Shown piece by piece: positions 1 through 61,497 of a stretch of 61,497 nucleotides of DNA (positions are counted from its first letter, which is position 1; the number at the start of each line of letters is the position of its first letter). The notes under the pieces were generated by a model. That model searched no databases. It saw nothing but the letters and a program-made list of their open reading frames with translations, and was not told the DNA's origin. The translations under genes and the position numbers were made by a program. The DNA is from Chitinophagaceae bacterium (GTDB taxonomy: Bacteria > Bacteroidota > Bacteroidia > Chitinophagales > UBA10324), in the NCBI GenBank assembly GCA_947469485.1, contig CANIPU010000017.1, positions 1 to 61,497 of the forward strand, read 5' to 3'.

Positions 1-195
1 AAGGAAAAAGCAATTGAGGAGCTGGATAAACTAATTAAGCTAAATAATGATTTAAAACCACAGGCAATGTGGGAGAAAGCAATATTGCTAATTGAATTAA
101 ATAAAAAGGATAAAGCGAAAACTGTATTAACAGATTTATCTAATATTAATTCTTCTTACAAGCAAAAGGCAATTGATAAGATAAAAGAACTGTAG
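1..195 (+). CDS. C-terminal fragment of a TPR-like helical protein (partial)
   Basis: Frame 1 is open from the first base of the window to a TAG at 193-195, giving the last 64 residues of a protein that starts upstream. The peptide is Lys/Glu/Leu rich and reads like two antiparallel helical hairpins (for example KEKAIEELDKLIKLNNDL, then LIELNKKDKAKTVL), which is the usual look of a tetratricopeptide-repeat C-terminus. The function cannot be read from this fragment. The next gene is convergent, ending at 265. Confidence 0.6.
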   Translation, partial: KEKAIEELDKLIKLNNDLKPQAMWEKAILLIELNKKDKAKTVLTDLSNINSSYKQKAIDKIKEL

Positions 196-264
196 AATTT
201 CAATGGTGAAATATTCTTCAGTTAACACTTTCATTTTTACCCGACCAAGTTTCAGGCATTGAAC

Positions 265-975
265 TTATTTCAAATTATGAAACACTTGCTGCACATCCTC
301 ATCGTCTTCTAACTTGGCAACTAACTGTAATACCTGATTTGCCTGTTCTTCACTTAATCCTTCTTTATAATTATTCGGAATTTGTTGCAACTCAGCACTC
401 TTGGCTTCAATATTTTTCGACTCTAATCCCTTTTGCATTTTACCGAATTCGGTGTATGGTGTGTAGATGATAATATCTTCATCGTCGGAATCAATTTCTT
501 CAGCACCAAAATCAATCAGGTCTAATTCTATTTCGTCGAGATTCACTTTAGTTTTATCTACTTTAAAAACACCCATGCGGTCGAAGGTAAAAGCAACAGA
601 CCCTTGAGAACCTATTGTGCCGCCACCTTTGCTCATAATCACACGCAGGTTTGAAATGGTGCGGGTCGGATTATCAGTGGCACATTCAATCATCAACGCA
701 ACTCCATTCGGAGCATAACCTTCATACACCTGTTCCTCCAGATTTTTTTCATCCTTATTGAGTGCGCGCTTGATGGCTGCCTCCACTTTATCTTTTGGCA
801 TACCAACACCCTTTCCATTTTGCATGGCTGTTCGAAGTCGAGAGTTAGTATCAGGATTTCCACCACCTGCTTTCACCGCAATGGCAATTTCTTTTCCTAT
901 TTTGGTAAATGCTTTTGAGACTCTGTCGTTACGGGCGAAAATGGTTGCCTTTCTGGTTTGAAATATTCTTCCCAT
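265..975 (-). CDS. yebC: YebC/PmpR (TACO1) family protein
   Basis: A 236-residue protein with the full family layout. The N-terminal GRIFQTRKATIFAR segment and helical bundle (about residues 1-75, with the GGGNPDTNSRLRTAM and GVGMPKDKVEAAIKRA stretches) lead into the alpha/beta domains with YEGYAPNGVALMIECATDN and SKGGGTIGSQGSVAFTFDR. The length matches the family (about 235-250). Members are described as DNA-binding regulators or as translation factors that relieve ribosome stalling at proline-rich sequences; which role applies here cannot be decided. The ATG at 975 is followed at once by the conserved N-terminus. It is divergent from the DUF4920 lipoprotein gene. Confidence 0.93.
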   Translation of the reverse strand: MGRIFQTRKATIFARNDRVSKAFTKIGKEIAIAVKAGGGNPDTNSRLRTAMQNGKGVGMPKDKVEAAIKRALNKDEKNLEEQVYEGYAPNGVALMIECATDNPTRTISNLRVIMSKGGGTIGSQGSVAFTFDRMGVFKVDKTKVNLDEIELDLIDFGAEEIDSDDEDIIIYTPYTEFGKMQKGLESKNIEAKSAELQQIPNNYKEGLSEEQANQVLQLVAKLEDDEDVQQVFHNLK

Positions 976-1103
976 TGGATTATGCTTTTTTTATCGGGGC
1001 GCTAAAATAGAAATAGAGATTTAAGTTAACCTAACAACTAACTGTCTATTTTATGATTTTTTTGAATGACCCAGTATCACTTCATTTGATAAAAATTATT
1101 AGT

Positions 1104-1541
1104 ATGAAAAAAGTGTTTCTGGCAATACTGGTTTCAGGAATGATTTATTCCTGCGAATTCAAAAAACAATATCAATTCGGAGTAACAGTTGATTCGACAA
1201 ATGCGATTTCAGTATCAGAGCTAATTTCAAATTCTCCGAGTGAAAATGTTGTGGTTAAAGGCAATATTACTTCGGTTTGTCAGGGAGAAGGTTGTTGGTT
1301 AAATCTGGATGCCGGTAACGGAGAGCAGGTATTTGTTGATTGGGATAAAAAATTTTCGGTACCAAGAGATATTGAAGGGAAAACAGTTTTTATTCATGGG
1401 TTTTCATATTTAGATACTACCACAGTTGCTGAATTAAAACAAATGCAACGGGATAAAGGAAGACCGAATGAGGAAATTATGTTAATAGATTCACCTTTAA
1501 TTAAGGTTGCAATAAAGGCAGATGGTTTGGAAATAAAATAA
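1104..1541 (+). CDS. DUF4920-type lipoprotein
   Basis: The start is placed at ATG 1104, because the peptide from there begins with a lipoprotein signal (MKKVFLAILVSGMIYSC, lipid Cys at residue 17). An open extension to 1053 adds no sensible leader. The mature part (145 residues in all) has the CQGEGCWLNLDAGNGEQVFV and IEGKTVFIHG stretches typical of DUF4920, an OB-fold-like family common in Bacteroidota. A pair of close Cys residues (CQGEGC) may bind metal or form a disulfide. The role is unknown; it is presumably anchored in the envelope. It ends 18 bp from the convergent DUF2807 gene. Confidence 0.75.
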   Translation: MKKVFLAILVSGMIYSCEFKKQYQFGVTVDSTNAISVSELISNSPSENVVVKGNITSVCQGEGCWLNLDAGNGEQVFVDWDKKFSVPRDIEGKTVFIHGFSYLDTTTVAELKQMQRDKGRPNEEIMLIDSPLIKVAIKADGLEIK

Positions 1542-1559
1542 AGCAAATAATATCTTATC

Positions 1560-2276
1560 TCAATTACTATCAACTATACTACCTGATCCTGAGACATTAA
1601 TAGTAAGCTTAGGTGAACCCTGATAATATACATTTCCACTTCCGCTTATATTAATTCCAAGAGTTTCAATAGCGTTTACTTCAGCATTACCTGATCCACT
1701 TATATCAACCGTACAGGTTTTTGTAAAAAAATGAAATGCATGAACATCACCTGAACCAGAAATATCTACATCCAGATTATTACTTATACCATTTAGAGTT
1801 ATTGAACCACTACCACTAATTTTTGCAGTAGTATTATTTGAAACAGCATTTGCATTAATAGAACCACTTCCACTTACCTGAAAACTCATATCATCTGAAT
1901 AAATTGAATCAAGAGTATTAATTACTCCGGAACCTGAAGTTGAAATTGAATTTATTTCTGGAGAAGATATGTTGATTACAACATCAGATTGGTCACCTAA
2001 ACATCTCTTTGAATAAATGTTTAAAGCATCTCCGCTTGTTTCAAAAACAATTTTGTCAATAATATTTTCAGAAGCCGTAATAGTGATTGAATAAACCGAA
2101 TCATATTTCAAATAAACAGTTCCTTCGGTTTCAAAGTTTAGTTTTTTAAAGCCTGAATTATCAATAATGTTAGTTATAACATTCCCTTTTGCATGAAGGC
2201 AAGGCCATTTGTTTTCTTTACAAGAAAAAAAGGAAATAGTAATAATGCCTGCAATAAATAAAAATTTAAATTTCAT
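1560..2276 (-). CDS. DUF2807 (head-GIN domain) lipoprotein
   Basis: A 238-residue lipoprotein: signal MKFKFLFIAGIITISFFSC with the lipid Cys at about residue 19, then a right-handed beta-helix-like body. The hallmark is a run of SGSG turns (SGSGVINTL, SGSGSINANAV, SGSGSITLNGI, SGSGDVHAF, SGSGNAEVNA, SGSGNVYYQ, SGSGSIVDSN) spaced about 19-20 residues apart, one per coil. This matches the 'putative auto-transporter adhesin, head GIN domain' family. No experimental role is established. It ends 18 bp from the convergent DUF4920 gene. Confidence 0.85.
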   Translation of the reverse strand: MKFKFLFIAGIITISFFSCKENKWPCLHAKGNVITNIIDNSGFKKLNFETEGTVYLKYDSVYSITITASENIIDKIVFETSGDALNIYSKRCLGDQSDVVINISSPEINSISTSGSGVINTLDSIYSDDMSFQVSGSGSINANAVSNNTTAKISGSGSITLNGISNNLDVDISGSGDVHAFHFFTKTCTVDISGSGNAEVNAIETLGINISGSGNVYYQGSPKLTINVSGSGSIVDSN

Positions 2277-2422
2277 TTATTTAAAATTTTAATGAAGGTA
2301 GTTTTCTTATTTAGAAGATTCAAAATAAAACAATTACAATTTTATTATAGGTAAAATCTTTAATGATTTTGAATTAATATGTAAATATTATAATTTATAG
2401 GTAACTAGGTATTTATTAAACA

Positions 2423-2461
2423 ATCACTATTGATTATATTAATAATATTATCAATAGTGAT
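2423..2461. repeat. 39-bp AT-rich palindrome between two minus-strand genes
   Basis: Perfect 12-bp arms (atcactattgat at 2423-2434 and its reverse complement at 2450-2461) enclose a 15-nt centre that is itself nearly palindromic, so 38 of 39 positions fit one dyad apart from a single t/t pair. It lies downstream of the gene ending at 2521 and upstream of the DUF2807 gene. There is no convincing T-run on either side, so a protein-binding dyad or an mRNA-stabilising hairpin is as likely as a terminator. Confidence 0.45.
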
Positions 2462-2520
2462 AAAAATCTATTATTTAACTAATATACCTTTTTTGACACA
2501 AAAATTGAAAAAATGCAACC

Positions 2521-2874
2521 TTAATTAGACTCAACAACCTGAGGCTCAGCTAGAATAGTTAATATAAAATCAGCATTCATACTGAATTTAAAACTTCCAA
2601 TTCCAATTTGTTGTTTCATAGCAATATTCTGACGAAGTGCTTCTGATAGGTCCTTTGCGATAGGAGGAATTGAACTATTATTCATAACTCTGCTATCTTT
2701 CATTTCCAATTCAAAATCGAAGGAGATTTTTTTTCTTTTGCTAGCTTCTTGAAATTCAGGCTTATATAAATTAAAAGATACCGCTTCATTTTTGCGTTGA
2801 GCTTCTTTAATTTTCATTGCTATAACCGGAAGGTATTTTTTCCAGACAGCCTGATAAATATCCAAGTCCTTCAT
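2521..2874 (-). CDS. hypothetical protein, 117 residues
   Basis: The start is taken at ATG 2874 (MKDLDIYQAVWKKYLP); the open frame continues 21 codons upstream but those encode an unlikely leader. The protein is soluble, with an amphipathic N-terminal helix, a Lys/Arg-rich middle (EASKRKKISFDFELEMKD) and a C-terminal beta-like part ending in AEPQVVESN. No signal peptide and no family I recognise. It is a lone gene on the minus strand, divergent from the lipoprotein gene at 3013. Confidence 0.6.
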   Translation of the reverse strand: MKDLDIYQAVWKKYLPVIAMKIKEAQRKNEAVSFNLYKPEFQEASKRKKISFDFELEMKDSRVMNNSSIPPIAKDLSEALRQNIAMKQQIGIGSFKFSMNADFILTILAEPQVVESN

Positions 2875-2977
2875 TTTAAAATTTTTGTAAAGATAATAAA
2901 AAGAATTTGAAACAAGTTTTCCACAAATTATTATCAAAAACAGTCTTTATTCTTAATTTCCATTGTAATACAAGTGC

Positions 2978-2985
2978 TATGTTTG
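2978..2985 (+). promoter_or_regulatory. candidate -7 box (TATGTTTG)
   Basis: An exact match to the Bacteroidota -7 consensus TAnnTTTG, 27 bp before the GTG start at 3013. That would give a leader of about 20 nt. No clear TTG/TTTG -33 element sits at the usual 19-21 bp spacing, so this is suggestive only. Confidence 0.3.
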
Positions 2986-3012
2986 ATGAATAGGTCGAAA
3001 CATTTTTAACAA

Positions 3013-3747
3013 GTGAACTTTAAACGGACGATATTCTTTTTTCTAATGGCAGTTATTTATGGCTGCGGTTTTTTTGATAATGAAGAAACAAAGAATGACA
3101 AAGGTGAAGTTGGAATGTTACCGGAAACAGACAGAAAGTATACTTTGAAGTCTGCGATAATAAAGCTGAAAAGTTCTAAGCAGATTTTAGGTTCAGATAT
3201 AGAAACCACAATTTATTTAGATGATTATGGCGATAAATACTGTAATAAAACCGATACAAAACTCAAATATAAGAATACGACAATTGTAACAAGTTCAGTG
3301 AGTATAACTAAAAACGATTTTACTTATACATATGACCCTGAAAAAAAGAGTGGTACAAAAAGTAAAAACAAAGGGAATTTTAATCCAATGCATGTTGATT
3401 TTGGTAAAATGGATAAACAATCATTGGAAACAAATGGAATTTCTAAAGAGGGTGAAACTGAATGCTTAGGTAGACTTTGTGAAGTTTATGTTCTGGAAAA
3501 TCCTGCATTGGAAATGTCAGGCCGATACGAAGTCTGGAATAAAATTCCATTAAAATTTTCGACAAAAATTGGAAATTCTCAAATGGAAATGTATGCTGTT
3601 GAAGTCCAGGAAAATCCGATAATTCCGGAAGATATATTTGATCTTCCTAAGGATATAGAATTTATTGATGCTGCAAATCCGTTAGCATCCGGGAACGAAC
3701 AAGTTCTTTCAGATTCTCTGCCGAATCTGCCTTCTTTGGATAAATAA
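3013..3747 (+). CDS. putative lipoprotein of unknown function
   Basis: A 244-residue protein starting at GTG 3013; no ATG lies in frame upstream, and the peptide begins directly with a lipoprotein signal (MNFKRTIFFFLMAVIYGC, lipid Cys at residue 18). The mature part is beta-rich with a CLGRLCEVYV segment and ends with an acidic, disordered tail (DLPKDIEFIDAANPLA). The shape (YEVWNKIPLKF, then MYAVEVQENPIIPEDIFDLP) recalls Bacteroidota periplasmic proteins of the DUF4412 sort, but I do not assign it. Its last 86 nt overlap the convergent plsC gene. Confidence 0.7.
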   Translation: MNFKRTIFFFLMAVIYGCGFFDNEETKNDKGEVGMLPETDRKYTLKSAIIKLKSSKQILGSDIETTIYLDDYGDKYCNKTDTKLKYKNTTIVTSSVSITKNDFTYTYDPEKKSGTKSKNKGNFNPMHVDFGKMDKQSLETNGISKEGETECLGRLCEVYVLENPALEMSGRYEVWNKIPLKFSTKIGNSQMEMYAVEVQENPIIPEDIFDLPKDIEFIDAANPLASGNEQVLSDSLPNLPSLDK

Positions 3748-4384
3748 GGTCACTCCAATAGCATTCAATTATTCCGGGTTTTAATTTAAATTCCTGTAAT
3801 AAATTTCCTGAGTTTTTAATAGTCATAGGAACCAATGGAATTCCGGTTTCCAGAGATAATTTAAAAGCGCCATCATAAAATTTTTTTAAAGGTTCGCTTG
3901 TTTTATTTCTTGTGCCTTCCGGAAATAAAAAAATACTAATCCCTTCATTCAAAGAGCGTTTCATGTTTTCTATACTTCTTGCTCTGCTTTCTTCATCTTT
4001 TCTGTTTACACTCAAATAAAGTTTTCTGATTATGTAACCAAAAAAAGGAATTTTTACCAACTCTTCCTTTGATAGATATCTGAAGGTAACCGGAGTAATT
4101 AGAGCACAAACAGGTACATCTAATAATGATGTGTGATTACTTACAAAAATATAAACACCATCTTTTTTCAAATGATGCATCCTTTTCACTTTTACTCTTA
4201 TTAAGTAAAATAAGAAGAGGGTTTTAGCCATACCATAAGAAATTTTATGTGCAATATGAGGAGTTCGTTTTCCGAAAATATTTGTTACAAACAAAAAATA
4301 GTAAAATGGAATACAAATGATAATTACAATTGAAACCACTATTGCAGCATAAATCCCAAAGAGTGTTTTTAAAAAATTTAGCAA
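3662..4384 (-). CDS. plsC: 1-acyl-sn-glycerol-3-phosphate acyltransferase (PlsC family)
   Basis: A 240-residue membrane acyltransferase of the lysophosphatidic-acid acyltransferase family, which adds the second acyl chain in phospholipid synthesis. It shows a hydrophobic N-terminal segment (about residues 8-35), the catalytic HxxxxD motif (NHTSLLD, H84 and D89), and the substrate-binding FPEGTR motif at 154-159. Length and ending are normal for the family, so the 86-nt overlap with the convergent lipoprotein gene looks genuine. It lies 10 bp downstream of pdxJ on the same strand and is probably co-transcribed with it. Confidence 0.9.
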   Translation of the reverse strand: MLNFLKTLFGIYAAIVVSIVIIICIPFYYFLFVTNIFGKRTPHIAHKISYGMAKTLFLFYLIRVKVKRMHHLKKDGVYIFVSNHTSLLDVPVCALITPVTFRYLSKEELVKIPFFGYIIRKLYLSVNRKDEESRARSIENMKRSLNEGISIFLFPEGTRNKTSEPLKKFYDGAFKLSLETGIPLVPMTIKNSGNLLQEFKLKPGIIECYWSDLIYPKKADSAENLKELVRSRMLTDLQHQ

Positions 4385-4394
4385 GAGAAAAAAT

Positions 4395-5111
4395 TTATTT
4401 TAATTGACGCAAATACATTTGAATTGTATTTTCCAAACCATAATAAAGCGCATCACAAATAAGCGCATGACCTATTGAAACTTCAGCAATGAACGGAAGA
4501 TTTTTTTTGAAATATGAAAGATTGTCAAGGCTTAAATCATGGCCTGCATTGACTAACAATCCGATGGATTGAGCATACTTGGCTGATTGAACATAGGGTT
4601 CAATTGCCTTGAATTTATCAGTAGAAAAAATATGGGCATATGGTCCGGTGTATAATTCAATACGGTCGGCATTTACAGCTTTTGCACCTTCAATAAACTG
4701 TTCAATCGGATCAACGAAAAGTGAAACGCGAATTCCGGATTCGTGCAATTCATTTATTACTTCAGTTAAAAATTTATTTTGCTTTAAAGTGTCCCAACCT
4801 TGGTTGCTTGTAATTACATTTTCGTCATCAGGAACTAAAGTGCATTGGGCAGGTTTTACTTTTTGAACAAGCTCCAGGAATTCTTTGGTTGGATATCCTT
4901 CAATATTAAACTCGGTATTCACTACATCTTTTAGTTCCAGCACATCAGCATATTTTATGTGTCTTTCATCTGGTCTTGGATGAACAGTAATTCCCTCAGC
5001 ACCAAAACGCTCGCAATCTTTAGCAGCTTTTATAACATCAGGTATATTTCCACCTCGAGCATTTCGAAGAGTTGCACATTTGTTAATGTTAACTGATAAC
5101 CTGGTATGCAT
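4395..5111 (-). CDS. pdxJ: pyridoxine 5'-phosphate synthase
   Basis: A 238-residue TIM-barrel enzyme that condenses 1-deoxyxylulose 5-phosphate with 3-amino-2-oxopropyl phosphate to pyridoxine 5'-phosphate (DXP-dependent vitamin B6 pathway). The N-terminal LSVNINKCATLRNARGGN, the ITVHPRPDERHI segment, the catalytic Glu region near FNIEGYP, and the C-terminal EVSIGHALICDALYYGL are all family signatures. The length is standard. It is followed by plsC after 10 bp on the same strand. Confidence 0.97.
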   Translation of the reverse strand: MHTRLSVNINKCATLRNARGGNIPDVIKAAKDCERFGAEGITVHPRPDERHIKYADVLELKDVVNTEFNIEGYPTKEFLELVQKVKPAQCTLVPDDENVITSNQGWDTLKQNKFLTEVINELHESGIRVSLFVDPIEQFIEGAKAVNADRIELYTGPYAHIFSTDKFKAIEPYVQSAKYAQSIGLLVNAGHDLSLDNLSYFKKNLPFIAEVSIGHALICDALYYGLENTIQMYLRQLK

Positions 5112-5258
5112 ATTTTTATTCTATATGCAAACATATTTAATTCAATAGTTTTAATTGAAAAATTTATCAATCAAAAATATTTTCGGTAAAATCAAATTTT
5201 AATTAAATGAAAAAGCAGGCAATAAGTAATTTAATAAAGAATGAAAATCTGTATCGTA

Positions 5259-5666
5259 TCAGGTAATTTTATTTAATTCAAAAAGAAAAAATTTATACAT
5301 CGCTAAAAAATGGGCGGTTTTTCTTCTTGAAATAAAAACTTTGGATTTATCTGTCATTAAAATAACTGCAGGTAATGCCTTTATTATTTCTTCAACTTGA
5401 AAAAAATTGATTAAGCATGATTTAGTTGCTCTGAAAAAATATTTTGAATTCAATTTTTTTTCCTGAAAGGTCAGATTGCGGGGACTTATATATGGTTCTT
5501 TGCCTTTTATGTAAAATACTGAATAACTTTTTTTTGCTTCGATTTTTATTATATCAATCATTCGGAAATCAATATTCCCATAATTAAAAGATTTTAGTTC
5601 AACAAAATCCGGCAAAAGGTTTAAGTGATTGATATTTATTTCCGATGACGAAGTACTATTTTCCAA
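5259..5666 (-). CDS. stand-alone LytTR-type DNA-binding regulator
   Basis: A 135-residue protein resembling a lone LytTR domain: IIKIEAKKSYSVFYIKG in the first strands, then a FFRATKSCLINFFQVEEI stretch and a VFISRRKTAHFLAMY C-terminus, which correspond to the F-R-h-k-s-x-l-I-N and S-R-R-x-x-x-x-F signatures of the family. No receiver domain and no transmembrane segment are present. The longest frame begins with TTG at 5666 and the next internal Met is about residue 36, inside the domain, so a TTG start is likely. Its target is unknown; it is divergent from the nuo operon. Confidence 0.65.
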   Translation of the reverse strand: MENSTSSSEININHLNLLPDFVELKSFNYGNIDFRMIDIIKIEAKKSYSVFYIKGKEPYISPRNLTFQEKKLNSKYFFRATKSCLINFFQVEEIIKALPAVILMTDKSKVFISRRKTAHFLAMYKFFLFELNKIT

Positions 5667-5997
5667 ACGGAGGTTAATTTTTCTGGAAAAGTAAAAGCGA
5701 AAATAAATTATGGATTAATGATTATAAACAATCTCTTTTCATTTATAAACTATAATAAACAAGTTTTATTATCGGTCGTATTTCTGATTTTTATTTTATG
5801 TAGTCAATTTGACAAAAACGGCTAGTTATTTTCTGCGTATTTGGTTTTATAACTTTAAAAATTTTAGCATATGTTAAACAAGAATTTTTAAAAAATTCAT
5901 AATAAAAAAACCAACATTTCTGTACTGATTTTACTCCTTGCTTTATTGAAGGGGCTTACCTTATTTTGTCGCTCTTTAAATGAGTTAAAACATTGTA
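5667..5997. other. 331-bp intergenic region between the LytTR gene and nuoA
   Basis: A very AT-rich stretch between two divergent genes. It holds no ORF of note and no RNA gene that I can recognise. The only features picked out are a candidate promoter for the nuo operon at 5938-5968 and several A/T runs (5885-5910). Regulatory sites for the LytTR gene probably also lie here. Confidence 0.6.
5938..5968 (+). promoter_or_regulatory. candidate nuo operon promoter
   Basis: TTG at 5938-5940, a 20-bp spacer, then TTATTTTG at 5961-5968, one mismatch from the Bacteroidota -7 box TAnnTTTG. The predicted start of transcription near 5975 would leave a leader of about 23 nt before nuoA. The call rests on consensus matching only. 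Confidence 0.35.
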
Positions 5998-6363
5998 ATG
6001 AACAGTTCTCCGATTGATTTTTTTCCAATTGTTATACAATTTTTTGTTGCAGTAGGTTTTGTTGGGTTAACAATGTTTGTCACTCACATAATTGGGCCAC
6101 GACTTTCAACAAAGAAAAAATTAAAACCATTTGAAAGCGGGGTAGAGTCAATAGGTAATGCAAGACAACCTTTTGCAATTAAATATTTTTTAACTGCTAT
6201 TCTTTTTGTTTTGTTTGATGTCGAAGTCATTTTTCTTTATCCATACGCAATAAACTTTTTAGATCTTGGAATGAGCGGATTAATTACCATGCTATTGTTT
6301 ATGGGATTATTGTTGTGTGGTTTAATATATGTGATTAGAAGCGGCGCGTTAGATTGGGAATAA
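5998..6363 (+). CDS. nuoA: NADH-quinone oxidoreductase subunit A
   Basis: A 121-residue membrane subunit of respiratory complex I, lying in the membrane near the quinone-binding junction. It has three predicted transmembrane helices and the family motif KPFESGVESIGNARQPFAIK in the loop between helices 1 and 2, followed by FLTAILFVLFDVEVIFLYP with the conserved acidic residues. First gene of the eleven-gene nuo operon; nuoB follows after 57 bp. Confidence 0.96.
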   Translation: MNSSPIDFFPIVIQFFVAVGFVGLTMFVTHIIGPRLSTKKKLKPFESGVESIGNARQPFAIKYFLTAILFVLFDVEVIFLYPYAINFLDLGMSGLITMLLFMGLLLCGLIYVIRSGALDWE

Positions 6364-6420
6364 TAAAAGTTTGGATTTTTTAATTTGAAAAAAGCAATGA
6401 ATTAATGAAATTATAGATAA

Positions 6421-6981
6421 ATGGCACTGGATATAAATACACCCCAAGCAAAGATTGTTGCCCCTCCACTCGGTGTTGGTGGTCCTGGGTATTATGCTAC
6501 CAGTTTTGATAAAGCAATTGGATTAGCAAAACAATTTTCAATATGGCCTTTGCCTTTTGCAACTTCATGTTGCGGAATTGAGTTCATGGCTACAATGGGA
6601 CCTAATTATGATTTGTCGCGTTTTGGAGCAGAGCGTTTGAGTTTCTCACCTAGACAGGCAGATTTATTAATGGTTATGGGAACCATTGCAAAAAAAATGG
6701 GACCGGTTCTTAAACAGGTTTATGAGCAAATGGCCGAACCTCGCTGGGTAATTGCAGTTGGAGCATGTGCTTCAAGCGGTGGAATTTTTGATACTTACTC
6801 TGTATTGCAAGGTATAGATCAGATAATTCCTGTTGATGTATATGTGCCTGGTTGCCCGCCAAGACCCGAACAGATTATTGACGGCTTTATGCGCATACAG
6901 GATTTAGTTCATAACGAATCACAGCGCAGAAGAAACTCACCTGAATACAAGGCATTACTAGAATCATACGGAATACGATGA
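6421..6981 (+). CDS. nuoB: NADH-quinone oxidoreductase subunit B
   Basis: A 186-residue peripheral-arm subunit that carries iron-sulfur cluster N2, the last electron carrier before quinone. The ligands are visible: the Cys pair in [10 protein letters not shown] (C50, C51), GACASSGG (C116) and [10 protein letters not shown] (C145). The family stretch [17 protein letters not shown] is intact. Its stop overlaps the nuoC start by 4 bp (ATGA), indicating translational coupling. Confidence 0.98.
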
Positions 6982-7502
6982 GTGCAATAGTTGATTATAA
7001 AAATGTAATAGAGCGCATTGGAGAAAAATTCGGTGCGAAAGTTCATTCACCAGAAGATCCTTTTGGAATGTTGACTCTTAAAACTGATAAGGATTCTATA
7101 ATTCCCCTTCTGCAATTTCTTCGTGACGATGTTGAAATGCAATTTATTTTTTTGACAGATATATGCGCAGTTCATTATCCTGACAGGGCTGAAAAATTTG
7201 AAGTGGTTTACCACATTCATTCATTTCTGAATAATTTAAGAGTAAGAATTAAAGTTCCTTTATCCAGCGATCCTAAAATTCCAACTGCAGTTGATGTATT
7301 TAAATGTGCAAACTGGATGGAACGCGAAACATATGATTTCTATGGAGTAATTTTCGAAGGGCACCCTAATCTCAAGCGAATTTTGAATGTAGATGAAATG
7401 AGTATTTTTCCTATGAGAAAAGAATATCCTTTAGAAGATAATACTCGCTCAGATAAAGATGATAAGATGTTTGGAAGAATTAATGTGAATCGTGAAAACT
7501 GA
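6978..7502 (+). CDS. nuoC: NADH-quinone oxidoreductase subunit C
   Basis: A 174-residue 30-kDa-type subunit of complex I that packs against NuoD in the peripheral arm. It contains the family signature [20 protein letters not shown] and a following LKRILN segment. It is a separate gene, not fused to nuoD as in Escherichia coli. It starts inside the end of nuoB (4-bp overlap) and nuoD begins 2 bp after it. Confidence 0.96.
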
Positions 7503-7504
7503 TA

Positions 7505-8713
7505 ATGATGAGCAAACCACAGAATATTAAGCATGCTTCTGACTTGGTGGAGAAACAAACCATTACATTAAATATCGGGCCTACTCATCCTGCAACTCAT
7601 GGTGTTTTTCAAAATGTGGTAGAGATTGATGGTGAAAGAATTGTAAGCGGCGATTCTACAATCGGGTATATTCATCGTGCATTTGAAAAAATAGCAGAGC
7701 ACCGGCCCTTTTATCAGGTAACCCCACTAACCGATCGATTAAATTATTGTAGCTCTCCTATAAATAACATGGGCTGGCACATGACTGTTGAAAAATTGCT
7801 TGGAATTATAGTTCCTAAACGCGCTCAATACCTGCGTGTTATTATAATGGAACTCGCCCGAATTTCAGATCATATAGTTTGCAACAGTGTAATTGGTGTT
7901 GATACAGGGGCACTTACAGGTTTTACATATGTTTTTCAATGGCGCGAAAAAATTTATGAAATATTTGAAGAAATATGCGGTGCCCGATTAACTACTAACA
8001 TCGGAAGAGTTGGAGGTCTTGAACGCGATTTCAATGACATTGCTTTTAAAAAACTGGAATCATTTTTAAAAGATTTTCCGAAAGGGTGGAAAGAGTTTGA
8101 GAATTTATTAGTGCGTAACAGAATATTTATGGATCGCACACGCACAGTTCCGGTTACAGCCGAATTTGCTTTGCAATATGGTTTCACAGGACCCAATCTT
8201 CGTGCAACCGGAGTTGATTATGATGTTCGTGTCATGAGTCCTTATAGCAGTTACGAAGATTTTGATTTTAAAATTCCGGTAGGAACTAAAGGAGATACCT
8301 ATGATAGGTTTATGGTTCGCAATCAGGAAATATGGGAGAGTTTGAAAATCATTCGTCAGGCTTTAGATAAATTACCTGATGGTCCTTACCACGCTGATGC
8401 TCCGCAATTTTATCTTCCTCCAAAACAAGAAGTTTACAACAACATGGAGGCTCTCATTTATCATTTTAAAATAGTGATGGGAGAAATTGATGCGCCAAAA
8501 GGAGAGGTGTATCATTCGGTTGAAGGAGCAAACGGAGAACTTGGATTTTATTTAATAAGTGATGGAGGAAGAGCAGCTTACCGGTTGCATTTCCGCCGGC
8601 CTTGTTTTATTTATTACCAGGCATTTACTGAAATGGTAAAAGGTTGCTTATTGTCCGATGCAATTGTAGCTATGAGTAGTATGAATATTATTGCCGGTGA
8701 ATTAGATGCTTAA
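7505..8713 (+). CDS. nuoD: NADH-quinone oxidoreductase subunit D
   Basis: A 402-residue 49-kDa-type subunit that forms the quinone-binding pocket together with NuoB. Signatures: NIGPTHPATHGVF near the N-terminus, GYIHRAFEKIAEHRPFYQ, the TDRLNYCSSPINNMGW region, and the C-terminal MNIIAGELDA. It begins with two successive ATG codons at 7505 and 7508, either of which could be used. nuoE follows after 14 bp. Confidence 0.98.
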   Translation: MMSKPQNIKHASDLVEKQTITLNIGPTHPATHGVFQNVVEIDGERIVSGDSTIGYIHRAFEKIAEHRPFYQVTPLTDRLNYCSSPINNMGWHMTVEKLLGIIVPKRAQYLRVIIMELARISDHIVCNSVIGVDTGALTGFTYVFQWREKIYEIFEEICGARLTTNIGRVGGLERDFNDIAFKKLESFLKDFPKGWKEFENLLVRNRIFMDRTRTVPVTAEFALQYGFTGPNLRATGVDYDVRVMSPYSSYEDFDFKIPVGTKGDTYDRFMVRNQEIWESLKIIRQALDKLPDGPYHADAPQFYLPPKQEVYNNMEALIYHFKIVMGEIDAPKGEVYHSVEGANGELGFYLISDGGRAAYRLHFRRPCFIYYQAFTEMVKGCLLSDAIVAMSSMNIIAGELDA

Positions 8714-8727
8714 AATTGATTTGAAAA

Positions 8728-9255
8728 ATGTTAGCTGTTAAAACAAATAAACCTATCATACTCACTGAAGAAATTCAAAACAAAATCCGTGAGGTGATAG
8801 AACAATATCCTGAGGGGAAAAGCAAATCTGCTTTGCTGCCGGTGTTACACATAGTACAGGATGAAAATGCTGGTTGGCTGAGTGTTGAAGCAATGGATAA
8901 GGTTGCAGAGTTGATGAAGCTTCGCCCGATTGAAGTTTATGAAGTGGCAACTTTTTATTCTATGTATAATTTAAAACCGGTTGGCAGGTTTTTACTGGAA
9001 GTATGCCACACTGGACCATGTGCAATTCGGAAAGGGGAATGGCTTATAGATTATTTAAAAAAGAAATTGAGAATAAATGTGGGCGAAACAACCGCCGACG
9101 GATTATTTACTTTAAAAACGGTTGAATGCCTTGGTGCTTGTGGATACGCACCTATGATGCAGGTAGGAGAGTATTACTATGAATTTTTAGAAACACCTGA
9201 AAAGGTTGACAAATTGCTTGACGATTTCAGAATGAAAGGATTTAACAAGAACTGA
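8728..9255 (+). CDS. nuoE: NADH-quinone oxidoreductase subunit E
   Basis: A 175-residue 24-kDa-type thioredoxin-like subunit of the NADH dehydrogenase module, holding the off-path [2Fe-2S] cluster N1a. The four Cys ligands are C93 and C98 (CHTGPC) and C134 and C138 (CLGAC). The YEVATFYSMYNLKP motif is typical. nuoF starts 1 bp after its stop codon. Confidence 0.97.
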   Translation: MLAVKTNKPIILTEEIQNKIREVIEQYPEGKSKSALLPVLHIVQDENAGWLSVEAMDKVAELMKLRPIEVYEVATFYSMYNLKPVGRFLLEVCHTGPCAIRKGEWLIDYLKKKLRINVGETTADGLFTLKTVECLGACGYAPMMQVGEYYYEFLETPEKVDKLLDDFRMKGFNKN

Positions 9256-9256
9256 T

Positions 9257-10615
9257 ATGGGAAAGAAAATTTTATTAGAGCATATAAATAAACCAGGAAT
9301 TAAATCTTACGAAATATATCGACAGAATGGTGGTTACAATTCTGTTGAAAAGGCATTGAAAGAATTGAAGCCTGCTGATATAGTAGAAGAAGTAAAGAAA
9401 AGCGGTTTGCGGGGAAGAGGTGGCGCCGGATTTCCGGCCGGAATGAAATGGAGTTTCATTGACAAAAAATCAGGAAATCCTCGATATCTTGTTTGCAATG
9501 CCGATGAAAGTGAACCCGGAACTTTCAAAGACAGGTATTTAATGGAGTTCATTCCCCATTTATTAATCGAAGGAATGATAACTTCATGTATTGCGCTCGA
9601 ATCCAATCTTGGTTTTATATACATCAGGGGAGAATACAAATGGATAAAAAAAATTCTTGAGCAGGCTATTGCTGAGGCCAGAGCTGCAGGTTGGTTAGGA
9701 CATAACATTTTAGGAACCGGATATAGTTTGGATTTAATTGTGCATCCGGGAGCCGGAGCTTATATCTGTGGAGAAGAAACTGCTTTATTGGAATCATTGG
9801 AAGGAAAGCGTGGTAATCCTCGCATGAAACCCCCCTTCCCGGCTGTGAAAGGGTTATATGGAAATCCTACGGTTGTAAATAATGTTGAAACTATAGCATC
9901 AGTTCCATGGATTATAAATAATGGAGGTGATGCATATTCAAAAATTGGTATTGGAAGAAGCACAGGAACCAAATTAATTTCTGCGTGCGGAAACATTAAT
10001 AAACCAGGAGTATATGAAATTGAGTTAGGATTACCTGTTGATGAGTTTTTAAATTCTGAAGAATACTGTGGAGGAATAAAAGATGGAAAAATGCTGAAGG
10101 CTGTTGTCGCCGGTGGGTCTTCAGTTCCCATTTTACCGGCCGAATTGTTTTATAAAACCAAGAAAGGCGAACCAAGGTTAATGAGTTATGAATCATTAAG
10201 CGATGGAGGTTTCGAAAGTGGAACCATGCTAGGTTCAGGTGGTTTCATTGTTTATGACGAAGACCAGTGTATTGTTCGAAATACCTGGAATTTTTCAAGA
10301 TTTTATCACCATGAAAGCTGTGGCCAATGCAGTCCGTGCCGCGAAGGAACAGGATGGATGGAAAAAGTATTACACAATTTAGAAAACGGCCATGGAAAAA
10401 TGAGCGACATTGATTTACTCTGGGACATTCAGAAAAAAATAGATGGCAATACCATATGCCCATTGGGCGATGCAGCAGCGTGGCCTGTTGCAAGTGCAAT
10501 TCGTCACTTCCGCGAAGAGTTCGAGTGGCATGTTGAGCATGCTCAAGAAGCTCAAAAAAGAAATTATGGATTGTTAAAATCAACTAAAGAATATTTTTCA
10601 GCGCTTGTAGTTTAA
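9257..10615 (+). CDS. nuoF: NADH-quinone oxidoreductase subunit F
   Basis: A 452-residue 51-kDa-type subunit that binds NADH and FMN and cluster N3. The glycine-rich nucleotide site SGLRGRGGAGFPAGMKWS, the FMN-site stretch NADESEPGTFKDR, the GAGAYICGEETALLESLEG motif, and the [4Fe-4S] ligands in CGQCSPCREG plus a later Cys in NTICPLGD are all present. With NuoE and NuoG it forms the electron-input module, so this complex I should accept NADH directly. Confidence 0.98.
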   Translation: MGKKILLEHINKPGIKSYEIYRQNGGYNSVEKALKELKPADIVEEVKKSGLRGRGGAGFPAGMKWSFIDKKSGNPRYLVCNADESEPGTFKDRYLMEFIPHLLIEGMITSCIALESNLGFIYIRGEYKWIKKILEQAIAEARAAGWLGHNILGTGYSLDLIVHPGAGAYICGEETALLESLEGKRGNPRMKPPFPAVKGLYGNPTVVNNVETIASVPWIINNGGDAYSKIGIGRSTGTKLISACGNINKPGVYEIELGLPVDEFLNSEEYCGGIKDGKMLKAVVAGGSSVPILPAELFYKTKKGEPRLMSYESLSDGGFESGTMLGSGGFIVYDEDQCIVRNTWNFSRFYHHESCGQCSPCREGTGWMEKVLHNLENGHGKMSDIDLLWDIQKKIDGNTICPLGDAAAWPVASAIRHFREEFEWHVEHAQEAQKRNYGLLKSTKEYFSALVV

Positions 10616-10633
10616 ACCGGAATAACAGAACTG

Positions 10634-11608
10634 ATGAAAGTTACAATTGACAATATTGAAATTGATGTAGAGCCCAGCACAACTATAATGAATGCAGCCC
10701 GCAAAGTAGGAGGAGATATTGTTCCACCTGCAATGTGTTACTACACTTCATTAAAAGGTAGCGGCGGCAAATGCAGAGCATGTTTGGTAAAAGTTGCTCA
10801 GGGTTCAACTGCCGACCCTCGCCCAATGCCCAAATTAGTAGCAAGCTGTTGTACCAATGTGCAGGAAGGTATGGTAGTTCAGAATATTACTTCGCCTGAA
10901 GTAATGGAAACCAGAAAAGGAATTGTTGAATTTCTTTTAATCAACCATCCTCTTGATTGCCCGGTATGCGACCAGGCAGGCGAATGTGATTTACAGAATT
11001 TTGCTTTTGATCATGGTCGGCAGCAAACCCGATATGATTTTGAGCGTCGAACCTTTGATGTCATAAATATAGGGGAAGACATAAAGTTGCACATGACCCG
11101 GTGTATACTCTGTTATCGCTGCACTATGGTAGCAGATCAACTCACCGATGGGCGAGAGCACGGAATTTTATGGCGCGGCGATAAATCCGAAATAAGTACT
11201 TACATACAAAAAGCAGTTGAGAATGATTTCAGTGGAAACATGATAGATGTTTGTCCTGTTGGTGCACTTACTGATAAACATTTCCGTTTCCGCAATAGGG
11301 TTTGGTTTTTAAATCCCATGGATGCACATCGTGATTGTAAGAAATGTTCAGGTAAAGTTGTGCTATGGATGCGTGGCGAAGAAATTTTTAGAGTTACAGG
11401 TAGAAAAGATCAATACAATGAATTGAAAGAATTCATTTGCAACGACTGCCGTTTTGAAAATTATGATTCTAAAAACTGGATTGTTGATGGTCCCAGAGAT
11501 ATTGCCAATGAATCTGTGATCAATGCCAATCATTATGAAGAAGGAACTAAAGCTCTTCCGAAAGAGCTGTATTCAAAATTGAATAATGAGAAATGGGAAA
11601 ATGTTTAA
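10634..11608 (+). CDS. nuoG: short NADH-quinone oxidoreductase subunit G (iron-sulfur part only)
   Basis: A 324-residue version of NuoG. It has the N-terminal [2Fe-2S] ferredoxin domain (CYYTSLKGSGGKCRACLVKV), the His/Cys cluster region (CPVCDQAGECDLQNFAFDHG) and the N4/N5 ligands (CILCYRC, then DVCPVGAL), and it ends with a small extra Cys-rich region (CKKCSGK, CNDCRF). The large molybdopterin-oxidoreductase-like domain of the roughly 800-900-residue E. coli-type subunit is absent. Short NuoG proteins of this kind are usual in Bacteroidota, and there is no sign of a frameshift: nuoH begins 15 bp downstream. Confidence 0.93.
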   Translation: MKVTIDNIEIDVEPSTTIMNAARKVGGDIVPPAMCYYTSLKGSGGKCRACLVKVAQGSTADPRPMPKLVASCCTNVQEGMVVQNITSPEVMETRKGIVEFLLINHPLDCPVCDQAGECDLQNFAFDHGRQQTRYDFERRTFDVINIGEDIKLHMTRCILCYRCTMVADQLTDGREHGILWRGDKSEISTYIQKAVENDFSGNMIDVCPVGALTDKHFRFRNRVWFLNPMDAHRDCKKCSGKVVLWMRGEEIFRVTGRKDQYNELKEFICNDCRFENYDSKNWIVDGPRDIANESVINANHYEEGTKALPKELYSKLNNEKWENV

Positions 11609-11623
11609 ACTGAAAAATACAAA

Positions 11624-12685
11624 ATGGAAACGCTCATAAATTTTCTTCCTTCAATAATCATCATCGTCATCATGTTTGGAGTGACTTTGCTTATAGCTTT
11701 ATACTCAACTTATGGCGAGCGAAAAGTTGCCGCTTTTCTTCAGGATAGAATTGGACCTAATCGTGCAGGGCCATGGGGCTTGCTTCAGCCTTTTGCAGAT
11801 GGTGTTAAGATGTTTACCAAAGAAGAAATCATTCCTGCATCAGCAAATAAATTTCTTTTCATTCTCGGACCAAGCATAGCAATGATATGTTGTTTAATGA
11901 CGGGAGTGGTATTACCGTGGGGCGGAGAATTGACTTTGTTTGGAAGAACTTTTTATTTACAGGCGGTTGATTTGAGCATTGGAATCTTATATGTATTCGC
12001 CGTGGTTTCTGTTTCAGTTTATGGAATCATGATTGGCGGTTGGGCATCAAATAATAAATGGTCGTTGATGGGAGCCATTCGCGGTTCATCACAAATTATC
12101 AGTTATGAATTGTCAATGGGTTTATCAATAGTTGCTTTGGTATTAATGACTGGTACCTTAAGCTTTCGCGAAATTGTGAATCAACAGCACGGTGGAATTT
12201 TACATTGGAATTTTTTAATGCAGCCATTGAGTTTTCTCATCTTTTTAATTTGTGCTTTTGCTGAATGCAATCGTTCACCTTTTGATTTGCCCGAATGCGA
12301 AACTGAATTGGTTGGGGGTTTTCATACCGAATATTCATCAATGAAACTCGGCTTTTATCTTTTCTCTGAATACATCAACATGTTTATTTCATCAGCAGTT
12401 ATCTCTGCATTATTTTTTGGCGGATTTAATTTTCCAGGTATGGATTGGTTGCTTGAGACCACTCATTCCCAAAACATTGTTACGCTCGTTGGAGTCGGCG
12501 CATACTTTTTAAAAATTTTCTTCTTCATCTTTTTCTTCATGTGGGTTCGCTGGACAATTCCAAGATTCCGTTACGATCAATTGATGAACCTGGGATGGAA
12601 ATCTTTAATTCCTTTGGCATTGTTTAATCTTGCAGCAATGGCAGTAATTGAAATGGTTAAACACCAGCACCTTTTTGGATTTTAG
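11624..12685 (+). CDS. nuoH: NADH-quinone oxidoreductase subunit H
   Basis: A 353-residue membrane subunit, with about eight helices, that forms the quinone entrance tunnel and the first proton channel. Signatures include YGERKVAAFLQDRIGPNRAG, then GLLQPFADGVKMFTKEE, the acidic FAECNRSPFDLPECETELVG loop, and RFRYDQLMNLGWKSLIPLAL. Full length for the family. Confidence 0.97.
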   Translation: METLINFLPSIIIIVIMFGVTLLIALYSTYGERKVAAFLQDRIGPNRAGPWGLLQPFADGVKMFTKEEIIPASANKFLFILGPSIAMICCLMTGVVLPWGGELTLFGRTFYLQAVDLSIGILYVFAVVSVSVYGIMIGGWASNNKWSLMGAIRGSSQIISYELSMGLSIVALVLMTGTLSFREIVNQQHGGILHWNFLMQPLSFLIFLICAFAECNRSPFDLPECETELVGGFHTEYSSMKLGFYLFSEYINMFISSAVISALFFGGFNFPGMDWLLETTHSQNIVTLVGVGAYFLKIFFFIFFFMWVRWTIPRFRYDQLMNLGWKSLIPLALFNLAAMAVIEMVKHQHLFGF

Positions 12686-12708
12686 AAATAACTACCAACA
12701 ATTAAAAA

Positions 12709-13257
12709 ATGCAAACTTCATTCACCAATAGAAAACAGGTTTTAGAACAAAAGGAAATGAACATCTGGGAACGGATGTACCTGCCAGCTATTGTGAAAGG
12801 AATGGCTATAACCATCAGTCATTTCTTTCGGAAACCGGCAACCATTCGATATCCTGAACAAAAAAGAACAGTTAGTGAAGCGTATCGCGGATTACATATT
12901 TTAAAGCGCGATGAGATTGGTGCTGAGCGTTGCACTGCCTGCGGTTTGTGCGCACTCGCTTGCCCGGCTGAGGCAATTACAATGGAAGCAGCTGAAAGAA
13001 AACCCGGTGAAGAAAGTTTATACCGGGAAGAAAAATATGCAAGCAAGTACGAGATAAACATGTTGCGTTGCATTTTCTGTGGTTTCTGCGAAGAAGCTTG
13101 TCCGAAAGCGGCAATATTTTTAGAAGAGGATTTTGCAGTGGCGAATTACTCGCGTGATACTTTTATTTACGGAAAAGATAAATTGGTTGAAAAACCAAAA
13201 CAAGGCACCAAGGCTTTTGACATTGTTAAAGTTGGCAGACAAAGAGAATTGAATTAA
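12709..13257 (+). CDS. nuoI: NADH-quinone oxidoreductase subunit I
   Basis: A 182-residue two-[4Fe-4S] ferredoxin subunit carrying clusters N6a and N6b, which pass electrons to NuoB. Both motifs are complete: CTACGLCALACPAEAI and CIFCGFCEEACPKAAI. The N-terminal amphipathic part (IVKGMAITISHFFRKPATIR) is the usual membrane-contact helix. nuoJ follows after 58 bp, the longest gap inside the operon. Confidence 0.97.
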   Translation: MQTSFTNRKQVLEQKEMNIWERMYLPAIVKGMAITISHFFRKPATIRYPEQKRTVSEAYRGLHILKRDEIGAERCTACGLCALACPAEAITMEAAERKPGEESLYREEKYASKYEINMLRCIFCGFCEEACPKAAIFLEEDFAVANYSRDTFIYGKDKLVEKPKQGTKAFDIVKVGRQRELN

Positions 13258-13315
13258 GATAGTTTGATTAGATAGAAATTTTATAATCATAGTGTAATTA
13301 AATACTGAACTAAAA

Positions 13316-13819
13316 ATGATCGCCTCCATATTCTACTTCCTAGCATTCGTGTCCATCTTTTTTGCATTTATGGTTGTTGCAAGTAAAAATCCTGTTCACA
13401 GTGTTTTATACCTCATTCTCACCTTCTTCACTGTTGCAGGGCATTACCTTTTATTGAATGCGCAATTTCTTGCGTTGGTTCATATTGTTGTATATGCAGG
13501 CGCTATCATGGTGCTATTTCTCTTTGTAATAATGTTGTTAAATCTTAATGTCGACAAAGAGCCTGTTAATACCAACCTTGTCAAATTTGCCGGCGCCATT
13601 GCCGGCGGAAGTTTAATGTTGGTTTTGATAGCAGTATTGTCAAAAACAAATATTATGATGCCTGCGCATCCTGCAAATACCCAAATCGGTTTAATAAAAA
13701 ATCTGGGCAAAGTTCTTTACACCGAATACAATTTACCTTTTGAAATTGCCTCCATATTATTTTTAGTTGCAATGATTGGTGCAGTTATTTTAGCAAAGAA
13801 AAATCCACATACTACTTAA
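13316..13819 (+). CDS. nuoJ: NADH-quinone oxidoreductase subunit J
   Basis: A 167-residue membrane subunit with five predicted helices. The conserved helix 3 region reads ALVHIVVYAGAIMVLFLFVIM, which contains the pi-bulge segment that couples quinone chemistry to proton pumping in other complex I structures. The ATG at 13316 opens directly into the first helix. nuoK begins 19 bp after the stop. Confidence 0.95.
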   Translation: MIASIFYFLAFVSIFFAFMVVASKNPVHSVLYLILTFFTVAGHYLLLNAQFLALVHIVVYAGAIMVLFLFVIMLLNLNVDKEPVNTNLVKFAGAIAGGSLMLVLIAVLSKTNIMMPAHPANTQIGLIKNLGKVLYTEYNLPFEIASILFLVAMIGAVILAKKNPHTT

Positions 13820-13838
13820 AAAATAAAAAGCCTTCGTT

Positions 13839-14159
13839 ATGAGTAATATATTTTCTGTAGTTCCGATTCAACACTATATAATTCTTTCAGCAATTTTATT
13901 TTCCATTGGAGTAATTGGTGTGCTTACTCGTCGTAATGCAATCATCATTTTTATGTCAGTTGAAATCATGCTCAATTCTGTAAATCTTTTGCTTGCTGCT
14001 TTTTCAACTTACCATAACGATGCAGCAGGGCAGATTTTTGTATTTTTCATTATGGCAGTTGCCGCTGCAGAAGTGGCTGTTGGTCTTGCTATCATAGTGA
14101 TGATTTATAGAAACATTAACACCATTGATATTAATGAGTTGAATAAATTAAAAGGGTAG
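13839..14159 (+). CDS. nuoK: NADH-quinone oxidoreductase subunit K
   Basis: A 106-residue three-helix membrane subunit related to MrpC. It has the conserved Glu in helix 2 ([20 protein letters not shown]) and the helix 3 [18 protein letters not shown] with the second Glu. It is the last nuo gene here: a strong terminator begins 30 bp downstream, and an unrelated ABC transporter follows, so nuoL, nuoM and nuoN are not part of this transcript. Confidence 0.96.
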
Positions 14160-14188
14160 ATTTAATAATATCCATTCAGACAGTTTAA

Positions 14189-14220
14189 AGTCCGCTTACG
14201 GTAAGCGGACTTTTTTTATT
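14189..14220 (+). terminator. rho-independent terminator of the nuo operon
   Basis: GC-rich hairpin with arms agtccgcttac (14189-14199) and gtaagcggact (14201-14211), effectively a 9-10 bp stem with a small loop, followed by seven T (14211-14217). It lies 30 bp after the nuoK stop codon. Confidence 0.93.
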
Positions 14221-14268
14221 TGCCGATTTCAGAAAAATAAATTTCCAGAATCCTCTTCGCTCGAAAAT

Positions 14269-14276
14269 TATATTTG
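14269..14276 (+). promoter_or_regulatory. candidate -7 box (TATATTTG) for the ABC transporter pair
   Basis: Exact match to TAnnTTTG, 19 bp before the ATG at 14296 and downstream of the nuo terminator, as expected for a new transcription unit. A good -33 element is not obvious at the usual spacing. Confidence 0.4.
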
Positions 14277-14295
14277 AGCACTCATTTAATAGTAT

Positions 14296-15063
14296 ATGGT
14301 AGGTTCAAATGAAATAATTAAAGTTCAAAACCTGATGAAACAGTATGGCGATTTCACAGCCGTAAACGGAATCAGTTTCAATGTTTATGAGGGGGAAATT
14401 TTTGGTTTGCTCGGACCGAATGGAGCCGGTAAAACAACTACTCTTGAAATCATTGAAACACTGCGCGAGAAATCTGGCGGTGAAGTTTGGGTGGATGGAA
14501 AATCGGTTGATGATGACCCAAACGAAATAAAAAAAATTATTGGTGTGCAATTGCAAGCCGCAGGTTACTATCCGAGTTTAAACCTCACCGAACTGCTTTC
14601 TCTCTTCAGCGGATTGTATAATGTTGACATTGATAAAATGAAAAGTTTAAAATCTGTTGGACTCGAGGATAAAGCGAAATCAAAATATAAAGAGTTAAGC
14701 GGAGGCCAGAAACAACGATTCAGCATTGCAACTACACTCATCAACAATCCGAAAATTGTTTTTCTCGATGAACCAACAACCGGGCTCGATCCGCAGGCAA
14801 GAAGAAATCTTTGGGATTTAATTCGTGGTATTCGCGACAATGGAACTACCGTAGTTATCACCACACACTACATGGATGAGGCAGAACAACTGTGCGACCG
14901 CGTTGGAATAATGGAAGCAGGTAAAATTATGACGCTCAACACACCAGATGCCTTAATAGATGAATTGCTTGCAACAGGTTTCACAAAGCAAAAAGATGTG
15001 AAGGGTGCGAATCTTGAAGATGTTTTTATTAATCTCACTGGGCACGAATGGCGCGATGATTAA
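14296..15063 (+). CDS. ABC transporter ATP-binding protein (ABC-2 exporter type)
   Basis: A 255-residue nucleotide-binding protein with every ABC landmark: Walker A GPNGAGKTT (about residues 40-48), Q-loop region, signature LSGGQ (134-138), Walker B IVFLDEPTTGLDP and the H-loop TTHYMDEAEQL. The C-terminal NLEDVFINLTGHEWRDD is typical of CcmA/DrrA-like ATPases paired with ABC-2 permeases. The permease gene follows after 42 bp. The substrate is unknown; drug or lipid/polysaccharide export is usual for the class. Confidence 0.93.
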   Translation: MVGSNEIIKVQNLMKQYGDFTAVNGISFNVYEGEIFGLLGPNGAGKTTTLEIIETLREKSGGEVWVDGKSVDDDPNEIKKIIGVQLQAAGYYPSLNLTELLSLFSGLYNVDIDKMKSLKSVGLEDKAKSKYKELSGGQKQRFSIATTLINNPKIVFLDEPTTGLDPQARRNLWDLIRGIRDNGTTVVITTHYMDEAEQLCDRVGIMEAGKIMTLNTPDALIDELLATGFTKQKDVKGANLEDVFINLTGHEWRDD

Positions 15064-15105
15064 TTTATTTGAAAAAAGTATTTATAACTACAACGAAAAC
15101 ATTGT

Positions 15106-16194
15106 ATGAAAAAATATAATCAAATGAGAGCGATGCTCTCTATTGCAAAAGCAAGTTTCAGAAGCACCACGCGCAGCCCGAGCGCTGTTGTTTTTACACT
15201 GGCATTTCCGCTCATATTCATTCTTGTATTTGGTTTTATCGGAAACAGCGGTGGTGTGCGTGTACATATTGCTGTTGATAATACGAGCGATACGCTCAAC
15301 GCTATTTATAAAATCCTCGATAACAATCCTGCTGTTAAACTTTATGCCGACAGCGATTCTGAAATTTATCGGGCATTAAAAAAAGGCGACCTCGATGCAA
15401 TCGCTCATATCGAAAAACAAGATTCTGGCTATGTAGTGAAAGTGGCTACTTCAGATATTGCCGTTCAAAACGGGCAACTTTTTAAAGGAATTATAAAGCA
15501 AATTATCAGCGAGTTGAATTTAGCAGCAATGCCAAATATCGCTTTGCCATTTTCAATGGAAGATCAACCTGTTATTCATGGTCGTGAATACAAAACAATT
15601 GACTTCATACTCCCAGGACAGCTAGGGTTTTCATTGCTCAGCACAGGAGTTTTCGGTACCGCGTTTGTGTTTTTAAACCTTCGTCAGACTCTGGTGATAA
15701 AACGGTTTTTCGCAACCCCAATAAAACGACCTTTCATTGTTTTAGGTGAAGCAATGAGCCGGATAGTTTTCGGATTAATCGGAGCCTCATTCATCCTCAC
15801 ACTGGGTCATTTTGCTTTTGGCTTCACAATGATTCACGGCATAGCAACCTTTCTTACTATGATGTCGCTTTGTGCACTCGGCCTCATCATTTTCATGGGA
15901 TTCGGATTTGTAGTGAGTGGCCTTGCAAAAAACGAAAGTGCGGTTCCACCTTTGGCAAACCTCATTACACTGCCGCAGTTTCTTTTATCCGGAACATTTT
16001 TCTCCATTACCAATTTCCCCGATTGGCTTCAACCAATTTGCAAATTACTACCGCTCACATTTTTAAACGATGCAATGCGCAAAGTTTCATTCGAAGGTGC
16101 CGGATTCATCGATATCTGGAAAGACCTTGGTGCGCTCGGCATTTGGGGAATCATAGTTTATGCACTTGCAACCAAACTATTCCGTTGGGAATAA
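15106..16194 (+). CDS. ABC-2 type transporter permease
   Basis: A 362-residue membrane partner of the preceding ATPase. Topology: one N-terminal helix (about residues 27-47, [19 protein letters not shown]), an extracytoplasmic domain to about residue 170 with a [12 protein letters not shown] fold typical of ABC-2 exporters, then five further helices. The C-terminal half contains [20 protein letters not shown], a classical ABC-2 signature. Its last 18 nt overlap the convergent queG gene. Confidence 0.92.
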
Positions 16195-17115
16195 AAACGA
16201 AACATTTCTTTTCATCCCTGCCAATTTGGTTCGCTTAATAGGTGAGTCCTTAAATAGTTTATTAAAAACCTCATCAGTCAATTCAGTCCAGTCGCGCGCA
16301 GTTAAATTTAATTGCTCAGCAACGGCATTAAACTCAGGCACACCATTCGGTTTCGAAAACCGGTTCCATGGACAAGCTTCCTGACATACATCACAACCAA
16401 ACGCCCAACCATCCATTTTGTTTTTAAACTCATTGGGGATTTTATCTTTTAGTTCAATTGTTAAATACGAAATGCACTTGCTTCCATCCACTACTTTATT
16501 TGGGAGAATAGCATCAGTCGGGCAGGCATCAATACATTTTGTGCAAGTGCCGCAATGGTCATTTGCCATTGCTGAATCATAACTCAATTCAATATCAAGA
16601 ATTAATTCGGCCAGAAAAAAATACGAACCTGCCATTTTATTAATCAGCATTCCGTTTTTTCCAATCCAACCCAGCCCCGTTTTCTGTGCCCATGTTCGCT
16701 CCAAAACCGGAGCTGAATCAACAAATGCTCTTCCATTAACTTCGCCAATATTTTCATCAATAAAAGCAAGTAACTCTTTCAGTTTCCCCTTTATCACTAA
16801 ATGATAATCCTTACCAAAAGCATATTTTGAAATTTTCGGAAAACCTTTTGGCTGTTGTTGTTCTGGAAAATAATTCAGCATTAACGATACAACTGATTTT
16901 GCGTTTGAGACTAATTTTCGTGGGTCAACTCTTTTGTCGAACCAGTTTTCCATGTAATGCATTTTTCCGTGCATGCCTTGATTCAACCAACTCTCCAATC
17001 GTCGAGCATCTTCACTTAAAAATTCAGCTTTAGCAATTCCGCAAAAATCAAAACCCAATCGCGCTGCTTCGGTTTTAATTTGCTGAGTGTGGTTTCGAAT
17101 TTCTGATGGTTCCAT
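16177..17115 (-). CDS. queG: epoxyqueuosine reductase
   Basis: A 312-residue cobalamin- and iron-sulfur-dependent enzyme that performs the last step of queuosine synthesis, reducing epoxyqueuosine in tRNA. Signatures: [20 protein letters not shown] at the N-terminus, [19 protein letters not shown], and two ferredoxin-like [4Fe-4S] motifs, [16 protein letters not shown] and [13 protein letters not shown]. The length matches the family. No other queuosine gene is nearby. Confidence 0.95.
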
Positions 17116-17122
17116 GCGTGGT

Positions 17123-17130
17123 CAAAAATA
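17123..17130 (-). promoter_or_regulatory. candidate -7 box for queG
   Basis: Read on the minus strand, TATTTTTG matches TAnnTTTG exactly, 7 bp before the queG ATG at 17115. The predicted transcript would be nearly leaderless, and no -33 box is apparent, so confidence is low. Confidence 0.22.
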
Positions 17131-17184
17131 ATTGCATCCAAGTGAAATCACTTTTTTATGTTTATCCGTAAATAAATTTCAAAC

Positions 17185-17547
17185 ATGAAAAAAATAATTT
17201 CCATAACCGCCTCATTTTGTTTCACAATAATTTTAATGCAGGCATGCAGCAGTTCAAATACTACTGATGTTAAAACAACACCTGAGATGGAGCAATTCAT
17301 GAAAACGCTCGATGGAAAATATCAGAGTGTAACAGATGCTATCATAAAATTTGCTGTCGTGCCCGACTTAAACACAGCTGATATGGATATGAAAGATTTA
17401 AGAGATCCGGTTATTATTTCTGCAAGCCAAAGCGACTCATCCACTTGCTATACCATTAAAACAAACGACGGCGCAAAGGATTGTCAGTATGAGTTGTGTT
17501 GGAAGGCTGGAAAAATTATTTCCATCACAGATAAAACACCTGAGTAA
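17185..17547 (+). CDS. small putative lipoprotein
   Basis: A 120-residue protein with a lipoprotein signal (MKKIISITASFCFTIILMQAC, lipid Cys at residue 21). The mature part starts with a Ser/Thr linker and then has an N-terminal helix (PEMEQFMKTLDGKYQSVTDA) and a C-terminal CYELCW-like beta part (KDCQYELCWKAGKIISI) with two Cys that could pair. I do not recognise a family. It lies between queG and the desaturase gene, 8 bp from the convergent end of the latter. Confidence 0.7.
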   Translation: MKKIISITASFCFTIILMQACSSSNTTDVKTTPEMEQFMKTLDGKYQSVTDAIIKFAVVPDLNTADMDMKDLRDPVIISASQSDSSTCYTIKTNDGAKDCQYELCWKAGKIISITDKTPE

Positions 17548-17555
17548 TTGTTGTG

Positions 17556-18314
17556 TTAAAATTCCGAAGGAACCGAAGCGAGAGCTTGATTTTTTACTTT
17601 AATAACTCCAAGCCAATTTAAAAATAAAATAACCGGATAAAGCGGGTCTACCTCATACCATCTTTTTCCGAAATTTATTGCTGACGGAAACTTATGATGA
17701 TTGTTGTGATACGACTCACCAAGCATCAGAATATCAACACGAAATAAATTTGTTGATGTATTTTCCTGAGGGTATTTCACATTTCCGTACTTGTGAGCAA
17801 ACCAATTAATAATTGCACCATGAAAAGGTCCCATCACCACTTGAATTGGAAGCAATAAAAACAACCAGAGTGTTGGCGCGAAGTACGCATAAAAAGCAAT
17901 ATAAAGTACAACCCAAGCAATTCTTGAAAACCAGGTGTGACCAAAATTGTCGAGTGCTTTCCAGTTCGGTAAATTCTTTTCAAATCGTTCTTCAAATTTT
18001 ACTTTACCGGTAAATAAATCCATATAAATTTTTGCAGTAGCCCACATCATCGAAAAAATACTTGAAAAATATTTCGGTGAATGCGGATCTTTTTCTGTGT
18101 CGGTATATGCATGATGTGCCCGATGAAGTATTGCATATGTACGCGGACTCAGGTATGATGATCCCTGAAAAACATAAGATAAAAAATAAAAAACTTTTTC
18201 CCAGAATTTATTCATAGTAAAAGCACCATGGGCAGCATATCTATGATAAAAAAATGATTGAGTAAAAAGAGACAAATACCAATGAAGTATAAAAAAGAGA
18301 ATGATTGCTAACAT
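17556..18314 (-). CDS. acyl-CoA/fatty-acid desaturase
   Basis: A 252-residue membrane di-iron desaturase that should introduce a cis double bond (delta-9 type by family) into fatty acyl chains. The three histidine boxes are present: HRYAAH (24-29), HRAHH (64-68) and HNNHH (203-207), separated by hydrophobic segments as usual. It is shorter than many stearoyl-CoA desaturases but normal for the bacterial group. Its upstream region holds an 18-bp perfect palindrome at 18433-18450. Confidence 0.9.
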   Translation of the reverse strand: MLAIILFFILHWYLSLFTQSFFYHRYAAHGAFTMNKFWEKVFYFLSYVFQGSSYLSPRTYAILHRAHHAYTDTEKDPHSPKYFSSIFSMMWATAKIYMDLFTGKVKFEERFEKNLPNWKALDNFGHTWFSRIAWVVLYIAFYAYFAPTLWLFLLLPIQVVMGPFHGAIINWFAHKYGNVKYPQENTSTNLFRVDILMLGESYHNNHHKFPSAINFGKRWYEVDPLYPVILFLNWLGVIKVKNQALASVPSEF

Positions 18315-18432
18315 ATTTTATTCTGACGGATTAGAACCGGTTTAATTGTTTGTTGCTTTAAATTAATGCTTGTTATTGGCAACAATGATAACCAAAGATG
18401 GCTATCAGAACAAAGACCATCGTCAATTGATT

Positions 18433-18450
18433 AAATGATAATTATCATTT
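18433..18450. promoter_or_regulatory. 18-bp perfect palindrome, candidate operator
   Basis: aaatgataattatcattt is a perfect dyad in the 266-bp gap between the divergent desaturase and clpB genes, 119 bp from the desaturase start and about 130 bp from clpB. The core TGATAATTATCA resembles half-sites of Fur-family boxes, but an AT-rich palindrome alone does not identify the regulator. Confidence 0.35.
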
Positions 18451-18580
18451 TGTCAATCTTCTTATTGAATAGGCGACAAGAAGTCTTTTTTTTATTCTGA
18501 TTCAAGTCATAATTTCTGATATTAGTTTATTTAAACTTTATGGTCTCACATTTGAGAAAAAAATGAAAAAATAAGCTGTT

Positions 18581-21196
18581 ATGAATTTAAATCAATTCAC
18601 CATAAAATCTCAGGAAGCAATTCAAAAGGCACAAGAAATTGCAACCGGATTTCAACAACAACAATTAGATACAGCGCACATACTTAAAGGAATAATTGAA
18701 GTGGATGAAAATGTTACACCTTTTCTGTTGAAGAAATTAGGAGTGAATATTTCTTTACTTGAGCAAAAGGCAGATGCGATCATTCAAAAACAATCAAAAG
18801 TTTCAGGCGGACAAATTTATTTATCTAATGAAGCCAATTCGGCAATTTCAAAAGCGCAATCACTCTTAAAGGAATTCGGTGATGAGTTTGTTTCCATTGA
18901 ACATTTGTTGTTGGGAATACTTTCCGGAAAAGATGAAACAGCGCGATTGTTAAAGGAAAGTGGTGTGAATGAAAAAGATCTGAAAACTGCTATTAAAGAA
19001 TTGCGCAAAGGCAGCACCGTGAAAGATCAGAATGTGGAATCAACTTATAATGCGCTGAACAAGTACGCAAAAAATTTAAACGATCTGGCACAAAGCGGAA
19101 AGCTCGATCCGGTAATTGGTCGTGATGAAGAAATACGCAGAGTATTACACATTCTTTCGCGCCGTACTAAGAATAATCCTGTTCTGGTTGGAGAGCCCGG
19201 AGTTGGTAAAACCGCAATAGCTGAAGGCATCGCGCACAGAATTGTAAATGGCGATGTTCCTGAAAATTTAAAAAGTAAAATTATTTTTTCTCTCGATATG
19301 GGCGCGTTAATGGCTGGTGCAAAATATCGCGGTGAGTTTGAAGAAAGATTAAAAGCAGTGGTGCGCGAAGTAACTGAAAGCAATGGCGAAATCATTTTAT
19401 TCATTGATGAAATTCATACACTCATTGGAGCTGGTGCAACCGAAGGCGCAATGGATGCAGCTAATATTTTAAAACCTGCTTTGGCACGAGGCGAATTAAG
19501 AACTGTTGGAGCAACAACTTTAAATGAGTATCAGAAATATTTTGAAAAGGATAAAGCACTTGAGCGAAGATTTCAGAAAGTAATAATTGACGAACCGAAT
19601 GAAGAAGATGCAATTTCCATTTTGCGCGGATTGAAGGAACGCTACGAAACACATCATAAGGTCCGGATAAAAGATGAAGCAATTATTTCTGCAGTTGAAT
19701 TATCGAACCGTTACATCAGCGATCGCTTCCTTCCTGATAAAGCAATTGATTTAATTGATGAAGCTGCTGCAAAATTGCGTTTGGAAATGGATTCGCTACC
19801 AGAGGAATTGGATGAAATAGAAAGAAGAATCCGTCAGTTGGAAATTGAGCGTGAAGCTATCAAGCGCGAAAAAGATGCGAAGAAGGTGAAAGAACTGAGT
19901 GAAGAAATCGCTAACCTTTCTGAAGAAAGAAATAATCTGAAAGCAAAGTGGCAGGCAGAAAAAGATGTTGCTAATTCAGTTCAGGAAATAAAATCTTCAA
20001 TTGAAAATTATAAACTTGAAGCTGAACAGGCAGAGCGCGCAGGTGATTACGGAAAAGTTGCTGAAATCCGATATGGCAAAATCCGCGATGCCGAATTGAA
20101 ACTGAAAAAAGCAGAAGATGAAATAAAGAAAATGAATCAGGGCACCCGCATGCTGAAAGAAGAAGTGGATGCTGAAGACATTGCCTCCATCGTTTCGAAG
20201 TGGACCGGAATTCCGGTGACTAAAATGCTGCAGAGCGAAAAAGAAAAATTGTTACACCTTGAAGATGATTTACATAAAAGAGTAGTAGGTCAGGAAGAAG
20301 CAATTACTGCAGTGAGCGATGCCATTCGTCGCAGCCGTGCAGGATTGCAGGACCCGCGCAAGCCAATAGGGTCATTTATTTTTCTCGGAACAACCGGAGT
20401 AGGTAAAACAGAATTGGCAAAAGCTCTCGCTGAATTTTTATTCAACGATGAAAGTGCAATGACACGAATTGATATGAGTGAATATCAGGAGCGCCACGCA
20501 GTATCACGATTAATTGGAGCGCCTCCGGGTTATGTTGGGTACGATGAAGGCGGGCAGTTAACAGAAGCGGTTCGGCGCAAACCATATTCTGTTGTGCTGT
20601 TAGATGAAATTGAAAAGGCTCATCCTGATGTATTCAACATACTGTTGCAGGTATTGGATGACGGTCGTTTGACTGATAACAAGGGAAGAACTGTCAACTT
20701 CAAGAACACCATCATCATTATGACCAGCAACATGGGCTCGCATGTGATTCAGGAAAACTTTGCGAAGATTAACGAGAAGAACAAGTACGGAATTTTAGAA
20801 ACCACTAAAGTGGAAGTGATGGACTTGCTGCGAAAAACCATCCGCCCTGAATTTTTAAATCGCATTGACGATATCATTATGTTCACTCCGCTAATGAAGA
20901 ACGAGATTGTTGGTATAGTAGAAATACAAGTGAAGCAATTACAAGCAATGCTGATGAAAAACAATATCAAACTAAATATTTCTGATAAAGCGAAAAAGAC
21001 ACTTGGTGATTTGGGTTACGACCCGACTTTAGGTGCACGACCATTGAAGCGAGTAATTCAAAAGGAATTGGTGAACGAATTGTCGAAGAAAATTCTTTCC
21101 GGCGAAGTGCAGTCTGAATCTGTGATTTGGGTAGATATCAACAAAGAAGGTGATTTGGTTTTCAGTAATGAAGCGAGTGTGATTTCGATGAATTAA
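18581..21196 (+). CDS. clpB: ATP-dependent disaggregase ClpB
   Basis: An 871-residue Hsp100 chaperone that works with DnaK to dissolve protein aggregates. Order of domains: N-terminal double Clp repeat (about 1-145), AAA+ module 1 with Walker A GEPGVGKT (204-211) and Walker [10 protein letters not shown], the coiled-coil middle domain (about 405-525, rich in E/K/R) that distinguishes ClpB from ClpA/ClpC, then AAA+ module 2 with Walker A GTTGVGKT (603-610) and [11 protein letters not shown]. Full length. It stands alone on the plus strand; its last 4 nt overlap the convergent acyltransferase gene. No heat-shock element was recognised upstream. Confidence 0.98.
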
Positions 21197-22212
21197 ACAA
21201 TAAGAAGATTACAACCTCTTAAATCACTGTTATCCATTCTGCCTGAAATAGAAAAAATACCATCTGCATTTATTCTTCCTAAATCATCAGTAGCAATGAA
21301 TGAACACGAGTAAATATTTGCCAGGTCAATAATATTTATGGCACCTGCCTGAGTGGGCGAAAGAATTTCCAACGGGTCGTTCGGTTCGCGGATAAAAATT
21401 TTCATCCACGGAGGTGTAAAATAATTTCCATCAGCTTTTGAGTATGCCTGCGAAAGCAGTTCAGTCATTCCGTATTCTGAGTAAATAGTTTTTACTCCGA
21501 ATTTATTTTTCAGTTCTGCATGCACTTCATCGCGAATCATTTCTTTTTTTCTTCCTTTCATTCCACCAGTTTCCATAATAATGGTATTCGAATAATCTTG
21601 TCCTTTTTCAAACGGAAAATCGAGCAGTGCGAATGTTACACCTATTAAAATGTGTTTCTTTTTTTCTTTGTTCAGTGCATCAATCAACTGAACTAAATCT
21701 GTAGTTGCATCCAGATAAAATCCTGAGCGCTTATCGTTACTGAGAGAAATTAAATGTTCCATCATGTAAACAAGTGATGAATCGTTTCTTTCAAGATAGG
21801 AGGGAAGCAATGCGAGAAAAGTAAAATCTTGAGGATTGCCGAAGAAGTATTTAAATCCTTCGGTAAAACTTTTTTCATAAAGCGAAACATCCTTTACAAA
21901 GTGCTTGCTGTTTTGCTGACCAGTTGTTCCGCTGCTTTGGAATATTTTTTCAGAGGTAAATTCTCCATTTGTAACGGAATGTGTTTTAAAAAAATCAATT
22001 GGAAGAAATGGGATTTTTAAAATTGAATTCACCTCATTCATATTTATTTTCTGCAGCTGAATAAAATTTTTGTAAACAGAATTATTTTCTGCCTGATAAT
22101 GAAAAATTTCCAGAGACAGTTTTTCAAACTGTTCTTTGTTTTCAATTCGAAAAATTTCATTTTCTATTTCTCTGCGAAACACTTGACTTTTTTTTGCAAA
22201 GATGTATTCCAT
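21193..22212 (-). CDS. LuxE/PaaK-like acyl-protein synthetase / acyltransferase
   Basis: A 339-residue member of the ANL-related LuxE family (adenylate-forming, acyl-protein synthetase). The adenylate-loop signature is [14 protein letters not shown], with later [13 protein letters not shown] and [14 protein letters not shown]. The start is set at ATG 22212 ([17 protein letters not shown]); the frame is open 13 codons further, but that region contains the terminator of the PorP gene. The acyl substrate is unknown. Bacteroidota often annotate this family simply as acyl transferase. Confidence 0.8.
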
Positions 22213-22230
22213 TCGTCGTACAAAAAATAA

Positions 22231-22260
22231 AAAAAGGGCTGCACACCACATGCAGCCCTT
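22231..22260 (-). terminator. rho-independent terminator after the PorP/SprF gene
   Basis: On the minus strand a 10-bp stem (aagggctgca with tgcagccctt, loop of 7) is followed by a run of T (plus-strand A-run 22222-22235). It lies 60 bp after the end of the porP-like gene and closes the adhesin-porP transcript. Confidence 0.9.
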
Positions 22261-22320
22261 AGCCCCGGATTAATTTGCCGTTGCTGTCAACCTTGTTTTT
22301 AGGTAATCGTAATTCCGTTT

Positions 22321-23313
22321 TTAAAAGTGCGGACAGTAAACTTTGTTTTTCTTCATAGAAGGAATTGATCCAATATATTGTATTGCTATTTCTGGACCTC
22401 CCTGAGCATGACTCACTTTAGCAAGTTTAGAGTAATTTAAATCATACGAAAAGGTAAACGAAACCTGATCAATGTCCATTCGGGCAACAAAGATTGCTGC
22501 ATCTTTCCATCTGTTCAATGCTCCTATATAAACTGATTTCTCTTGCCCTTTCCTCTTATCCATAGCCACTTTTCCAAACGCACCACAAACAAATTCCTGA
22601 TGCGGACCTTGTTTGCTATAGGCAATTTTAGGGTATATAGCTGCCATTGATGCTATAGGCAATGTTGCTCCAAAACTTGCAACATATTTACGAGGAACAG
22701 CTGACGAAATATCATTCATAAAAGTTTGAACCGGTCTATTGATGTGAGATACATTAAATCCAAAATTTACATTAGTGAATTTATTTGGCATATAGTTGTA
22801 TTCCACACCGGAATTAACATCCACATATCCTGCTGTATTGTAGGCAAAATTTTCAGTGGTATTTCCACCCTCAAAATTTTCGTCAAAGCTTAGGTATGTG
22901 TAATCCAGAAAGCTATTTATATAGCCTGCCTGAATTCCAAAACCTAAGTAGGATCTACCCCAACGATCAAGTGACTTATTATAAGCAACAGATCCTTCAA
23001 ACATATTGGTAGTGAAATGCGAATCTCCGGCTCTGTCAGAAAAAGTCATCATTCCAATTCCAAACATATCTTTCTTGTCGAATCCTGTTGGAATGCTGAA
23101 ATCCAATGAGCCGCTTATTGTTTGATATGGCACAGTAACACTTCGCCATTGATTTCTATATATGGCAGTCATACGGTAATTGCCATTGAAGAAACCTGTT
23201 TTAGCAGGGTTCATATAAAGTGGCGCAGCATAAAACTGCGAGAAATGAATATCCTGTGCTTTTGATGCAAGCACCATTGAGCTGAAAAGCAAGAATGAGT
23301 AAATCTTTTTCAT
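22321..23313 (-). CDS. PorP/SprF family type IX secretion membrane protein
   Basis: A 330-residue outer-membrane beta-barrel protein of the PorP/SprF family. The start is put at ATG 23313, giving a signal peptide MKKIYSFLLFSSMVLASKAQ and the family N-terminus DIHFSQFYAAPLYMNPAKTG. Other signatures are YRMTAIYRNQW and the C-terminal GGPEIAIQYIG. SprF is needed for surface display of the SprB adhesin in Flavobacterium johnsoniae, and genes of this family usually sit next to their large cargo. Here it follows the 1860-residue adhesin gene by 44 bp on the same strand, so it is the likely partner of that adhesin. Confidence 0.92.
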   Translation of the reverse strand: MKKIYSFLLFSSMVLASKAQDIHFSQFYAAPLYMNPAKTGFFNGNYRMTAIYRNQWRSVTVPYQTISGSLDFSIPTGFDKKDMFGIGMMTFSDRAGDSHFTTNMFEGSVAYNKSLDRWGRSYLGFGIQAGYINSFLDYTYLSFDENFEGGNTTENFAYNTAGYVDVNSGVEYNYMPNKFTNVNFGFNVSHINRPVQTFMNDISSAVPRKYVASFGATLPIASMAAIYPKIAYSKQGPHQEFVCGAFGKVAMDKRKGQEKSVYIGALNRWKDAAIFVARMDIDQVSFTFSYDLNYSKLAKVSHAQGGPEIAIQYIGSIPSMKKNKVYCPHF

Positions 23314-23357
23314 GCTATAGGATTTAAGTGGGTTAAAAAATTTTTCATGCGTAATCA

Positions 23358-26300
23358 TTATCGTAGTACTGTAATATTTCCTTGTTTACTAATATTTTGA
23401 CCTCCTGAACAAACTGCCTGCAGATAGTATACATATACTCCCGGAGGAACTTTTGATCCCAGAAATGTTCCATCCCATCCTTGAGTTATATCGCTTGTTT
23501 GCCAAACCAATTGCCCCCACCGATTGAATACATTGAAATACTTCAGTTCTTTGATTCCAATGGCTCTGACTCTGAATATTTCATTTTTATTATCACCATT
23601 CGGTGTAAAAGCATTTGGAACGAATAACAAATCACTCGGACATGCAACAATTATTATCATTTCATCTTCGCTCTTACAACCATTACTTGATGTTGTGGTA
23701 AGTGTGTATGTTGTATTAACAGTTGCAATTACTGTTGGAGTCAGGCAATCAATACAGCTTAATCCTTCTGGAGGGCTCCAGCTATAAGTTGTACCAAGTG
23801 CAACTTCACCACCAAGTTGAATTTCAGTACCCACCGGAATTTCAAAATCCTGTCCGGCATTGCAATAAGGTGATTCGTTGACATTGACAACAATATTCAG
23901 TGTATCAGCATCACAAAGGCCATCCGAAATGATTACTGTATAGGTAGTTGTTTGTTGCGGTGATGCAAATGGATTCGATGCAAATGGGTTGTCAAGACTG
24001 TTTGCAGGAGTCCATACATATTGATTTCCGCCTGAAACATTTAATTGTAAAACACCTCCTCTGCATATATCACCTCCATTTCCAGCAATCGCATTTAATT
24101 CAGGTAATACAAAAACTGAAACAGAATCCATTGCACTGCATCCGTTGACATCAGTCCCTATCACTGTATAAGTTGTTAAGGTATCTGGTGCAGCACTGAT
24201 AGTTGCTCCTGTTGATGAACTTAGTGTTAGTGATGAACTCCATAAATATTGAAAAGCTCCACTGGCAGAAAGAACTGTACTTGATTGAAAACAAATTTGA
24301 ACATCTGCCCCGGCATCAACAATCGGTAAAGGATTAACTGTTACAATAACATTATCTGTGGCAGTGCAACCGTTCGAATCGGTTATTATTAATGTATAAG
24401 TTGAAGAAGCAACAGGTGTTGAAATAGGATTATACGAAGTTGCAGAATCAAGATCTGTCGAAGGAGACCAGTTATAACTTATTCCTCCGGTTCCATTAAG
24501 TTGAACAGAATTGCCTATACATATTGAAGTATCCGTGCCGGCATTTGCAATTGCTGATGGGAATAATGAAATAGTAATTGTTGCATTATTTGTACAACCG
24601 TTTGCATCAGAACCTGTAACAACATATGAGGTTGGCACTGTTGTAATACAAGTTGGGTTTGATATACCGCCATTGTTTAATCCGTTCAATGGGGACCAGG
24701 TATAAGTAATGGCACCATTTGCCTGAATCTGCACACTTTGACCAGGACAAACAGTTGTATCCGGATTTGCTGTTACAATTGGAAGTGATAAAACATTAAC
24801 TATTATATTATCTGTTGCAGTACAGCCATTTAAATCAGTAACAATTAATGAATAAGTTGTATTTGAAATTGGTGATGCAATTGGGTTAAAAATTGTTGAG
24901 TCGTTTAATCCTATAGAAGGAGACCAGTTGAACAATATTCCTCCGTTTGCATTTAAAATTACTGATGAATTCAAACAGATAGTTGCGTCAGGTCCTGCAC
25001 TGGCTAAGGGGTTTGAAACAACAGTAATGATATTTGTTGTGATGTCAGTACAGCCATTTACTGATTGAACTGAAAGAGTAATGGTATATGTGCCTATTGT
25101 AGAAAAAGTATGAAACGGATATTGTAGTGTTGAAGCGTTTAATATGCCGCTTGCCGGGTCGCCAAAATTCCAATTCCATGAGGCAATAGTTCCGGTTGGC
25201 TGTGAGATATCTTTAAATGCAACTGTCTGATTCGGACAAATCGTTGAATCATCCATTGAAAATGCAGAAACAGGTGAAGCAAAAACATAAACTGTGTCAA
25301 TGAATTGGCCGAAGCAACCGGCGCTTGTTGTAACATCAAGCGTTACCGAATAAAAACCGGGAGTTGAATAATTGTGGGTTGGGTTCTGTAACGATGAAGT
25401 GTTGTTAATTCCGCTTGATGCATCACCAAAGTTCCAGTTCCAATCCGTAATTGAAACGGATGAAAATGTTGAATCAAAGAACGAAACAATCCCCGAATCA
25501 CATATTGGATTTGGATTAATTCCGAAATTAACAGCAGGACTTCCAACAACTACAGTATCTAACAAAATAGCTACGCTGCAACCTAATCCATCACTTAGTA
25601 TTACCTCCGGAAAGAAAATTCCGGGAGTTGAATAGGTGTAACAAATCGAATCAAGTGTGTTGGTGACTACAGTACCATCACCAAAATTCCAATCAAAACT
25701 TACTGCATTATTTGTAGTTGCTTCAAAGCAAGCATTTAGAGGAATACATCCTGTACCAATGTGAGAAGCTGTACTTCCGCTAGGACCATTAATAGAAATA
25801 TAATTAGTAAAAGTAATTGTGTCACTACATCCGTTGATATCAGTTGCAATTAAACTCACATCATAATTGCCAGCAATGTTATAGGTATGAATTGGATTTT
25901 GAATTGAAGATGTATTTCCGTCTCCAAAATCCCAAAAATAAGTTGAAGCTGAATCTGTATTTGTAGATAGGTTGCTGAATTGTACTGCAAGCGGGGGACA
26001 TGTTGAATTTGTGGTGTCTGCAATGAAATTTGCCAGTGGCATGCTAACTGTTACAGAAGCAGTATCAAACATTGTTGAAATACATCCTGAAGTATCAGTT
26101 GCCGTCAGCGTAACATTGTAAATTCCATTTGAAGAGTAGTTGTGACATGGAGTTGCAGCATTTGATGTGTTTCCATCACCAAAATTCCAAACAAAATTTA
26201 ATGTGCTGTTGCCAACGGTGTTATTATAAAAACAAGCGGGATCTCCAAGGCATACATTAGAAGTTGTTGCACCAAAATCAATAGTTGGAGAAAGTGTATT

Positions 26301-28940
26301 TATGTAATTTGTTTTTGTTAGTGAATCAATACAGCCATGGTTATCGGTAACAACTAATGTAACTGTATAATAGCCTGACTGATTATAAGTATGTAGTGGA
26401 TTTGGCTGGTTTGATGTATTTAACGGATTTGATCCAGGATCACCGAAATTCCATTTCCAAACAAAGGGTATTGAATTAGTTGAGGTTGAGTTATCAGTAA
26501 ATTGCACATTCAAAGGCGTACAACCACTTAATGGAGTTGCTGTAAAATCCACATATGTTCCGTAAACAGTTATATAATTCTGCATGAATAAAGTATCAGA
26601 GCATTGATTAACATCTGTGGAAATTAACCGCACTGAATATTTCCCGGAATTAATTAGGGTTGGACAAGGAGAAGTTGCAGTTGAAGTGAAAACCGTATTA
26701 CCAACGGTATCAGTAATCAACCATTTGTAAGAACTAGCATCTATTGATGTATTAGTGAAACAGAAACTGAATGGTTTGCAACCATTTGTTGGAGCAGTAA
26801 ATCCAGCCTGTACATTTCTAATCTGAACTGTTTTAACATTTTGATCAGTGCAACCTGTTGCTAAGTTTGTTACAGTTAATTTTATCTGATAGCTTCCACT
26901 TGTGGAATAAGTTATAGTTATTGTACTATCTGTTAAAGAAGTAGCGGTTGCTCCGGTAACTTGCCAGCTGAATAAATCAGCATCAATTGAACTTCCTGCA
27001 TGAAGTATTAAAGTAAAAGGAGTGTTGCAATCTTTTTCAATCGTGAATTTCGCTACTGGCGGAAGTATGTGTATTGCACTGTCAACAATTATTGTATCGC
27101 AACAACCGTAATTGCAGGCGATTAAAATTACATCAGCCCAGCCAGTATCACTATAATTGAAAAATGGATTAACACTTGTTGATTGAGAATTAAATGGTAA
27201 GCCTCCAAAATCCCAATTGTAATTTGTTGTTGAATCAACACCGGTACTTGTATTTAAAAATGTAATATTCATACCAGCGCATGCAACTATAGGTGATACT
27301 GAAAAATTAGCGGTAGGCATAGTACCTACACAAACTGCATCAACCATTAATACTGTATCTGTGCATCCTTGAGCATTAATTATTATAAGTCTTACATCAT
27401 AACACCCCGGATTTGTAAATACATGAGTTGGATTTTGCAGATTACTTTGAACCGCATTTGAATTTCCTGTGTCACCGAAATTCCATTTCCAAATTGTTGG
27501 TGTTCCGGTTGAAGTAGTGCTGGTAAATTGAACAGTTAACGGTGCACATCCTGAAGTCGGAGTTGCAATAAATGCTGCAACAGGACAATCAATATTTACT
27601 AAATTAGTTACAGTTTTTGTATTGCTGCATCCTGCGGCATTAGTGACTGTAAGTACTGTTGAAAAATTACCACATGAATTGTAAATAATATTCGGTGGAT
27701 TATTTGTGGACCATGATGAAGGGCTTCCACCTGGAAAACTCCATGAATAGGTTAAACCGTTTCCTATTGATTGATTATTGTAATTAAGGGTTAAAGGAGG
27801 TGCACATGTCGGCGTATTTCCTGTTTGAGAAAAATTCGCTGTAGGTGTTGGTGCAACTACAACTGTTGTACATTTCTGAGCAGTACATCCATTACTGAAA
27901 CTGACATCTAAACAAATCTGATAACTTCCGGGAGTATTAAATGTGAAAGACGCATTTTGTCCAGTTGCTGTTGCAGGATTTCCATTAGGAATGGTGGTCC
28001 AATTCCAATTTGTTGCTCCACTATTTTGACCCGATACATTTACTGTAAGAGGAGCGCAACCCTGTGTTCCAGTAATAGAAAATTGCGCCTGAAGATTTCC
28101 AACATTTATATAATTGTTTCTAATTAGCGTATCCTGACATCCATTTGCATCAGTAATTATTAATTGACTGCTGAATTGACCAGAAGAATTATATGTGACG
28201 CTTTGAGAATTTGATGAAGATGAATTTGGGGTTCCTGCCGGAAAACTCCATTGATAAGTATATGGAGCGGTTCCACTATTAACAATGGAATTGTAAGTGG
28301 TAGTGAATGGTGAGCCACAGCCATTTAATGGTGACGCATTGTAATTGACATTTGGGTTTGTTGTAACACAAACAGCGGCGGATGTTGTAATGTTATCACT
28401 GCAGCCAAAAGAGTTTGTTACAATCAGCGTAACTGTTTTGCAACCTTGAGTAGTATATAAATGATTTTCAACTGAGTTTGTTCCTGTGCTTCCATCTCCG
28501 AAATCCCATTGATAAGTACTTATTGATCCACTGCCAGGTGTACTTGTACTTGTCAAAGTTGATAGTAAAGGAGCGCATCCTGCCGCGCCAGTGGTTATAA
28601 AACTTGCTGTTGGTTTGCAATGTATAATTAAAGGAAGTGTTTTAACATCCTGCAATCCATTCCCATCGGTTACAGTTAAAGTAACAGTAAATGAACCACA
28701 TGATGAATATGTAGTTGAAGGATTAGTTTGTATACTGTTTATACCTGCGTTTACCCCAAAGTTCCATTGATATGAAAGTGGAGGAGTTCCAGTGCTTAGG
28801 TTAGTAAAACTTGCAACTGCGGGATTACAAACCGGATTTGGTAAATTAATTGAAAAATCGGCGGTAGGCTGAGCTAAAAGGCCAGAAATATTAAGAATTA
28901 AGAGGAAAATTACGGTTATGACCGTGTGGAGTCGGTACAT
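23358..28940 (-). CDS. giant PKD-repeat adhesin with gliding-type C-terminal sorting domain (SprB-like)
   Basis: A 1860-residue secreted protein. Layout: signal peptide (about 1-24, ending GLLAQ); about fifteen PKD-like domains recognisable by W-x-F-G-D strands (for example YQWDFGDGS, WKWNFGDTG, YFWDFGDGN, WNWNFGDAS); then about six Ig-like repeats of the form YNWSPSTDLDS ... TTYTLIITDSNGCTATD; and a C-terminal CHU-C/gliding-motility domain from about residue 1770 (FVPNAFTPNGDNKNEIF, FNRWGQLVWQT, GWDG, ending KQGNITVLR), which is a type B T9SS sorting signal. It should be exported by the T9SS and displayed on the surface, probably acting in adhesion or gliding. It is the first gene of a two-gene unit with the PorP/SprF-like gene. 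Confidence 0.92.
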   Translation of the reverse strand: MYRLHTVITVIFLLILNISGLLAQPTADFSINLPNPVCNPAVASFTNLSTGTPPLSYQWNFGVNAGINSIQTNPSTTYSSCGSFTVTLTVTDGNGLQDVKTLPLIIHCKPTASFITTGAAGCAPLLSTLTSTSTPGSGSISTYQWDFGDGSTGTNSVENHLYTTQGCKTVTLIVTNSFGCSDNITTSAAVCVTTNPNVNYNASPLNGCGSPFTTTYNSIVNSGTAPYTYQWSFPAGTPNSSSSNSQSVTYNSSGQFSSQLIITDANGCQDTLIRNNYINVGNLQAQFSITGTQGCAPLTVNVSGQNSGATNWNWTTIPNGNPATATGQNASFTFNTPGSYQICLDVSFSNGCTAQKCTTVVVAPTPTANFSQTGNTPTCAPPLTLNYNNQSIGNGLTYSWSFPGGSPSSWSTNNPPNIIYNSCGNFSTVLTVTNAAGCSNTKTVTNLVNIDCPVAAFIATPTSGCAPLTVQFTSTTSTGTPTIWKWNFGDTGNSNAVQSNLQNPTHVFTNPGCYDVRLIIINAQGCTDTVLMVDAVCVGTMPTANFSVSPIVACAGMNITFLNTSTGVDSTTNYNWDFGGLPFNSQSTSVNPFFNYSDTGWADVILIACNYGCCDTIIVDSAIHILPPVAKFTIEKDCNTPFTLILHAGSSIDADLFSWQVTGATATSLTDSTITITYSTSGSYQIKLTVTNLATGCTDQNVKTVQIRNVQAGFTAPTNGCKPFSFCFTNTSIDASSYKWLITDTVGNTVFTSTATSPCPTLINSGKYSVRLISTDVNQCSDTLFMQNYITVYGTYVDFTATPLSGCTPLNVQFTDNSTSTNSIPFVWKWNFGDPGSNPLNTSNQPNPLHTYNQSGYYTVTLVVTDNHGCIDSLTKTNYINTLSPTIDFGATTSNVCLGDPACFYNNTVGNSTLNFVWNFGDGNTSNAATPCHNYSSNGIYNVTLTATDTSGCISTMFDTASVTVSMPLANFIADTTNSTCPPLAVQFSNLSTNTDSASTYFWDFGDGNTSSIQNPIHTYNIAGNYDVSLIATDINGCSDTITFTNYISINGPSGSTASHIGTGCIPLNACFEATTNNAVSFDWNFGDGTVVTNTLDSICYTYSTPGIFFPEVILSDGLGCSVAILLDTVVVGSPAVNFGINPNPICDSGIVSFFDSTFSSVSITDWNWNFGDASSGINNTSSLQNPTHNYSTPGFYSVTLDVTTSAGCFGQFIDTVYVFASPVSAFSMDDSTICPNQTVAFKDISQPTGTIASWNWNFGDPASGILNASTLQYPFHTFSTIGTYTITLSVQSVNGCTDITTNIITVVSNPLASAGPDATICLNSSVILNANGGILFNWSPSIGLNDSTIFNPIASPISNTTYSLIVTDLNGCTATDNIIVNVLSLPIVTANPDTTVCPGQSVQIQANGAITYTWSPLNGLNNGGISNPTCITTVPTSYVVTGSDANGCTNNATITISLFPSAIANAGTDTSICIGNSVQLNGTGGISYNWSPSTDLDSATSYNPISTPVASSTYTLIITDSNGCTATDNVIVTVNPLPIVDAGADVQICFQSSTVLSASGAFQYLWSSSLTLSSSTGATISAAPDTLTTYTVIGTDVNGCSAMDSVSVFVLPELNAIAGNGGDICRGGVLQLNVSGGNQYVWTPANSLDNPFASNPFASPQQTTTYTVIISDGLCDADTLNIVVNVNESPYCNAGQDFEIPVGTEIQLGGEVALGTTYSWSPPEGLSCIDCLTPTVIATVNTTYTLTTTSSNGCKSEDEMIIIVACPSDLLFVPNAFTPNGDNKNEIFRVRAIGIKELKYFNVFNRWGQLVWQTSDITQGWDGTFLGSKVPPGVYVYYLQAVCSGGQNISKQGNITVLR

Positions 28941-28987
28941 GTTTTTTTGGTTGACATGACCGCTTTACGCTTCTATTTTTAGATAGT

Positions 28988-29003
28988 TACCTATTTATAG
29001 GTA
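28988..29003. repeat. 16-bp inverted repeat upstream of the adhesin gene
   Basis: tacctat (28988-28994), two bases, ataggta (28997-29003), in the 165-bp gap upstream of the giant adhesin gene and downstream of the 29106 gene. It could be an operator or a weak hairpin; no clear promoter was recognised here. Confidence 0.25.
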
Positions 29004-29105
29004 TGATTCAATAAGTAAGTTTTTTGTGTGGTTTGAAGCAAATAAATCATTGTAAATCAATATGTAATTAAAAGTCATTGTCTGCTTTTGAGGATAATAT
29101 CTCGC

Positions 29106-29810
29106 TTATTTTTTTCTCCAACTTGCGAATACCAAAAACAAATAGGGTACTGAAACAAACCAAATCCAAATTAATCTCCACCAGTAATAATTTGATGAAA
29201 TATCCTTTTTTGACAAAAGGAATATTATTGAAATTGCAATTAGGGAAATCAAAAACACGATAGCTAAAACCCTGATCCATATGTTTTCTAAAAAACTTTT
29301 ACTGGAAATAGTATTCAAATGTTTTTCCTGTGCCTGAATATTATATGCAGAAATTTTTTGCAGCATATCTTTTTCAAATTCTCTGAATTCATGAATATGT
29401 TTCGGCTCAAATGAAGATGGAGATAAAGTAAATTTCATGTCAGGTTGAGTAAGCGTTATCACTGCATAAAACGATTTATTTATTTCATCTACATTAAAAT
29501 TCAATACGCGGTCCCATGAAATTTTTATTTCCTGAAAGAAATAAAAAGGAGATCTTTTTTGCATGGAATATTTAAAATAATCATCAGTTATTTCAATTGA
29601 ACATTTTATTGTCAGCCATTTTTTTATGATTAATAAAACTGAAAATAAAGAAACAACTAAAAGGAAAACTGAAGAAAGCAGAATGAGCCACTCAGGAATT
29701 CTCGTTAAAAAAAGTATTGCCCCGATAAATAATGCTGACCACATCAAAGGAACAATAATTAATACCCAGGTTATTTTCCTTTGCTCATTATAAATAAGCT
29801 GGTATTTCAT
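29106..29810 (-). CDS. membrane protein of unknown function, possible PH-like domain
   Basis: A 234-residue protein with two N-terminal helices (about residues 15-37 and 41-63), a cytoplasmic or periplasmic domain (about 64-175) and two C-terminal helices (about 182-200 and 212-230), ending in FASWRKK. The central part (IEITDDYFKYSMQKRSPFYF, then WDRVLNFNVDE) has the look of bacterial PH-like domains in small membrane proteins, but this is inference. Its ATG overlaps the stop codon of the upstream propeller gene by one base (TAATG), so the two are translationally coupled. Confidence 0.65.
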   Translation of the reverse strand: MKYQLIYNEQRKITWVLIIVPLMWSALFIGAILFLTRIPEWLILLSSVFLLVVSLFSVLLIIKKWLTIKCSIEITDDYFKYSMQKRSPFYFFQEIKISWDRVLNFNVDEINKSFYAVITLTQPDMKFTLSPSSFEPKHIHEFREFEKDMLQKISAYNIQAQEKHLNTISSKSFLENIWIRVLAIVFLISLIAISIIFLLSKKDISSNYYWWRLIWIWFVSVPYLFLVFASWRKK

Positions 29811-30943
29811 TATGGACGGTTAAAATAGCTTGCGATATAATTTGGCAAACCAAGTTGTGGTTCACCACCGTTCAGATATAATGCTTGTTCAATAAATCCG
29901 CAGCCGATTCCTTTAACATTTGGATTAGGTATACATCCGAGATAATCACTGTGTTTGGCAACATATATTTTTCCATCCAATGCATTTTGCAAAGCCCCCA
30001 TTTTTTTATCCATCGATTGGGCTACTAAAACAGCAGATTGCATAATGTCAGCTGTTGTGGTAAGGGTAACATCCCATTGGTAAATTTCATTTGTTACATA
30101 AAAACTCAGGTATAATAATTTACTGTTAGGACTGAACTCACACCCATAAGCCATTTTACTTTGTGGTGTAAAAATCAATTTGTAATTGCTTAACTCTCCT
30201 GTTTCATTATTGAAATCATATAATTCAGCAAAATTGTTTTCATAAATAACCGAACATAATTTTTTTCCATCAGGCGAAAATTTCATGTATCCAATTGCAT
30301 TTCCATCAGTTGAAATTCCTCCCTGATAAATACTGCCGATTCTGCTGATTACAGCATTTTTAGCAACTCCATCTTTTGTTACGAGGTAGCAGTAAAAATT
30401 TCCGGTATTCCACCCATGAGCCATAACCCAAATGTCCTTTCCGTTTTTGTGTTTAACAGCAGTAAGCTTTTCAGCAGCAGAAGGAAGTAATAAAACATCT
30501 TTACCTACCACATCTCCCAAGCCACTTTCTTTTGTCATATCAATTTTATAATAACTAACTCCATTATTTGGCGGGTTAGCATATGCTCCAGCATCAGATG
30601 TGAAAAGATAAATAATATTCGGATTGGCCGGATTCGGAATTGCTATTGCAGATTGAGAAGATGAGTCGTGTCCCTTTAATGTTTTAGCATGAGGCATTAT
30701 CTTATGATACTTATTCCATATCTGCATTCCATTGGTATAAAACTGCAACCAGCCACCACTATTGCACATGGTTACACAACCTTCTTTTACATTCATAGCA
30801 CTTACAGTAACCGGAACAGGATAGGAATAAGAAAAATCAATTCCAGCTTTTTTTCCGAAAAACCAAATTGAAGCTTCTTTTTGTGCCCAGGAATTATTTG
30901 AAATAAAAAGCACGAAAACAAATAAGAGTAATCTTTTAATCAT
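29810..30943 (-). CDS. secreted WD40-like beta-propeller protein
   Basis: A 377-residue protein with a signal peptide (MIKRLLLFVFVLFISNNSWAQ). The rest resembles the N-terminal propeller module seen in large gliding-domain proteins of Bacteroidota: ASIWFFGKKAGIDFSYSYP, CVTMCNSGGWLQFYTNG, SSSQSAIAIPNPANPNIIY, FSPDGKKLCSVIY and the terminal PQLGLPNYIASYFNRP. In those proteins a CHU-C domain usually follows; here the protein stops directly after the propeller, with no sorting domain, so it probably stays in the periplasm. It is coupled to the membrane protein gene that follows. Confidence 0.75.
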   Translation of the reverse strand: MIKRLLLFVFVLFISNNSWAQKEASIWFFGKKAGIDFSYSYPVPVTVSAMNVKEGCVTMCNSGGWLQFYTNGMQIWNKYHKIMPHAKTLKGHDSSSQSAIAIPNPANPNIIYLFTSDAGAYANPPNNGVSYYKIDMTKESGLGDVVGKDVLLLPSAAEKLTAVKHKNGKDIWVMAHGWNTGNFYCYLVTKDGVAKNAVISRIGSIYQGGISTDGNAIGYMKFSPDGKKLCSVIYENNFAELYDFNNETGELSNYKLIFTPQSKMAYGCEFSPNSKLLYLSFYVTNEIYQWDVTLTTTADIMQSAVLVAQSMDKKMGALQNALDGKIYVAKHSDYLGCIPNPNVKGIGCGFIEQALYLNGGEPQLGLPNYIASYFNRP

Positions 30944-31246
30944 GCGTTAAAATTGAACTGATCCTTACAAATAATTGAAAGCTGGATTTTAACTTTCCCA
31001 CATTTGAATTGTTTTTCAATGGTTTTTGTGGATTTTTTGAAATAACTTATAAATCAAAGAGGCAGATAGTTTTGAATTTTCACTATTTATTTCAACAGAA
31101 TCTTATTCATTCATCGGTTTATAATTTTAGTAAAACACTGAACATCAGCTATTAATATTGGTTTTAACAGAAATATGCCAAAATGTTAAAAACTATTTTC
31201 TTGCTGTTGTTCGTTGCCAATGTGCTTTTCAGTTTACATTTGCCGC
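30944..31246. other. 303-bp intergenic region with the SRP RNA promoter
   Basis: An AT-rich region between the divergent propeller gene and the SRP RNA. The recognisable content is the promoter at 31214-31242. A 41-codon frame (31183-31308) runs across the promoter and into the RNA and is judged accidental. Nothing else was recognised. Confidence 0.6.
31214..31242 (+). promoter_or_regulatory. promoter of the SRP RNA gene
   Basis: TTG at 31214-31216, an 18-bp spacer, then TACATTTG at 31235-31242, an exact Bacteroidota -7 box (TAnnTTTG). The box ends five bases before the first base of the RNA's terminal stem at 31247, which is where transcription should start. Confidence 0.6.
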
Positions 31247-31341
31247 GGGCAAGTCTTATACGACCAGCTCCTGTGAACTCCCCCAGGGTCGGAAGGCAGC
31301 AAGGGTAAACGGTTGAGCGGTGCGATATAAGTAACTTGCCC
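31247..31341 (+). ncRNA. ffs: signal recognition particle RNA, small bacterial (4.5S) type
   Basis: About 95 nt. The conserved domain IV is unmistakable: cccccagggtcggaaggcag followed by caagggtaaac, with the GGAA tetraloop and the asymmetric loop that binds Ffh. The ends are complementary (gggcaagt at 31247-31254 with acttgccc at 31334-31341), closing the long hairpin. The RNA pairs with Ffh to target membrane proteins to the Sec translocon. There is no T-rich terminator directly after it; the fsa start codon lies 21 nt further on. Confidence 0.93.
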
Positions 31342-31362
31342 TTTCTTACACGAAAGTTACAT

Positions 31363-32019
31363 ATGAAATTCTTCATTGATACAGCAAACATTGCCCAGAT
31401 AAAGGAAGCCAAAGACCTTGGAATTCTTGATGGTGTTACTACCAACCCTTCGTTAATGGCCAAGGAAGGTATTAAGGGTGATGACAATATCATGGAGCAC
31501 TATTTAAAAATATGCGCCATTGTAAAGGGTGATGTTAGTGCCGAAGTTATTTCTGCTGATTATAAGAGTATTATTTCCGAAGGGAAAACACTTGCTGCAT
31601 TGCATCCGAATATTGTGGTGAAAGTGCCAATGATAAAAGATGGTATTAAAGCCATTAAGTATTTATCAGAGCAAGGAATTAAAACAAATTGCACACTTGC
31701 GTTTTCAGCAGGGCAGGCAATACTCGCTGCTAAAGCAGGCGCAACTTATATCTCTCCATTTGTTGGTCGCGTTGATGATAGTAACTGGGATGGAATTCAG
31801 CTGATTGCTCAGATCGTTCAGATCTATGGTATCTATGGCTATCCTACTCAGGTTCTTGCTGCTTCAATCCGAAGTTCATTACACATTGTTCGTTGTGCTG
31901 AAGTGGGCGCACATGTTGTTACTTGTCCGTTAGATGCAATTATGGGATTGTTGAAACATCCTTTAACTGACATTGGATTGGAGAAGTTTTTAGCAGACTT
32001 TAAAAAATCTCAGGCTTGA
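31363..32019 (+). CDS. fsa: transaldolase / fructose-6-phosphate aldolase family
   Basis: A 218-residue TIM-barrel aldolase starting at ATG 31363 (MKFFIDTANIAQIKEAKDLG); nine extra open codons upstream would run into the SRP RNA. Signatures: GVTTNPSLMAKEG, the Schiff-base lysine K87 in NIVVKVPMIKDG, and the SPFVGRVDD segment. Short proteins of this group act as transaldolase in the pentose phosphate pathway or as fructose-6-phosphate aldolase; sequence alone does not settle which. A strong terminator follows. Confidence 0.93.
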   Translation: MKFFIDTANIAQIKEAKDLGILDGVTTNPSLMAKEGIKGDDNIMEHYLKICAIVKGDVSAEVISADYKSIISEGKTLAALHPNIVVKVPMIKDGIKAIKYLSEQGIKTNCTLAFSAGQAILAAKAGATYISPFVGRVDDSNWDGIQLIAQIVQIYGIYGYPTQVLAASIRSSLHIVRCAEVGAHVVTCPLDAIMGLLKHPLTDIGLEKFLADFKKSQA

Positions 32020-32066
32020 TTAAATAAAAAAGGCAGAGACCTTGTAGCCATAGTTAATGCTTTTTT

Positions 32067-32104
32067 CTGTCCCGGTTCTTCACTGAACCGGGACAGTTTT
32101 TTTT
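32067..32104 (+). terminator. rho-independent terminator after fsa
   Basis: 12-bp perfect stem (ctgtcccggttc at 32067-32078, gaaccgggacag at 32085-32096), 6-nt loop, then eight T (32097-32104). It sits 47 bp after the fsa stop codon. Confidence 0.94.
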
Positions 32105-32171
32105 ACAGCTGTTCTGATTATCGTTCAGTGTCAAAATACTGTCATATCAATTAACGATATAAATAAGTTTC

Positions 32172-33617
32172 TTAAAACTTTCTTAAAACAGTAAACAGGG
32201 TGAGTAAAATAATTCCAATCACATTAAAAATAAATCCTGTGCGGTACATGGTTTTTAAATCAATGTATCCGCTTCCATATACAATTGTATTAGCAGCAGT
32301 TGCTACCGGTAACATGTAACCGAAAGATGCGGCAATGGTAGCAGGAACCATAAGAGTCAACGGGTCAACTCCAAGTGTTATACTCAATGGAATTAATATC
32401 GGAAGTATAAGTTGAACACTCGCCACATTACTTGCCATTTCACTCAGCAGGGTTACAAATGCAATTATTGCTAAAATGATAAGCCACGAAGGCAATGATT
32501 TAAGGCCAACTAAATTTTCTGCAAAAATTTTATCAAGCCCTGTTGATTCAAAACCTTCGGCAATTGCAAACCCGCAACCAAACAACAATATTATTTTGAA
32601 CGGAAGTTTTGTTACATCCTTCCACTCTAAAATATTTTCTTTTTTGCTTTTTGAAGCAGGAATAAGAAACAATGTAAATCCAGCAAGTATGGCAACAGTA
32701 CTGTCCTTGATATAAGAAGGCAGGCCAAATAAATTATTCCAGCCGGTCATTTTAAAATTTCCGAAATCAATATCAGCACGGGTGAACCATAAGAGCACAG
32801 TTATAAAAAAAACAGTCATCACCGATTTTTCTTCGCGACTCAGTTTACCCATTTTGTTTAATTCATCGCGGATGTGCTGCATATCAAATGGCAAATCATA
32901 TTTTTTTTCAATCACATAAAACCGCAACACACAATAGGCTAAAACAAAAAAGGTAATGCTGATAGGAAAAGCAAAAACAAACCATCGGAAAAAATTAATG
33001 GGCTCGGCACCCGGAACCATTTTTTCATAAAACCCGGCGAAAATCATATTGGGTGGTGTACCAACCATCGTAGAGAAACCACCAATGGATGCAGTGTAGG
33101 CAAGTGCGAGCATGTAGGCTGCGGCAACTTTCTTATGACCTTCGGGATGAAAAAGTTTTTCGTTACGGATAATTGCAAGCACTGCCGAAAACAACATGAT
33201 GGTGGTGGCGGTGTTTGAAATCCACATGGTAATTAAATAAGTGGTTACCATTATGCCGAGTAAAATGCGCGATGGTTTATTGCCGAGCAGCAAAATGATT
33301 TTATAAGCCATGCGGCTGTGCAGGTGCCACTTCTCCATTGCATAAGCAAGAAAAAAACCGCCTATGAATAAGAAAATGGTTTGCTCCATATACTGCGCCG
33401 CTGTTCTGTCGGCGCTCATAATTCCGAACAACGGAAAAAATATAATTGGTATAAGCGAGGTAACAGCCAGATCAATGGCTTCACTCATCCACCAGCCGGC
33501 AATCCATATCAGCAGAAAACACATTCGTGCGGCTGGAACCGGCAACCCTCTGGTTTCCATCCATTGCATGATAATGAAACCGGCCACAGGAAAAAACAGT
33601 AACTTAAACCATTTCAT
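32172..33617 (-). CDS. SLC13/DASS-type anion (dicarboxylate) : sodium symporter
   Basis: A 481-residue inner-membrane transporter with about eleven to twelve helices. Signatures of the divalent-anion:sodium family include SNTATTIMLFSAVLAI and GGFSTMVGTPPNMIFAGF in the first half, and the matching SEMASNVASVQLILPILIPL with PVATAANTIVYGSGY in the second half (the two SNT-type ion-binding motifs). The start is set at ATG 33617 (MKWFKLLFFPVAGF), since the open frame further upstream crosses the terminator of the preceding gene. The likely substrate is a C4-dicarboxylate, citrate, phosphate or sulfate; the sequence alone does not tell. Confidence 0.9.
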   Translation of the reverse strand: MKWFKLLFFPVAGFIIMQWMETRGLPVPAARMCFLLIWIAGWWMSEAIDLAVTSLIPIIFFPLFGIMSADRTAAQYMEQTIFLFIGGFFLAYAMEKWHLHSRMAYKIILLLGNKPSRILLGIMVTTYLITMWISNTATTIMLFSAVLAIIRNEKLFHPEGHKKVAAAYMLALAYTASIGGFSTMVGTPPNMIFAGFYEKMVPGAEPINFFRWFVFAFPISITFFVLAYCVLRFYVIEKKYDLPFDMQHIRDELNKMGKLSREEKSVMTVFFITVLLWFTRADIDFGNFKMTGWNNLFGLPSYIKDSTVAILAGFTLFLIPASKSKKENILEWKDVTKLPFKIILLFGCGFAIAEGFESTGLDKIFAENLVGLKSLPSWLIILAIIAFVTLLSEMASNVASVQLILPILIPLSITLGVDPLTLMVPATIAASFGYMLPVATAANTIVYGSGYIDLKTMYRTGFIFNVIGIILLTLFTVLRKF

Positions 33618-33690
33618 TGCGGGTGAAATGTAAGCCAAGTTTTTTGTGTTCGCTGTTTCGAAAAAATTGAAACAGAATAAATTCACAAAA

Positions 33691-33726
33691 AATAATAAAC
33701 CCTTCGCACTATTTGCACGAAGGGTT
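33691..33726 (-). terminator. rho-independent terminator after the 33740 gene
   Basis: On the minus strand the stem aacccttcg / cgaagggtt (plus coordinates 33718-33726 and 33698-33706, loop 11) is followed by a T-rich tail (tattattttttg). It begins 13 bp after the end of the hypothetical gene and lies upstream of the transporter's chosen start. Confidence 0.75.
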
Positions 33727-33739
33727 CTCATGCCATCGG

Positions 33740-34147
33740 TTATGGAACCGGAGGTTTTGGTTTCGGACCCGGTGAACTTGTATCCACCTTAAAGCCCCAC
33801 TCACCCAGTTTTTGTTCCTTGCCTTTAAATTTACCCAGCAGTGTATCACGCACTGCTGTAAGGCTTGAATAAACAGTACCGGGTGTGGTGGATGTTTGGT
33901 CTTCACCAATACCTAAAGCAATGTCACGGTCTTCAAATGCTTCTTCCGAATCTTTAGCCAACTGTTTTGCTTTCGCATTTTTTTGTTCAGCTTCAGTCAG
34001 ATTGGTATTGAAGGTTGCCATATCCAAACCATTAAGCGGACTGGCAACACCATCAAGCACATGCTTGGCACTCACTAACTTTGCCAACTCAATCAGCTTG
34101 TCAGGTTTCGCTTTGGGTATCTCCACACGAACATTTTTCTTAGCCAT
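33740..34147 (-). CDS. hypothetical protein, 135 residues
   Basis: Begins MAKKNVRVEIPKAKPDKL, has a helical middle rich in Glu/Lys/Ala (EAEQKNAKAKQLAKDSEEAF), and ends with a disordered Pro/Lys tail (SSPGPKPKPPVP). No signal peptide or membrane segment. I do not recognise a named family. It is a single-gene unit closed by its own terminator; its upstream region contains the 21-bp palindromic array starting about 170 bp away. Confidence 0.65.
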   Translation of the reverse strand: MAKKNVRVEIPKAKPDKLIELAKLVSAKHVLDGVASPLNGLDMATFNTNLTEAEQKNAKAKQLAKDSEEAFEDRDIALGIGEDQTSTTPGTVYSSLTAVRDTLLGKFKGKEQKLGEWGFKVDTSSPGPKPKPPVP

Positions 34148-34693
34148 ACAGGATACCTCTTTTCTGGTCCTGAGATTCGCCCTTATTGGCTGAGGAACTT
34201 TTCAATTGTTGCATACAATACAATTGGAATTTTATTGTTTAACGCAAAACCGCTGAAAGTATTGTCATTGTTGAGTCATATTGAAATAGAAAGACAAAAA
34301 CAGTTCCGGCAATGAAACAAAAACGACATCGTTTTTTTTAAAATCGAAGTCAATTTCTTCGAAAACGAAATCAGTTTCCATGAAGTTGAATTCGTTTTCG
34401 TGAACTTCGATATCGAAGTTGATGAAAACGAATTCGATGTTGGTGAAGTTGATGTCAGAGTTAACGAAATCGAATTCGAAGTTGCCGACTTTGATATCAA
34501 TCTCTGCGACCTCGGATTCGTTTTCGCCGAAAACGAATCCGATGTCGTTGAAAACGAATCCGATGTTGCCAACTTTGAATCTGATTTCTAAGAAAACGAA
34601 TTCGATTTTTTAAAAGTTAATTAAAAAGTTTCTTGAATTCCCTTTTTTATAATCAATACCAACCATGTAATTCTAAAATTAATAACCTAAAAC
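34148..34693. other. 546-bp intergenic region holding the 21-bp repeat array
   Basis: A gap between the minus-strand hypothetical gene and the minus-strand mazF-like gene. About 294 bp of it (34319-34612) is the palindromic array described separately. The rest (34148-34318 and 34613-34693) is AT-rich without recognisable genes; the promoter of the 33740-34147 gene must lie in the first part. Open frames on both strands across the array are by-products of the repeat period. Confidence 0.7.
34319..34612. repeat. array of fourteen 21-bp degenerate palindromic units
   Basis: Units begin at 34319, 34340, 34361, 34382, 34403, 34424, 34445, 34466, 34487, 34508, 34529, 34550, 34571 and 34592, in exact 21-bp register. 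A typical unit is GAAAACGAATTCGATGTT plus 3 bases (34424); units 34529, 34550 and 34592 are close copies. Most units are imperfect dyads centred on GAATTC, GATATC, GAAATC or GGATTC; unit 34403 (aacttcgatatcgaagtt) is a perfect 18-bp palindrome. Unit orientation varies: GAAAAC leads in some and GTTTTC trails in others (34382, 34508). All but one unit carry a T-C at the same place. It does not look like CRISPR (no spacers) and no good start codon leads into it. Confidence 0.85.
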
Positions 34694-35017
34694 TTAAATT
34701 GAAATATTAAATACCCCAATAAGTTTTTTGTCAATTGCTTTTATATCAGATTCTGATAAAACTCCGAGTTCGCCAAGTATTAGTTCCTTGTCAATTGTTG
34801 CAAGTTTGTTTAGCTTAATAATGGATTCAACTCTCAGACCATTGGTTTCAGTTGGCAGAATTTCCAAATCATGTGGTTCCTGCTTAATAATTTTTGAAGT
34901 TATGAAGGCAACAGTAACATCATAAATATCTGTTGCTAATATTAAGGCGGGTCTTGTTTTCATTCCTGAAAAATCGGTGAACGGAAAAGGAATCAGAATA
35001 ATTGTCCCCTTTTTCAT
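34694..35017 (-). CDS. MazF/PemK-type endoribonuclease toxin
   Basis: A 107-residue protein with the PemK/MazF fold signatures: GTIILIPFPFTDFSG at the N-terminus, MKTRPALILA with the conserved Arg, VAFITSKI, and the ESIIKLNKLATIDK strand. Toxins of this family cleave mRNA at short sequences and are blocked by the antitoxin encoded just upstream. Its start overlaps the antitoxin stop by 4 bp, so the antitoxin is made first. No chromosomal target can be inferred. Confidence 0.85.
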   Translation of the reverse strand: MKKGTIILIPFPFTDFSGMKTRPALILATDIYDVTVAFITSKIIKQEPHDLEILPTETNGLRVESIIKLNKLATIDKELILGELGVLSESDIKAIDKKLIGVFNISI

Positions 35018-35244
35018 TTGCCATATTTTACTTTCAAATCATTGACAGTATATATGTCTTTATCATCTGCCAGAAATTTGTACGACTTCGAATTCATATT
35101 TAACTGTGATACATCCTGAGTTAAAAGGCGCTGATTAATTTTTGACAACAGAAACTCAGCGAAGTCATGAATTTCTTTCAATTCATTTTCGGGCAACTGA
35201 CTCAGACTCGCCAATGTTTTTTCTATTAATTCCGTTTTACTCAT
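35014..35244 (-). CDS. antitoxin partner of the MazF-like toxin
   Basis: A 76-residue protein: an N-terminal helical part (LASLSQLPENELKEIHDFAEFLLSKI) of the DUF2281-like antitoxin type, followed by a flexible C-terminal part ending in DLKVKYGK that would wrap the toxin. The L-P-x-x-x-L-x-x-x-x-D-F-x-x-F-L pattern is the recognisable piece. It is the first gene of the pair, overlapping the toxin gene by 4 bp, and divergent from the LRR protein gene. Confidence 0.8.
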   Translation of the reverse strand: MSKTELIEKTLASLSQLPENELKEIHDFAEFLLSKINQRLLTQDVSQLNMNSKSYKFLADDKDIYTVNDLKVKYGK

Positions 35245-35264
35245 TGTAAAATATTTTTATCATT

Positions 35265-35272
35265 CAAAAGTA
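35265..35272 (-). promoter_or_regulatory. candidate -7 box for the toxin-antitoxin pair
   Basis: On the minus strand TACTTTTG matches TAnnTTTG exactly, 20 bp before the antitoxin ATG. No -33 element is clear at the standard spacing. Confidence 0.3.
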
Positions 35273-35298
35273 AGCAACCCAAAACAATTTTTCATTCT

Positions 35299-35306
35299 TA
35301 CATTTG
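35299..35306 (+). promoter_or_regulatory. candidate -7 box for the LRR protein gene
   Basis: TACATTTG matches TAnnTTTG exactly. Transcription from it would begin near 35313 and leave a leader of about 12 nt before the TTG start at 35325. The upstream TTG at 35304 falls inside this box, which argues against that codon being the start. Confidence 0.35.
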
Positions 35307-35324
35307 AGAGAAATAACAATACTA

Positions 35325-38300
35325 TTGAAGAAAGCACTTCTACTTTCATTTTTCATTTTTAGTTTTTCAATATCAAAAGCGCAGTGGGTAACTATACCTG
35401 ATGCGAATTTTGTTGCTTGGCTTCAAACAATTTATCCAACTTGCATGAATGGGATGTTGATGGATACTACTTGTAGTGGGATTGTGAATGATATTAATAT
35501 TTATTGTCAAAATCAAAATTTTTCTGATTTAACTGGAATTCAATATTTTGATAATCTCTTAGTTTTAGATTGCTCCAACAATCAAATAACAAACTTGCCA
35601 GCTCTACCTAATTCACTAATGAATCTTTATTGTAATAATAATTCATTAACGAGCTTGCCATCTCTTCCGAATTCATTAACTAGTGTTCATTGTTGGTATA
35701 ATTCATTAACGAGTTTGCCATCACTACCGAACTCTTTATATGAATTTATGTGTAGTTATAATTCACTAACGAGTTTGCCGGCTCTTCCGAATTCTTTGGC
35801 TACTCTTGATTGTAGAAATAATTCACTAACAATTTTACCATCTCTTCCGGATTCTTTAAATCAACTTAGTTGTAGTAATAATTCAATATCGAGTTTGCCA
35901 TCTCTTCCGAATTCTTTGACTAGTCTTGATTGTAGTAATAATCCATTAGGTAGCTTGCCATCGTTGCCGGATTCTTTAACTGTTCTTAATTGTTTTTATA
36001 ATTCATTAACGAGCTTGCCACCGATGCCGAATACTTTGATATTTCTTTGGTGTTATAATAATTCATTAACGAGTTTGCCATTGCTGTCTGATTCATTATT
36101 TTCTCTTTTGTGTAACAATAATTCATTAACGAGCTTGCCTTCACTGCCGAGTTCATTAACTAATTTAAGATGTTATAATAATTCCTTAACGAGTTTGCCC
36201 TCGCTGCCGAATTCTTTGACTTATCTTGATTGTTATAATAATTCATTAACAAGTTTACCCTCTCTGCCGAATTCTATGTACCGTCTTTATTGTAATAATA
36301 ATTCCTTAACGAGTTTACCCGCACTGCCTAATTCATTGACTCAATTTAATTGTAGTAATAATACATTAACAAGTTTGCCCCTGCTACCGAATTCTTTGCC
36401 TTATCTTGTATGTAATAATAATTCGTTAACAAGCTTACCTTCACTGCCGAATTCTTTGACTGATCTTATTTGTTATAATAATTCATTAACAAATTTGCCA
36501 GTCTTACCCCCATTATTACATTATTTTCAAATTCAAAATAATCCTGACATCTTATGCATGCCTCCATTGTTAAGTTTTTATGGAGGGGCCGTTAATTTTG
36601 ACATTTCAAATACGGGTATTACATGTTTACCAAATTATATTCAGCACGGAGGGTACATTGCTGCAATTGATACCATGCCTGTATGTGATGTGTTTAACAC
36701 CAATGGTTGTAATGGTGCATGGAGTATAAAAGGAACTATTGTTATAGATAGTGACAATTCTTGTGCAACAACAAATGATGGAACAGGAGTTTCAATGATA
36801 AAATTGAATCTCTTTGATTCAGGTAGTAATCTTATTCAACAAGTAATTGCAAATTGGGGTGGAGATTTTTCATTCAATACTCAACTTGGAAATTATTCTA
36901 CTTCAGTTGATACATTATATCTCCCATTCAATGTTTTATGTCCTACAAACAATAGTATAGCCAGCAATCTCACAGCAACTGATTCGATTGATTACAATGT
37001 TGATTTCAGATTAATTTGCAAACCGGGATTTGATATTGGTGTTTGGAGTACTATAGCAAATAATATTTTCTTTCCAGGAAATAGTACTTCAGTTTTCATT
37101 AATGCAGGAGATTTTTCTCAAAGTCTTTACAATGTCAGTTGCAATTCAGGAATCAGCGGAGAAGTAAAAGTTGTTATCAATGGTCCTGCAAATTACCTCT
37201 CGCCAATAGCAGGAGCACTAACTCCAACAGTAAATGGCGATACCTTGATTTATACAATTTCAGATTTTTCATTGGTAAATGCAGCAACTGATTTTGCTTT
37301 CAATGTTATCACTCATTCAAATGCACAATCAGGAAATCAGATTTGTTTTAGTGTAACAGTTACACCAACATCAGGCGACAACAATATTTCAAACAACATA
37401 CTCACCCATTGTTTTACAGTCAGCAATTCTTTTGATCCGAATGAAAAGGAAGTAAGTCCCGTTGGCAGTTTAGCTTATCCGTATAACGACTGGCTCACTT
37501 ACACCATTCATTTTCAAAACACAGGCACTGCAGCAGCACAACACATTCAGGTACTCGATACTTTGGATGCTGATTTAGATGCAAGCACTTTTCAGTTACT
37601 CTCTTATTCACACACACCAATGGTGCAGATAACCGGAAGCAATGTTGCTTTCAATTTTGTCAATATCAATTTACCTGACAGCACAACAAATTTAGCAGGT
37701 AGCATGGGTTATGTAATTTACAGAGTAATGCCAATGGCTAACCTGTTAGTGGGCACGGCAATAGAAAATACAGCAAGCATTTATTTTGATTTCAATACTC
37801 CGGTTGTCACTAACACAGTGAGCAATATAATTTGCAACCCAACCACTTCAACAACCACTTCAACCATTTGCGAAGGCGATATTTATTTTTTCGAAGGAAG
37901 CAATTTAACGATTGCAGGAAATTATTCGGTAACTCTTCAAGCTGTTGACGGCTGCGATTCAATTCTCAATCTTAATTTATTAGTTGACCCAACAATCATA
38001 AATTCGATTTCACAATCTATTTGTTCAGGAATAACTTTTGATTTCAACGGACAACAACTTTCTTCATCAGGAATTTATCACGATACATTAATTGCAATAA
38101 CCGGATGTGATTCTATCGTGAATCTTACTTTAACTATTATACCACCTGCAATATCTATTAACGAAACCATATGTTTTGGTGATTCAATCATTTTCAATGG
38201 AAATTATTATAGCACCAATAGCGTTCACATTGATACATTATTAAATAGCCTTGGTTGTGATTCTATTGTAACTCTCACACTCTCTGTTTTGCCTCTTGTT

Positions 38301-39068
38301 GCATCATCAGTCAATCAAACAATTTGCTTCGGTGATTCAGTAAATTTCAACGGAACATATTATGATTCAACAGCCATTTATGCAGATACATTATCAACTG
38401 CCGGTGGATGCGATTCAATTGCCTATCTCAATCTTACAGTACTTAATGCTGCAACTTCATCATTCAATCAAACCATTTGCATTGGCGAATCATTTTTGTT
38501 CAATGGCATAAATGAAACTGCCACCGGAATTTATTACGATACTTTAAATGCAGCTAACAACTGCGATTCGGTTATTGCCTTGCACTTAACAGTCAACAAT
38601 CCAAACGCAACCATTCAGCTAAATGGCAACACACTAACTGCAACCGGCAATGGAATTATACAATGGATTAATTGCGACAGCGGAACATTTGTTATTGGTG
38701 CAGTTGGCGAAACATTTACACCAACTGTTATTGGTCATTATGCCGCATGGGTTTGGAATGGCCTGTGTAACGACACCACTAATTGCATTGAAGTTTTATT
38801 GGATGGAATCAATGAACAATTCCCTTTAAACAATAACCAGTTTTCTTTTTATCCGAATCCTGTTGATGAAAATATAATTGTTCAGCTTTCGCAGCCTTGT
38901 GAAAACTGCAGAATGGAAATCACCAATACACTTGGAGGTTTAGTTCAAAGTGCAGAGTTCAAAGTACAAAGCATGCAACTCGATATTCATCTGCTTCCTG
39001 CCGGTGTTTATTTTATTTCCGTTCACTCTGATAAAATGAGCGCGGTAAAAAAATTCGTAAAGCAGTAA
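35325..39068 (+). CDS. secreted leucine-rich-repeat protein with type A T9SS sorting domain
   Basis: About 1247 residues. No ATG is available; TTG 35325 gives a proper signal peptide (MKKALLLSFFIFSFSISKAQ), while TTG 35304 lies inside a -7 box. Layout: N-terminal region; about sixteen leucine-rich repeats of 20 residues (consensus NSLTSLPSLPNSLTxLxCxN, about residues 86-405), the short bacterial LRR type; a carboxypeptidase-like beta region; a DUF7619/DUF11-like domain (FDPNEKEVSPVGSLAYPYND); five repeats of the form ICFGDSxxFNGxYY ... GCDSIxxL; and a C-terminal type A sorting domain (FSFYPNPVDENIIVQL ... KKFVKQ). It should be exported and surface-attached by the T9SS, with the repeats as a binding scaffold. 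Confidence 0.88.
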   Translation: MKKALLLSFFIFSFSISKAQWVTIPDANFVAWLQTIYPTCMNGMLMDTTCSGIVNDINIYCQNQNFSDLTGIQYFDNLLVLDCSNNQITNLPALPNSLMNLYCNNNSLTSLPSLPNSLTSVHCWYNSLTSLPSLPNSLYEFMCSYNSLTSLPALPNSLATLDCRNNSLTILPSLPDSLNQLSCSNNSISSLPSLPNSLTSLDCSNNPLGSLPSLPDSLTVLNCFYNSLTSLPPMPNTLIFLWCYNNSLTSLPLLSDSLFSLLCNNNSLTSLPSLPSSLTNLRCYNNSLTSLPSLPNSLTYLDCYNNSLTSLPSLPNSMYRLYCNNNSLTSLPALPNSLTQFNCSNNTLTSLPLLPNSLPYLVCNNNSLTSLPSLPNSLTDLICYNNSLTNLPVLPPLLHYFQIQNNPDILCMPPLLSFYGGAVNFDISNTGITCLPNYIQHGGYIAAIDTMPVCDVFNTNGCNGAWSIKGTIVIDSDNSCATTNDGTGVSMIKLNLFDSGSNLIQQVIANWGGDFSFNTQLGNYSTSVDTLYLPFNVLCPTNNSIASNLTATDSIDYNVDFRLICKPGFDIGVWSTIANNIFFPGNSTSVFINAGDFSQSLYNVSCNSGISGEVKVVINGPANYLSPIAGALTPTVNGDTLIYTISDFSLVNAATDFAFNVITHSNAQSGNQICFSVTVTPTSGDNNISNNILTHCFTVSNSFDPNEKEVSPVGSLAYPYNDWLTYTIHFQNTGTAAAQHIQVLDTLDADLDASTFQLLSYSHTPMVQITGSNVAFNFVNINLPDSTTNLAGSMGYVIYRVMPMANLLVGTAIENTASIYFDFNTPVVTNTVSNIICNPTTSTTTSTICEGDIYFFEGSNLTIAGNYSVTLQAVDGCDSILNLNLLVDPTIINSISQSICSGITFDFNGQQLSSSGIYHDTLIAITGCDSIVNLTLTIIPPAISINETICFGDSIIFNGNYYSTNSVHIDTLLNSLGCDSIVTLTLSVLPLVASSVNQTICFGDSVNFNGTYYDSTAIYADTLSTAGGCDSIAYLNLTVLNAATSSFNQTICIGESFLFNGINETATGIYYDTLNAANNCDSVIALHLTVNNPNATIQLNGNTLTATGNGIIQWINCDSGTFVIGAVGETFTPTVIGHYAAWVWNGLCNDTTNCIEVLLDGINEQFPLNNNQFSFYPNPVDENIIVQLSQPCENCRMEITNTLGGLVQSAEFKVQSMQLDIHLLPAGVYFISVHSDKMSAVKKFVKQ
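35581..36540 (+). repeat. tandem 60-bp repeats encoding 20-residue LRRs
   Basis: Sixteen consecutive units in strict 60-bp register, each close to attcattaacgagtttgcc followed by a conserved tcnctnccgaattc segment and a variable middle, then a Cys codon and the aataata joint. Units are most similar between 35641 and 36480; the first and last are more diverged. The period is exactly one protein repeat, so unit gain or loss would keep the frame. Confidence 0.92.
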
Positions 39069-39143
39069 TACCATTTCAAAGACAATAACAAATAAGCTCT
39101 TTGAAAAATAAGAGTAACGGTCTTAGTCGGAAAATCAGATTGT

Positions 39144-42100
39144 CTATCGTACAATGGTAACAGTTCCGCTAGTGGCATAACGGCCATTCGGATACAACAT
39201 TCCTCTCCAGATAGTATCATCCATAAAGGTGGCTTCGCATCTCCACACATAAGCATCCTGCGGCATCAGTTCACCTTTGTAATAACCATCCCAGCTTTCT
39301 GTTGGTGCGGTACGGTCCAGTTTGTATGATTCCCACATCAGATTTCCCCAGGTGTTAAACACTTGTATGTGATAGGTCTTTAATCCAAAACCTTTTGGAG
39401 TAAACAACCGGTCGGCAGGTGGTCCGTATTCAGGAGTCATTGCATTCGGAACAAACAACCCTTTATAAAAATCCAGATAAGTAGGCTGGTATACTGTATC
39501 AACACAACCATAAATATTGGAAGCAACAAGCATCACATTGTATTCACCGGCAAATTCATAAGTATGATACGGGTCGCGCAAATGGCTGGTATCGCCATCA
39601 GCAAAATTCCATAGCCATGCATCTGAATTAGTAGATAGGTTTAAAAAGGCAAGTTCGCCATTCAAAACAGGAGTAGTGCTTTGCGAGTAAACAAATTCAG
39701 CTACAGGTTCAGGATAAACGGTGATGATGTTATTCTGAACATTCAAATCATTACAGCCACCTAATCCGCTCACATAAAGTGTCACATCATAAGTGCCGGG
39801 TCCTGTGAATGTGTGAATTGGATTTTGTACTGAATCTGTTTCGCCATCACTGTAAGTCCAGACCCAGTTAAGTGCATATGGAGATGAATCGGAAAAAGCA
39901 ACAGTTACTGGATCGCAACCTTCAGGCGGATCAAAACCAAACACCGCAATTGGTTGCGGGAAAACAGTAACGATACTTTGCAGTGTATCAGAACAATTGT
40001 ACTGATCGTATCCGATTAAAGTATAAGTTGTTGAAAGAGTAGGGCTGGCAGCTACAGTTGCCGAAACAGTTGAGTTCAGGCCGGAAGCAGGAAACCATTG
40101 ATAAGAAACCGCACCATTGGAAACAATGTTGGTGGTTTGCCCGTCGCAAATAGAAACCGAATCGGGTGCAATATTCATAACAGGGAAATGAACTACAACA
40201 GCCAAAGGCCACGCAGCTGTACATCCGTTTATGTCTGTTCCGATTATGGTGTAAGTGGTATTGATTGTCGGGAAAACAGTTACTGTGCTTCCGCTTCCTG
40301 ATGAAAGACCCCACAAAGGCGCCCACACATAAGTATCAGCACCGCTTGCAGTTATTGTGGTTGAATCGCCGCGGCATATAGCAGGATTTGGCTGGCTGAA
40401 AGTAACAGGTGGTGGATATACAATCAGGGTTGCAGTTGCGTTAGCAGCACAACCATGAATGTCAACTCCTGTTACAGTATAAGTTGTTGTCACACTTGGT
40501 GAAGCAGTTACTGAACTTCCGCTTGAAGCCGAAAGTGAGGATACAGGAGACCAGATGTAGGTAAATCCTCCACTTGCATTTAACACAGTTGATGTTCCGT
40601 TGCAGATCCAGTTGTTTACAGGAGTCAGCTGAATCTGAGGCGGGTTGTAAACTGTTACAAACACCGAATCAATATTGGCACAACCTGCGGTGCTGATTCC
40701 GGTTACTGTGTACATGGTTGAAATTGGTGGCGAAGCAAGTACACTGTTTCCAGTTGAAGAATTTAAACCTCCGGCAGGTGACCAGTTGTAAGTTGATGCA
40801 CCACTTGCAATAAGGTTTGCATTTTGTCCAAGACAAATTGCCGGGTTATTTGGATTGATATTAACCGAAGGAATCGGGTTAATAGTTATAACAATTGTAG
40901 AATTGATAATGCAACCGCTTAAGTTGGTTGTAGTTACGGTATAAGTTGTTGTGGTAACAGGTGAGGCATTTACACTTGAACCGGTTGTTACATCCAGACC
41001 TGTAGCCGGTGACCATGTATAAGTTAATCCTCCGGAAGCAACTATGTTGGTTGTTTGACCCTGACAAATGCTGGTGCTTCCTGCAATCAATGTAAGGTTT
41101 GGTGTTGGAAGAACAGTCATAACCAGCGAGTCTTTATAGAAACACTGCGTAGGAGCAGGTGAATAAACAAGAATGTGATTTCCAACAGTTGCCAAGGCAG
41201 GATTAAAAGTTCCTAAGCCTGGATTGGTAATTCCTTGTCCGCTCCATGTTCCTCCTGCAGGAGAAAAACCGGTAAGGTTAAAAGCAGGCGCATTAACGCA
41301 AGTTGTATCATCAGGACCAACAATTCCAATTTGGGGTTGAATAACGGTAACTTGCAATGAATCATCATTTGTACATCCGTTGGTATTGGTTACAGAATAG
41401 TTAATCATAAACTGACCAACACCTGAAACATTCGGGTCAAATGTTCCCTGGAAACCATTGGTTACACCGGTACCTGTCCAGAATCCGCCAACAGGATTAA
41501 AACCAAACATATTAAATGGAGTCGCATACAAACAAACATTCTGATTAATACCAGCGTCAACAATTGGCAATGGATTAACCACAACAGTTACAGGCATGCT
41601 GTTCGTACAACCTAAAGCGCTAGTACCTGTCAGAGTATATTGTGTGGTAATAGTTGGATTGACTGTAACAACTGCGCCGGTAGTTGAAGTAATATTTGTT
41701 GATGGAGACCAGCTATAGGTGCTTGCTCCACTAGCAGTAATTTGCACTGAAGATCCAATACATAACTGTGGGAATACAGGGTTTGTTAAAAGGTTAGGTG
41801 CAGGTTGTACCAAAACAAAAGTGGTATCACTTGTAGTGCATTGCCCTGAGCCGATTGAATAAAAAACAGGATGCAATCCCGGTCCGGCAAGAGTTGGATT
41901 AAAGGTTCCGCTCAGATTATTTACAATTCCAAATCCACTCCAGTAACCACCTACAGGAGAGTTGCCAGTTAATACCAGTAAAGGGGAAAAGAAACATGCA
42001 GTATCGCCAGGACCTGCAATTGGCCAGCTGGTTGGTGTAACAGTAATATGAATGGAGTCAAGATTTGTACAACCATTCGCATTAATAACATCGTAGAAAA

Positions 42101-45100
42101 CGGTGAATGTTCCTAATCCTGCAACCATCGGATCAAATACCGCATTGATAGGGTCTGTAATACCCGGACCATTCCATGTTCCACCTTGAGGTGTAAATCC
42201 TGTTAATGTTACTGTGATTGGTGTATGGCAAACATTAATATCAATTCCGGCATCGATAGGAGGAAGCGGATAAACAGTAATTTGTGAGAAGGCAGAATCT
42301 TTGCATCCATTCAAATCAGTTCCGATTACAGTATAAGTTGTATTGATAAAAGGATTTGCATTTACCGTTGCTCCAGTTGAAGCACTTAATGAATTATTAG
42401 GTGACCAGGAATAAGTTGTTGCCCCAGATGCATTTAAAACAATTGTTGTTCCAGCGCATTGAATAACCGAACCTGGAACCAAGCCAACATTCGGAATCGG
42501 ATGAACAACAATTAAAACTGTATCTGTAGTCTGACATCCGCTTGTTGTAATTGCTGTTGCAGTATAAGTTGTCGTTATAGTTGGATTGGCTGTAACAGTT
42601 CCGCCTGTATTTGAACTTAATCCGCTATTGGGTGTCCATTGATAAGTATTACCATTATTAGCGGTCATGGTTGTACTTTCTCCAAGACATAAATCATAAT
42701 CAGGTGAAGTAGCTACTGTATTAACATTTACACTAACAGGAACAGTTGTTGAGTCCATGCATCCGAAAACCGTTGTTCCGACAATTGTATAAGTGATGTT
42801 TGAAGTCGGACTCGCTGAAACAATATTTCCTGTAGAAGCACTTATTCCTGAATTTGGACTCCAGGTATAAGTTGAAGCACCGGTTACTGTGATATTCTGA
42901 GGAGTATTCAAACACAATACAACAGGATTCGGATTAACATTCAGGTTTGGCAACTGATGAACAACTACTGTTACTGATTTAGTGGTAGTACAACCATTTG
43001 CTCCGGTTACTGTCACAGTATAAGTTGTTGTAACAGTAGGATTGGCAGTAACTGTTGGTCCGTTTGTTACATTTAAACCGGTTGAAGGACTCCACTGATA
43101 ATTTACTGCACCATTTAATGTTATAGAAATTGATTCTCCTATACAAATATCTGGATTGGCAGGATTAGAGTTAACGGTTGGTAAAGGCAGAACATTTACA
43201 ACAACGGTATCATCATCATTGCAATTCAATCCGCTTGTGCCGGTCACTGTATAAGTGGTAGTTATTGTTGGGTTAGCAATTACAGAGCTTCCGGATGAAG
43301 CACTTAATCCAGTATTAGGTGACCAGGTATAATTCACAGCTCCAATCGAATTCAAGGTAGTGCTTTGCCCTACACAAATAGTGTAGTCAATTGCAGAAGC
43401 AGTTACACTGGGCAAGCCATTTACTCCAAGCGCAACTGTTGTTGAAGCAGTACAACCTGGAACAGTTGTTCCAACAACTGTGAAGGTAAAAGTGCCAACA
43501 GCAATTGGAGTTGCAGTAACCGTAGCCCCAGTAGATGCCGACAGGTTTGCAGAAGGACTCCAGGTATAAGTACTTGCTCCTGACGCTGTCATGATCTGAG
43601 AATTACCAAGGCATATAAAGGGGGCGGCAGGGTTTACATTTATAACTGGAAGGGGGTTAACAACTAAAATAACGGTATTACTAGCCGTGCAACCATTCGC
43701 ACCACTTCCGGTAACAGTATAAGTAGTTGTTGTGGTAGGATTTGCTGTAATGTTATTACCATTTGTTTGGCTTAATCCTGTTGAAGGAGACCATTGATAG
43801 CCAAATCCTCCGGTAGCAGTTAATGTGGCCGAACCTCCTGCGCAAATTTGCCCCGGGGGTGTAACATTAATATTCGGAAGTGGAAGTACATTAACAACAA
43901 GAGTATCGGTTGCTGTGCAACTCACACCAATTACACCAGTTAATGTATAAGTTGTGGTAACAGTTGGTGAAGCAGTTGTAGGTGAAGAAGTGGAGTTGGT
44001 TAAGCCAGTAGCAGGACTCCATGTATATGAATTTGCTCCTGCTCCGTTCAGAGTGGTTGATTGTCCTTGGCAAATAGTATAATCCGGAGATGAGGCGGTA
44101 ACAATTGGAAGTGCAGTTACAGTTACAACAACCGTTGCGGTTGAAGTGCAACTGAATGCGCTTGTTCCTAAAACCGTATAAGTAGTTGTAATAGTAGGAT
44201 TGGCTGAAACAGTGCTACCGGTAGTTACATTTAAACCGGTTGAAGGTGACCAGGTGTAAGTACTGGCTCCCGAAACTGTTATGGCTGCTGAATTACCGGT
44301 ACAGATAGTAACCGGATTTGGATTAATATTCAGAACAGGAAGTGGATTAACAGTTATAATCACAGTTGCCTGATCTGAACAGGTTCCTGAAGTCCCTGTT
44401 ACTGTATAGGTAGTAGTTGTAGTAGGTGTTGCAGTAACAGTTGCTCCTGTTGAGGCACTCAATCCCGTTGATGGATTCCAGGAATAAGTTGTCGCACCAT
44501 TTGCAGTTAAAGTCGCACTTTGTCCTACGCATAATGGAGCAGGTGAATTTACAGTCACAACCGGAGCAGGAATTAAATTCACAATCATCTGATCATTATC
44601 AGTACATCCATTGGCATCTGTAACTAAAAGGGAATATGTTGTTGTTGCAGTAGGAGTTGCTGTTGTTGAACTGTTCCAAGGTGTATTTAGTGTCGCTGTT
44701 GGTGTCCACGAATAATTATAACCTGCTGTGCCATTACTTGCGCTACCTGTTAAAGTAGTTGATGTCCCTTCACAAATAGTTTGGTTGGGTCCGGCATTGG
44801 CCGTAGGTATTGGATAAACAATTAATGTTGTAGTGCTTGAAGAAGGGCCACATTGATTCGTAGCCGTAGCGGTTATTGTATAAGTTCCAGGTGAATTATA
44901 AGTGACTGCTGGAGGAACTTGCAGATTAGAAGAGGCAGGTGTTCCACCCGGAAATGTCCAGCTGTAAGATGAAATTGTTCCACCTCCGGCTCCGAAAGTA
45001 GCTGTTGGATTAACAGTAATACTTCCACAGGCCCCTGCTAATGAGTTTATAGAAACAACAGGAGGAGATTGAATGGTAATATTATTTGAAAAAGAATAGG

Positions 45101-46853
45101 TGCCACAAACACTTGTAACCTGAACAGTTATTGTATAGGTACCTGCAACTGTGAAATTAAATGAAGGAGCAGTTGAAGAATTAGTTCCGCTTGCAAAAGA
45201 CCATCCAGTAAGAGGTGAAACTGTCCACCAATAGGATAATGGATCACAAACTGCGTGTGTGGTTGTATTTGTTGTAGCAACGATTAATGGTGCGCAACCT
45301 GAAGTTGGATTTATTGTGAATGATGGCACCGGTGGAGGAACTACACATAAAACTGTTGTTGTCGAATCCACACCGCAGTGTCCTCCGGTAATTATTTTGA
45401 TGGTGTAATTTCCTACCTGAGTAAAGTTTGCGCAAATATTATTTGAACCAGCTAACCAAAGTGAGGGGTCTCCATTCTGTCCAAAGGTATTTCCCATACT
45501 TCCACTTGTTAAAGTCCAGCCAGTGGCAGGAGAAATAAACCAAACACAAGGTGATGTAACAGTGCATACTCCGTTAGCAATATCACCTGCACCTGTTGAT
45601 GTATTTGTCATGCAGGAAGAACTGCCAACACATATTGGATTAGGGGAAACCAGCAAACTTGCTGTAGGAATTGTAGAAACATAGATGGGTACAATTGCAC
45701 CAGCACTGGTTCCACATGGATTTGATGCAGTAATGGAAGCAGAGAATGAGTTTGGGAAAGAGGTTGTTCCATTTGAACTTGTAACGCCACATGATGTAAC
45801 TGTAAATGTGTGAGCTACTGTAGCTGGTGGTGGTTGACCAAATGTTAAAGGAGCAGAGCCATCATTAAAAGTTACAGTATAAGTTGTACCTGGAGTGTTT
45901 CCTGCTGCACCTGTTATAGGAAATGAAAGTGTATTAGGGGCACAGATATCTGTATTGCCTGGGTTTCCAATTCCAACTGAAGGGTTTGAGCCAACAAAAA
46001 CATAATAAGTAGCAACACTTGTACAGCCATTTGCTCCAGTAACAGTGTATGTAATTGTATATTGACCAACGGCATATATATGGTTAGTTGTAACCCAAGT
46101 TGCTGCAGTAAAGTTTGGAGAAGCATCACCCCAATTGATTACATAATTGGTGTTGGTGGCTGTTGTGGTGGAAGTATTTGTAAATAGAAAATTTGTTGAA
46201 CTGCTTGTGCAAACTTTAAAATAAGGAAGTCCATTATAAATAGTTGCACCGGTTCCTCCAATTGTAGCTGAGGGTATTTCACTTACTGTAATTACCTGTG
46301 TAAAAACATCCTGACAACCATTTGCTCCAGTAGCAGTAAGAGTCACAGTAAAGTTTTGAGTGCCGCCACCTGTTGCAGACGAAAATGTATGTATTGGATT
46401 TGTAGAAGTTGAACTATTATTTGCTCCTGAACCAGGATCACCGAAATTCCATGAATAGGTTAAACCTCCACCAGTTGATGTATTATTAAAATTAATAGGA
46501 ACTGAGCCACAAGGACTTGCAGGATTATGGGTGAATGAAGCATTTGGGGCAGAAAGTATTGTAACAACAATTGTTGCACTTGGATTTCCCCCACAACCAG
46601 TGGCAGTAACAGTATAAGTAGTAGTTGTTGAAGGGGTGGCAGTAACAACTGCTGTATTTGTTGAGCTTAAGCCAGTAGATGGTGCCCAGGTATATCCTGT
46701 AGCTCCACTTGCATTTGCAGTGAGAACAACAAATTGACCATTGCAAATTGAAGCTGGTGAAGGAACTGTTGTTATAGTAGTATTACATGGTTGTGCAAAT
46801 GCAATAAACGAAAAAGTAATTCCAATAAAGGTTAAAATAATTTTTAATTTCAT
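39144..46853 (-). CDS. giant Ig-like/PKD repeat adhesin with gliding-type C-terminal sorting domain
   Basis: A 2569-residue secreted protein. Signal peptide MKLKIILTFIGITFSFIAFAQ; an N-terminal Ig-like repeat and several PKD-like domains (for example LTYSWNFGDPGSG); then about eighteen Ig-like repeats of roughly 77 residues with the signature YxWSPxxGLSxxTGxxVxAxP followed by TTYTVTG, interrupted by four variants of the GGxWxGxGI type; two more PKD domains (WVWTYSDGETD, WLWNFADGD); and a C-terminal CHU-C domain (FVPNAMTPEYGPPADRLF, QVFNTWGNLMWES, ending SGTVTIVR), a type B T9SS signal. The DNA repeats at about 230-bp intervals. Unlike the 1860-residue adhesin it has no PorP/SprF gene beside it. 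Confidence 0.92.
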   Translation of the reverse strand: MKLKIILTFIGITFSFIAFAQPCNTTITTVPSPASICNGQFVVLTANASGATGYTWAPSTGLSSTNTAVVTATPSTTTTYTVTATGCGGNPSATIVVTILSAPNASFTHNPASPCGSVPINFNNTSTGGGLTYSWNFGDPGSGANNSSTSTNPIHTFSSATGGGTQNFTVTLTATGANGCQDVFTQVITVSEIPSATIGGTGATIYNGLPYFKVCTSSSTNFLFTNTSTTTATNTNYVINWGDASPNFTAATWVTTNHIYAVGQYTITYTVTGANGCTSVATYYVFVGSNPSVGIGNPGNTDICAPNTLSFPITGAAGNTPGTTYTVTFNDGSAPLTFGQPPPATVAHTFTVTSCGVTSSNGTTSFPNSFSASITASNPCGTSAGAIVPIYVSTIPTASLLVSPNPICVGSSSCMTNTSTGAGDIANGVCTVTSPCVWFISPATGWTLTSGSMGNTFGQNGDPSLWLAGSNNICANFTQVGNYTIKIITGGHCGVDSTTTVLCVVPPPVPSFTINPTSGCAPLIVATTNTTTHAVCDPLSYWWTVSPLTGWSFASGTNSSTAPSFNFTVAGTYTITVQVTSVCGTYSFSNNITIQSPPVVSINSLAGACGSITVNPTATFGAGGGTISSYSWTFPGGTPASSNLQVPPAVTYNSPGTYTITATATNQCGPSSSTTTLIVYPIPTANAGPNQTICEGTSTTLTGSASNGTAGYNYSWTPTATLNTPWNSSTTATPTATTTYSLLVTDANGCTDNDQMIVNLIPAPVVTVNSPAPLCVGQSATLTANGATTYSWNPSTGLSASTGATVTATPTTTTTYTVTGTSGTCSDQATVIITVNPLPVLNINPNPVTICTGNSAAITVSGASTYTWSPSTGLNVTTGSTVSANPTITTTYTVLGTSAFSCTSTATVVVTVTALPIVTASSPDYTICQGQSTTLNGAGANSYTWSPATGLTNSTSSPTTASPTVTTTYTLTGVIGVSCTATDTLVVNVLPLPNINVTPPGQICAGGSATLTATGGFGYQWSPSTGLSQTNGNNITANPTTTTTYTVTGSGANGCTASNTVILVVNPLPVINVNPAAPFICLGNSQIMTASGASTYTWSPSANLSASTGATVTATPIAVGTFTFTVVGTTVPGCTASTTVALGVNGLPSVTASAIDYTICVGQSTTLNSIGAVNYTWSPNTGLSASSGSSVIANPTITTTYTVTGTSGLNCNDDDTVVVNVLPLPTVNSNPANPDICIGESISITLNGAVNYQWSPSTGLNVTNGPTVTANPTVTTTYTVTVTGANGCTTTKSVTVVVHQLPNLNVNPNPVVLCLNTPQNITVTGASTYTWSPNSGISASTGNIVSASPTSNITYTIVGTTVFGCMDSTTVPVSVNVNTVATSPDYDLCLGESTTMTANNGNTYQWTPNSGLSSNTGGTVTANPTITTTYTATAITTSGCQTTDTVLIVVHPIPNVGLVPGSVIQCAGTTIVLNASGATTYSWSPNNSLSASTGATVNANPFINTTYTVIGTDLNGCKDSAFSQITVYPLPPIDAGIDINVCHTPITVTLTGFTPQGGTWNGPGITDPINAVFDPMVAGLGTFTVFYDVINANGCTNLDSIHITVTPTSWPIAGPGDTACFFSPLLVLTGNSPVGGYWSGFGIVNNLSGTFNPTLAGPGLHPVFYSIGSGQCTTSDTTFVLVQPAPNLLTNPVFPQLCIGSSVQITASGASTYSWSPSTNITSTTGAVVTVNPTITTQYTLTGTSALGCTNSMPVTVVVNPLPIVDAGINQNVCLYATPFNMFGFNPVGGFWTGTGVTNGFQGTFDPNVSGVGQFMINYSVTNTNGCTNDDSLQVTVIQPQIGIVGPDDTTCVNAPAFNLTGFSPAGGTWSGQGITNPGLGTFNPALATVGNHILVYSPAPTQCFYKDSLVMTVLPTPNLTLIAGSTSICQGQTTNIVASGGLTYTWSPATGLDVTTGSSVNASPVTTTTYTVTTTNLSGCIINSTIVITINPIPSVNINPNNPAICLGQNANLIASGASTYNWSPAGGLNSSTGNSVLASPPISTMYTVTGISTAGCANIDSVFVTVYNPPQIQLTPVNNWICNGTSTVLNASGGFTYIWSPVSSLSASSGSSVTASPSVTTTYTVTGVDIHGCAANATATLIVYPPPVTFSQPNPAICRGDSTTITASGADTYVWAPLWGLSSGSGSTVTVFPTINTTYTIIGTDINGCTAAWPLAVVVHFPVMNIAPDSVSICDGQTTNIVSNGAVSYQWFPASGLNSTVSATVAASPTLSTTYTLIGYDQYNCSDTLQSIVTVFPQPIAVFGFDPPEGCDPVTVAFSDSSPYALNWVWTYSDGETDSVQNPIHTFTGPGTYDVTLYVSGLGGCNDLNVQNNIITVYPEPVAEFVYSQSTTPVLNGELAFLNLSTNSDAWLWNFADGDTSHLRDPYHTYEFAGEYNVMLVASNIYGCVDTVYQPTYLDFYKGLFVPNAMTPEYGPPADRLFTPKGFGLKTYHIQVFNTWGNLMWESYKLDRTAPTESWDGYYKGELMPQDAYVWRCEATFMDDTIWRGMLYPNGRYATSGTVTIVR

Positions 46854-47080
46854 TAATCGTTCAATTCAGTTAAAATACTGCTAAAAGGTTGTTTCTATTT
46901 TTTGTACAATATAAAGCCATTATAGGTGCATTGATATAACATTTTCGATAAATATATTACATTTTCAGATGGGTGTTTTTTTTAAAGAATCGGTTTAATT
47001 GAAATTTTTACAGATATTAATAAAATCAATTCTGCAGATGTTAATTTAAGACTAATTTTCCACCCGAATGAAATTTCATT

Positions 47081-49300
47081 ATGAAAAAAAATGATGTAAT
47101 AATTGTTTTATTTTTATTAGGAGGCATCTTTTTTCAGAAAAATGTTTCAGCTCAATACTTTCCGAATTATGATATTGAACTGTTAAAGGGAACAATCCCT
47201 TATAAAATGCCATGGGTTGGCGGGTTAAATAACCCTCAATTCTCAGCAGCAGATTTAAATGATGACGGAATTCTTGATCTTGTAATTTTTGACAGAACTG
47301 GAAAACGACTTATGACCTTTACAAATTCCGGAACTAATAATGCTATTGACTATAATTATGCTCCAAAATTTGAAAAGAACTTCCCTAAAATGGATTCGTG
47401 GTGTTTGATGCTTGATTTTAATTGCGACAACATCGAAGATATTTTCACTCACACCACATTGGGAACAAAAGTTTTTAAAGGTTATTATAATTCTGATGAC
47501 GAATTGTGTTTTACTTTGTATTCTAAACTTTTAAAGTTTAATGGGTTTACAGGGCCTTTAAATATTTTAATTACTGGCGTTGATGTTCCTGCGTTTATTG
47601 ATATCGATAATGATAATGATATTGATATTCTGACTTTTGAGCAGGGCGGTGGCTGGATTGATTATTATCAAAATGAATCGCAGGAATTAGGTTATGGGTG
47701 CGATAGTTTTAAGTATGAGCTTGTGGACCAATGCTGGGGATTGATGTTTGAGCCTGCTTCGCAGGAAGCAAAATGGTTAAATCAGGTTTGCCCTTTCAGA
47801 ATGGAAGGAATTGCACCTCATGAAAATAAAGAACCTGAAGCAATACGAGGTGGCGGTACCAGGCATACAGGCTCAACAACTTTAGCCTTTGATAATGATG
47901 GTGATGGTGATAAAGAAATAATTCTTGGTGATATTTCATATTCAGATTTGGTTTACCTGACAAATGGGGGCAGTATTTCTTCGGCATTACTCACATCACA
48001 AGACACTGCTTTTCCTAACTACTCGGTTCCTGCTAATATCGATTATTTCCCTGCTGCTTTTTATCTTGATTTAAATAACGATGGTGTAAAAGATATTGTA
48101 GCTGCTCCGAATACTGAAAATGGTCAAACAGATGTAGCTTGTTCATGGTATTATAAAAACATCGGAACAAACAATAATGGAACCTTTATCTATCAGTCTG
48201 ATTCATTTCTTACTGCAGATATGATAGATGTCGGGTCAGGTGCTGCACCTGTATTTGTTGATTTGAACAATGACAGCTTAATGGATATGCTGATTACAAA
48301 TAGAAGTTCTTATGGAACTAATTCTTCGATTACTTATTTGCAGAATGTTGGCGAAGACACCCTTCCTATGTACAAATTGATAACTAAAAACTGGTTGAAT
48401 TTATCTTCTCTTAATTTGAAAGGATTGTATCCAGCCTTTGGAGATGTCGATACTGACGGGAAAAAGGAAATGATTCTTGGAAATATGAATGGCACATTAC
48501 TTTTCTATGAAAATACTGGAGGGGGAAATCAGATTCCTGATAATTTTGTTTTGAGCAACCCATCCTATTTTACAATAGATGTTGGAGGATTTAGTGCACC
48601 GGTAATTGTTGATGCAAATGTTGATGGTCAGTTAGATCTTGTTGTTGGAGAAGATAATGGCTCTTTGAATTTTTTCAGAAACAATGGAACTTTAACAGTT
48701 CCGGATTATTCCAATATTCAAACCTCATTCGGAAATGTAATCGTTCAGCAAAATGGTTCAAGTGTTGGATTCAGTGTTCCCTGTTTTGTGAAACTGAATA
48801 ATTCAACAACCTGGACTTTACTGGTTGGTTGCGAAGGCGGAAGTCTTTTTCAGTACGATAATATTGAGAACAATATTGCAGGCACTTTTAATTTAGTTGA
48901 TTCTTCGTTTGCCAATATTCAGGTTGGAAGTTTCTCTGCACCAACTTCTGCAGATTTAAATAATGATGGAATACCGGAACTTGCTGTTGGCAATTATCGC
49001 GGTGGGATTACAGTATTTGATACCTCATCTGCACACAACTATACTGCAGCCGCTGATTTTTCAGATGATTGGGAGTTAGAATTGTATCCAAATCCTGCCT
49101 CTGATATGGTGCGATTAAGCGCCAATCATGAAATTTCAAAAGCAGAATTGTTTGATGCAATCGGACACAAACTTTTTACTCTTGTTATAAACAATAGTTA
49201 TGAGTTTGAACTCAATACATCACAATTATCTCCCGCACTTTATGTTATTCGCATAACGGGTGCAAATGGAAGTTGCGCAATAAAATTCGTGAAAAATTAG
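47081..49300 (+). CDS. secreted FG-GAP/VCBS repeat protein with type A T9SS sorting domain
   Basis: A 739-residue protein. Signal peptide about 1-25 (LGGIFFQKNVSAQ); body of FG-GAP/VCBS propeller blades, with about nine calcium-binding D-x-[DN]-x-D-G loops (DLNDDGILDLVIFD, DNDGDGDKEIILGD, DLNNDGVKDIV, DVDTDGKKEMILGN, DANVDGQLDLVVGE, DLNNDGIPELAVGN); then a C-terminal type A sorting domain (LELYPNPASDMVRLS ... SCAIKFVKN). Predicted to be exported by the T9SS and to fold as a seven-bladed-type propeller that binds Ca2+. Divergent from the 2569-residue adhesin gene; convergent with a small ORF that it overlaps by 4 bp. Confidence 0.9.
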   Translation: MKKNDVIIVLFLLGGIFFQKNVSAQYFPNYDIELLKGTIPYKMPWVGGLNNPQFSAADLNDDGILDLVIFDRTGKRLMTFTNSGTNNAIDYNYAPKFEKNFPKMDSWCLMLDFNCDNIEDIFTHTTLGTKVFKGYYNSDDELCFTLYSKLLKFNGFTGPLNILITGVDVPAFIDIDNDNDIDILTFEQGGGWIDYYQNESQELGYGCDSFKYELVDQCWGLMFEPASQEAKWLNQVCPFRMEGIAPHENKEPEAIRGGGTRHTGSTTLAFDNDGDGDKEIILGDISYSDLVYLTNGGSISSALLTSQDTAFPNYSVPANIDYFPAAFYLDLNNDGVKDIVAAPNTENGQTDVACSWYYKNIGTNNNGTFIYQSDSFLTADMIDVGSGAAPVFVDLNNDSLMDMLITNRSSYGTNSSITYLQNVGEDTLPMYKLITKNWLNLSSLNLKGLYPAFGDVDTDGKKEMILGNMNGTLLFYENTGGGNQIPDNFVLSNPSYFTIDVGGFSAPVIVDANVDGQLDLVVGEDNGSLNFFRNNGTLTVPDYSNIQTSFGNVIVQQNGSSVGFSVPCFVKLNNSTTWTLLVGCEGGSLFQYDNIENNIAGTFNLVDSSFANIQVGSFSAPTSADLNNDGIPELAVGNYRGGITVFDTSSAHNYTAAADFSDDWELELYPNPASDMVRLSANHEISKAELFDAIGHKLFTLVINNSYEFELNTSQLSPALYVIRITGANGSCAIKFVKN

Positions 49301-49452
49301 GCTTGTTGAACAAGCACCATTCCTACTTCTAAAGTAAGAAAGAAACTAAAGAGGAATACGAATAAATCGTACTTCGTCATATTCATTACTACTTTGTTAT
49401 CATCAGTCATTTCGTTTTTGATGTAACGCGAGAAAAACTTAATTGTAGCCAT
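49297..49452 (-). CDS. small putative membrane protein, 51 residues
   Basis: An ATG at 49452 opens a 51-codon frame ending at TAA 49297-49299. The peptide has a charged N-terminal half (MATIKFFSRYIKNEMTDDNK) and one hydrophobic stretch near the C-terminus (LFVFLFSFFLTLEVGMVLV) that would span the membrane, followed by a short QQA tail. The composition looks like a real small membrane protein rather than noise. It overlaps the convergent VCBS gene by 4 bp and lies 148 bp downstream of the PorD-like gene on the same strand. No family recognised. Confidence 0.5.
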   Translation of the reverse strand: MATIKFFSRYIKNEMTDDNKVVMNMTKYDLFVFLFSFFLTLEVGMVLVQQA

Positions 49453-49600
49453 AAACCAGATTATTTTGTCTGCGGCTTTACATAATAAAATAAAAAAGGT
49501 TTCATTCTATTGAATGTTTTTTTGATTATTCAATAGCTATTTGATTAAACAGAAACCGGATTTAACTAATAATAACTGTAAAAGCGAATATCTTTAACAG

Positions 49601-50494
49601 CTACTGCTTCATAATTTTTTGATACTTACTTGAATTGGCTGCATCCATTTTAGATACCAGATTAATAACCTGCGTTTTTTCAGTTGGAGTAGCCTGAGAA
49701 AAAATATTAACAATTTCGTCAACTTTTGCTTTAAAGAAAACTTGAATGTACATGCTATTCGGATTGTCTTGATTTAACTTATCTAATAAACCGAATGAAG
49801 AAGTAATAGCCTTTCGCCCGTTCTCAATATCATCATACATTTTATCCATTCCTTCGCGATGATATTTATAAAATGCTGTGCGTCCGTTATCATACTTGGT
49901 ATTCATAAGGTTTTCGATTAACCAGTAACGATTATGCAAACCATCTACTGCCTTCCATCCCTTATTTGCAGAATTCGAGTTCAGATTAACAATATTTTGT
50001 GCTTTTGCAAAAAAAGCAGTTCCTCCTTTTGGAGAAAAGGAATCATAGTCTAATCCGATAATTATATAAGCATAGTAAGACAACAGAGAACTTAACTCAC
50101 TCGTAACTGCATTTTCATTAAATTCAAGAGTTTGATATTGCGCATATTCAATAACAAGATCTTTATCGACCCAGTTAAACAATGGGGAATTATAACTTGA
50201 ATTAAATACAGGTCGGTTTGATTGTATTGTTAATTGTGCTTGGTATTTATCTGAAGAAAGTTCTTTGGTTATACTGATTAAAAAGGTGCATTCTATTCTT
50301 TCGTTTTGCGAATAAGTATCACCTGTCCATTTCCGGTTATTCATAAACTCGGTAATGGTTTTTTTCATGTCATCAAAAATCTTTGGATCGGCAGTTTGAA
50401 GCTGTGGAGTTATAACCTGAACCGAACAATTAAGCTCCTGTGCATTTGTAAATGATGATATAAGAATTGAAAGTACTAAAAGAAGTTTACGCAT
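49601..50494 (-). CDS. porD: DUF4835 protein, PorD-like T9SS component
   Basis: A 297-residue periplasmic protein (start set at ATG 50494, signal MRKLLLVLSILISSFTNAQ). Family features: ELNCSVQVITPQLQTADPKIF at the mature N-terminus, MNNRKWTGDTYSQNERIEC, SYYAYIIIGLDYDSFSPKGG, and NRYWLIENLMNTKYDNGR. This matches DUF4835, a family that includes PorD of the type IX secretion system; the assignment is from family resemblance and gene order. It begins 8 bp inside coaBC and is the last gene of the bamD-rpoZ-coaBC-porD block. Confidence 0.8.
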   Translation of the reverse strand: MRKLLLVLSILISSFTNAQELNCSVQVITPQLQTADPKIFDDMKKTITEFMNNRKWTGDTYSQNERIECTFLISITKELSSDKYQAQLTIQSNRPVFNSSYNSPLFNWVDKDLVIEYAQYQTLEFNENAVTSELSSLLSYYAYIIIGLDYDSFSPKGGTAFFAKAQNIVNLNSNSANKGWKAVDGLHNRYWLIENLMNTKYDNGRTAFYKYHREGMDKMYDDIENGRKAITSSFGLLDKLNQDNPNSMYIQVFFKAKVDEIVNIFSQATPTEKTQVINLVSKMDAANSSKYQKIMKQ

Positions 50495-51695
50495 AAAGTT
50501 TTGAAATAATAATGTTAACGATGTCATGCGCAATTTCGGTTTTCATTTTCAATGGGAGTTCTTTTTTCTTTCCACCGTTATCAATAACTGTGACTTTGTT
50601 TGTATCAGTTCCAAAACCAGCGCCATCATCTTTTAAGGAATTTAGAATAATCAGGTCAAGGTTTTTAGATTTTAATTTTTCCTTCGCATTAGCTAATTCA
50701 TTTTCTGTTTCTAATGCAAATCCGATCAATAACTGGTTTTTCTTTTTCTTTTTACCTAACTCAGAAAGGATATCTTTTGTTTTTACCAATTCAATCTTGA
50801 ATTGGTCTTCTTTCTTTTTAATTTTATTGCTTGCAGTATTTAACGGTTTATAGTCAGCAACTGCAGCGGCCATAATCGTAATGTCAGAATTGGTAAATGC
50901 TTTTGTTGTAGCATTAAATAATTCGTCAGCTGTTTTTATTGGAATAAATTTTTTCAGTCGTTCCGGGGTTGAAATATTTACCGGGCCCGAAATGAGGGTA
51001 ACCTCAGCACCATTTTTTATGCAAGCTTCTGCTAAAGCATATCCCATTTTTCCACTTGAATGATTTCCAATGAAACGAACCGGATCAATTGATTCGTATG
51101 TTGGGCCAGCAGAAATTAATATTTTTTTTCCTTTTAATAATTGTGATGAATTGAAGTATAAAGAAATCCTTGAAACAATTTCTTCAGGTTCCATCATTCT
51201 TCCTTTTCCAAACAATCCGCTGGCAAGTTCACCATGTGATACATTCAAAACAATATTATCATATTGTTTCAATAATTGTATGTTTCTTTTTGTTGACGGG
51301 TGAGCCCACATATCCTCATCCATAGCTGGTGAAATTAAAACCGGGCATCTGGCTGAAAGGTAAACGGCAGTTAATAAATTATCACAAATACCATTGGCAA
51401 ATTTTGAAATTGTGTTTGCTGAAGCTGGAGCAATCAGAAATAAATCTGCCCATAATCCTAACTCAACATGATTATTCCAAAGTGAATCGTTTTCAATTGT
51501 TAGTTCAGATAAAACTAAATTCTTTGAAAGTGTTGAAAGTGAAAGCGGGGAAATAAATTTCCCCGCTTCTCGAGTCATAATTACTTTAACTGTTGCTCCT
51601 TCTTTAATTAATAGTCGAATAAGAATTGCACTTTTATAAGCAGCAATACTTCCACATACACCAAGGAGAATTTTTTTTCCTTTTAAGGAAGACAT
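50487..51695 (-). CDS. coaBC: bifunctional phosphopantothenoylcysteine decarboxylase / phosphopantothenate-cysteine ligase
   Basis: A 402-residue fusion enzyme for two steps of coenzyme A synthesis. The CoaC half (about 1-185) has GVCGSIAAYKSAIL, the catalytic His in NNHVELGLWADL (H76), APASANTISKFANG and the PAMDEDMW loop; the CoaB half has LISAGPTYESIDPVRFIGN and GFALETENELANAK. The gene starts at 51695, where its ATG shares a base with the stop of rpoZ (TAATG). Confidence 0.97.
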   Translation of the reverse strand: MSSLKGKKILLGVCGSIAAYKSAILIRLLIKEGATVKVIMTREAGKFISPLSLSTLSKNLVLSELTIENDSLWNNHVELGLWADLFLIAPASANTISKFANGICDNLLTAVYLSARCPVLISPAMDEDMWAHPSTKRNIQLLKQYDNIVLNVSHGELASGLFGKGRMMEPEEIVSRISLYFNSSQLLKGKKILISAGPTYESIDPVRFIGNHSSGKMGYALAEACIKNGAEVTLISGPVNISTPERLKKFIPIKTADELFNATTKAFTNSDITIMAAAVADYKPLNTASNKIKKKEDQFKIELVKTKDILSELGKKKKKNQLLIGFALETENELANAKEKLKSKNLDLIILNSLKDDGAGFGTDTNKVTVIDNGGKKKELPLKMKTEIAHDIVNIIISKLYA

Positions 51696-52048
51696 TAGAA
51701 TAATGGCTTAGGCGCTTCCTTACTTGGATTGCGGTAATAAACCTTTTCTTCCAAAAATTCTTCAGTAGCCATCAAAGTAGGGTGAGCTAATTTTTCGTAA
51801 TGCTTTGAAATTTCTATTTGCTCACGATTTTCATGAATTTCTTCAAGATTATCAGAAGATGAAGCAAACTCTTCAAGTTTTGAATGAAGTTCTTCACGAA
51901 TCTGACTCGCAATTTGGGTAGAGCGTTTTGCTATAATTGCAATTGCTTCATAGGTGCTTCCAACCTGATTTTTCATTGCTTCTACATTGCGTGGTTCGGC
52001 AACATTTGTCATTACCTGACTTTGTAATTTTTTAATTGAGTTACTCAT
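51695..52048 (-). CDS. rpoZ: DNA-directed RNA polymerase omega subunit (Bacteroidota type)
   Basis: A 117-residue protein with the Rpb6/omega-like core: NQVGSTYEAIAIIAKRSTQI, followed by a helical stretch (QIREELHSKLEEFASSS) and a C-terminal HPTLMATEEFLEEKVYYRNP. It is longer than the E. coli omega subunit, as is usual in this phylum. It binds the beta-prime subunit and aids polymerase assembly. Position between bamD (8-bp overlap) and coaBC (1-bp overlap) is the conserved Bacteroidota order and supports the call. Confidence 0.85.
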   Translation of the reverse strand: MSNSIKKLQSQVMTNVAEPRNVEAMKNQVGSTYEAIAIIAKRSTQIASQIREELHSKLEEFASSSDNLEEIHENREQIEISKHYEKLAHPTLMATEEFLEEKVYYRNPSKEAPKPLF

Positions 52049-52847
52049 GAATGTTGAGTTTATTTAAAATGGATGTTGAATTATCAAAAAGGTTCTTAGC
52101 TTCTTTTTCGTAACGGGTTCCTGCAAATTTATCTTTGTATTGGTTATAAACCGAAATTGTTTTTTCGTATCGATCCTTTTGTTTGCCTTCGATGCTGTTC
52201 AGGGCATAAAGATAGTCTGACTTCACTATTAAAAAACATGCTTCAGCAATATTTGGCAGGTCAGGGTAGCTTCTTATCAGATTAGCTAATGCCACGGCAG
52301 AAGCTTTATAATTTTCCATCTGGAAATACAATTTCGCACTTGCAAAAGCCTTTACCTGCAATTTCGAGCGCATTTGATCAATATCCTCATTAGCCTGACT
52401 AACTAAAGGACTGGTTGGGAAGGAATTTGTAAATAATTGAAACTCATTGATTGCCTTCTCTGTAAACTCCTGTGATAGTTCGTATTTCGGAGACATTTGC
52501 ATATAGCATTTTGCATTCATAAACAAACACTCCTCAGCATGAACACTTGTTGGATAGGTAGCAAAAAAGTTTTTGAAATGATAAGCCGCAACTATGTATT
52601 CACCCGTTCCATAATAACAAAAAGGAAGATAGTAATACATTTCTTCACCTTCTTTTGACCCTTTATATACCGGAACTAACTCTTCAAATAAAGGAAGGGC
52701 TTTATAATATTGTTTCTTATTGTAATAGGTTTTAGCCAATTCATATTTCTTACCTAAATCATTGCCTTTTAATACTTCCTGATACTCACTACAAGAAGAG
52801 ATTAAAAAAAACGAAATAAAAAGAAATACCGGGGAAGCGAATTTCAT
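52041..52847 (-). CDS. bamD: outer membrane protein assembly factor BamD
   Basis: A 268-residue TPR lipoprotein of the BAM complex that helps insert beta-barrel proteins into the outer membrane. Start set at ATG 52847: lipoprotein signal MKFASPVFLFISFFLISSC with Cys at residue 19. The body is five TPR-like hairpins (KYELAKTYYNKKQYYKALPL, YYLPFCYYGTGEYIVAAYHF, FTEKAINEFQLFTNSFP). A TATATTTG box on the minus strand at 52855-52862 ends only 7 bp before this ATG, hinting at a nearly leaderless transcript. First gene of the block ending with the PorD-like gene. Confidence 0.92.
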   Translation of the reverse strand: MKFASPVFLFISFFLISSCSEYQEVLKGNDLGKKYELAKTYYNKKQYYKALPLFEELVPVYKGSKEGEEMYYYLPFCYYGTGEYIVAAYHFKNFFATYPTSVHAEECLFMNAKCYMQMSPKYELSQEFTEKAINEFQLFTNSFPTSPLVSQANEDIDQMRSKLQVKAFASAKLYFQMENYKASAVALANLIRSYPDLPNIAEACFLIVKSDYLYALNSIEGKQKDRYEKTISVYNQYKDKFAGTRYEKEAKNLFDNSTSILNKLNIHE

Positions 52848-52951
52848 GGGGGCGCAAATATAGGTTTTCAAATCAATTGAATGTAAAACAGATTAGCTAA
52901 TGGAAATGAAGCGTTTTTAATGCCTTTTAGTTACAAAAAATATAAAATTGA

Positions 52952-54721
52952 TTACATTCTTTCCGGAACTTCTATTCCTAATAATTTCATTCCGCGTTTT
53001 AAAATACTGCCAGTAAAATCAGAAAGGAGTAATCGGAAATTTTTTAATTCTACAGTTTCAGCTTGAACTATTGAGTTTTCTGCATAAAAGGAATTAAAAC
53101 TTTTAGCGATAAAATAAATATGATTTGCAAGCAATGCCGGATCTAAATTTTTTGCTGCTTCGGTTATAATATTCGGATACAAGTAAAGTTGTAATAGTAA
53201 ATGCAATTCAGACTCATTTGCATGAACAGAAGGAGTGGAGCTCTTAAAGGTGTTTCCAGCTTTTCGTTTTACCGACTGAATTCGAGCATAAGTGTATTGA
53301 ATAAATGGGCCGGTGAATCCATGAAAGTCAATAGACTCCTTTGGATTGAAAATCATCCGCTTTCTTGGATCAACTTTAAGAATAAAAAATTTAAGCGCAC
53401 CCATACCTAACTCATAATATAATTTCTCAGCTTCTGTTTCGCTGAAATTTTCGGTTTTTCCTAACTCAAGTGTTTGCTCTTTAGCAGTGCGAATCATTTC
53501 TTCAATTAAGATATCGGCATCTACAACAGTCCCTTCTCTGGATTTCATTCTGCCGGTTGGTAAATCAACCATTCCATATGATAGGTGATTTATTCCTGCA
53601 GCATATTTCTTCTCGAGTTTTTCAGTAACGAGTTTTAAAACTTTAAAATGATAATCCTGTTCGTTGGCGACAGTATAAATCATTTGATCAGGTTCAAAAT
53701 CTTTATAGCGCAAATCGGCAGTTCCTAAATCCTGTGTAATATAAACTGATGTGCCATCAGATCGCATTAGAACTTTTTCATCCAAACCATCTTCAGTTAA
53801 ATCAACGCAAACGGCACCATCTTGTCGTTTATAAAAAACTTTTTTATTAAAGCCTTCTTCAACAATATTTTTTCCGAGGAGGTATGTATCTGATTCTTTG
53901 TAGTGTTTGTTAAAATCGCATCCAATCAACTTGTAAGTTTCTTCGAATCCATCATATACCCATCCATTCATCATTTCCCAAAGGGCTCGAACTTCACTAT
54001 CCCCATTTTCCCATTTCAGTAACATTTCTTTTACTTCAATATTCAGCGGCGCTTTTTTTTTGGCATCTTCTTCATTTAAGCCCCGAGCCATTAATCCTGC
54101 AATCTGAATTTTTAATTCCTGGTCGAACTTCACATAAAAATCTCCAACCATGTGGTCGCCTTTAACACCTTTTGATTTAGGAGTTTCATTACCGCCATAT
54201 TTTTGATAAGCGAGCATTGATTTGCAGATATGAATTCCACGATCGTTATAAATATTCACCTTTATTACCTCATTACCGGCAGCTTTTAATATTTCAGAAA
54301 CTGAATAACCAATAAAAATATTTCGGATGTGCCCAAGGTGCAGCGGTTTGTTGGTATTTGGCCCTGCATATTCCACCATTATTTTTTTATTGGTAGAAGG
54401 GAAAGAGAAATAATTTTCATCCCTTGAAGCATTAATTAAAAAGCTATTCCAGAATTCATTCTTCAATTTAAAATTAACAAAACCTTTAACTACATTGAAT
54501 GATTCAATGTCAGATATTTCATTAAGTATAGCATCACCAATTTCTTTTCCGACATCTTCCGGTTTCTTCTTTGCAATTTTTACAAATGAAAAAATAACTA
54601 CAGTAAAATCACCTGTAAATTCTTTTGCTGTTTGATTGACAGTAATTTCCTGAGCGGATAATTTTGTTCCGTATAATTTATTGACAATGGCTGCGGTTTT
54701 CTCTCTTAATAATTGTTCCAT
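52952..54721 (-). CDS. argS: arginyl-tRNA synthetase
   Basis: A 589-residue class I synthetase that charges tRNA-Arg. It has the N-terminal Add1 domain, the HIGH-type motif HLGH (128-131, in NTNKPLHLGHIRN), the DLGTADLRYKDFEPDQ region, the KMSKS-equivalent GRMKSREGTVVD, and the C-terminal anticodon-binding helical domain ending RGMKLLGIEVPERM. Length is standard. The next gene upstream on the same strand, at 66 bp, is arginase, so both may be part of an arginine-related unit. Confidence 0.98.
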   Translation of the reverse strand: MEQLLREKTAAIVNKLYGTKLSAQEITVNQTAKEFTGDFTVVIFSFVKIAKKKPEDVGKEIGDAILNEISDIESFNVVKGFVNFKLKNEFWNSFLINASRDENYFSFPSTNKKIMVEYAGPNTNKPLHLGHIRNIFIGYSVSEILKAAGNEVIKVNIYNDRGIHICKSMLAYQKYGGNETPKSKGVKGDHMVGDFYVKFDQELKIQIAGLMARGLNEEDAKKKAPLNIEVKEMLLKWENGDSEVRALWEMMNGWVYDGFEETYKLIGCDFNKHYKESDTYLLGKNIVEEGFNKKVFYKRQDGAVCVDLTEDGLDEKVLMRSDGTSVYITQDLGTADLRYKDFEPDQMIYTVANEQDYHFKVLKLVTEKLEKKYAAGINHLSYGMVDLPTGRMKSREGTVVDADILIEEMIRTAKEQTLELGKTENFSETEAEKLYYELGMGALKFFILKVDPRKRMIFNPKESIDFHGFTGPFIQYTYARIQSVKRKAGNTFKSSTPSVHANESELHLLLQLYLYPNIITEAAKNLDPALLANHIYFIAKSFNSFYAENSIVQAETVELKNFRLLLSDFTGSILKRGMKLLGIEVPERM

Positions 54722-54787
54722 TATGGAAATTCGGTAGTTCTGGTGTTGAAGGTTTTTATATAAATCTGAAAAATTAACTGTTGAGAT

Positions 54788-55747
54788 TTATTCTTCAGCC
54801 CAATCGTTGTAGAGCTGATTGGTTACTTTTTGTAAAATCTCAAAGGCATTTTCAGCCATGAGATTTTCTTTATCTAAAGTCGGATTTACTTCAGTGACTT
54901 CAAAGCAGCAAACTTTTTCGTCCTGCATTAAACGCAGAATTAAACTTGCAGCTTGTTTTTCTGTAATTCCGTTTGGCACCGGAGTTCCAGTTCCTTTGCT
55001 GATAGTAGAATCCATACAATCAACATCAAAAGAAATATAAATGAAATCACAAGGTTCTACAGCATAAAGTACTTCGCGAGCAGCTTTATCAATTCCGTAA
55101 TTTACAATTTCATCAGTTGTGATAACTCGAACACGATGTTGTTTCAAAAGAAAATCTTCCTGTTGTTCAAAATCACGAAGGCACACATACACTAAATTAT
55201 CGTAACGGATTTTAGGAGATATACCTCCAATATTTTTATACTTTTCCCAGTAATCGCGAATAGTATCATCAACATTATTCACTTTCATGGTAAGGTTATC
55301 CTCTCCTAATGCTGCGGAAAGAGGCATGCCATGCATATTACCACTGGGAGTGGTATATGGCGAATGCAAATCGGCATGAGCATCAATCCAAACAACGGCA
55401 ATTCGTGCCTCTGGATAAGCCATTTTAATTCCAGCTATTGTTCCGGCTGAGGTGCTATGGTCGCCACTTAAAACAATGGGAAAGTTTCCATCCTGCAGAA
55501 TTCCTTTTACAGATTCAGCCACACGCTCGCTTACACTTAATACTCCTTTTATTCTTCGCGCGTAACTTGAACGGGAAGGTTCGTAGAGCATTTGATTTTC
55601 AGTTTGTATATCCTGACTTTGATAGCGCTTAAAAAAATCGCTCCCGAAATCGAACGCGGCAATTTTTATTGCTTCAATACCAAGACTTGCTCCGCGTGTT
55701 CCGGCGCCTATTTCTGATTTTACTTCGATGAGCTTTATATTTTTCAT
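54788..55747 (-). CDS. rocF: arginase
   Basis: A 319-residue member of the arginase/agmatinase family. Predicted Mn ligands are all present: H97 (GDHS), D122, H124 and D126 (in WIDAHADLHSP), D241 and D243 (SFDVDCMD). The stretch TTPSGNMHGMPLSAALG is the arginase type (substrate-contact S-G-N and H-G-x-P), unlike the shorter motif of agmatinases, so the best reading is hydrolysis of arginine to ornithine and urea. An agmatinase role, suggested by the neighbouring arginine decarboxylase, cannot be fully excluded. Confidence 0.85.
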   Translation of the reverse strand: MKNIKLIEVKSEIGAGTRGASLGIEAIKIAAFDFGSDFFKRYQSQDIQTENQMLYEPSRSSYARRIKGVLSVSERVAESVKGILQDGNFPIVLSGDHSTSAGTIAGIKMAYPEARIAVVWIDAHADLHSPYTTPSGNMHGMPLSAALGEDNLTMKVNNVDDTIRDYWEKYKNIGGISPKIRYDNLVYVCLRDFEQQEDFLLKQHRVRVITTDEIVNYGIDKAAREVLYAVEPCDFIYISFDVDCMDSTISKGTGTPVPNGITEKQAASLILRLMQDEKVCCFEVTEVNPTLDKENLMAENAFEILQKVTNQLYNDWAEE

Positions 55748-55843
55748 TATAAATTACTGATGAAATTTTGTGGAGCAAAGGAAGCAATCAATACTGGAAT
55801 TTTCATATTGTAAATTATGATAAAAGATTATTTCTAAAGTGTT

Positions 55844-55860
55844 CAAACTTATTACATTTG
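55844..55860. promoter_or_regulatory. back-to-back -7 boxes of divergent arginase and arginine decarboxylase genes
   Basis: CAAACTTA (55844-55851) is TAAGTTTG on the minus strand, and TACATTTG (55853-55860) is on the plus strand; both match TAnnTTTG exactly and are one base apart. The plus transcript would lead to the gene at 55913, the minus one to arginase at 55747. Clear -33 elements are lacking on both sides (only a TTTC near 55831 for the plus strand). Confidence 0.4.
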
Positions 55861-55912
55861 GCCACAGGAAAAATAAACCAATAATCAACCACCCTTTCAT
55901 TACGAAAGTGAG

Positions 55913-57301
55913 ATGAACAATACTTACCACGACCTCATCCATCAGACTTTTGATTTTCCGCAGGAAGGTTTTAAAGTAGAAGACAATCAGCTGCTCTTTA
56001 ACGGAGTTTCACTCCAACATCTCATAGACAAGTATGGTACTCCGCTGAAGCTGACCTACCTTCCGAAGATTACTTCGCAGATAAAAAAAACAAAAACAAA
56101 CTTTAATAAAGTTTTTAAGGAGTTAAAATATCCTGGTAAATATTTTTATTGCTATTGCACTAAGAGTTCTCATTTTTCATATGTACTTGAAGAAGCTTTG
56201 AAGAGTGAAATTCATTTGGAAACATCATTTGCCTATGATATTGACATAGTTCTCAAGGTTTACAAAAAAGGATGGATTAATAAAGACACTTTTATTATTT
56301 GCAATGGATACAAAACAAAATTGTATACCAACAAAATTGCAAAAATGATAAACGAAGGTTTTAATGTGATACCTGTTTTGGACAGCAAGGTGGAAATTGA
56401 AGCTTATCAGCGTACGGTTAAAGGCGAATGCAATATCGGTATCAGAATAGCTGCTGAAGAAGAACCTACTTTTCAGTTTTATACTTCTAGATTAGGTATT
56501 CGTTGGCGAGATATTCTGGAGTTTTATGTTCAGCGGATTCACAACAGCAAGAAGTTTAAATTGAAAATGCTTCATTTCTTTATTAATACAGGAATAAAAG
56601 ATGACGCATATTACTGGAGTGAGTTAAACAAAGCATTGACCGTATATTGTCAATTAAAAAAGATATGTCCAACATTGGATTCTTTAAATATCGGCGGAGG
56701 ATTTCCAATCAGAAACAGTTTAGGTTTTTCGTTTGATTACGATTACATGATTCGTGAAATTGTAACGCAGATTAAAAATGTTTGTAAAAAAGAAAAAATA
56801 GATCCTCCTAATATTTTCACAGAGTTCGGAAGTTATACTGTTGGTGAATCAGGTGCAGCCATTTATCAGGTTCTGAGTCAGAAACAACAAAACGATTCGG
56901 AACAGTGGTACATGATTGACAGCAGTTTTATTACTACACTTCCGGATACATGGGGAATAGGCCAGCGATTTTTAATGTTACCGGTTAATAAGTGGGACAA
57001 TGAATATCAGCGTGTAAACCTAGGGGGATTAACCTGCGATTCTCATGATTATTATAATTCCGAAGTTCATGTAAATCAGGTTTTCTTACCAAAAATCAAT
57101 AACGGTGATCCGTTGTATATTGGATTCTTTCATACTGGAGCCTACCAGGATCAATTGAGTGGATATGGGGGAATTAAACACTGTTTGATTCCTTCTCCTA
57201 AACATGTATTAATCGGTTACGATAAAAAAGGTGTTTTGAAAGACTGGTTGTTTGCAAAAGAACAAACATCACAAAGTATGCTGAAGATACTTGGCTATTA
57301 G
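55913..57301 (+). CDS. speA: arginine decarboxylase (group IV, PLP-dependent)
   Basis: A 462-residue alanine-racemase-fold decarboxylase. The PLP lysine is K84 in YCYCTKSSHFSY, the glycine loop is NIGGGFPIRN (about 258-267), and a C-terminal GDPLYIGFFHTGAYQD holds the residues that complete the active site across the dimer. It is shorter than the E. coli biosynthetic enzyme (about 630-660 residues) but this compact form is typical of Bacteroidota proteins annotated as arginine decarboxylase. It should make agmatine for polyamine synthesis. Specificity for arginine rests on family resemblance. Confidence 0.85.
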   Translation: MNNTYHDLIHQTFDFPQEGFKVEDNQLLFNGVSLQHLIDKYGTPLKLTYLPKITSQIKKTKTNFNKVFKELKYPGKYFYCYCTKSSHFSYVLEEALKSEIHLETSFAYDIDIVLKVYKKGWINKDTFIICNGYKTKLYTNKIAKMINEGFNVIPVLDSKVEIEAYQRTVKGECNIGIRIAAEEEPTFQFYTSRLGIRWRDILEFYVQRIHNSKKFKLKMLHFFINTGIKDDAYYWSELNKALTVYCQLKKICPTLDSLNIGGGFPIRNSLGFSFDYDYMIREIVTQIKNVCKKEKIDPPNIFTEFGSYTVGESGAAIYQVLSQKQQNDSEQWYMIDSSFITTLPDTWGIGQRFLMLPVNKWDNEYQRVNLGGLTCDSHDYYNSEVHVNQVFLPKINNGDPLYIGFFHTGAYQDQLSGYGGIKHCLIPSPKHVLIGYDKKGVLKDWLFAKEQTSQSMLKILGY

Positions 57302-57372
57302 ACCTTCCTTGAAAGGACTGAATTTGTTGTTGAAGAAAATTTATATCTTGTCAACCATAACATTTTGTTACA

Positions 57373-57852
57373 ATGAAAAAACTAGTTCTAATCTCAAGTT
57401 TTGCAATTCTGAATTTTGTTTTTCAATCTACTATAAAGGCGCAGGATAATAGCAATGAGATTATTGCTTTGCTCGATTCAATAAAGAATACCTATAATGG
57501 ACTTCCTGATTATAATTTTAACTACCAGGTTAAACCTCCCGAAGAAAAACACACCGAAGAAATGACCTCTTATAAATTGGATAGGGAAAAAAATTGTGAT
57601 GAAGAATGTATATGTAATTCATATGTCAGTTACAAGGGACCAGATAAATCATACCTGGAATTATTTTATTTATCGGCATTAAAAGGTTCAGAATTCAGAA
57701 TTATTGGAGACACTTTGTTTCTTCAGAAAAATGGAAGTCAGGGATTGAAACCAATGACTATGAGTCATCCTGACCCTATCAAACTAATAAGAATAAGAAG
57801 CTGGTTGGAGAAATTAACCGGATACTGTGAATCATACATATTGAAGGAATAA
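57373..57852 (+). CDS. secreted hypothetical protein, 159 residues
   Basis: Signal peptide MKKLVLISSFAILNFVFQSTIKAQ, then a mature domain of about 135 residues with four Cys (DEECIC, later GYCES), suggesting disulfides, and a helical C-terminus (KLIRIRSWLEKLTGYCE). No family recognised. It is followed after 12 bp by the metalloprotease gene on the same strand, so the two are probably co-transcribed and may work together. Confidence 0.7.
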   Translation: MKKLVLISSFAILNFVFQSTIKAQDNSNEIIALLDSIKNTYNGLPDYNFNYQVKPPEEKHTEEMTSYKLDREKNCDEECICNSYVSYKGPDKSYLELFYLSALKGSEFRIIGDTLFLQKNGSQGLKPMTMSHPDPIKLIRIRSWLEKLTGYCESYILKE

Positions 57853-57864
57853 AAAGCGCTAAGA

Positions 57865-59025
57865 ATGAAGAATCTTATAACAGCAACTTTAGTTTTAATT
57901 ATTGCAATTAATTTTTGTAATGCTCAATCAAATTGTAACAGAACTTTTGGTGTTGCCTGTTATGGTTCTGGTTATGACGAATACAGCAAAACAGATGCTC
58001 CTGAATCTTTATTTAGCGAAACCAGGGGTTTAACAATAGGAGTGACCTATCAGGGATTTACAGCACCAGCTCAAACTGCATTTGATTTTTCAAAACAAAT
58101 ATGGGAGTCTATCTTGAATGGAACAGTCCCAATAAAAGTAAATGCATACTTCTTGCCTATCGGTGCTGGCGGTTCACTAGCAATAACATTTCCAAATGGG
58201 AGAAAGAATTTTGCAGGAGCAATTGTTAATGATGTTTGGTACCCAACTTCTTTAGCTAATCAGTTGTCAGGAACTGAATTGAATACAGGCGAAAGTGATT
58301 TTGATATTTTTCTCAATAGTTCTGTAAACTGGTATTTCGGAACTGATGGTATTTGCCCTATTGGGAAATATGATTTTGTATCTGTTGCCTTGCACGAAAT
58401 ATGTCATGGTTTAGGTTTAGTTGGATTGAGTAAAGTTGATTCGCTTGGAATTGGTTCGCTTGGAACATTAACTATTAATGATTTTTCGCCTGCTATAACA
58501 TCATTTCCCTGGCCTGAGTTAGATACTTTTCCAGGCATATTCGATCATTTTTTAATGACATTGGATGGTACACCAATTGCAAACGGATCATTTCTAAATC
58601 CATCTGATACTCTTGCTGATATTCTTACAAGCAATCAGATTTACTGGAATGGAATAAATGGTTTGCAATACAACAGTAATCTTGAACCGAGAATTTATTC
58701 TCCTGCAACTTTTGCATTAGGAAGCAGCATGGTTCATTTAAATGAAGCAACTTATCCAACCGGAAACGAAAATGAATTAATGACACCTTTTGCAAATTCT
58801 CATAGCAGTAATCATCATCCGGGGCCAATTGCATTAGCTATTTTAAAAGATATTGGATGGGATGTGGATCCTGATTTTAACAGCATTCAAGAATCAATTT
58901 CTGGTTATAACTTTCAGATATTTCCAAACCCTTCTGCTGATTTTATAAGCTGGAATTTTAAAAATAATGAGGAAGGTGAAATAGTTGGAGATTCCGCGCA
59001 AAGTGTACCACTTTTTCCGCGCTAA
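57865..59025 (+). CDS. secreted zinc metalloprotease, C-terminal sorting domain cut by an insertion
   Basis: A 386-residue product as it stands. Signal peptide MKNLITATLVLIIAINFCNAQ; catalytic zinc motif HEICHGLGL (H177, E178, H181); a downstream ELMTPFANSHSSNHHPG and ALAILKDIGWDVDP pair typical of this secreted protease group. The third metzincin position (HExxHxxGxxH) is Gly, not His. A type A T9SS sorting domain begins at about residue 351 (NFQIFPNPSADFISWNF) but stops after about 25 residues: from about residue 375 the frame runs into IS21 left-end repeats and ends at 59025. The intact gene would need about 50 more residues, so the product probably lacks a working sorting signal. Confidence 0.85.
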   Translation: MKNLITATLVLIIAINFCNAQSNCNRTFGVACYGSGYDEYSKTDAPESLFSETRGLTIGVTYQGFTAPAQTAFDFSKQIWESILNGTVPIKVNAYFLPIGAGGSLAITFPNGRKNFAGAIVNDVWYPTSLANQLSGTELNTGESDFDIFLNSSVNWYFGTDGICPIGKYDFVSVALHEICHGLGLVGLSKVDSLGIGSLGTLTINDFSPAITSFPWPELDTFPGIFDHFLMTLDGTPIANGSFLNPSDTLADILTSNQIYWNGINGLQYNSNLEPRIYSPATFALGSSMVHLNEATYPTGNENELMTPFANSHSSNHHPGPIALAILKDIGWDVDPDFNSIQESISGYNFQIFPNPSADFISWNFKNNEEGEIVGDSAQSVPLFPR

Positions 59026-59084
59026 TGTAAACCACTAATTCCGCAGCAAAGTGTACCCCCCTTTCCGCGGCAAACTGTACCCCC
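58991..59084 (+). repeat. four tandem ~24-bp left-end repeats of the IS21 element
   Basis: Copies at about 58991-59012, 59014-59036, 59038-59060 and 59062-59084, with the shared pattern TTCCGCGGCAAAGTGTACC and a period of 23-24 bp (the CCG of each at 58994, 59017, 59041, 59065). The second copy is the most diverged (CTAATGTAAACC). Multiple repeated sites at the ends are characteristic of IS21 elements and are the presumed IstA binding sites. Confidence 0.85.
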
Positions 59085-59168
59085 TGATTTAAGTAATTGC
59101 TCTGCTGTTTGCAGACTATAATTTCATTTTGTAATTGGTGTTTTAAATACTGATAATCGAAATAAATT

Positions 59169-60713
59169 ATGGCAAACAACAACATCGATATGAGCAAACT
59201 ACGACAAATACTAAAGATGTACTTCTACAAAACGGGCACACGAAAAATCAGTGAACGGACCGGAGTATCACGAACCACAATCATTAAATACCTTGAGCGA
59301 TATCGCTTCATGCAAACCACCTGGGATGAATTATCTCTCCTCAGTGATCAAAATCTGAATGCCCTGTTTCATCAGGAACCAACTGTAGAACCGACGATTC
59401 AGGAGAAAGAATTATATGCATTTTTTCCATACGCTGAAAAACAATTGAAGCATACCGGAATGACACTACAGAAATTGTGGATGGAATATGCCAAGCAGCA
59501 TCCGGATGGATATCAGAGCACCGCGTTTTACAAACATTACAGCAGATGGATTGACCGCTCACATCCTTCTATGCATATGACGCATAAAGCAGGAGATAAA
59601 ATGTTTGTTGATTTTGTTGGAAAAAAATTGGCGATAGTTGATACATCCACCGGAGAAATTAAAAATGTGGAAGTGTTTGTTGCCATTCTTGGTGCAAGCC
59701 AATTGACCTATGTGGAAGCGGTGGAAAGCCAAAGCATAGAAGATTTGATTTTGTGCTGCGAGAATGCTTTGCACTTCTTCGGCGGAGCTCCATGTGCAAT
59801 CGTTCCCGACAATCTTAAATCAGCCATTACCAAGAGCAGTAAGTACGAACCGAAAATAAATGAAAACTTCGAGGCCTTTGCTGATCATTATGGAATGGCA
59901 GTCGTTCCTGCCAGAGTATATAAACCCAAAGACAAATCCTTGGTAGAAGGTGCAGTAAAAATTACCTACAACCGTATCTACACGAATCTCCGTGAACAGG
60001 AATTTACTTCTGTTTCATTGTTGAATGAAGCTATTTGGTTGCATCTGCAAAACCTCAATCAAATAAATTTTGTAGGACGCAAATACTCACGCCAACAGCA
60101 GTTCGATGAGATGGAGAAGCAAGTGTTGCAAGCCTTGCCACTAATGCGGTTTGAGATGAGAAAACAAGTAATGGTCACGGTTATGATTAGCAGCTATGTA
60201 CGGCTCCATTGCGATAAACACTACTACAGTGTTCCGTATCAATATATCGGTAAGAAAGTCAAACTATTTTATTCGCAAGCAAGAATTGAAATCTATCACA
60301 AGTACGAACAGATAGCTGTGCACGATCGCATTAAAAGTCCGCACACTTTCACGACCGAAAAAACACATATGGCTTCAACGCATCAGTTTATGACAGATCG
60401 CAACCCGGCATTTTACATAGACGCAGGAAATAAGATAGATGAAGCAGTTGGACTTTACATCGAGCAGGTCATAGAACGAAAAGCTTATCCTGAACAGGGT
60501 TATCGGTCATGCCAGGGAATCCTATCATTTGCAAAACGATTCGGGGCTGAGAGATTGATATGCGCTTGCAGGCGCGCACATGAAGTCGGATATTTTAATT
60601 TTAAAATTATCGAGAGCATTCTACTGCGCAATCTTGATCAACAGGAGTTAGAAGAACAACCACCCCTAATGCCTGCGCACGAAAACATACGCGGAAAAGA
60701 CTACTACAAATAA
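59169..60713 (+). CDS. istA: IS21-family transposase IstA
   Basis: A 514-residue DDE transposase. An N-terminal helix-turn-helix (KISERTGVSRTTIIKYLERY, about residues 27-46) for end binding is followed by the integrase-like core with catalytic D148 (FVDFVGKK), D214 (VPDNLKSA) and E260 (KSLVEGAV), and a C-terminal beta domain. The frame is intact, so the copy is probably active in this respect. The start at 59169 (MANNNIDMSKLRQIL) fits the family; an internal ATG (residue 8) is an alternative. Confidence 0.95.
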   Translation: MANNNIDMSKLRQILKMYFYKTGTRKISERTGVSRTTIIKYLERYRFMQTTWDELSLLSDQNLNALFHQEPTVEPTIQEKELYAFFPYAEKQLKHTGMTLQKLWMEYAKQHPDGYQSTAFYKHYSRWIDRSHPSMHMTHKAGDKMFVDFVGKKLAIVDTSTGEIKNVEVFVAILGASQLTYVEAVESQSIEDLILCCENALHFFGGAPCAIVPDNLKSAITKSSKYEPKINENFEAFADHYGMAVVPARVYKPKDKSLVEGAVKITYNRIYTNLREQEFTSVSLLNEAIWLHLQNLNQINFVGRKYSRQQQFDEMEKQVLQALPLMRFEMRKQVMVTVMISSYVRLHCDKHYYSVPYQYIGKKVKLFYSQARIEIYHKYEQIAVHDRIKSPHTFTTEKTHMASTHQFMTDRNPAFYIDAGNKIDEAVGLYIEQVIERKAYPEQGYRSCQGILSFAKRFGAERLICACRRAHEVGYFNFKIIESILLRNLDQQELEEQPPLMPAHENIRGKDYYK

Positions 60714-60742
60714 TTTTTTTAACACTTTAAATTTAAACAACA

Positions 60743-61483
60743 ATGAATGAAAAAACAGTTGACCGATTGAAAGAAATGAAATTCCATGGAATGCTCAGAG
60801 CCTTCCAGATGAGTTTTGAAACAGGAACAAACAATGAACTGACAACTGATGAGGTCGTTGCTCATCTGGTGGAAGAAGAATGGGATGACCGCTACAATCG
60901 CAAGATTACACGGAGTGTTATTAATGCCCGATTCCGTTACAAAGCATCGGTGGAACAAATGTATTTTGAAGCCGACCGCGGCATGGACAAGAATCAGGTG
61001 ATGCGTCTGGCTGATTGTACTTTTATTAATAAAAGAGAAAATGTGCTAATCACCGGAAGCACCGGAATTGGAAAGAGTTACCTTGCATGTGCACTCGGCC
61101 AACAGGCTTGTACGCTTGGTTATCGTGTATTGTATTTTAGTACCGGCAAGCTCTTCTCAAAGCTAAAGATGGCAAAAGCAGATGGCTCATATATTAATGA
61201 GATTGCAAAGATAGAGCGACAGCACTTGCTCATTCTTGATGACTTCGGAATAACTGGGCTTGACACACAAAGCCGTGCTATGCTTATGGAAATTATAGAA
61301 GACAGACATGGAAAAGGTTCTACCATTCTTACTTCACAAGTCCCTGTAGGACAATGGCACGAAGTAATTGGAGAAAAGACTATTGCTGATGCAATAATGG
61401 ATCGGTTGATTCATAATGCACATCGCTTCGAGCTAACAGGTGAGTCTCTGAGAAAAACAAATCAGAAAAATCAAGCAACATAA
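60743..61483 (+). CDS. istB: IS21-family helper ATPase IstB
   Basis: A 246-residue DnaC-like AAA+ ATPase that helps IstA choose and capture target DNA. It has Walker A GSTGIGKS (105-112) and Walker B LLILDDFG, plus the family ending HRFELTGESLRKTNQ. The frame is full length. It follows istA by 29 bp. Confidence 0.95.
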   Translation: MNEKTVDRLKEMKFHGMLRAFQMSFETGTNNELTTDEVVAHLVEEEWDDRYNRKITRSVINARFRYKASVEQMYFEADRGMDKNQVMRLADCTFINKRENVLITGSTGIGKSYLACALGQQACTLGYRVLYFSTGKLFSKLKMAKADGSYINEIAKIERQHLLILDDFGITGLDTQSRAMLMEIIEDRHGKGSTILTSQVPVGQWHEVIGEKTIADAIMDRLIHNAHRFELTGESLRKTNQKNQAT

Positions 61484-61497
61484 TTGGAAATAACAAA

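Follow-up and report, generated by a model that had tools for sequence, protein, structure and literature searches.

DNA arrays with a common 21-bp step and varied letters lie beside genes of an uncharacterised protein family in Bacteroidota

What is an array of short palindromic units, set at exact 21-bp intervals, doing in an intergenic region of a bacterial genome? The question was raised by a stretch of 61,497 nucleotides from a Chitinophagaceae bacterium (assembly GCA_947469485.1, contig CANIPU010000017.1, positions 1 to 61,497), which we refer to as the window. In the window, the array sits between a MazF/PemK-like toxin gene (34694-35017, minus strand) and the start codon of an ORF of 135 aa. 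The original prediction read the array as non-coding DNA with selection on its spacing. The features concerned are as follows.

33740..34147, minus strand: 135-aa protein of an uncharacterised family, modelled as all-helical, with the array upstream of its start codon (ORF, homologs, structure model)
34148..34318, minus strand: leader between the start codon of the 135-aa ORF and the array (length read from coordinates)
34319..34612, no strand: array of 14 units of 21 bp, dyad-rich and apparently non-coding (row alignment, autocorrelation, TRF, dyad test, coding test)

We found the layout of the array to be as predicted. Rows taken from 34319 align exactly at strict 21-bp steps through 14 units, and the sharpest copies begin at 34424, 34529, 34550 and 34592, just as first described. 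A 21-bp peak had been proposed as a check against shuffled controls, and by autocorrelation the self-match of 34301-34620 was 0.548 at lag 21 and 0.583 at lag 42. Mononucleotide shuffles of the same region gave 0.267 at lag 21 (sd 0.025), which places the real array at a z of about 11, and the maximum over lags 10 to 129 in 500 shuffles was 0.382. TRF reported periods of 21 (34413-34484) and 42 (34388-34500). The units had also been read as dyads; the column profile of the window array, taken over the called 393-bp segment, is dyad-symmetric, and 0 of 5000 column permutations reached the same symmetry. The TGA at 34313 and the lack of an ATG leading into the plus frame were both confirmed. The array is mostly open in one plus frame and two minus frames, and a 98-aa ORF absent from the original prediction runs over it from a TTG on the minus strand. 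On the far side of the array, a small ORF (35014-35244, minus strand) that falls narrowly under the DUF2281 cut-off precedes the toxin gene. Further on, 35304-39068 (plus strand) encodes a 1254-aa protein with leucine-rich repeats of 60-bp period and a Por secretion tail; these repeats are ordinary coding repeats unrelated to the 21-bp array.

Within the genome of the window, BLAST relatives of the array were found at C13:10682-11143 and C13:12604-12709, with a scrap at C38:148-186. The C13 copies have an ABC ATPase gene on one side and rpoC on the other, both identified by eye, and an insertion sequence (IS) carrying a Mutator-family transposase interrupts the array there. Contig C39 begins with another, different array, again stepped at 21 bp and built on a TGAATTCA core. 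It lies upstream of the gene for a paralog that is 60% identical to the 135-aa protein. A search of related genomes for the unit had been proposed as a check: the letters of the window array had no BLAST match at E<=1e-4 in the 59 other genomes searched, although the 21-bp period recurs in many genomes next to the family gene. As a separate observation, one IS with a Mutator-family transposase was seen in or beside 21-bp arrays or scraps on C13, C38, C39 and C29, and not at C30 (copies L009:5150-6515, which is G000:C13, and L017, L018 and L015). The 21-bp arrays may be preferred targets of this IS; the C13 copy has flanks without an obvious target duplication by eye.

The 135-aa protein and the paralog beside the C39 array belong to one protein family. 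AlphaFold models of a single-domain member (the 135-aa protein) and a two-domain member both had a mean pLDDT of 90.7, with a pTM of 0.60 and 0.74, respectively. The single-domain model is all-helical, and the two-domain model is helical with four short strands; two-domain members may amount to dimers within a single chain. The protein family has no counterpart in Pfam, NCBIfam, PHROGs or PADLOC, scattered matches touching at most 3 of 51 members, and the PDB gave no match at E<=0.001. In fold searches with the single-domain and two-domain models nothing stood out, an absence that is not evidence of a new fold. We found no DNA-binding domain in the family, no toxin family in the scans, and no transposase family among the matches listed for the 51 members (25 of 32 families for Pfam; NCBIfam). 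In a profile search of 396 genomes from the order, 18 had the family, and in an evenly drawn sample of the phylum it was present at E<=1e-5 in 1 of 395 genomes, that of the window only. When named genomes were scanned within the limit set by a single short peptide pattern, 37 family loci emerged, mostly in Bacteroidota MAGs (including Saprospiraceae and Chitinophagaceae), with others in three named isolates and in records labelled Verrucomicrobia, Cystobacterineae or Proteobacteria. Two of five congeners (G004 and G005) carry the family. The searches made of viral contigs, phages and plasmids did not turn up the family, and the C39 protein had no match among 72,556 plasmid records.

To measure how often an array accompanies a family gene, we scored lags 8 to 69 in 100-bp windows up to 1.2 kb upstream or 600 bp downstream of each distinct gene, and called an array where the best lag was a multiple of 21 with a self-match of at least 0.55. 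With 11 duplicates removed beforehand, an array was found beside 46 of 56 family genes by this strict rule (40/55 upstream, 6/55 downstream). Of 144 control blocks lying 2 kb or more from the gene, drawn from the 35 of 56 loci whose flanks were long enough, one held an array (in L095). The best lag was 21, 42 or 63 in 40 of the 41 upstream regions over threshold; the exception, L087, has a best lag of 14 bp plus a visible 21-bp array. By the same rule, 10 of 14 family genes added later, mostly from genomes already in the set, have an array (the duplicates L230 and L231 being removed beforehand). In these counts L102, scored as a miss, and L245, scored as a hit, are one locus, and L067 and L056 share one array.

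The strict misses among the 56 genes were L042, L047, L052, L060, L087, L090, L095, L102, L104 and L106, yet L042, L052, L060 and L087 have a visible or sub-threshold 21-bp array. Neither an array over threshold nor a clear weak one accompanies the relatives in the three named isolates, two Flaviaesturariibacter strains and Taibaiella soli (L090, L104 and L106). Among the 14 further genes the misses were L226, L235, L238 (0.54 at lag 42) and L241 (0.52 at lag 21). The family gene match at L226 (G065:C279) contains an internal stop, and no array over threshold lies beside it. Of three further genomes with homologs, G004 and G025 have a 21-bp array of other letters before the gene, and G019 does not. 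The array of G004 is visible but under the strict threshold, and that of G005 lies behind the gene and passes. Absence or randomness of the array in all close relatives had been named as a result that would speak against the prediction; these two family-carrying congeners instead have 21-bp arrays of their own.

In the long members (312-349 aa, grouped by alignment score), the array lies directly behind the stop codon in 8/8 loci, and for the eight loci with the array behind the gene, the best window begins 15-77 bp past the stop. In most loci outside this group the array is in front of the start codon, and in about ten of 25 loci it reaches within ~30 bp of the matched gene start.

We assembled 66 array segments, comprising 54 gene-linked segments from 47 loci and 12 labelled gene-free, with some related or split arrays included; one of the latter label, L138:19298, is in fact beside a family gene. 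Removal of similar arrays left a non-redundant set of 38. Adjacent units are on average ~56% identical, and 793 of 795 confidently placed blocks are in phase (952 units, 66 segments), a result that is partly built in because the array caller looks for exact lags and so selects against phase breaks. By eye, the L132 and L147 arrays each seem to hold a 1-bp shift. When arrays were compared by the identity of their proteins, profile similarity was 0.428 at 70% identity or more (6 pairs), 0.373 at 50-70% and 0.344-0.348 below 50%, with a permutation null of 0.340. The letters of the arrays are therefore unrelated unless the proteins are close relatives, and only the period is common. Within single genomes, comparison of arrays chosen from those seen gave mixed results: alike pairs numbered 0/28 in G136 (8 arrays), 6/21 in G221 (7 arrays), all six among four arrays, and 4/6 in the genome of the window (4 arrays).

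The original prediction held that spacing itself is selected. Spacing and not letters does recur, as described above; for constraint, the most direct comparison is between the apparent orthologs L075 and L078. Their array of 293 bp differs by 49 substitutions and 0 indels, as against 37 substitutions plus 5 gap events in 148 bp of the upstream flank. The 109-bp leader behind the array has 13 substitutions and likewise 0 indels. The family gene of this pair differs by 15, 13 and 52 substitutions at the three codon positions (52 of ~263 third positions), showing that the protein is under purifying selection; the divergence of the array, 17%, is near the third-position rate, so its letters change about as fast as those sites. 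Gap lengths inside the array of a second pair, L086/L094, total 21 and 21, which fits the gain or loss of whole units; for a third pair, L074/L077, no alignment of the arrays was obtained. With few ortholog pairs, these comparisons suggest that phase is under constraint, and this part of the prediction stands as a suggestion from one pair.

We then examined what the arrays have in common besides their step. Dyad symmetry, which was seen first in the window, is enriched across arrays: it was significant at p<0.05 in 39 of 66 segments and in 23 of 38 non-redundant arrays, and several arrays have units inverted in blocks. A+T content has an excess second harmonic (10.5 bp), with a z of 4.6 against random-21-mer arrays over the 66 segments and of 6.1 against column permutation in the non-redundant set. 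Purine content has a 7-bp harmonic (z 5.2, 66 segments). The eighth A+T harmonic was also in excess over the 66 segments, at z 4.6, but reached only z 1.2 when the non-redundant set was compared with another null. The predicted curvature of the arrays, calculated with wedge parameters, is ~2.5x that of flanking DNA; relative to random-21-mer arrays the gain is modest, at 0.544 vs 0.478 deg/bp (z 2.7), and 5 of 66 segments lie above the 95% level of such arrays. On the gene-sense strand, C exceeds G in 37 of 47 upstream arrays (21 of 27 non-redundant) vs 21 of 49 generic upstream regions. The same bias is present in the 90 bp before the start codon in 40 of 55 cases, and together these biases hint at transcription. 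Tandem runs of 7 bp and 14 bp were also noticed near 21-bp arrays, at L088:3700-3900, L088:6470-6570 and L087:1010-1115; 7 divides 21.

Arrays are also found away from the gene. In 580 kb sampled from seven carrier genomes, the genome of the window excluded, we counted 14 gene-free arrays, and the family gene was not found in the stretches that hold them, so arrays probably outnumber family genes in some genomes. Two of the seven, G136 and G221, were first flagged by the array pattern; leaving both out, the count was 8 in 400 kb. Genomes without a listed family match, which served as negatives, had 2 arrays in 680 kb, one of them real-looking (G037). The latter, L191:18415-18615, is a 21-bp array with inverted units. 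The genome of the window yielded no further array in 360 kb sampled, and the gene carrier G198 none in 100 kb. These densities leave out multiple-of-21 segments under an ORF of at least 200 aa (L179:15652, L193 and L194:10638), and the stretches of G375, G234 and G144 are on contigs with a family gene elsewhere. The 11 gene-free arrays inspected have no consistent position relative to neighbouring ORFs. The pattern that flagged G136 and G221 was a search for GAATTC, in which eight loci were examined: a coiled-coil ORF in G252, four loci without an array, and real arrays in G136, G221 and the genome of the window. Both flagged genomes turned out to carry the protein family.

Taken together, we tentatively favor a two-part chromosomal locus, in which a helical-bundle gene is paired with an adjacent 21-bp array that acts as DNA and is likely read by the neighbouring protein; we consider this reading plausible while regarding its chance of being right as somewhat below even. 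Because 21 bp is two turns of B-DNA, units at this step would bring dyad sites, A+T-rich grooves and any bend of the DNA itself to the same side of the helix, independent of sequence. Any repeated 21-mer sums its bend and groove pattern on one face, so the letters could drift while the step is kept, and the step combined with dyads points to rows of dimers on the DNA. The array could thus carry a row of cooperatively bound protein dimers; its likeliest ligand would be the neighbouring family protein. Such a protein may regulate its own gene and may also occupy the gene-free arrays elsewhere, where it would organise DNA or mark sites. In this proposal DNA, and not RNA, would be the acting molecule. 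A protein this small would not ordinarily be expected to recognise DNA regardless of sequence, which counts against the proposal. Other points against it are the three relatives in named isolates without an array, the absence of further arrays in the stretches sampled from the genome of the window and from G198, the real-looking array of G037, the C-over-G bias, the modest gain in predicted curvature over random-21-mer arrays, the leader of L075/L078 that is as free of indels as the array, and a protein family in which no DNA-binding domain and no fold match were found.

The same observations can be read in other ways. The arrays might be mutational products of an amplification of local sequence in 21-bp steps, perhaps involving the family protein, that have no function and are drifting. 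We regard this as doubtful, though it has several points in its favor: letters are unrelated within one genome (the 0/28 pairs of G136), L098, L099 and L103 are nearly perfect (0.96-0.98) and so probably young, orientation flips within arrays, L086/L094 changed length by whole units, and the 7-bp and 14-bp runs lie near the arrays of L087 and L088. However, phase is kept at only ~56% unit likeness (in the 793/795 blocks, partly selected by the caller), the L075/L078 array took 49 substitutions without an indel, the array holds a constant position relative to the gene in the long-member group, and the enrichment of dyads and of the 10.5-bp harmonic is not expected from a random process. A cassette model is less attractive still. 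If gene and array moved together, with the array as an integration or recombination site, the patchy spread of the family (18/396 genomes of the order, 1/395 in the phylum sample), the few neighbour genes in common, the matches in records labelled Verrucomicrobia, Cystobacterineae and Proteobacteria, and the IS copies in or beside arrays of the window's genome would all fit. Nonetheless, no neighbour family occurs in more than 5 of 56 loci (shadow ORFs of the family gene excepted; 19 of the 56 have flanks of at most 1.5 kb), the searches of viral contigs, phages and plasmids gave no match, and gene-distant arrays are mostly of unrelated sequence; we consider mobility of this kind very unlikely.

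Two further readings place the product of the array, and not its DNA, at the center. In one, the array would act in RNA, as a transcribed 5' leader or 3' tail that binds or controls the protein, somewhat like type III antitoxin RNAs. The closeness of array to gene at either end (~30 bp from the start in about ten of 25 loci; 15-77 bp past the stop in eight) and the C-over-G bias of the sense strand (37/47 vs 21/49 generic 5' regions) speak for such a role, as does folding: 34 of 66 arrays fold better than their column-permuted versions at z below -2. Yet among 47 upstream arrays only 11 have a sense strand that folds better than the antisense, which weakens the hairpin reading, and composition bias may explain this low share. 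In addition, the Rfam search of 33600-35300 gave ten weak matches, all far under the gathering score, leaving the window array without an Rfam assignment; the 11 gene-free arrays inspected have no consistent place relative to neighbouring ORFs; and RNA would have no evident reason to keep a fixed step of 21 nt. We rate an RNA role as improbable, though it is, like amplification, a live rival. The other reading is that the arrays encode heptad-repeat peptides, 21 bp being seven codons. An open frame runs through the core of 41 of 66 segments, a modest excess, since arrays built of intergenic 21-mers would give 31.3 (sd 3.6) and reversed sequence gives 27, and the window array is itself largely open in one plus and two minus frames. 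On the other side, stops interrupt all six frames in 25 of 66 segments, the C13 copy has a repeated in-frame TAA in the plus frame, and the L050 unit (the same locus as L082) has, by eye, a stop in all three gene-direction frames. We also ran the third-position comparison that had been suggested as a check, using the L075/L078 array: its substitutions fall evenly over the three positions (20/15/14) and show no codon pattern, in contrast to the 15/13/52 of the gene. We therefore reject coding as a general explanation, which we consider highly unlikely, and the predicted non-coding character is supported for arrays in general, the window array having open frames.

A broader form of the locus model favored above is that the loci make up a class of spacing-coded chromosomal elements, with a two-helical-turn code in varied letters, read by the adjacent helical-bundle family and, to judge from the stretches sampled, scattered over some Bacteroidota genomes at tens of places each. 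We advance this only as a possibility, with a little more reserve than the pairing of gene and array itself.

We compared the loci with known systems. Plasmid iterons are repeats of ~17-22 bp at two-turn spacing beside the gene of their binding protein, and their letters vary between systems. Among these systems iterons are the closest in working mode, since the arrays likewise repeat at two helical turns beside a gene. In contrast to iterons, the arrays are on chromosomal contigs (beside rpoC in C13; family genes of G304 on a 3.76-Mb contig), the plasmid collection gave no match for the C39 protein, unit identity is only ~56%, units are inverted, and arrays occur away from the gene. The neighbouring protein also lacks a known replication-initiator match: we found no Pfam, NCBIfam or PHROGs family and no PDB match at E<=0.001, a remote relation being possible. 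Type III toxin-antitoxin loci have a unit of ~34-48 nt upstream of the toxin gene and a MazF-like beta-barrel toxin. They resemble our loci in having a tandem array directly upstream of a small protein gene, but the unit here is 21 bp and the neighbouring protein is modelled as all-helical, so neither feature agrees. REP/BIME elements are palindromic repeats that share sequence, and RAYT is a transposase relative. Here too there are palindromic repeats beside a gene and dispersed in the genome; unlike REP elements, the arrays do not generally have letters in common, and no transposase family was among the listed matches.

The nearest parallels found in print were two published repeat types. 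The BrickBuilt minisatellite-MITE of Porphyromonas gingivalis is an intergenic tandem array with many copies per genome, built of a 23-bp unit of one sequence in an element with inverted-repeat ends (PMC4596501). Our arrays are similar in being intergenic, tandem and numerous per genome in Bacteroidota, and different in their 21-bp unit, their mostly unrelated letters between loci and their tie to a protein family. Sharing of units within a genome, which would be expected of a BrickBuilt-type element, was mixed, as the 0/28, 6/21 and 4/6 pairs of G136, G221 and the window's genome indicate. Borg tandem repeats are perfect, vary in unit length and form independently arising arrays scattered over one genome (PMC9879509). 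The scatter of separate arrays is common to both, whereas our units are mostly imperfect and of one fixed period. Neither BrickBuilt nor Borg repeats are known to combine one unvarying period with unrelated letters next to a single protein family. A narrow search of an open-access library gave no description of such a locus class. We conclude that the arrays and the protein family together form a type of genetic locus that apparently has not been described before.

Regulatory and architectural DNA is normally found through conserved letters. In these loci the recurring quantity is the period and not the letters, and ordinary similarity searches therefore miss the arrays. Should a protein read the phase, DNA shape would be the code of these elements and the protein their dedicated partner; should none do so, a mutational process with a fixed 21-bp step would need explaining.
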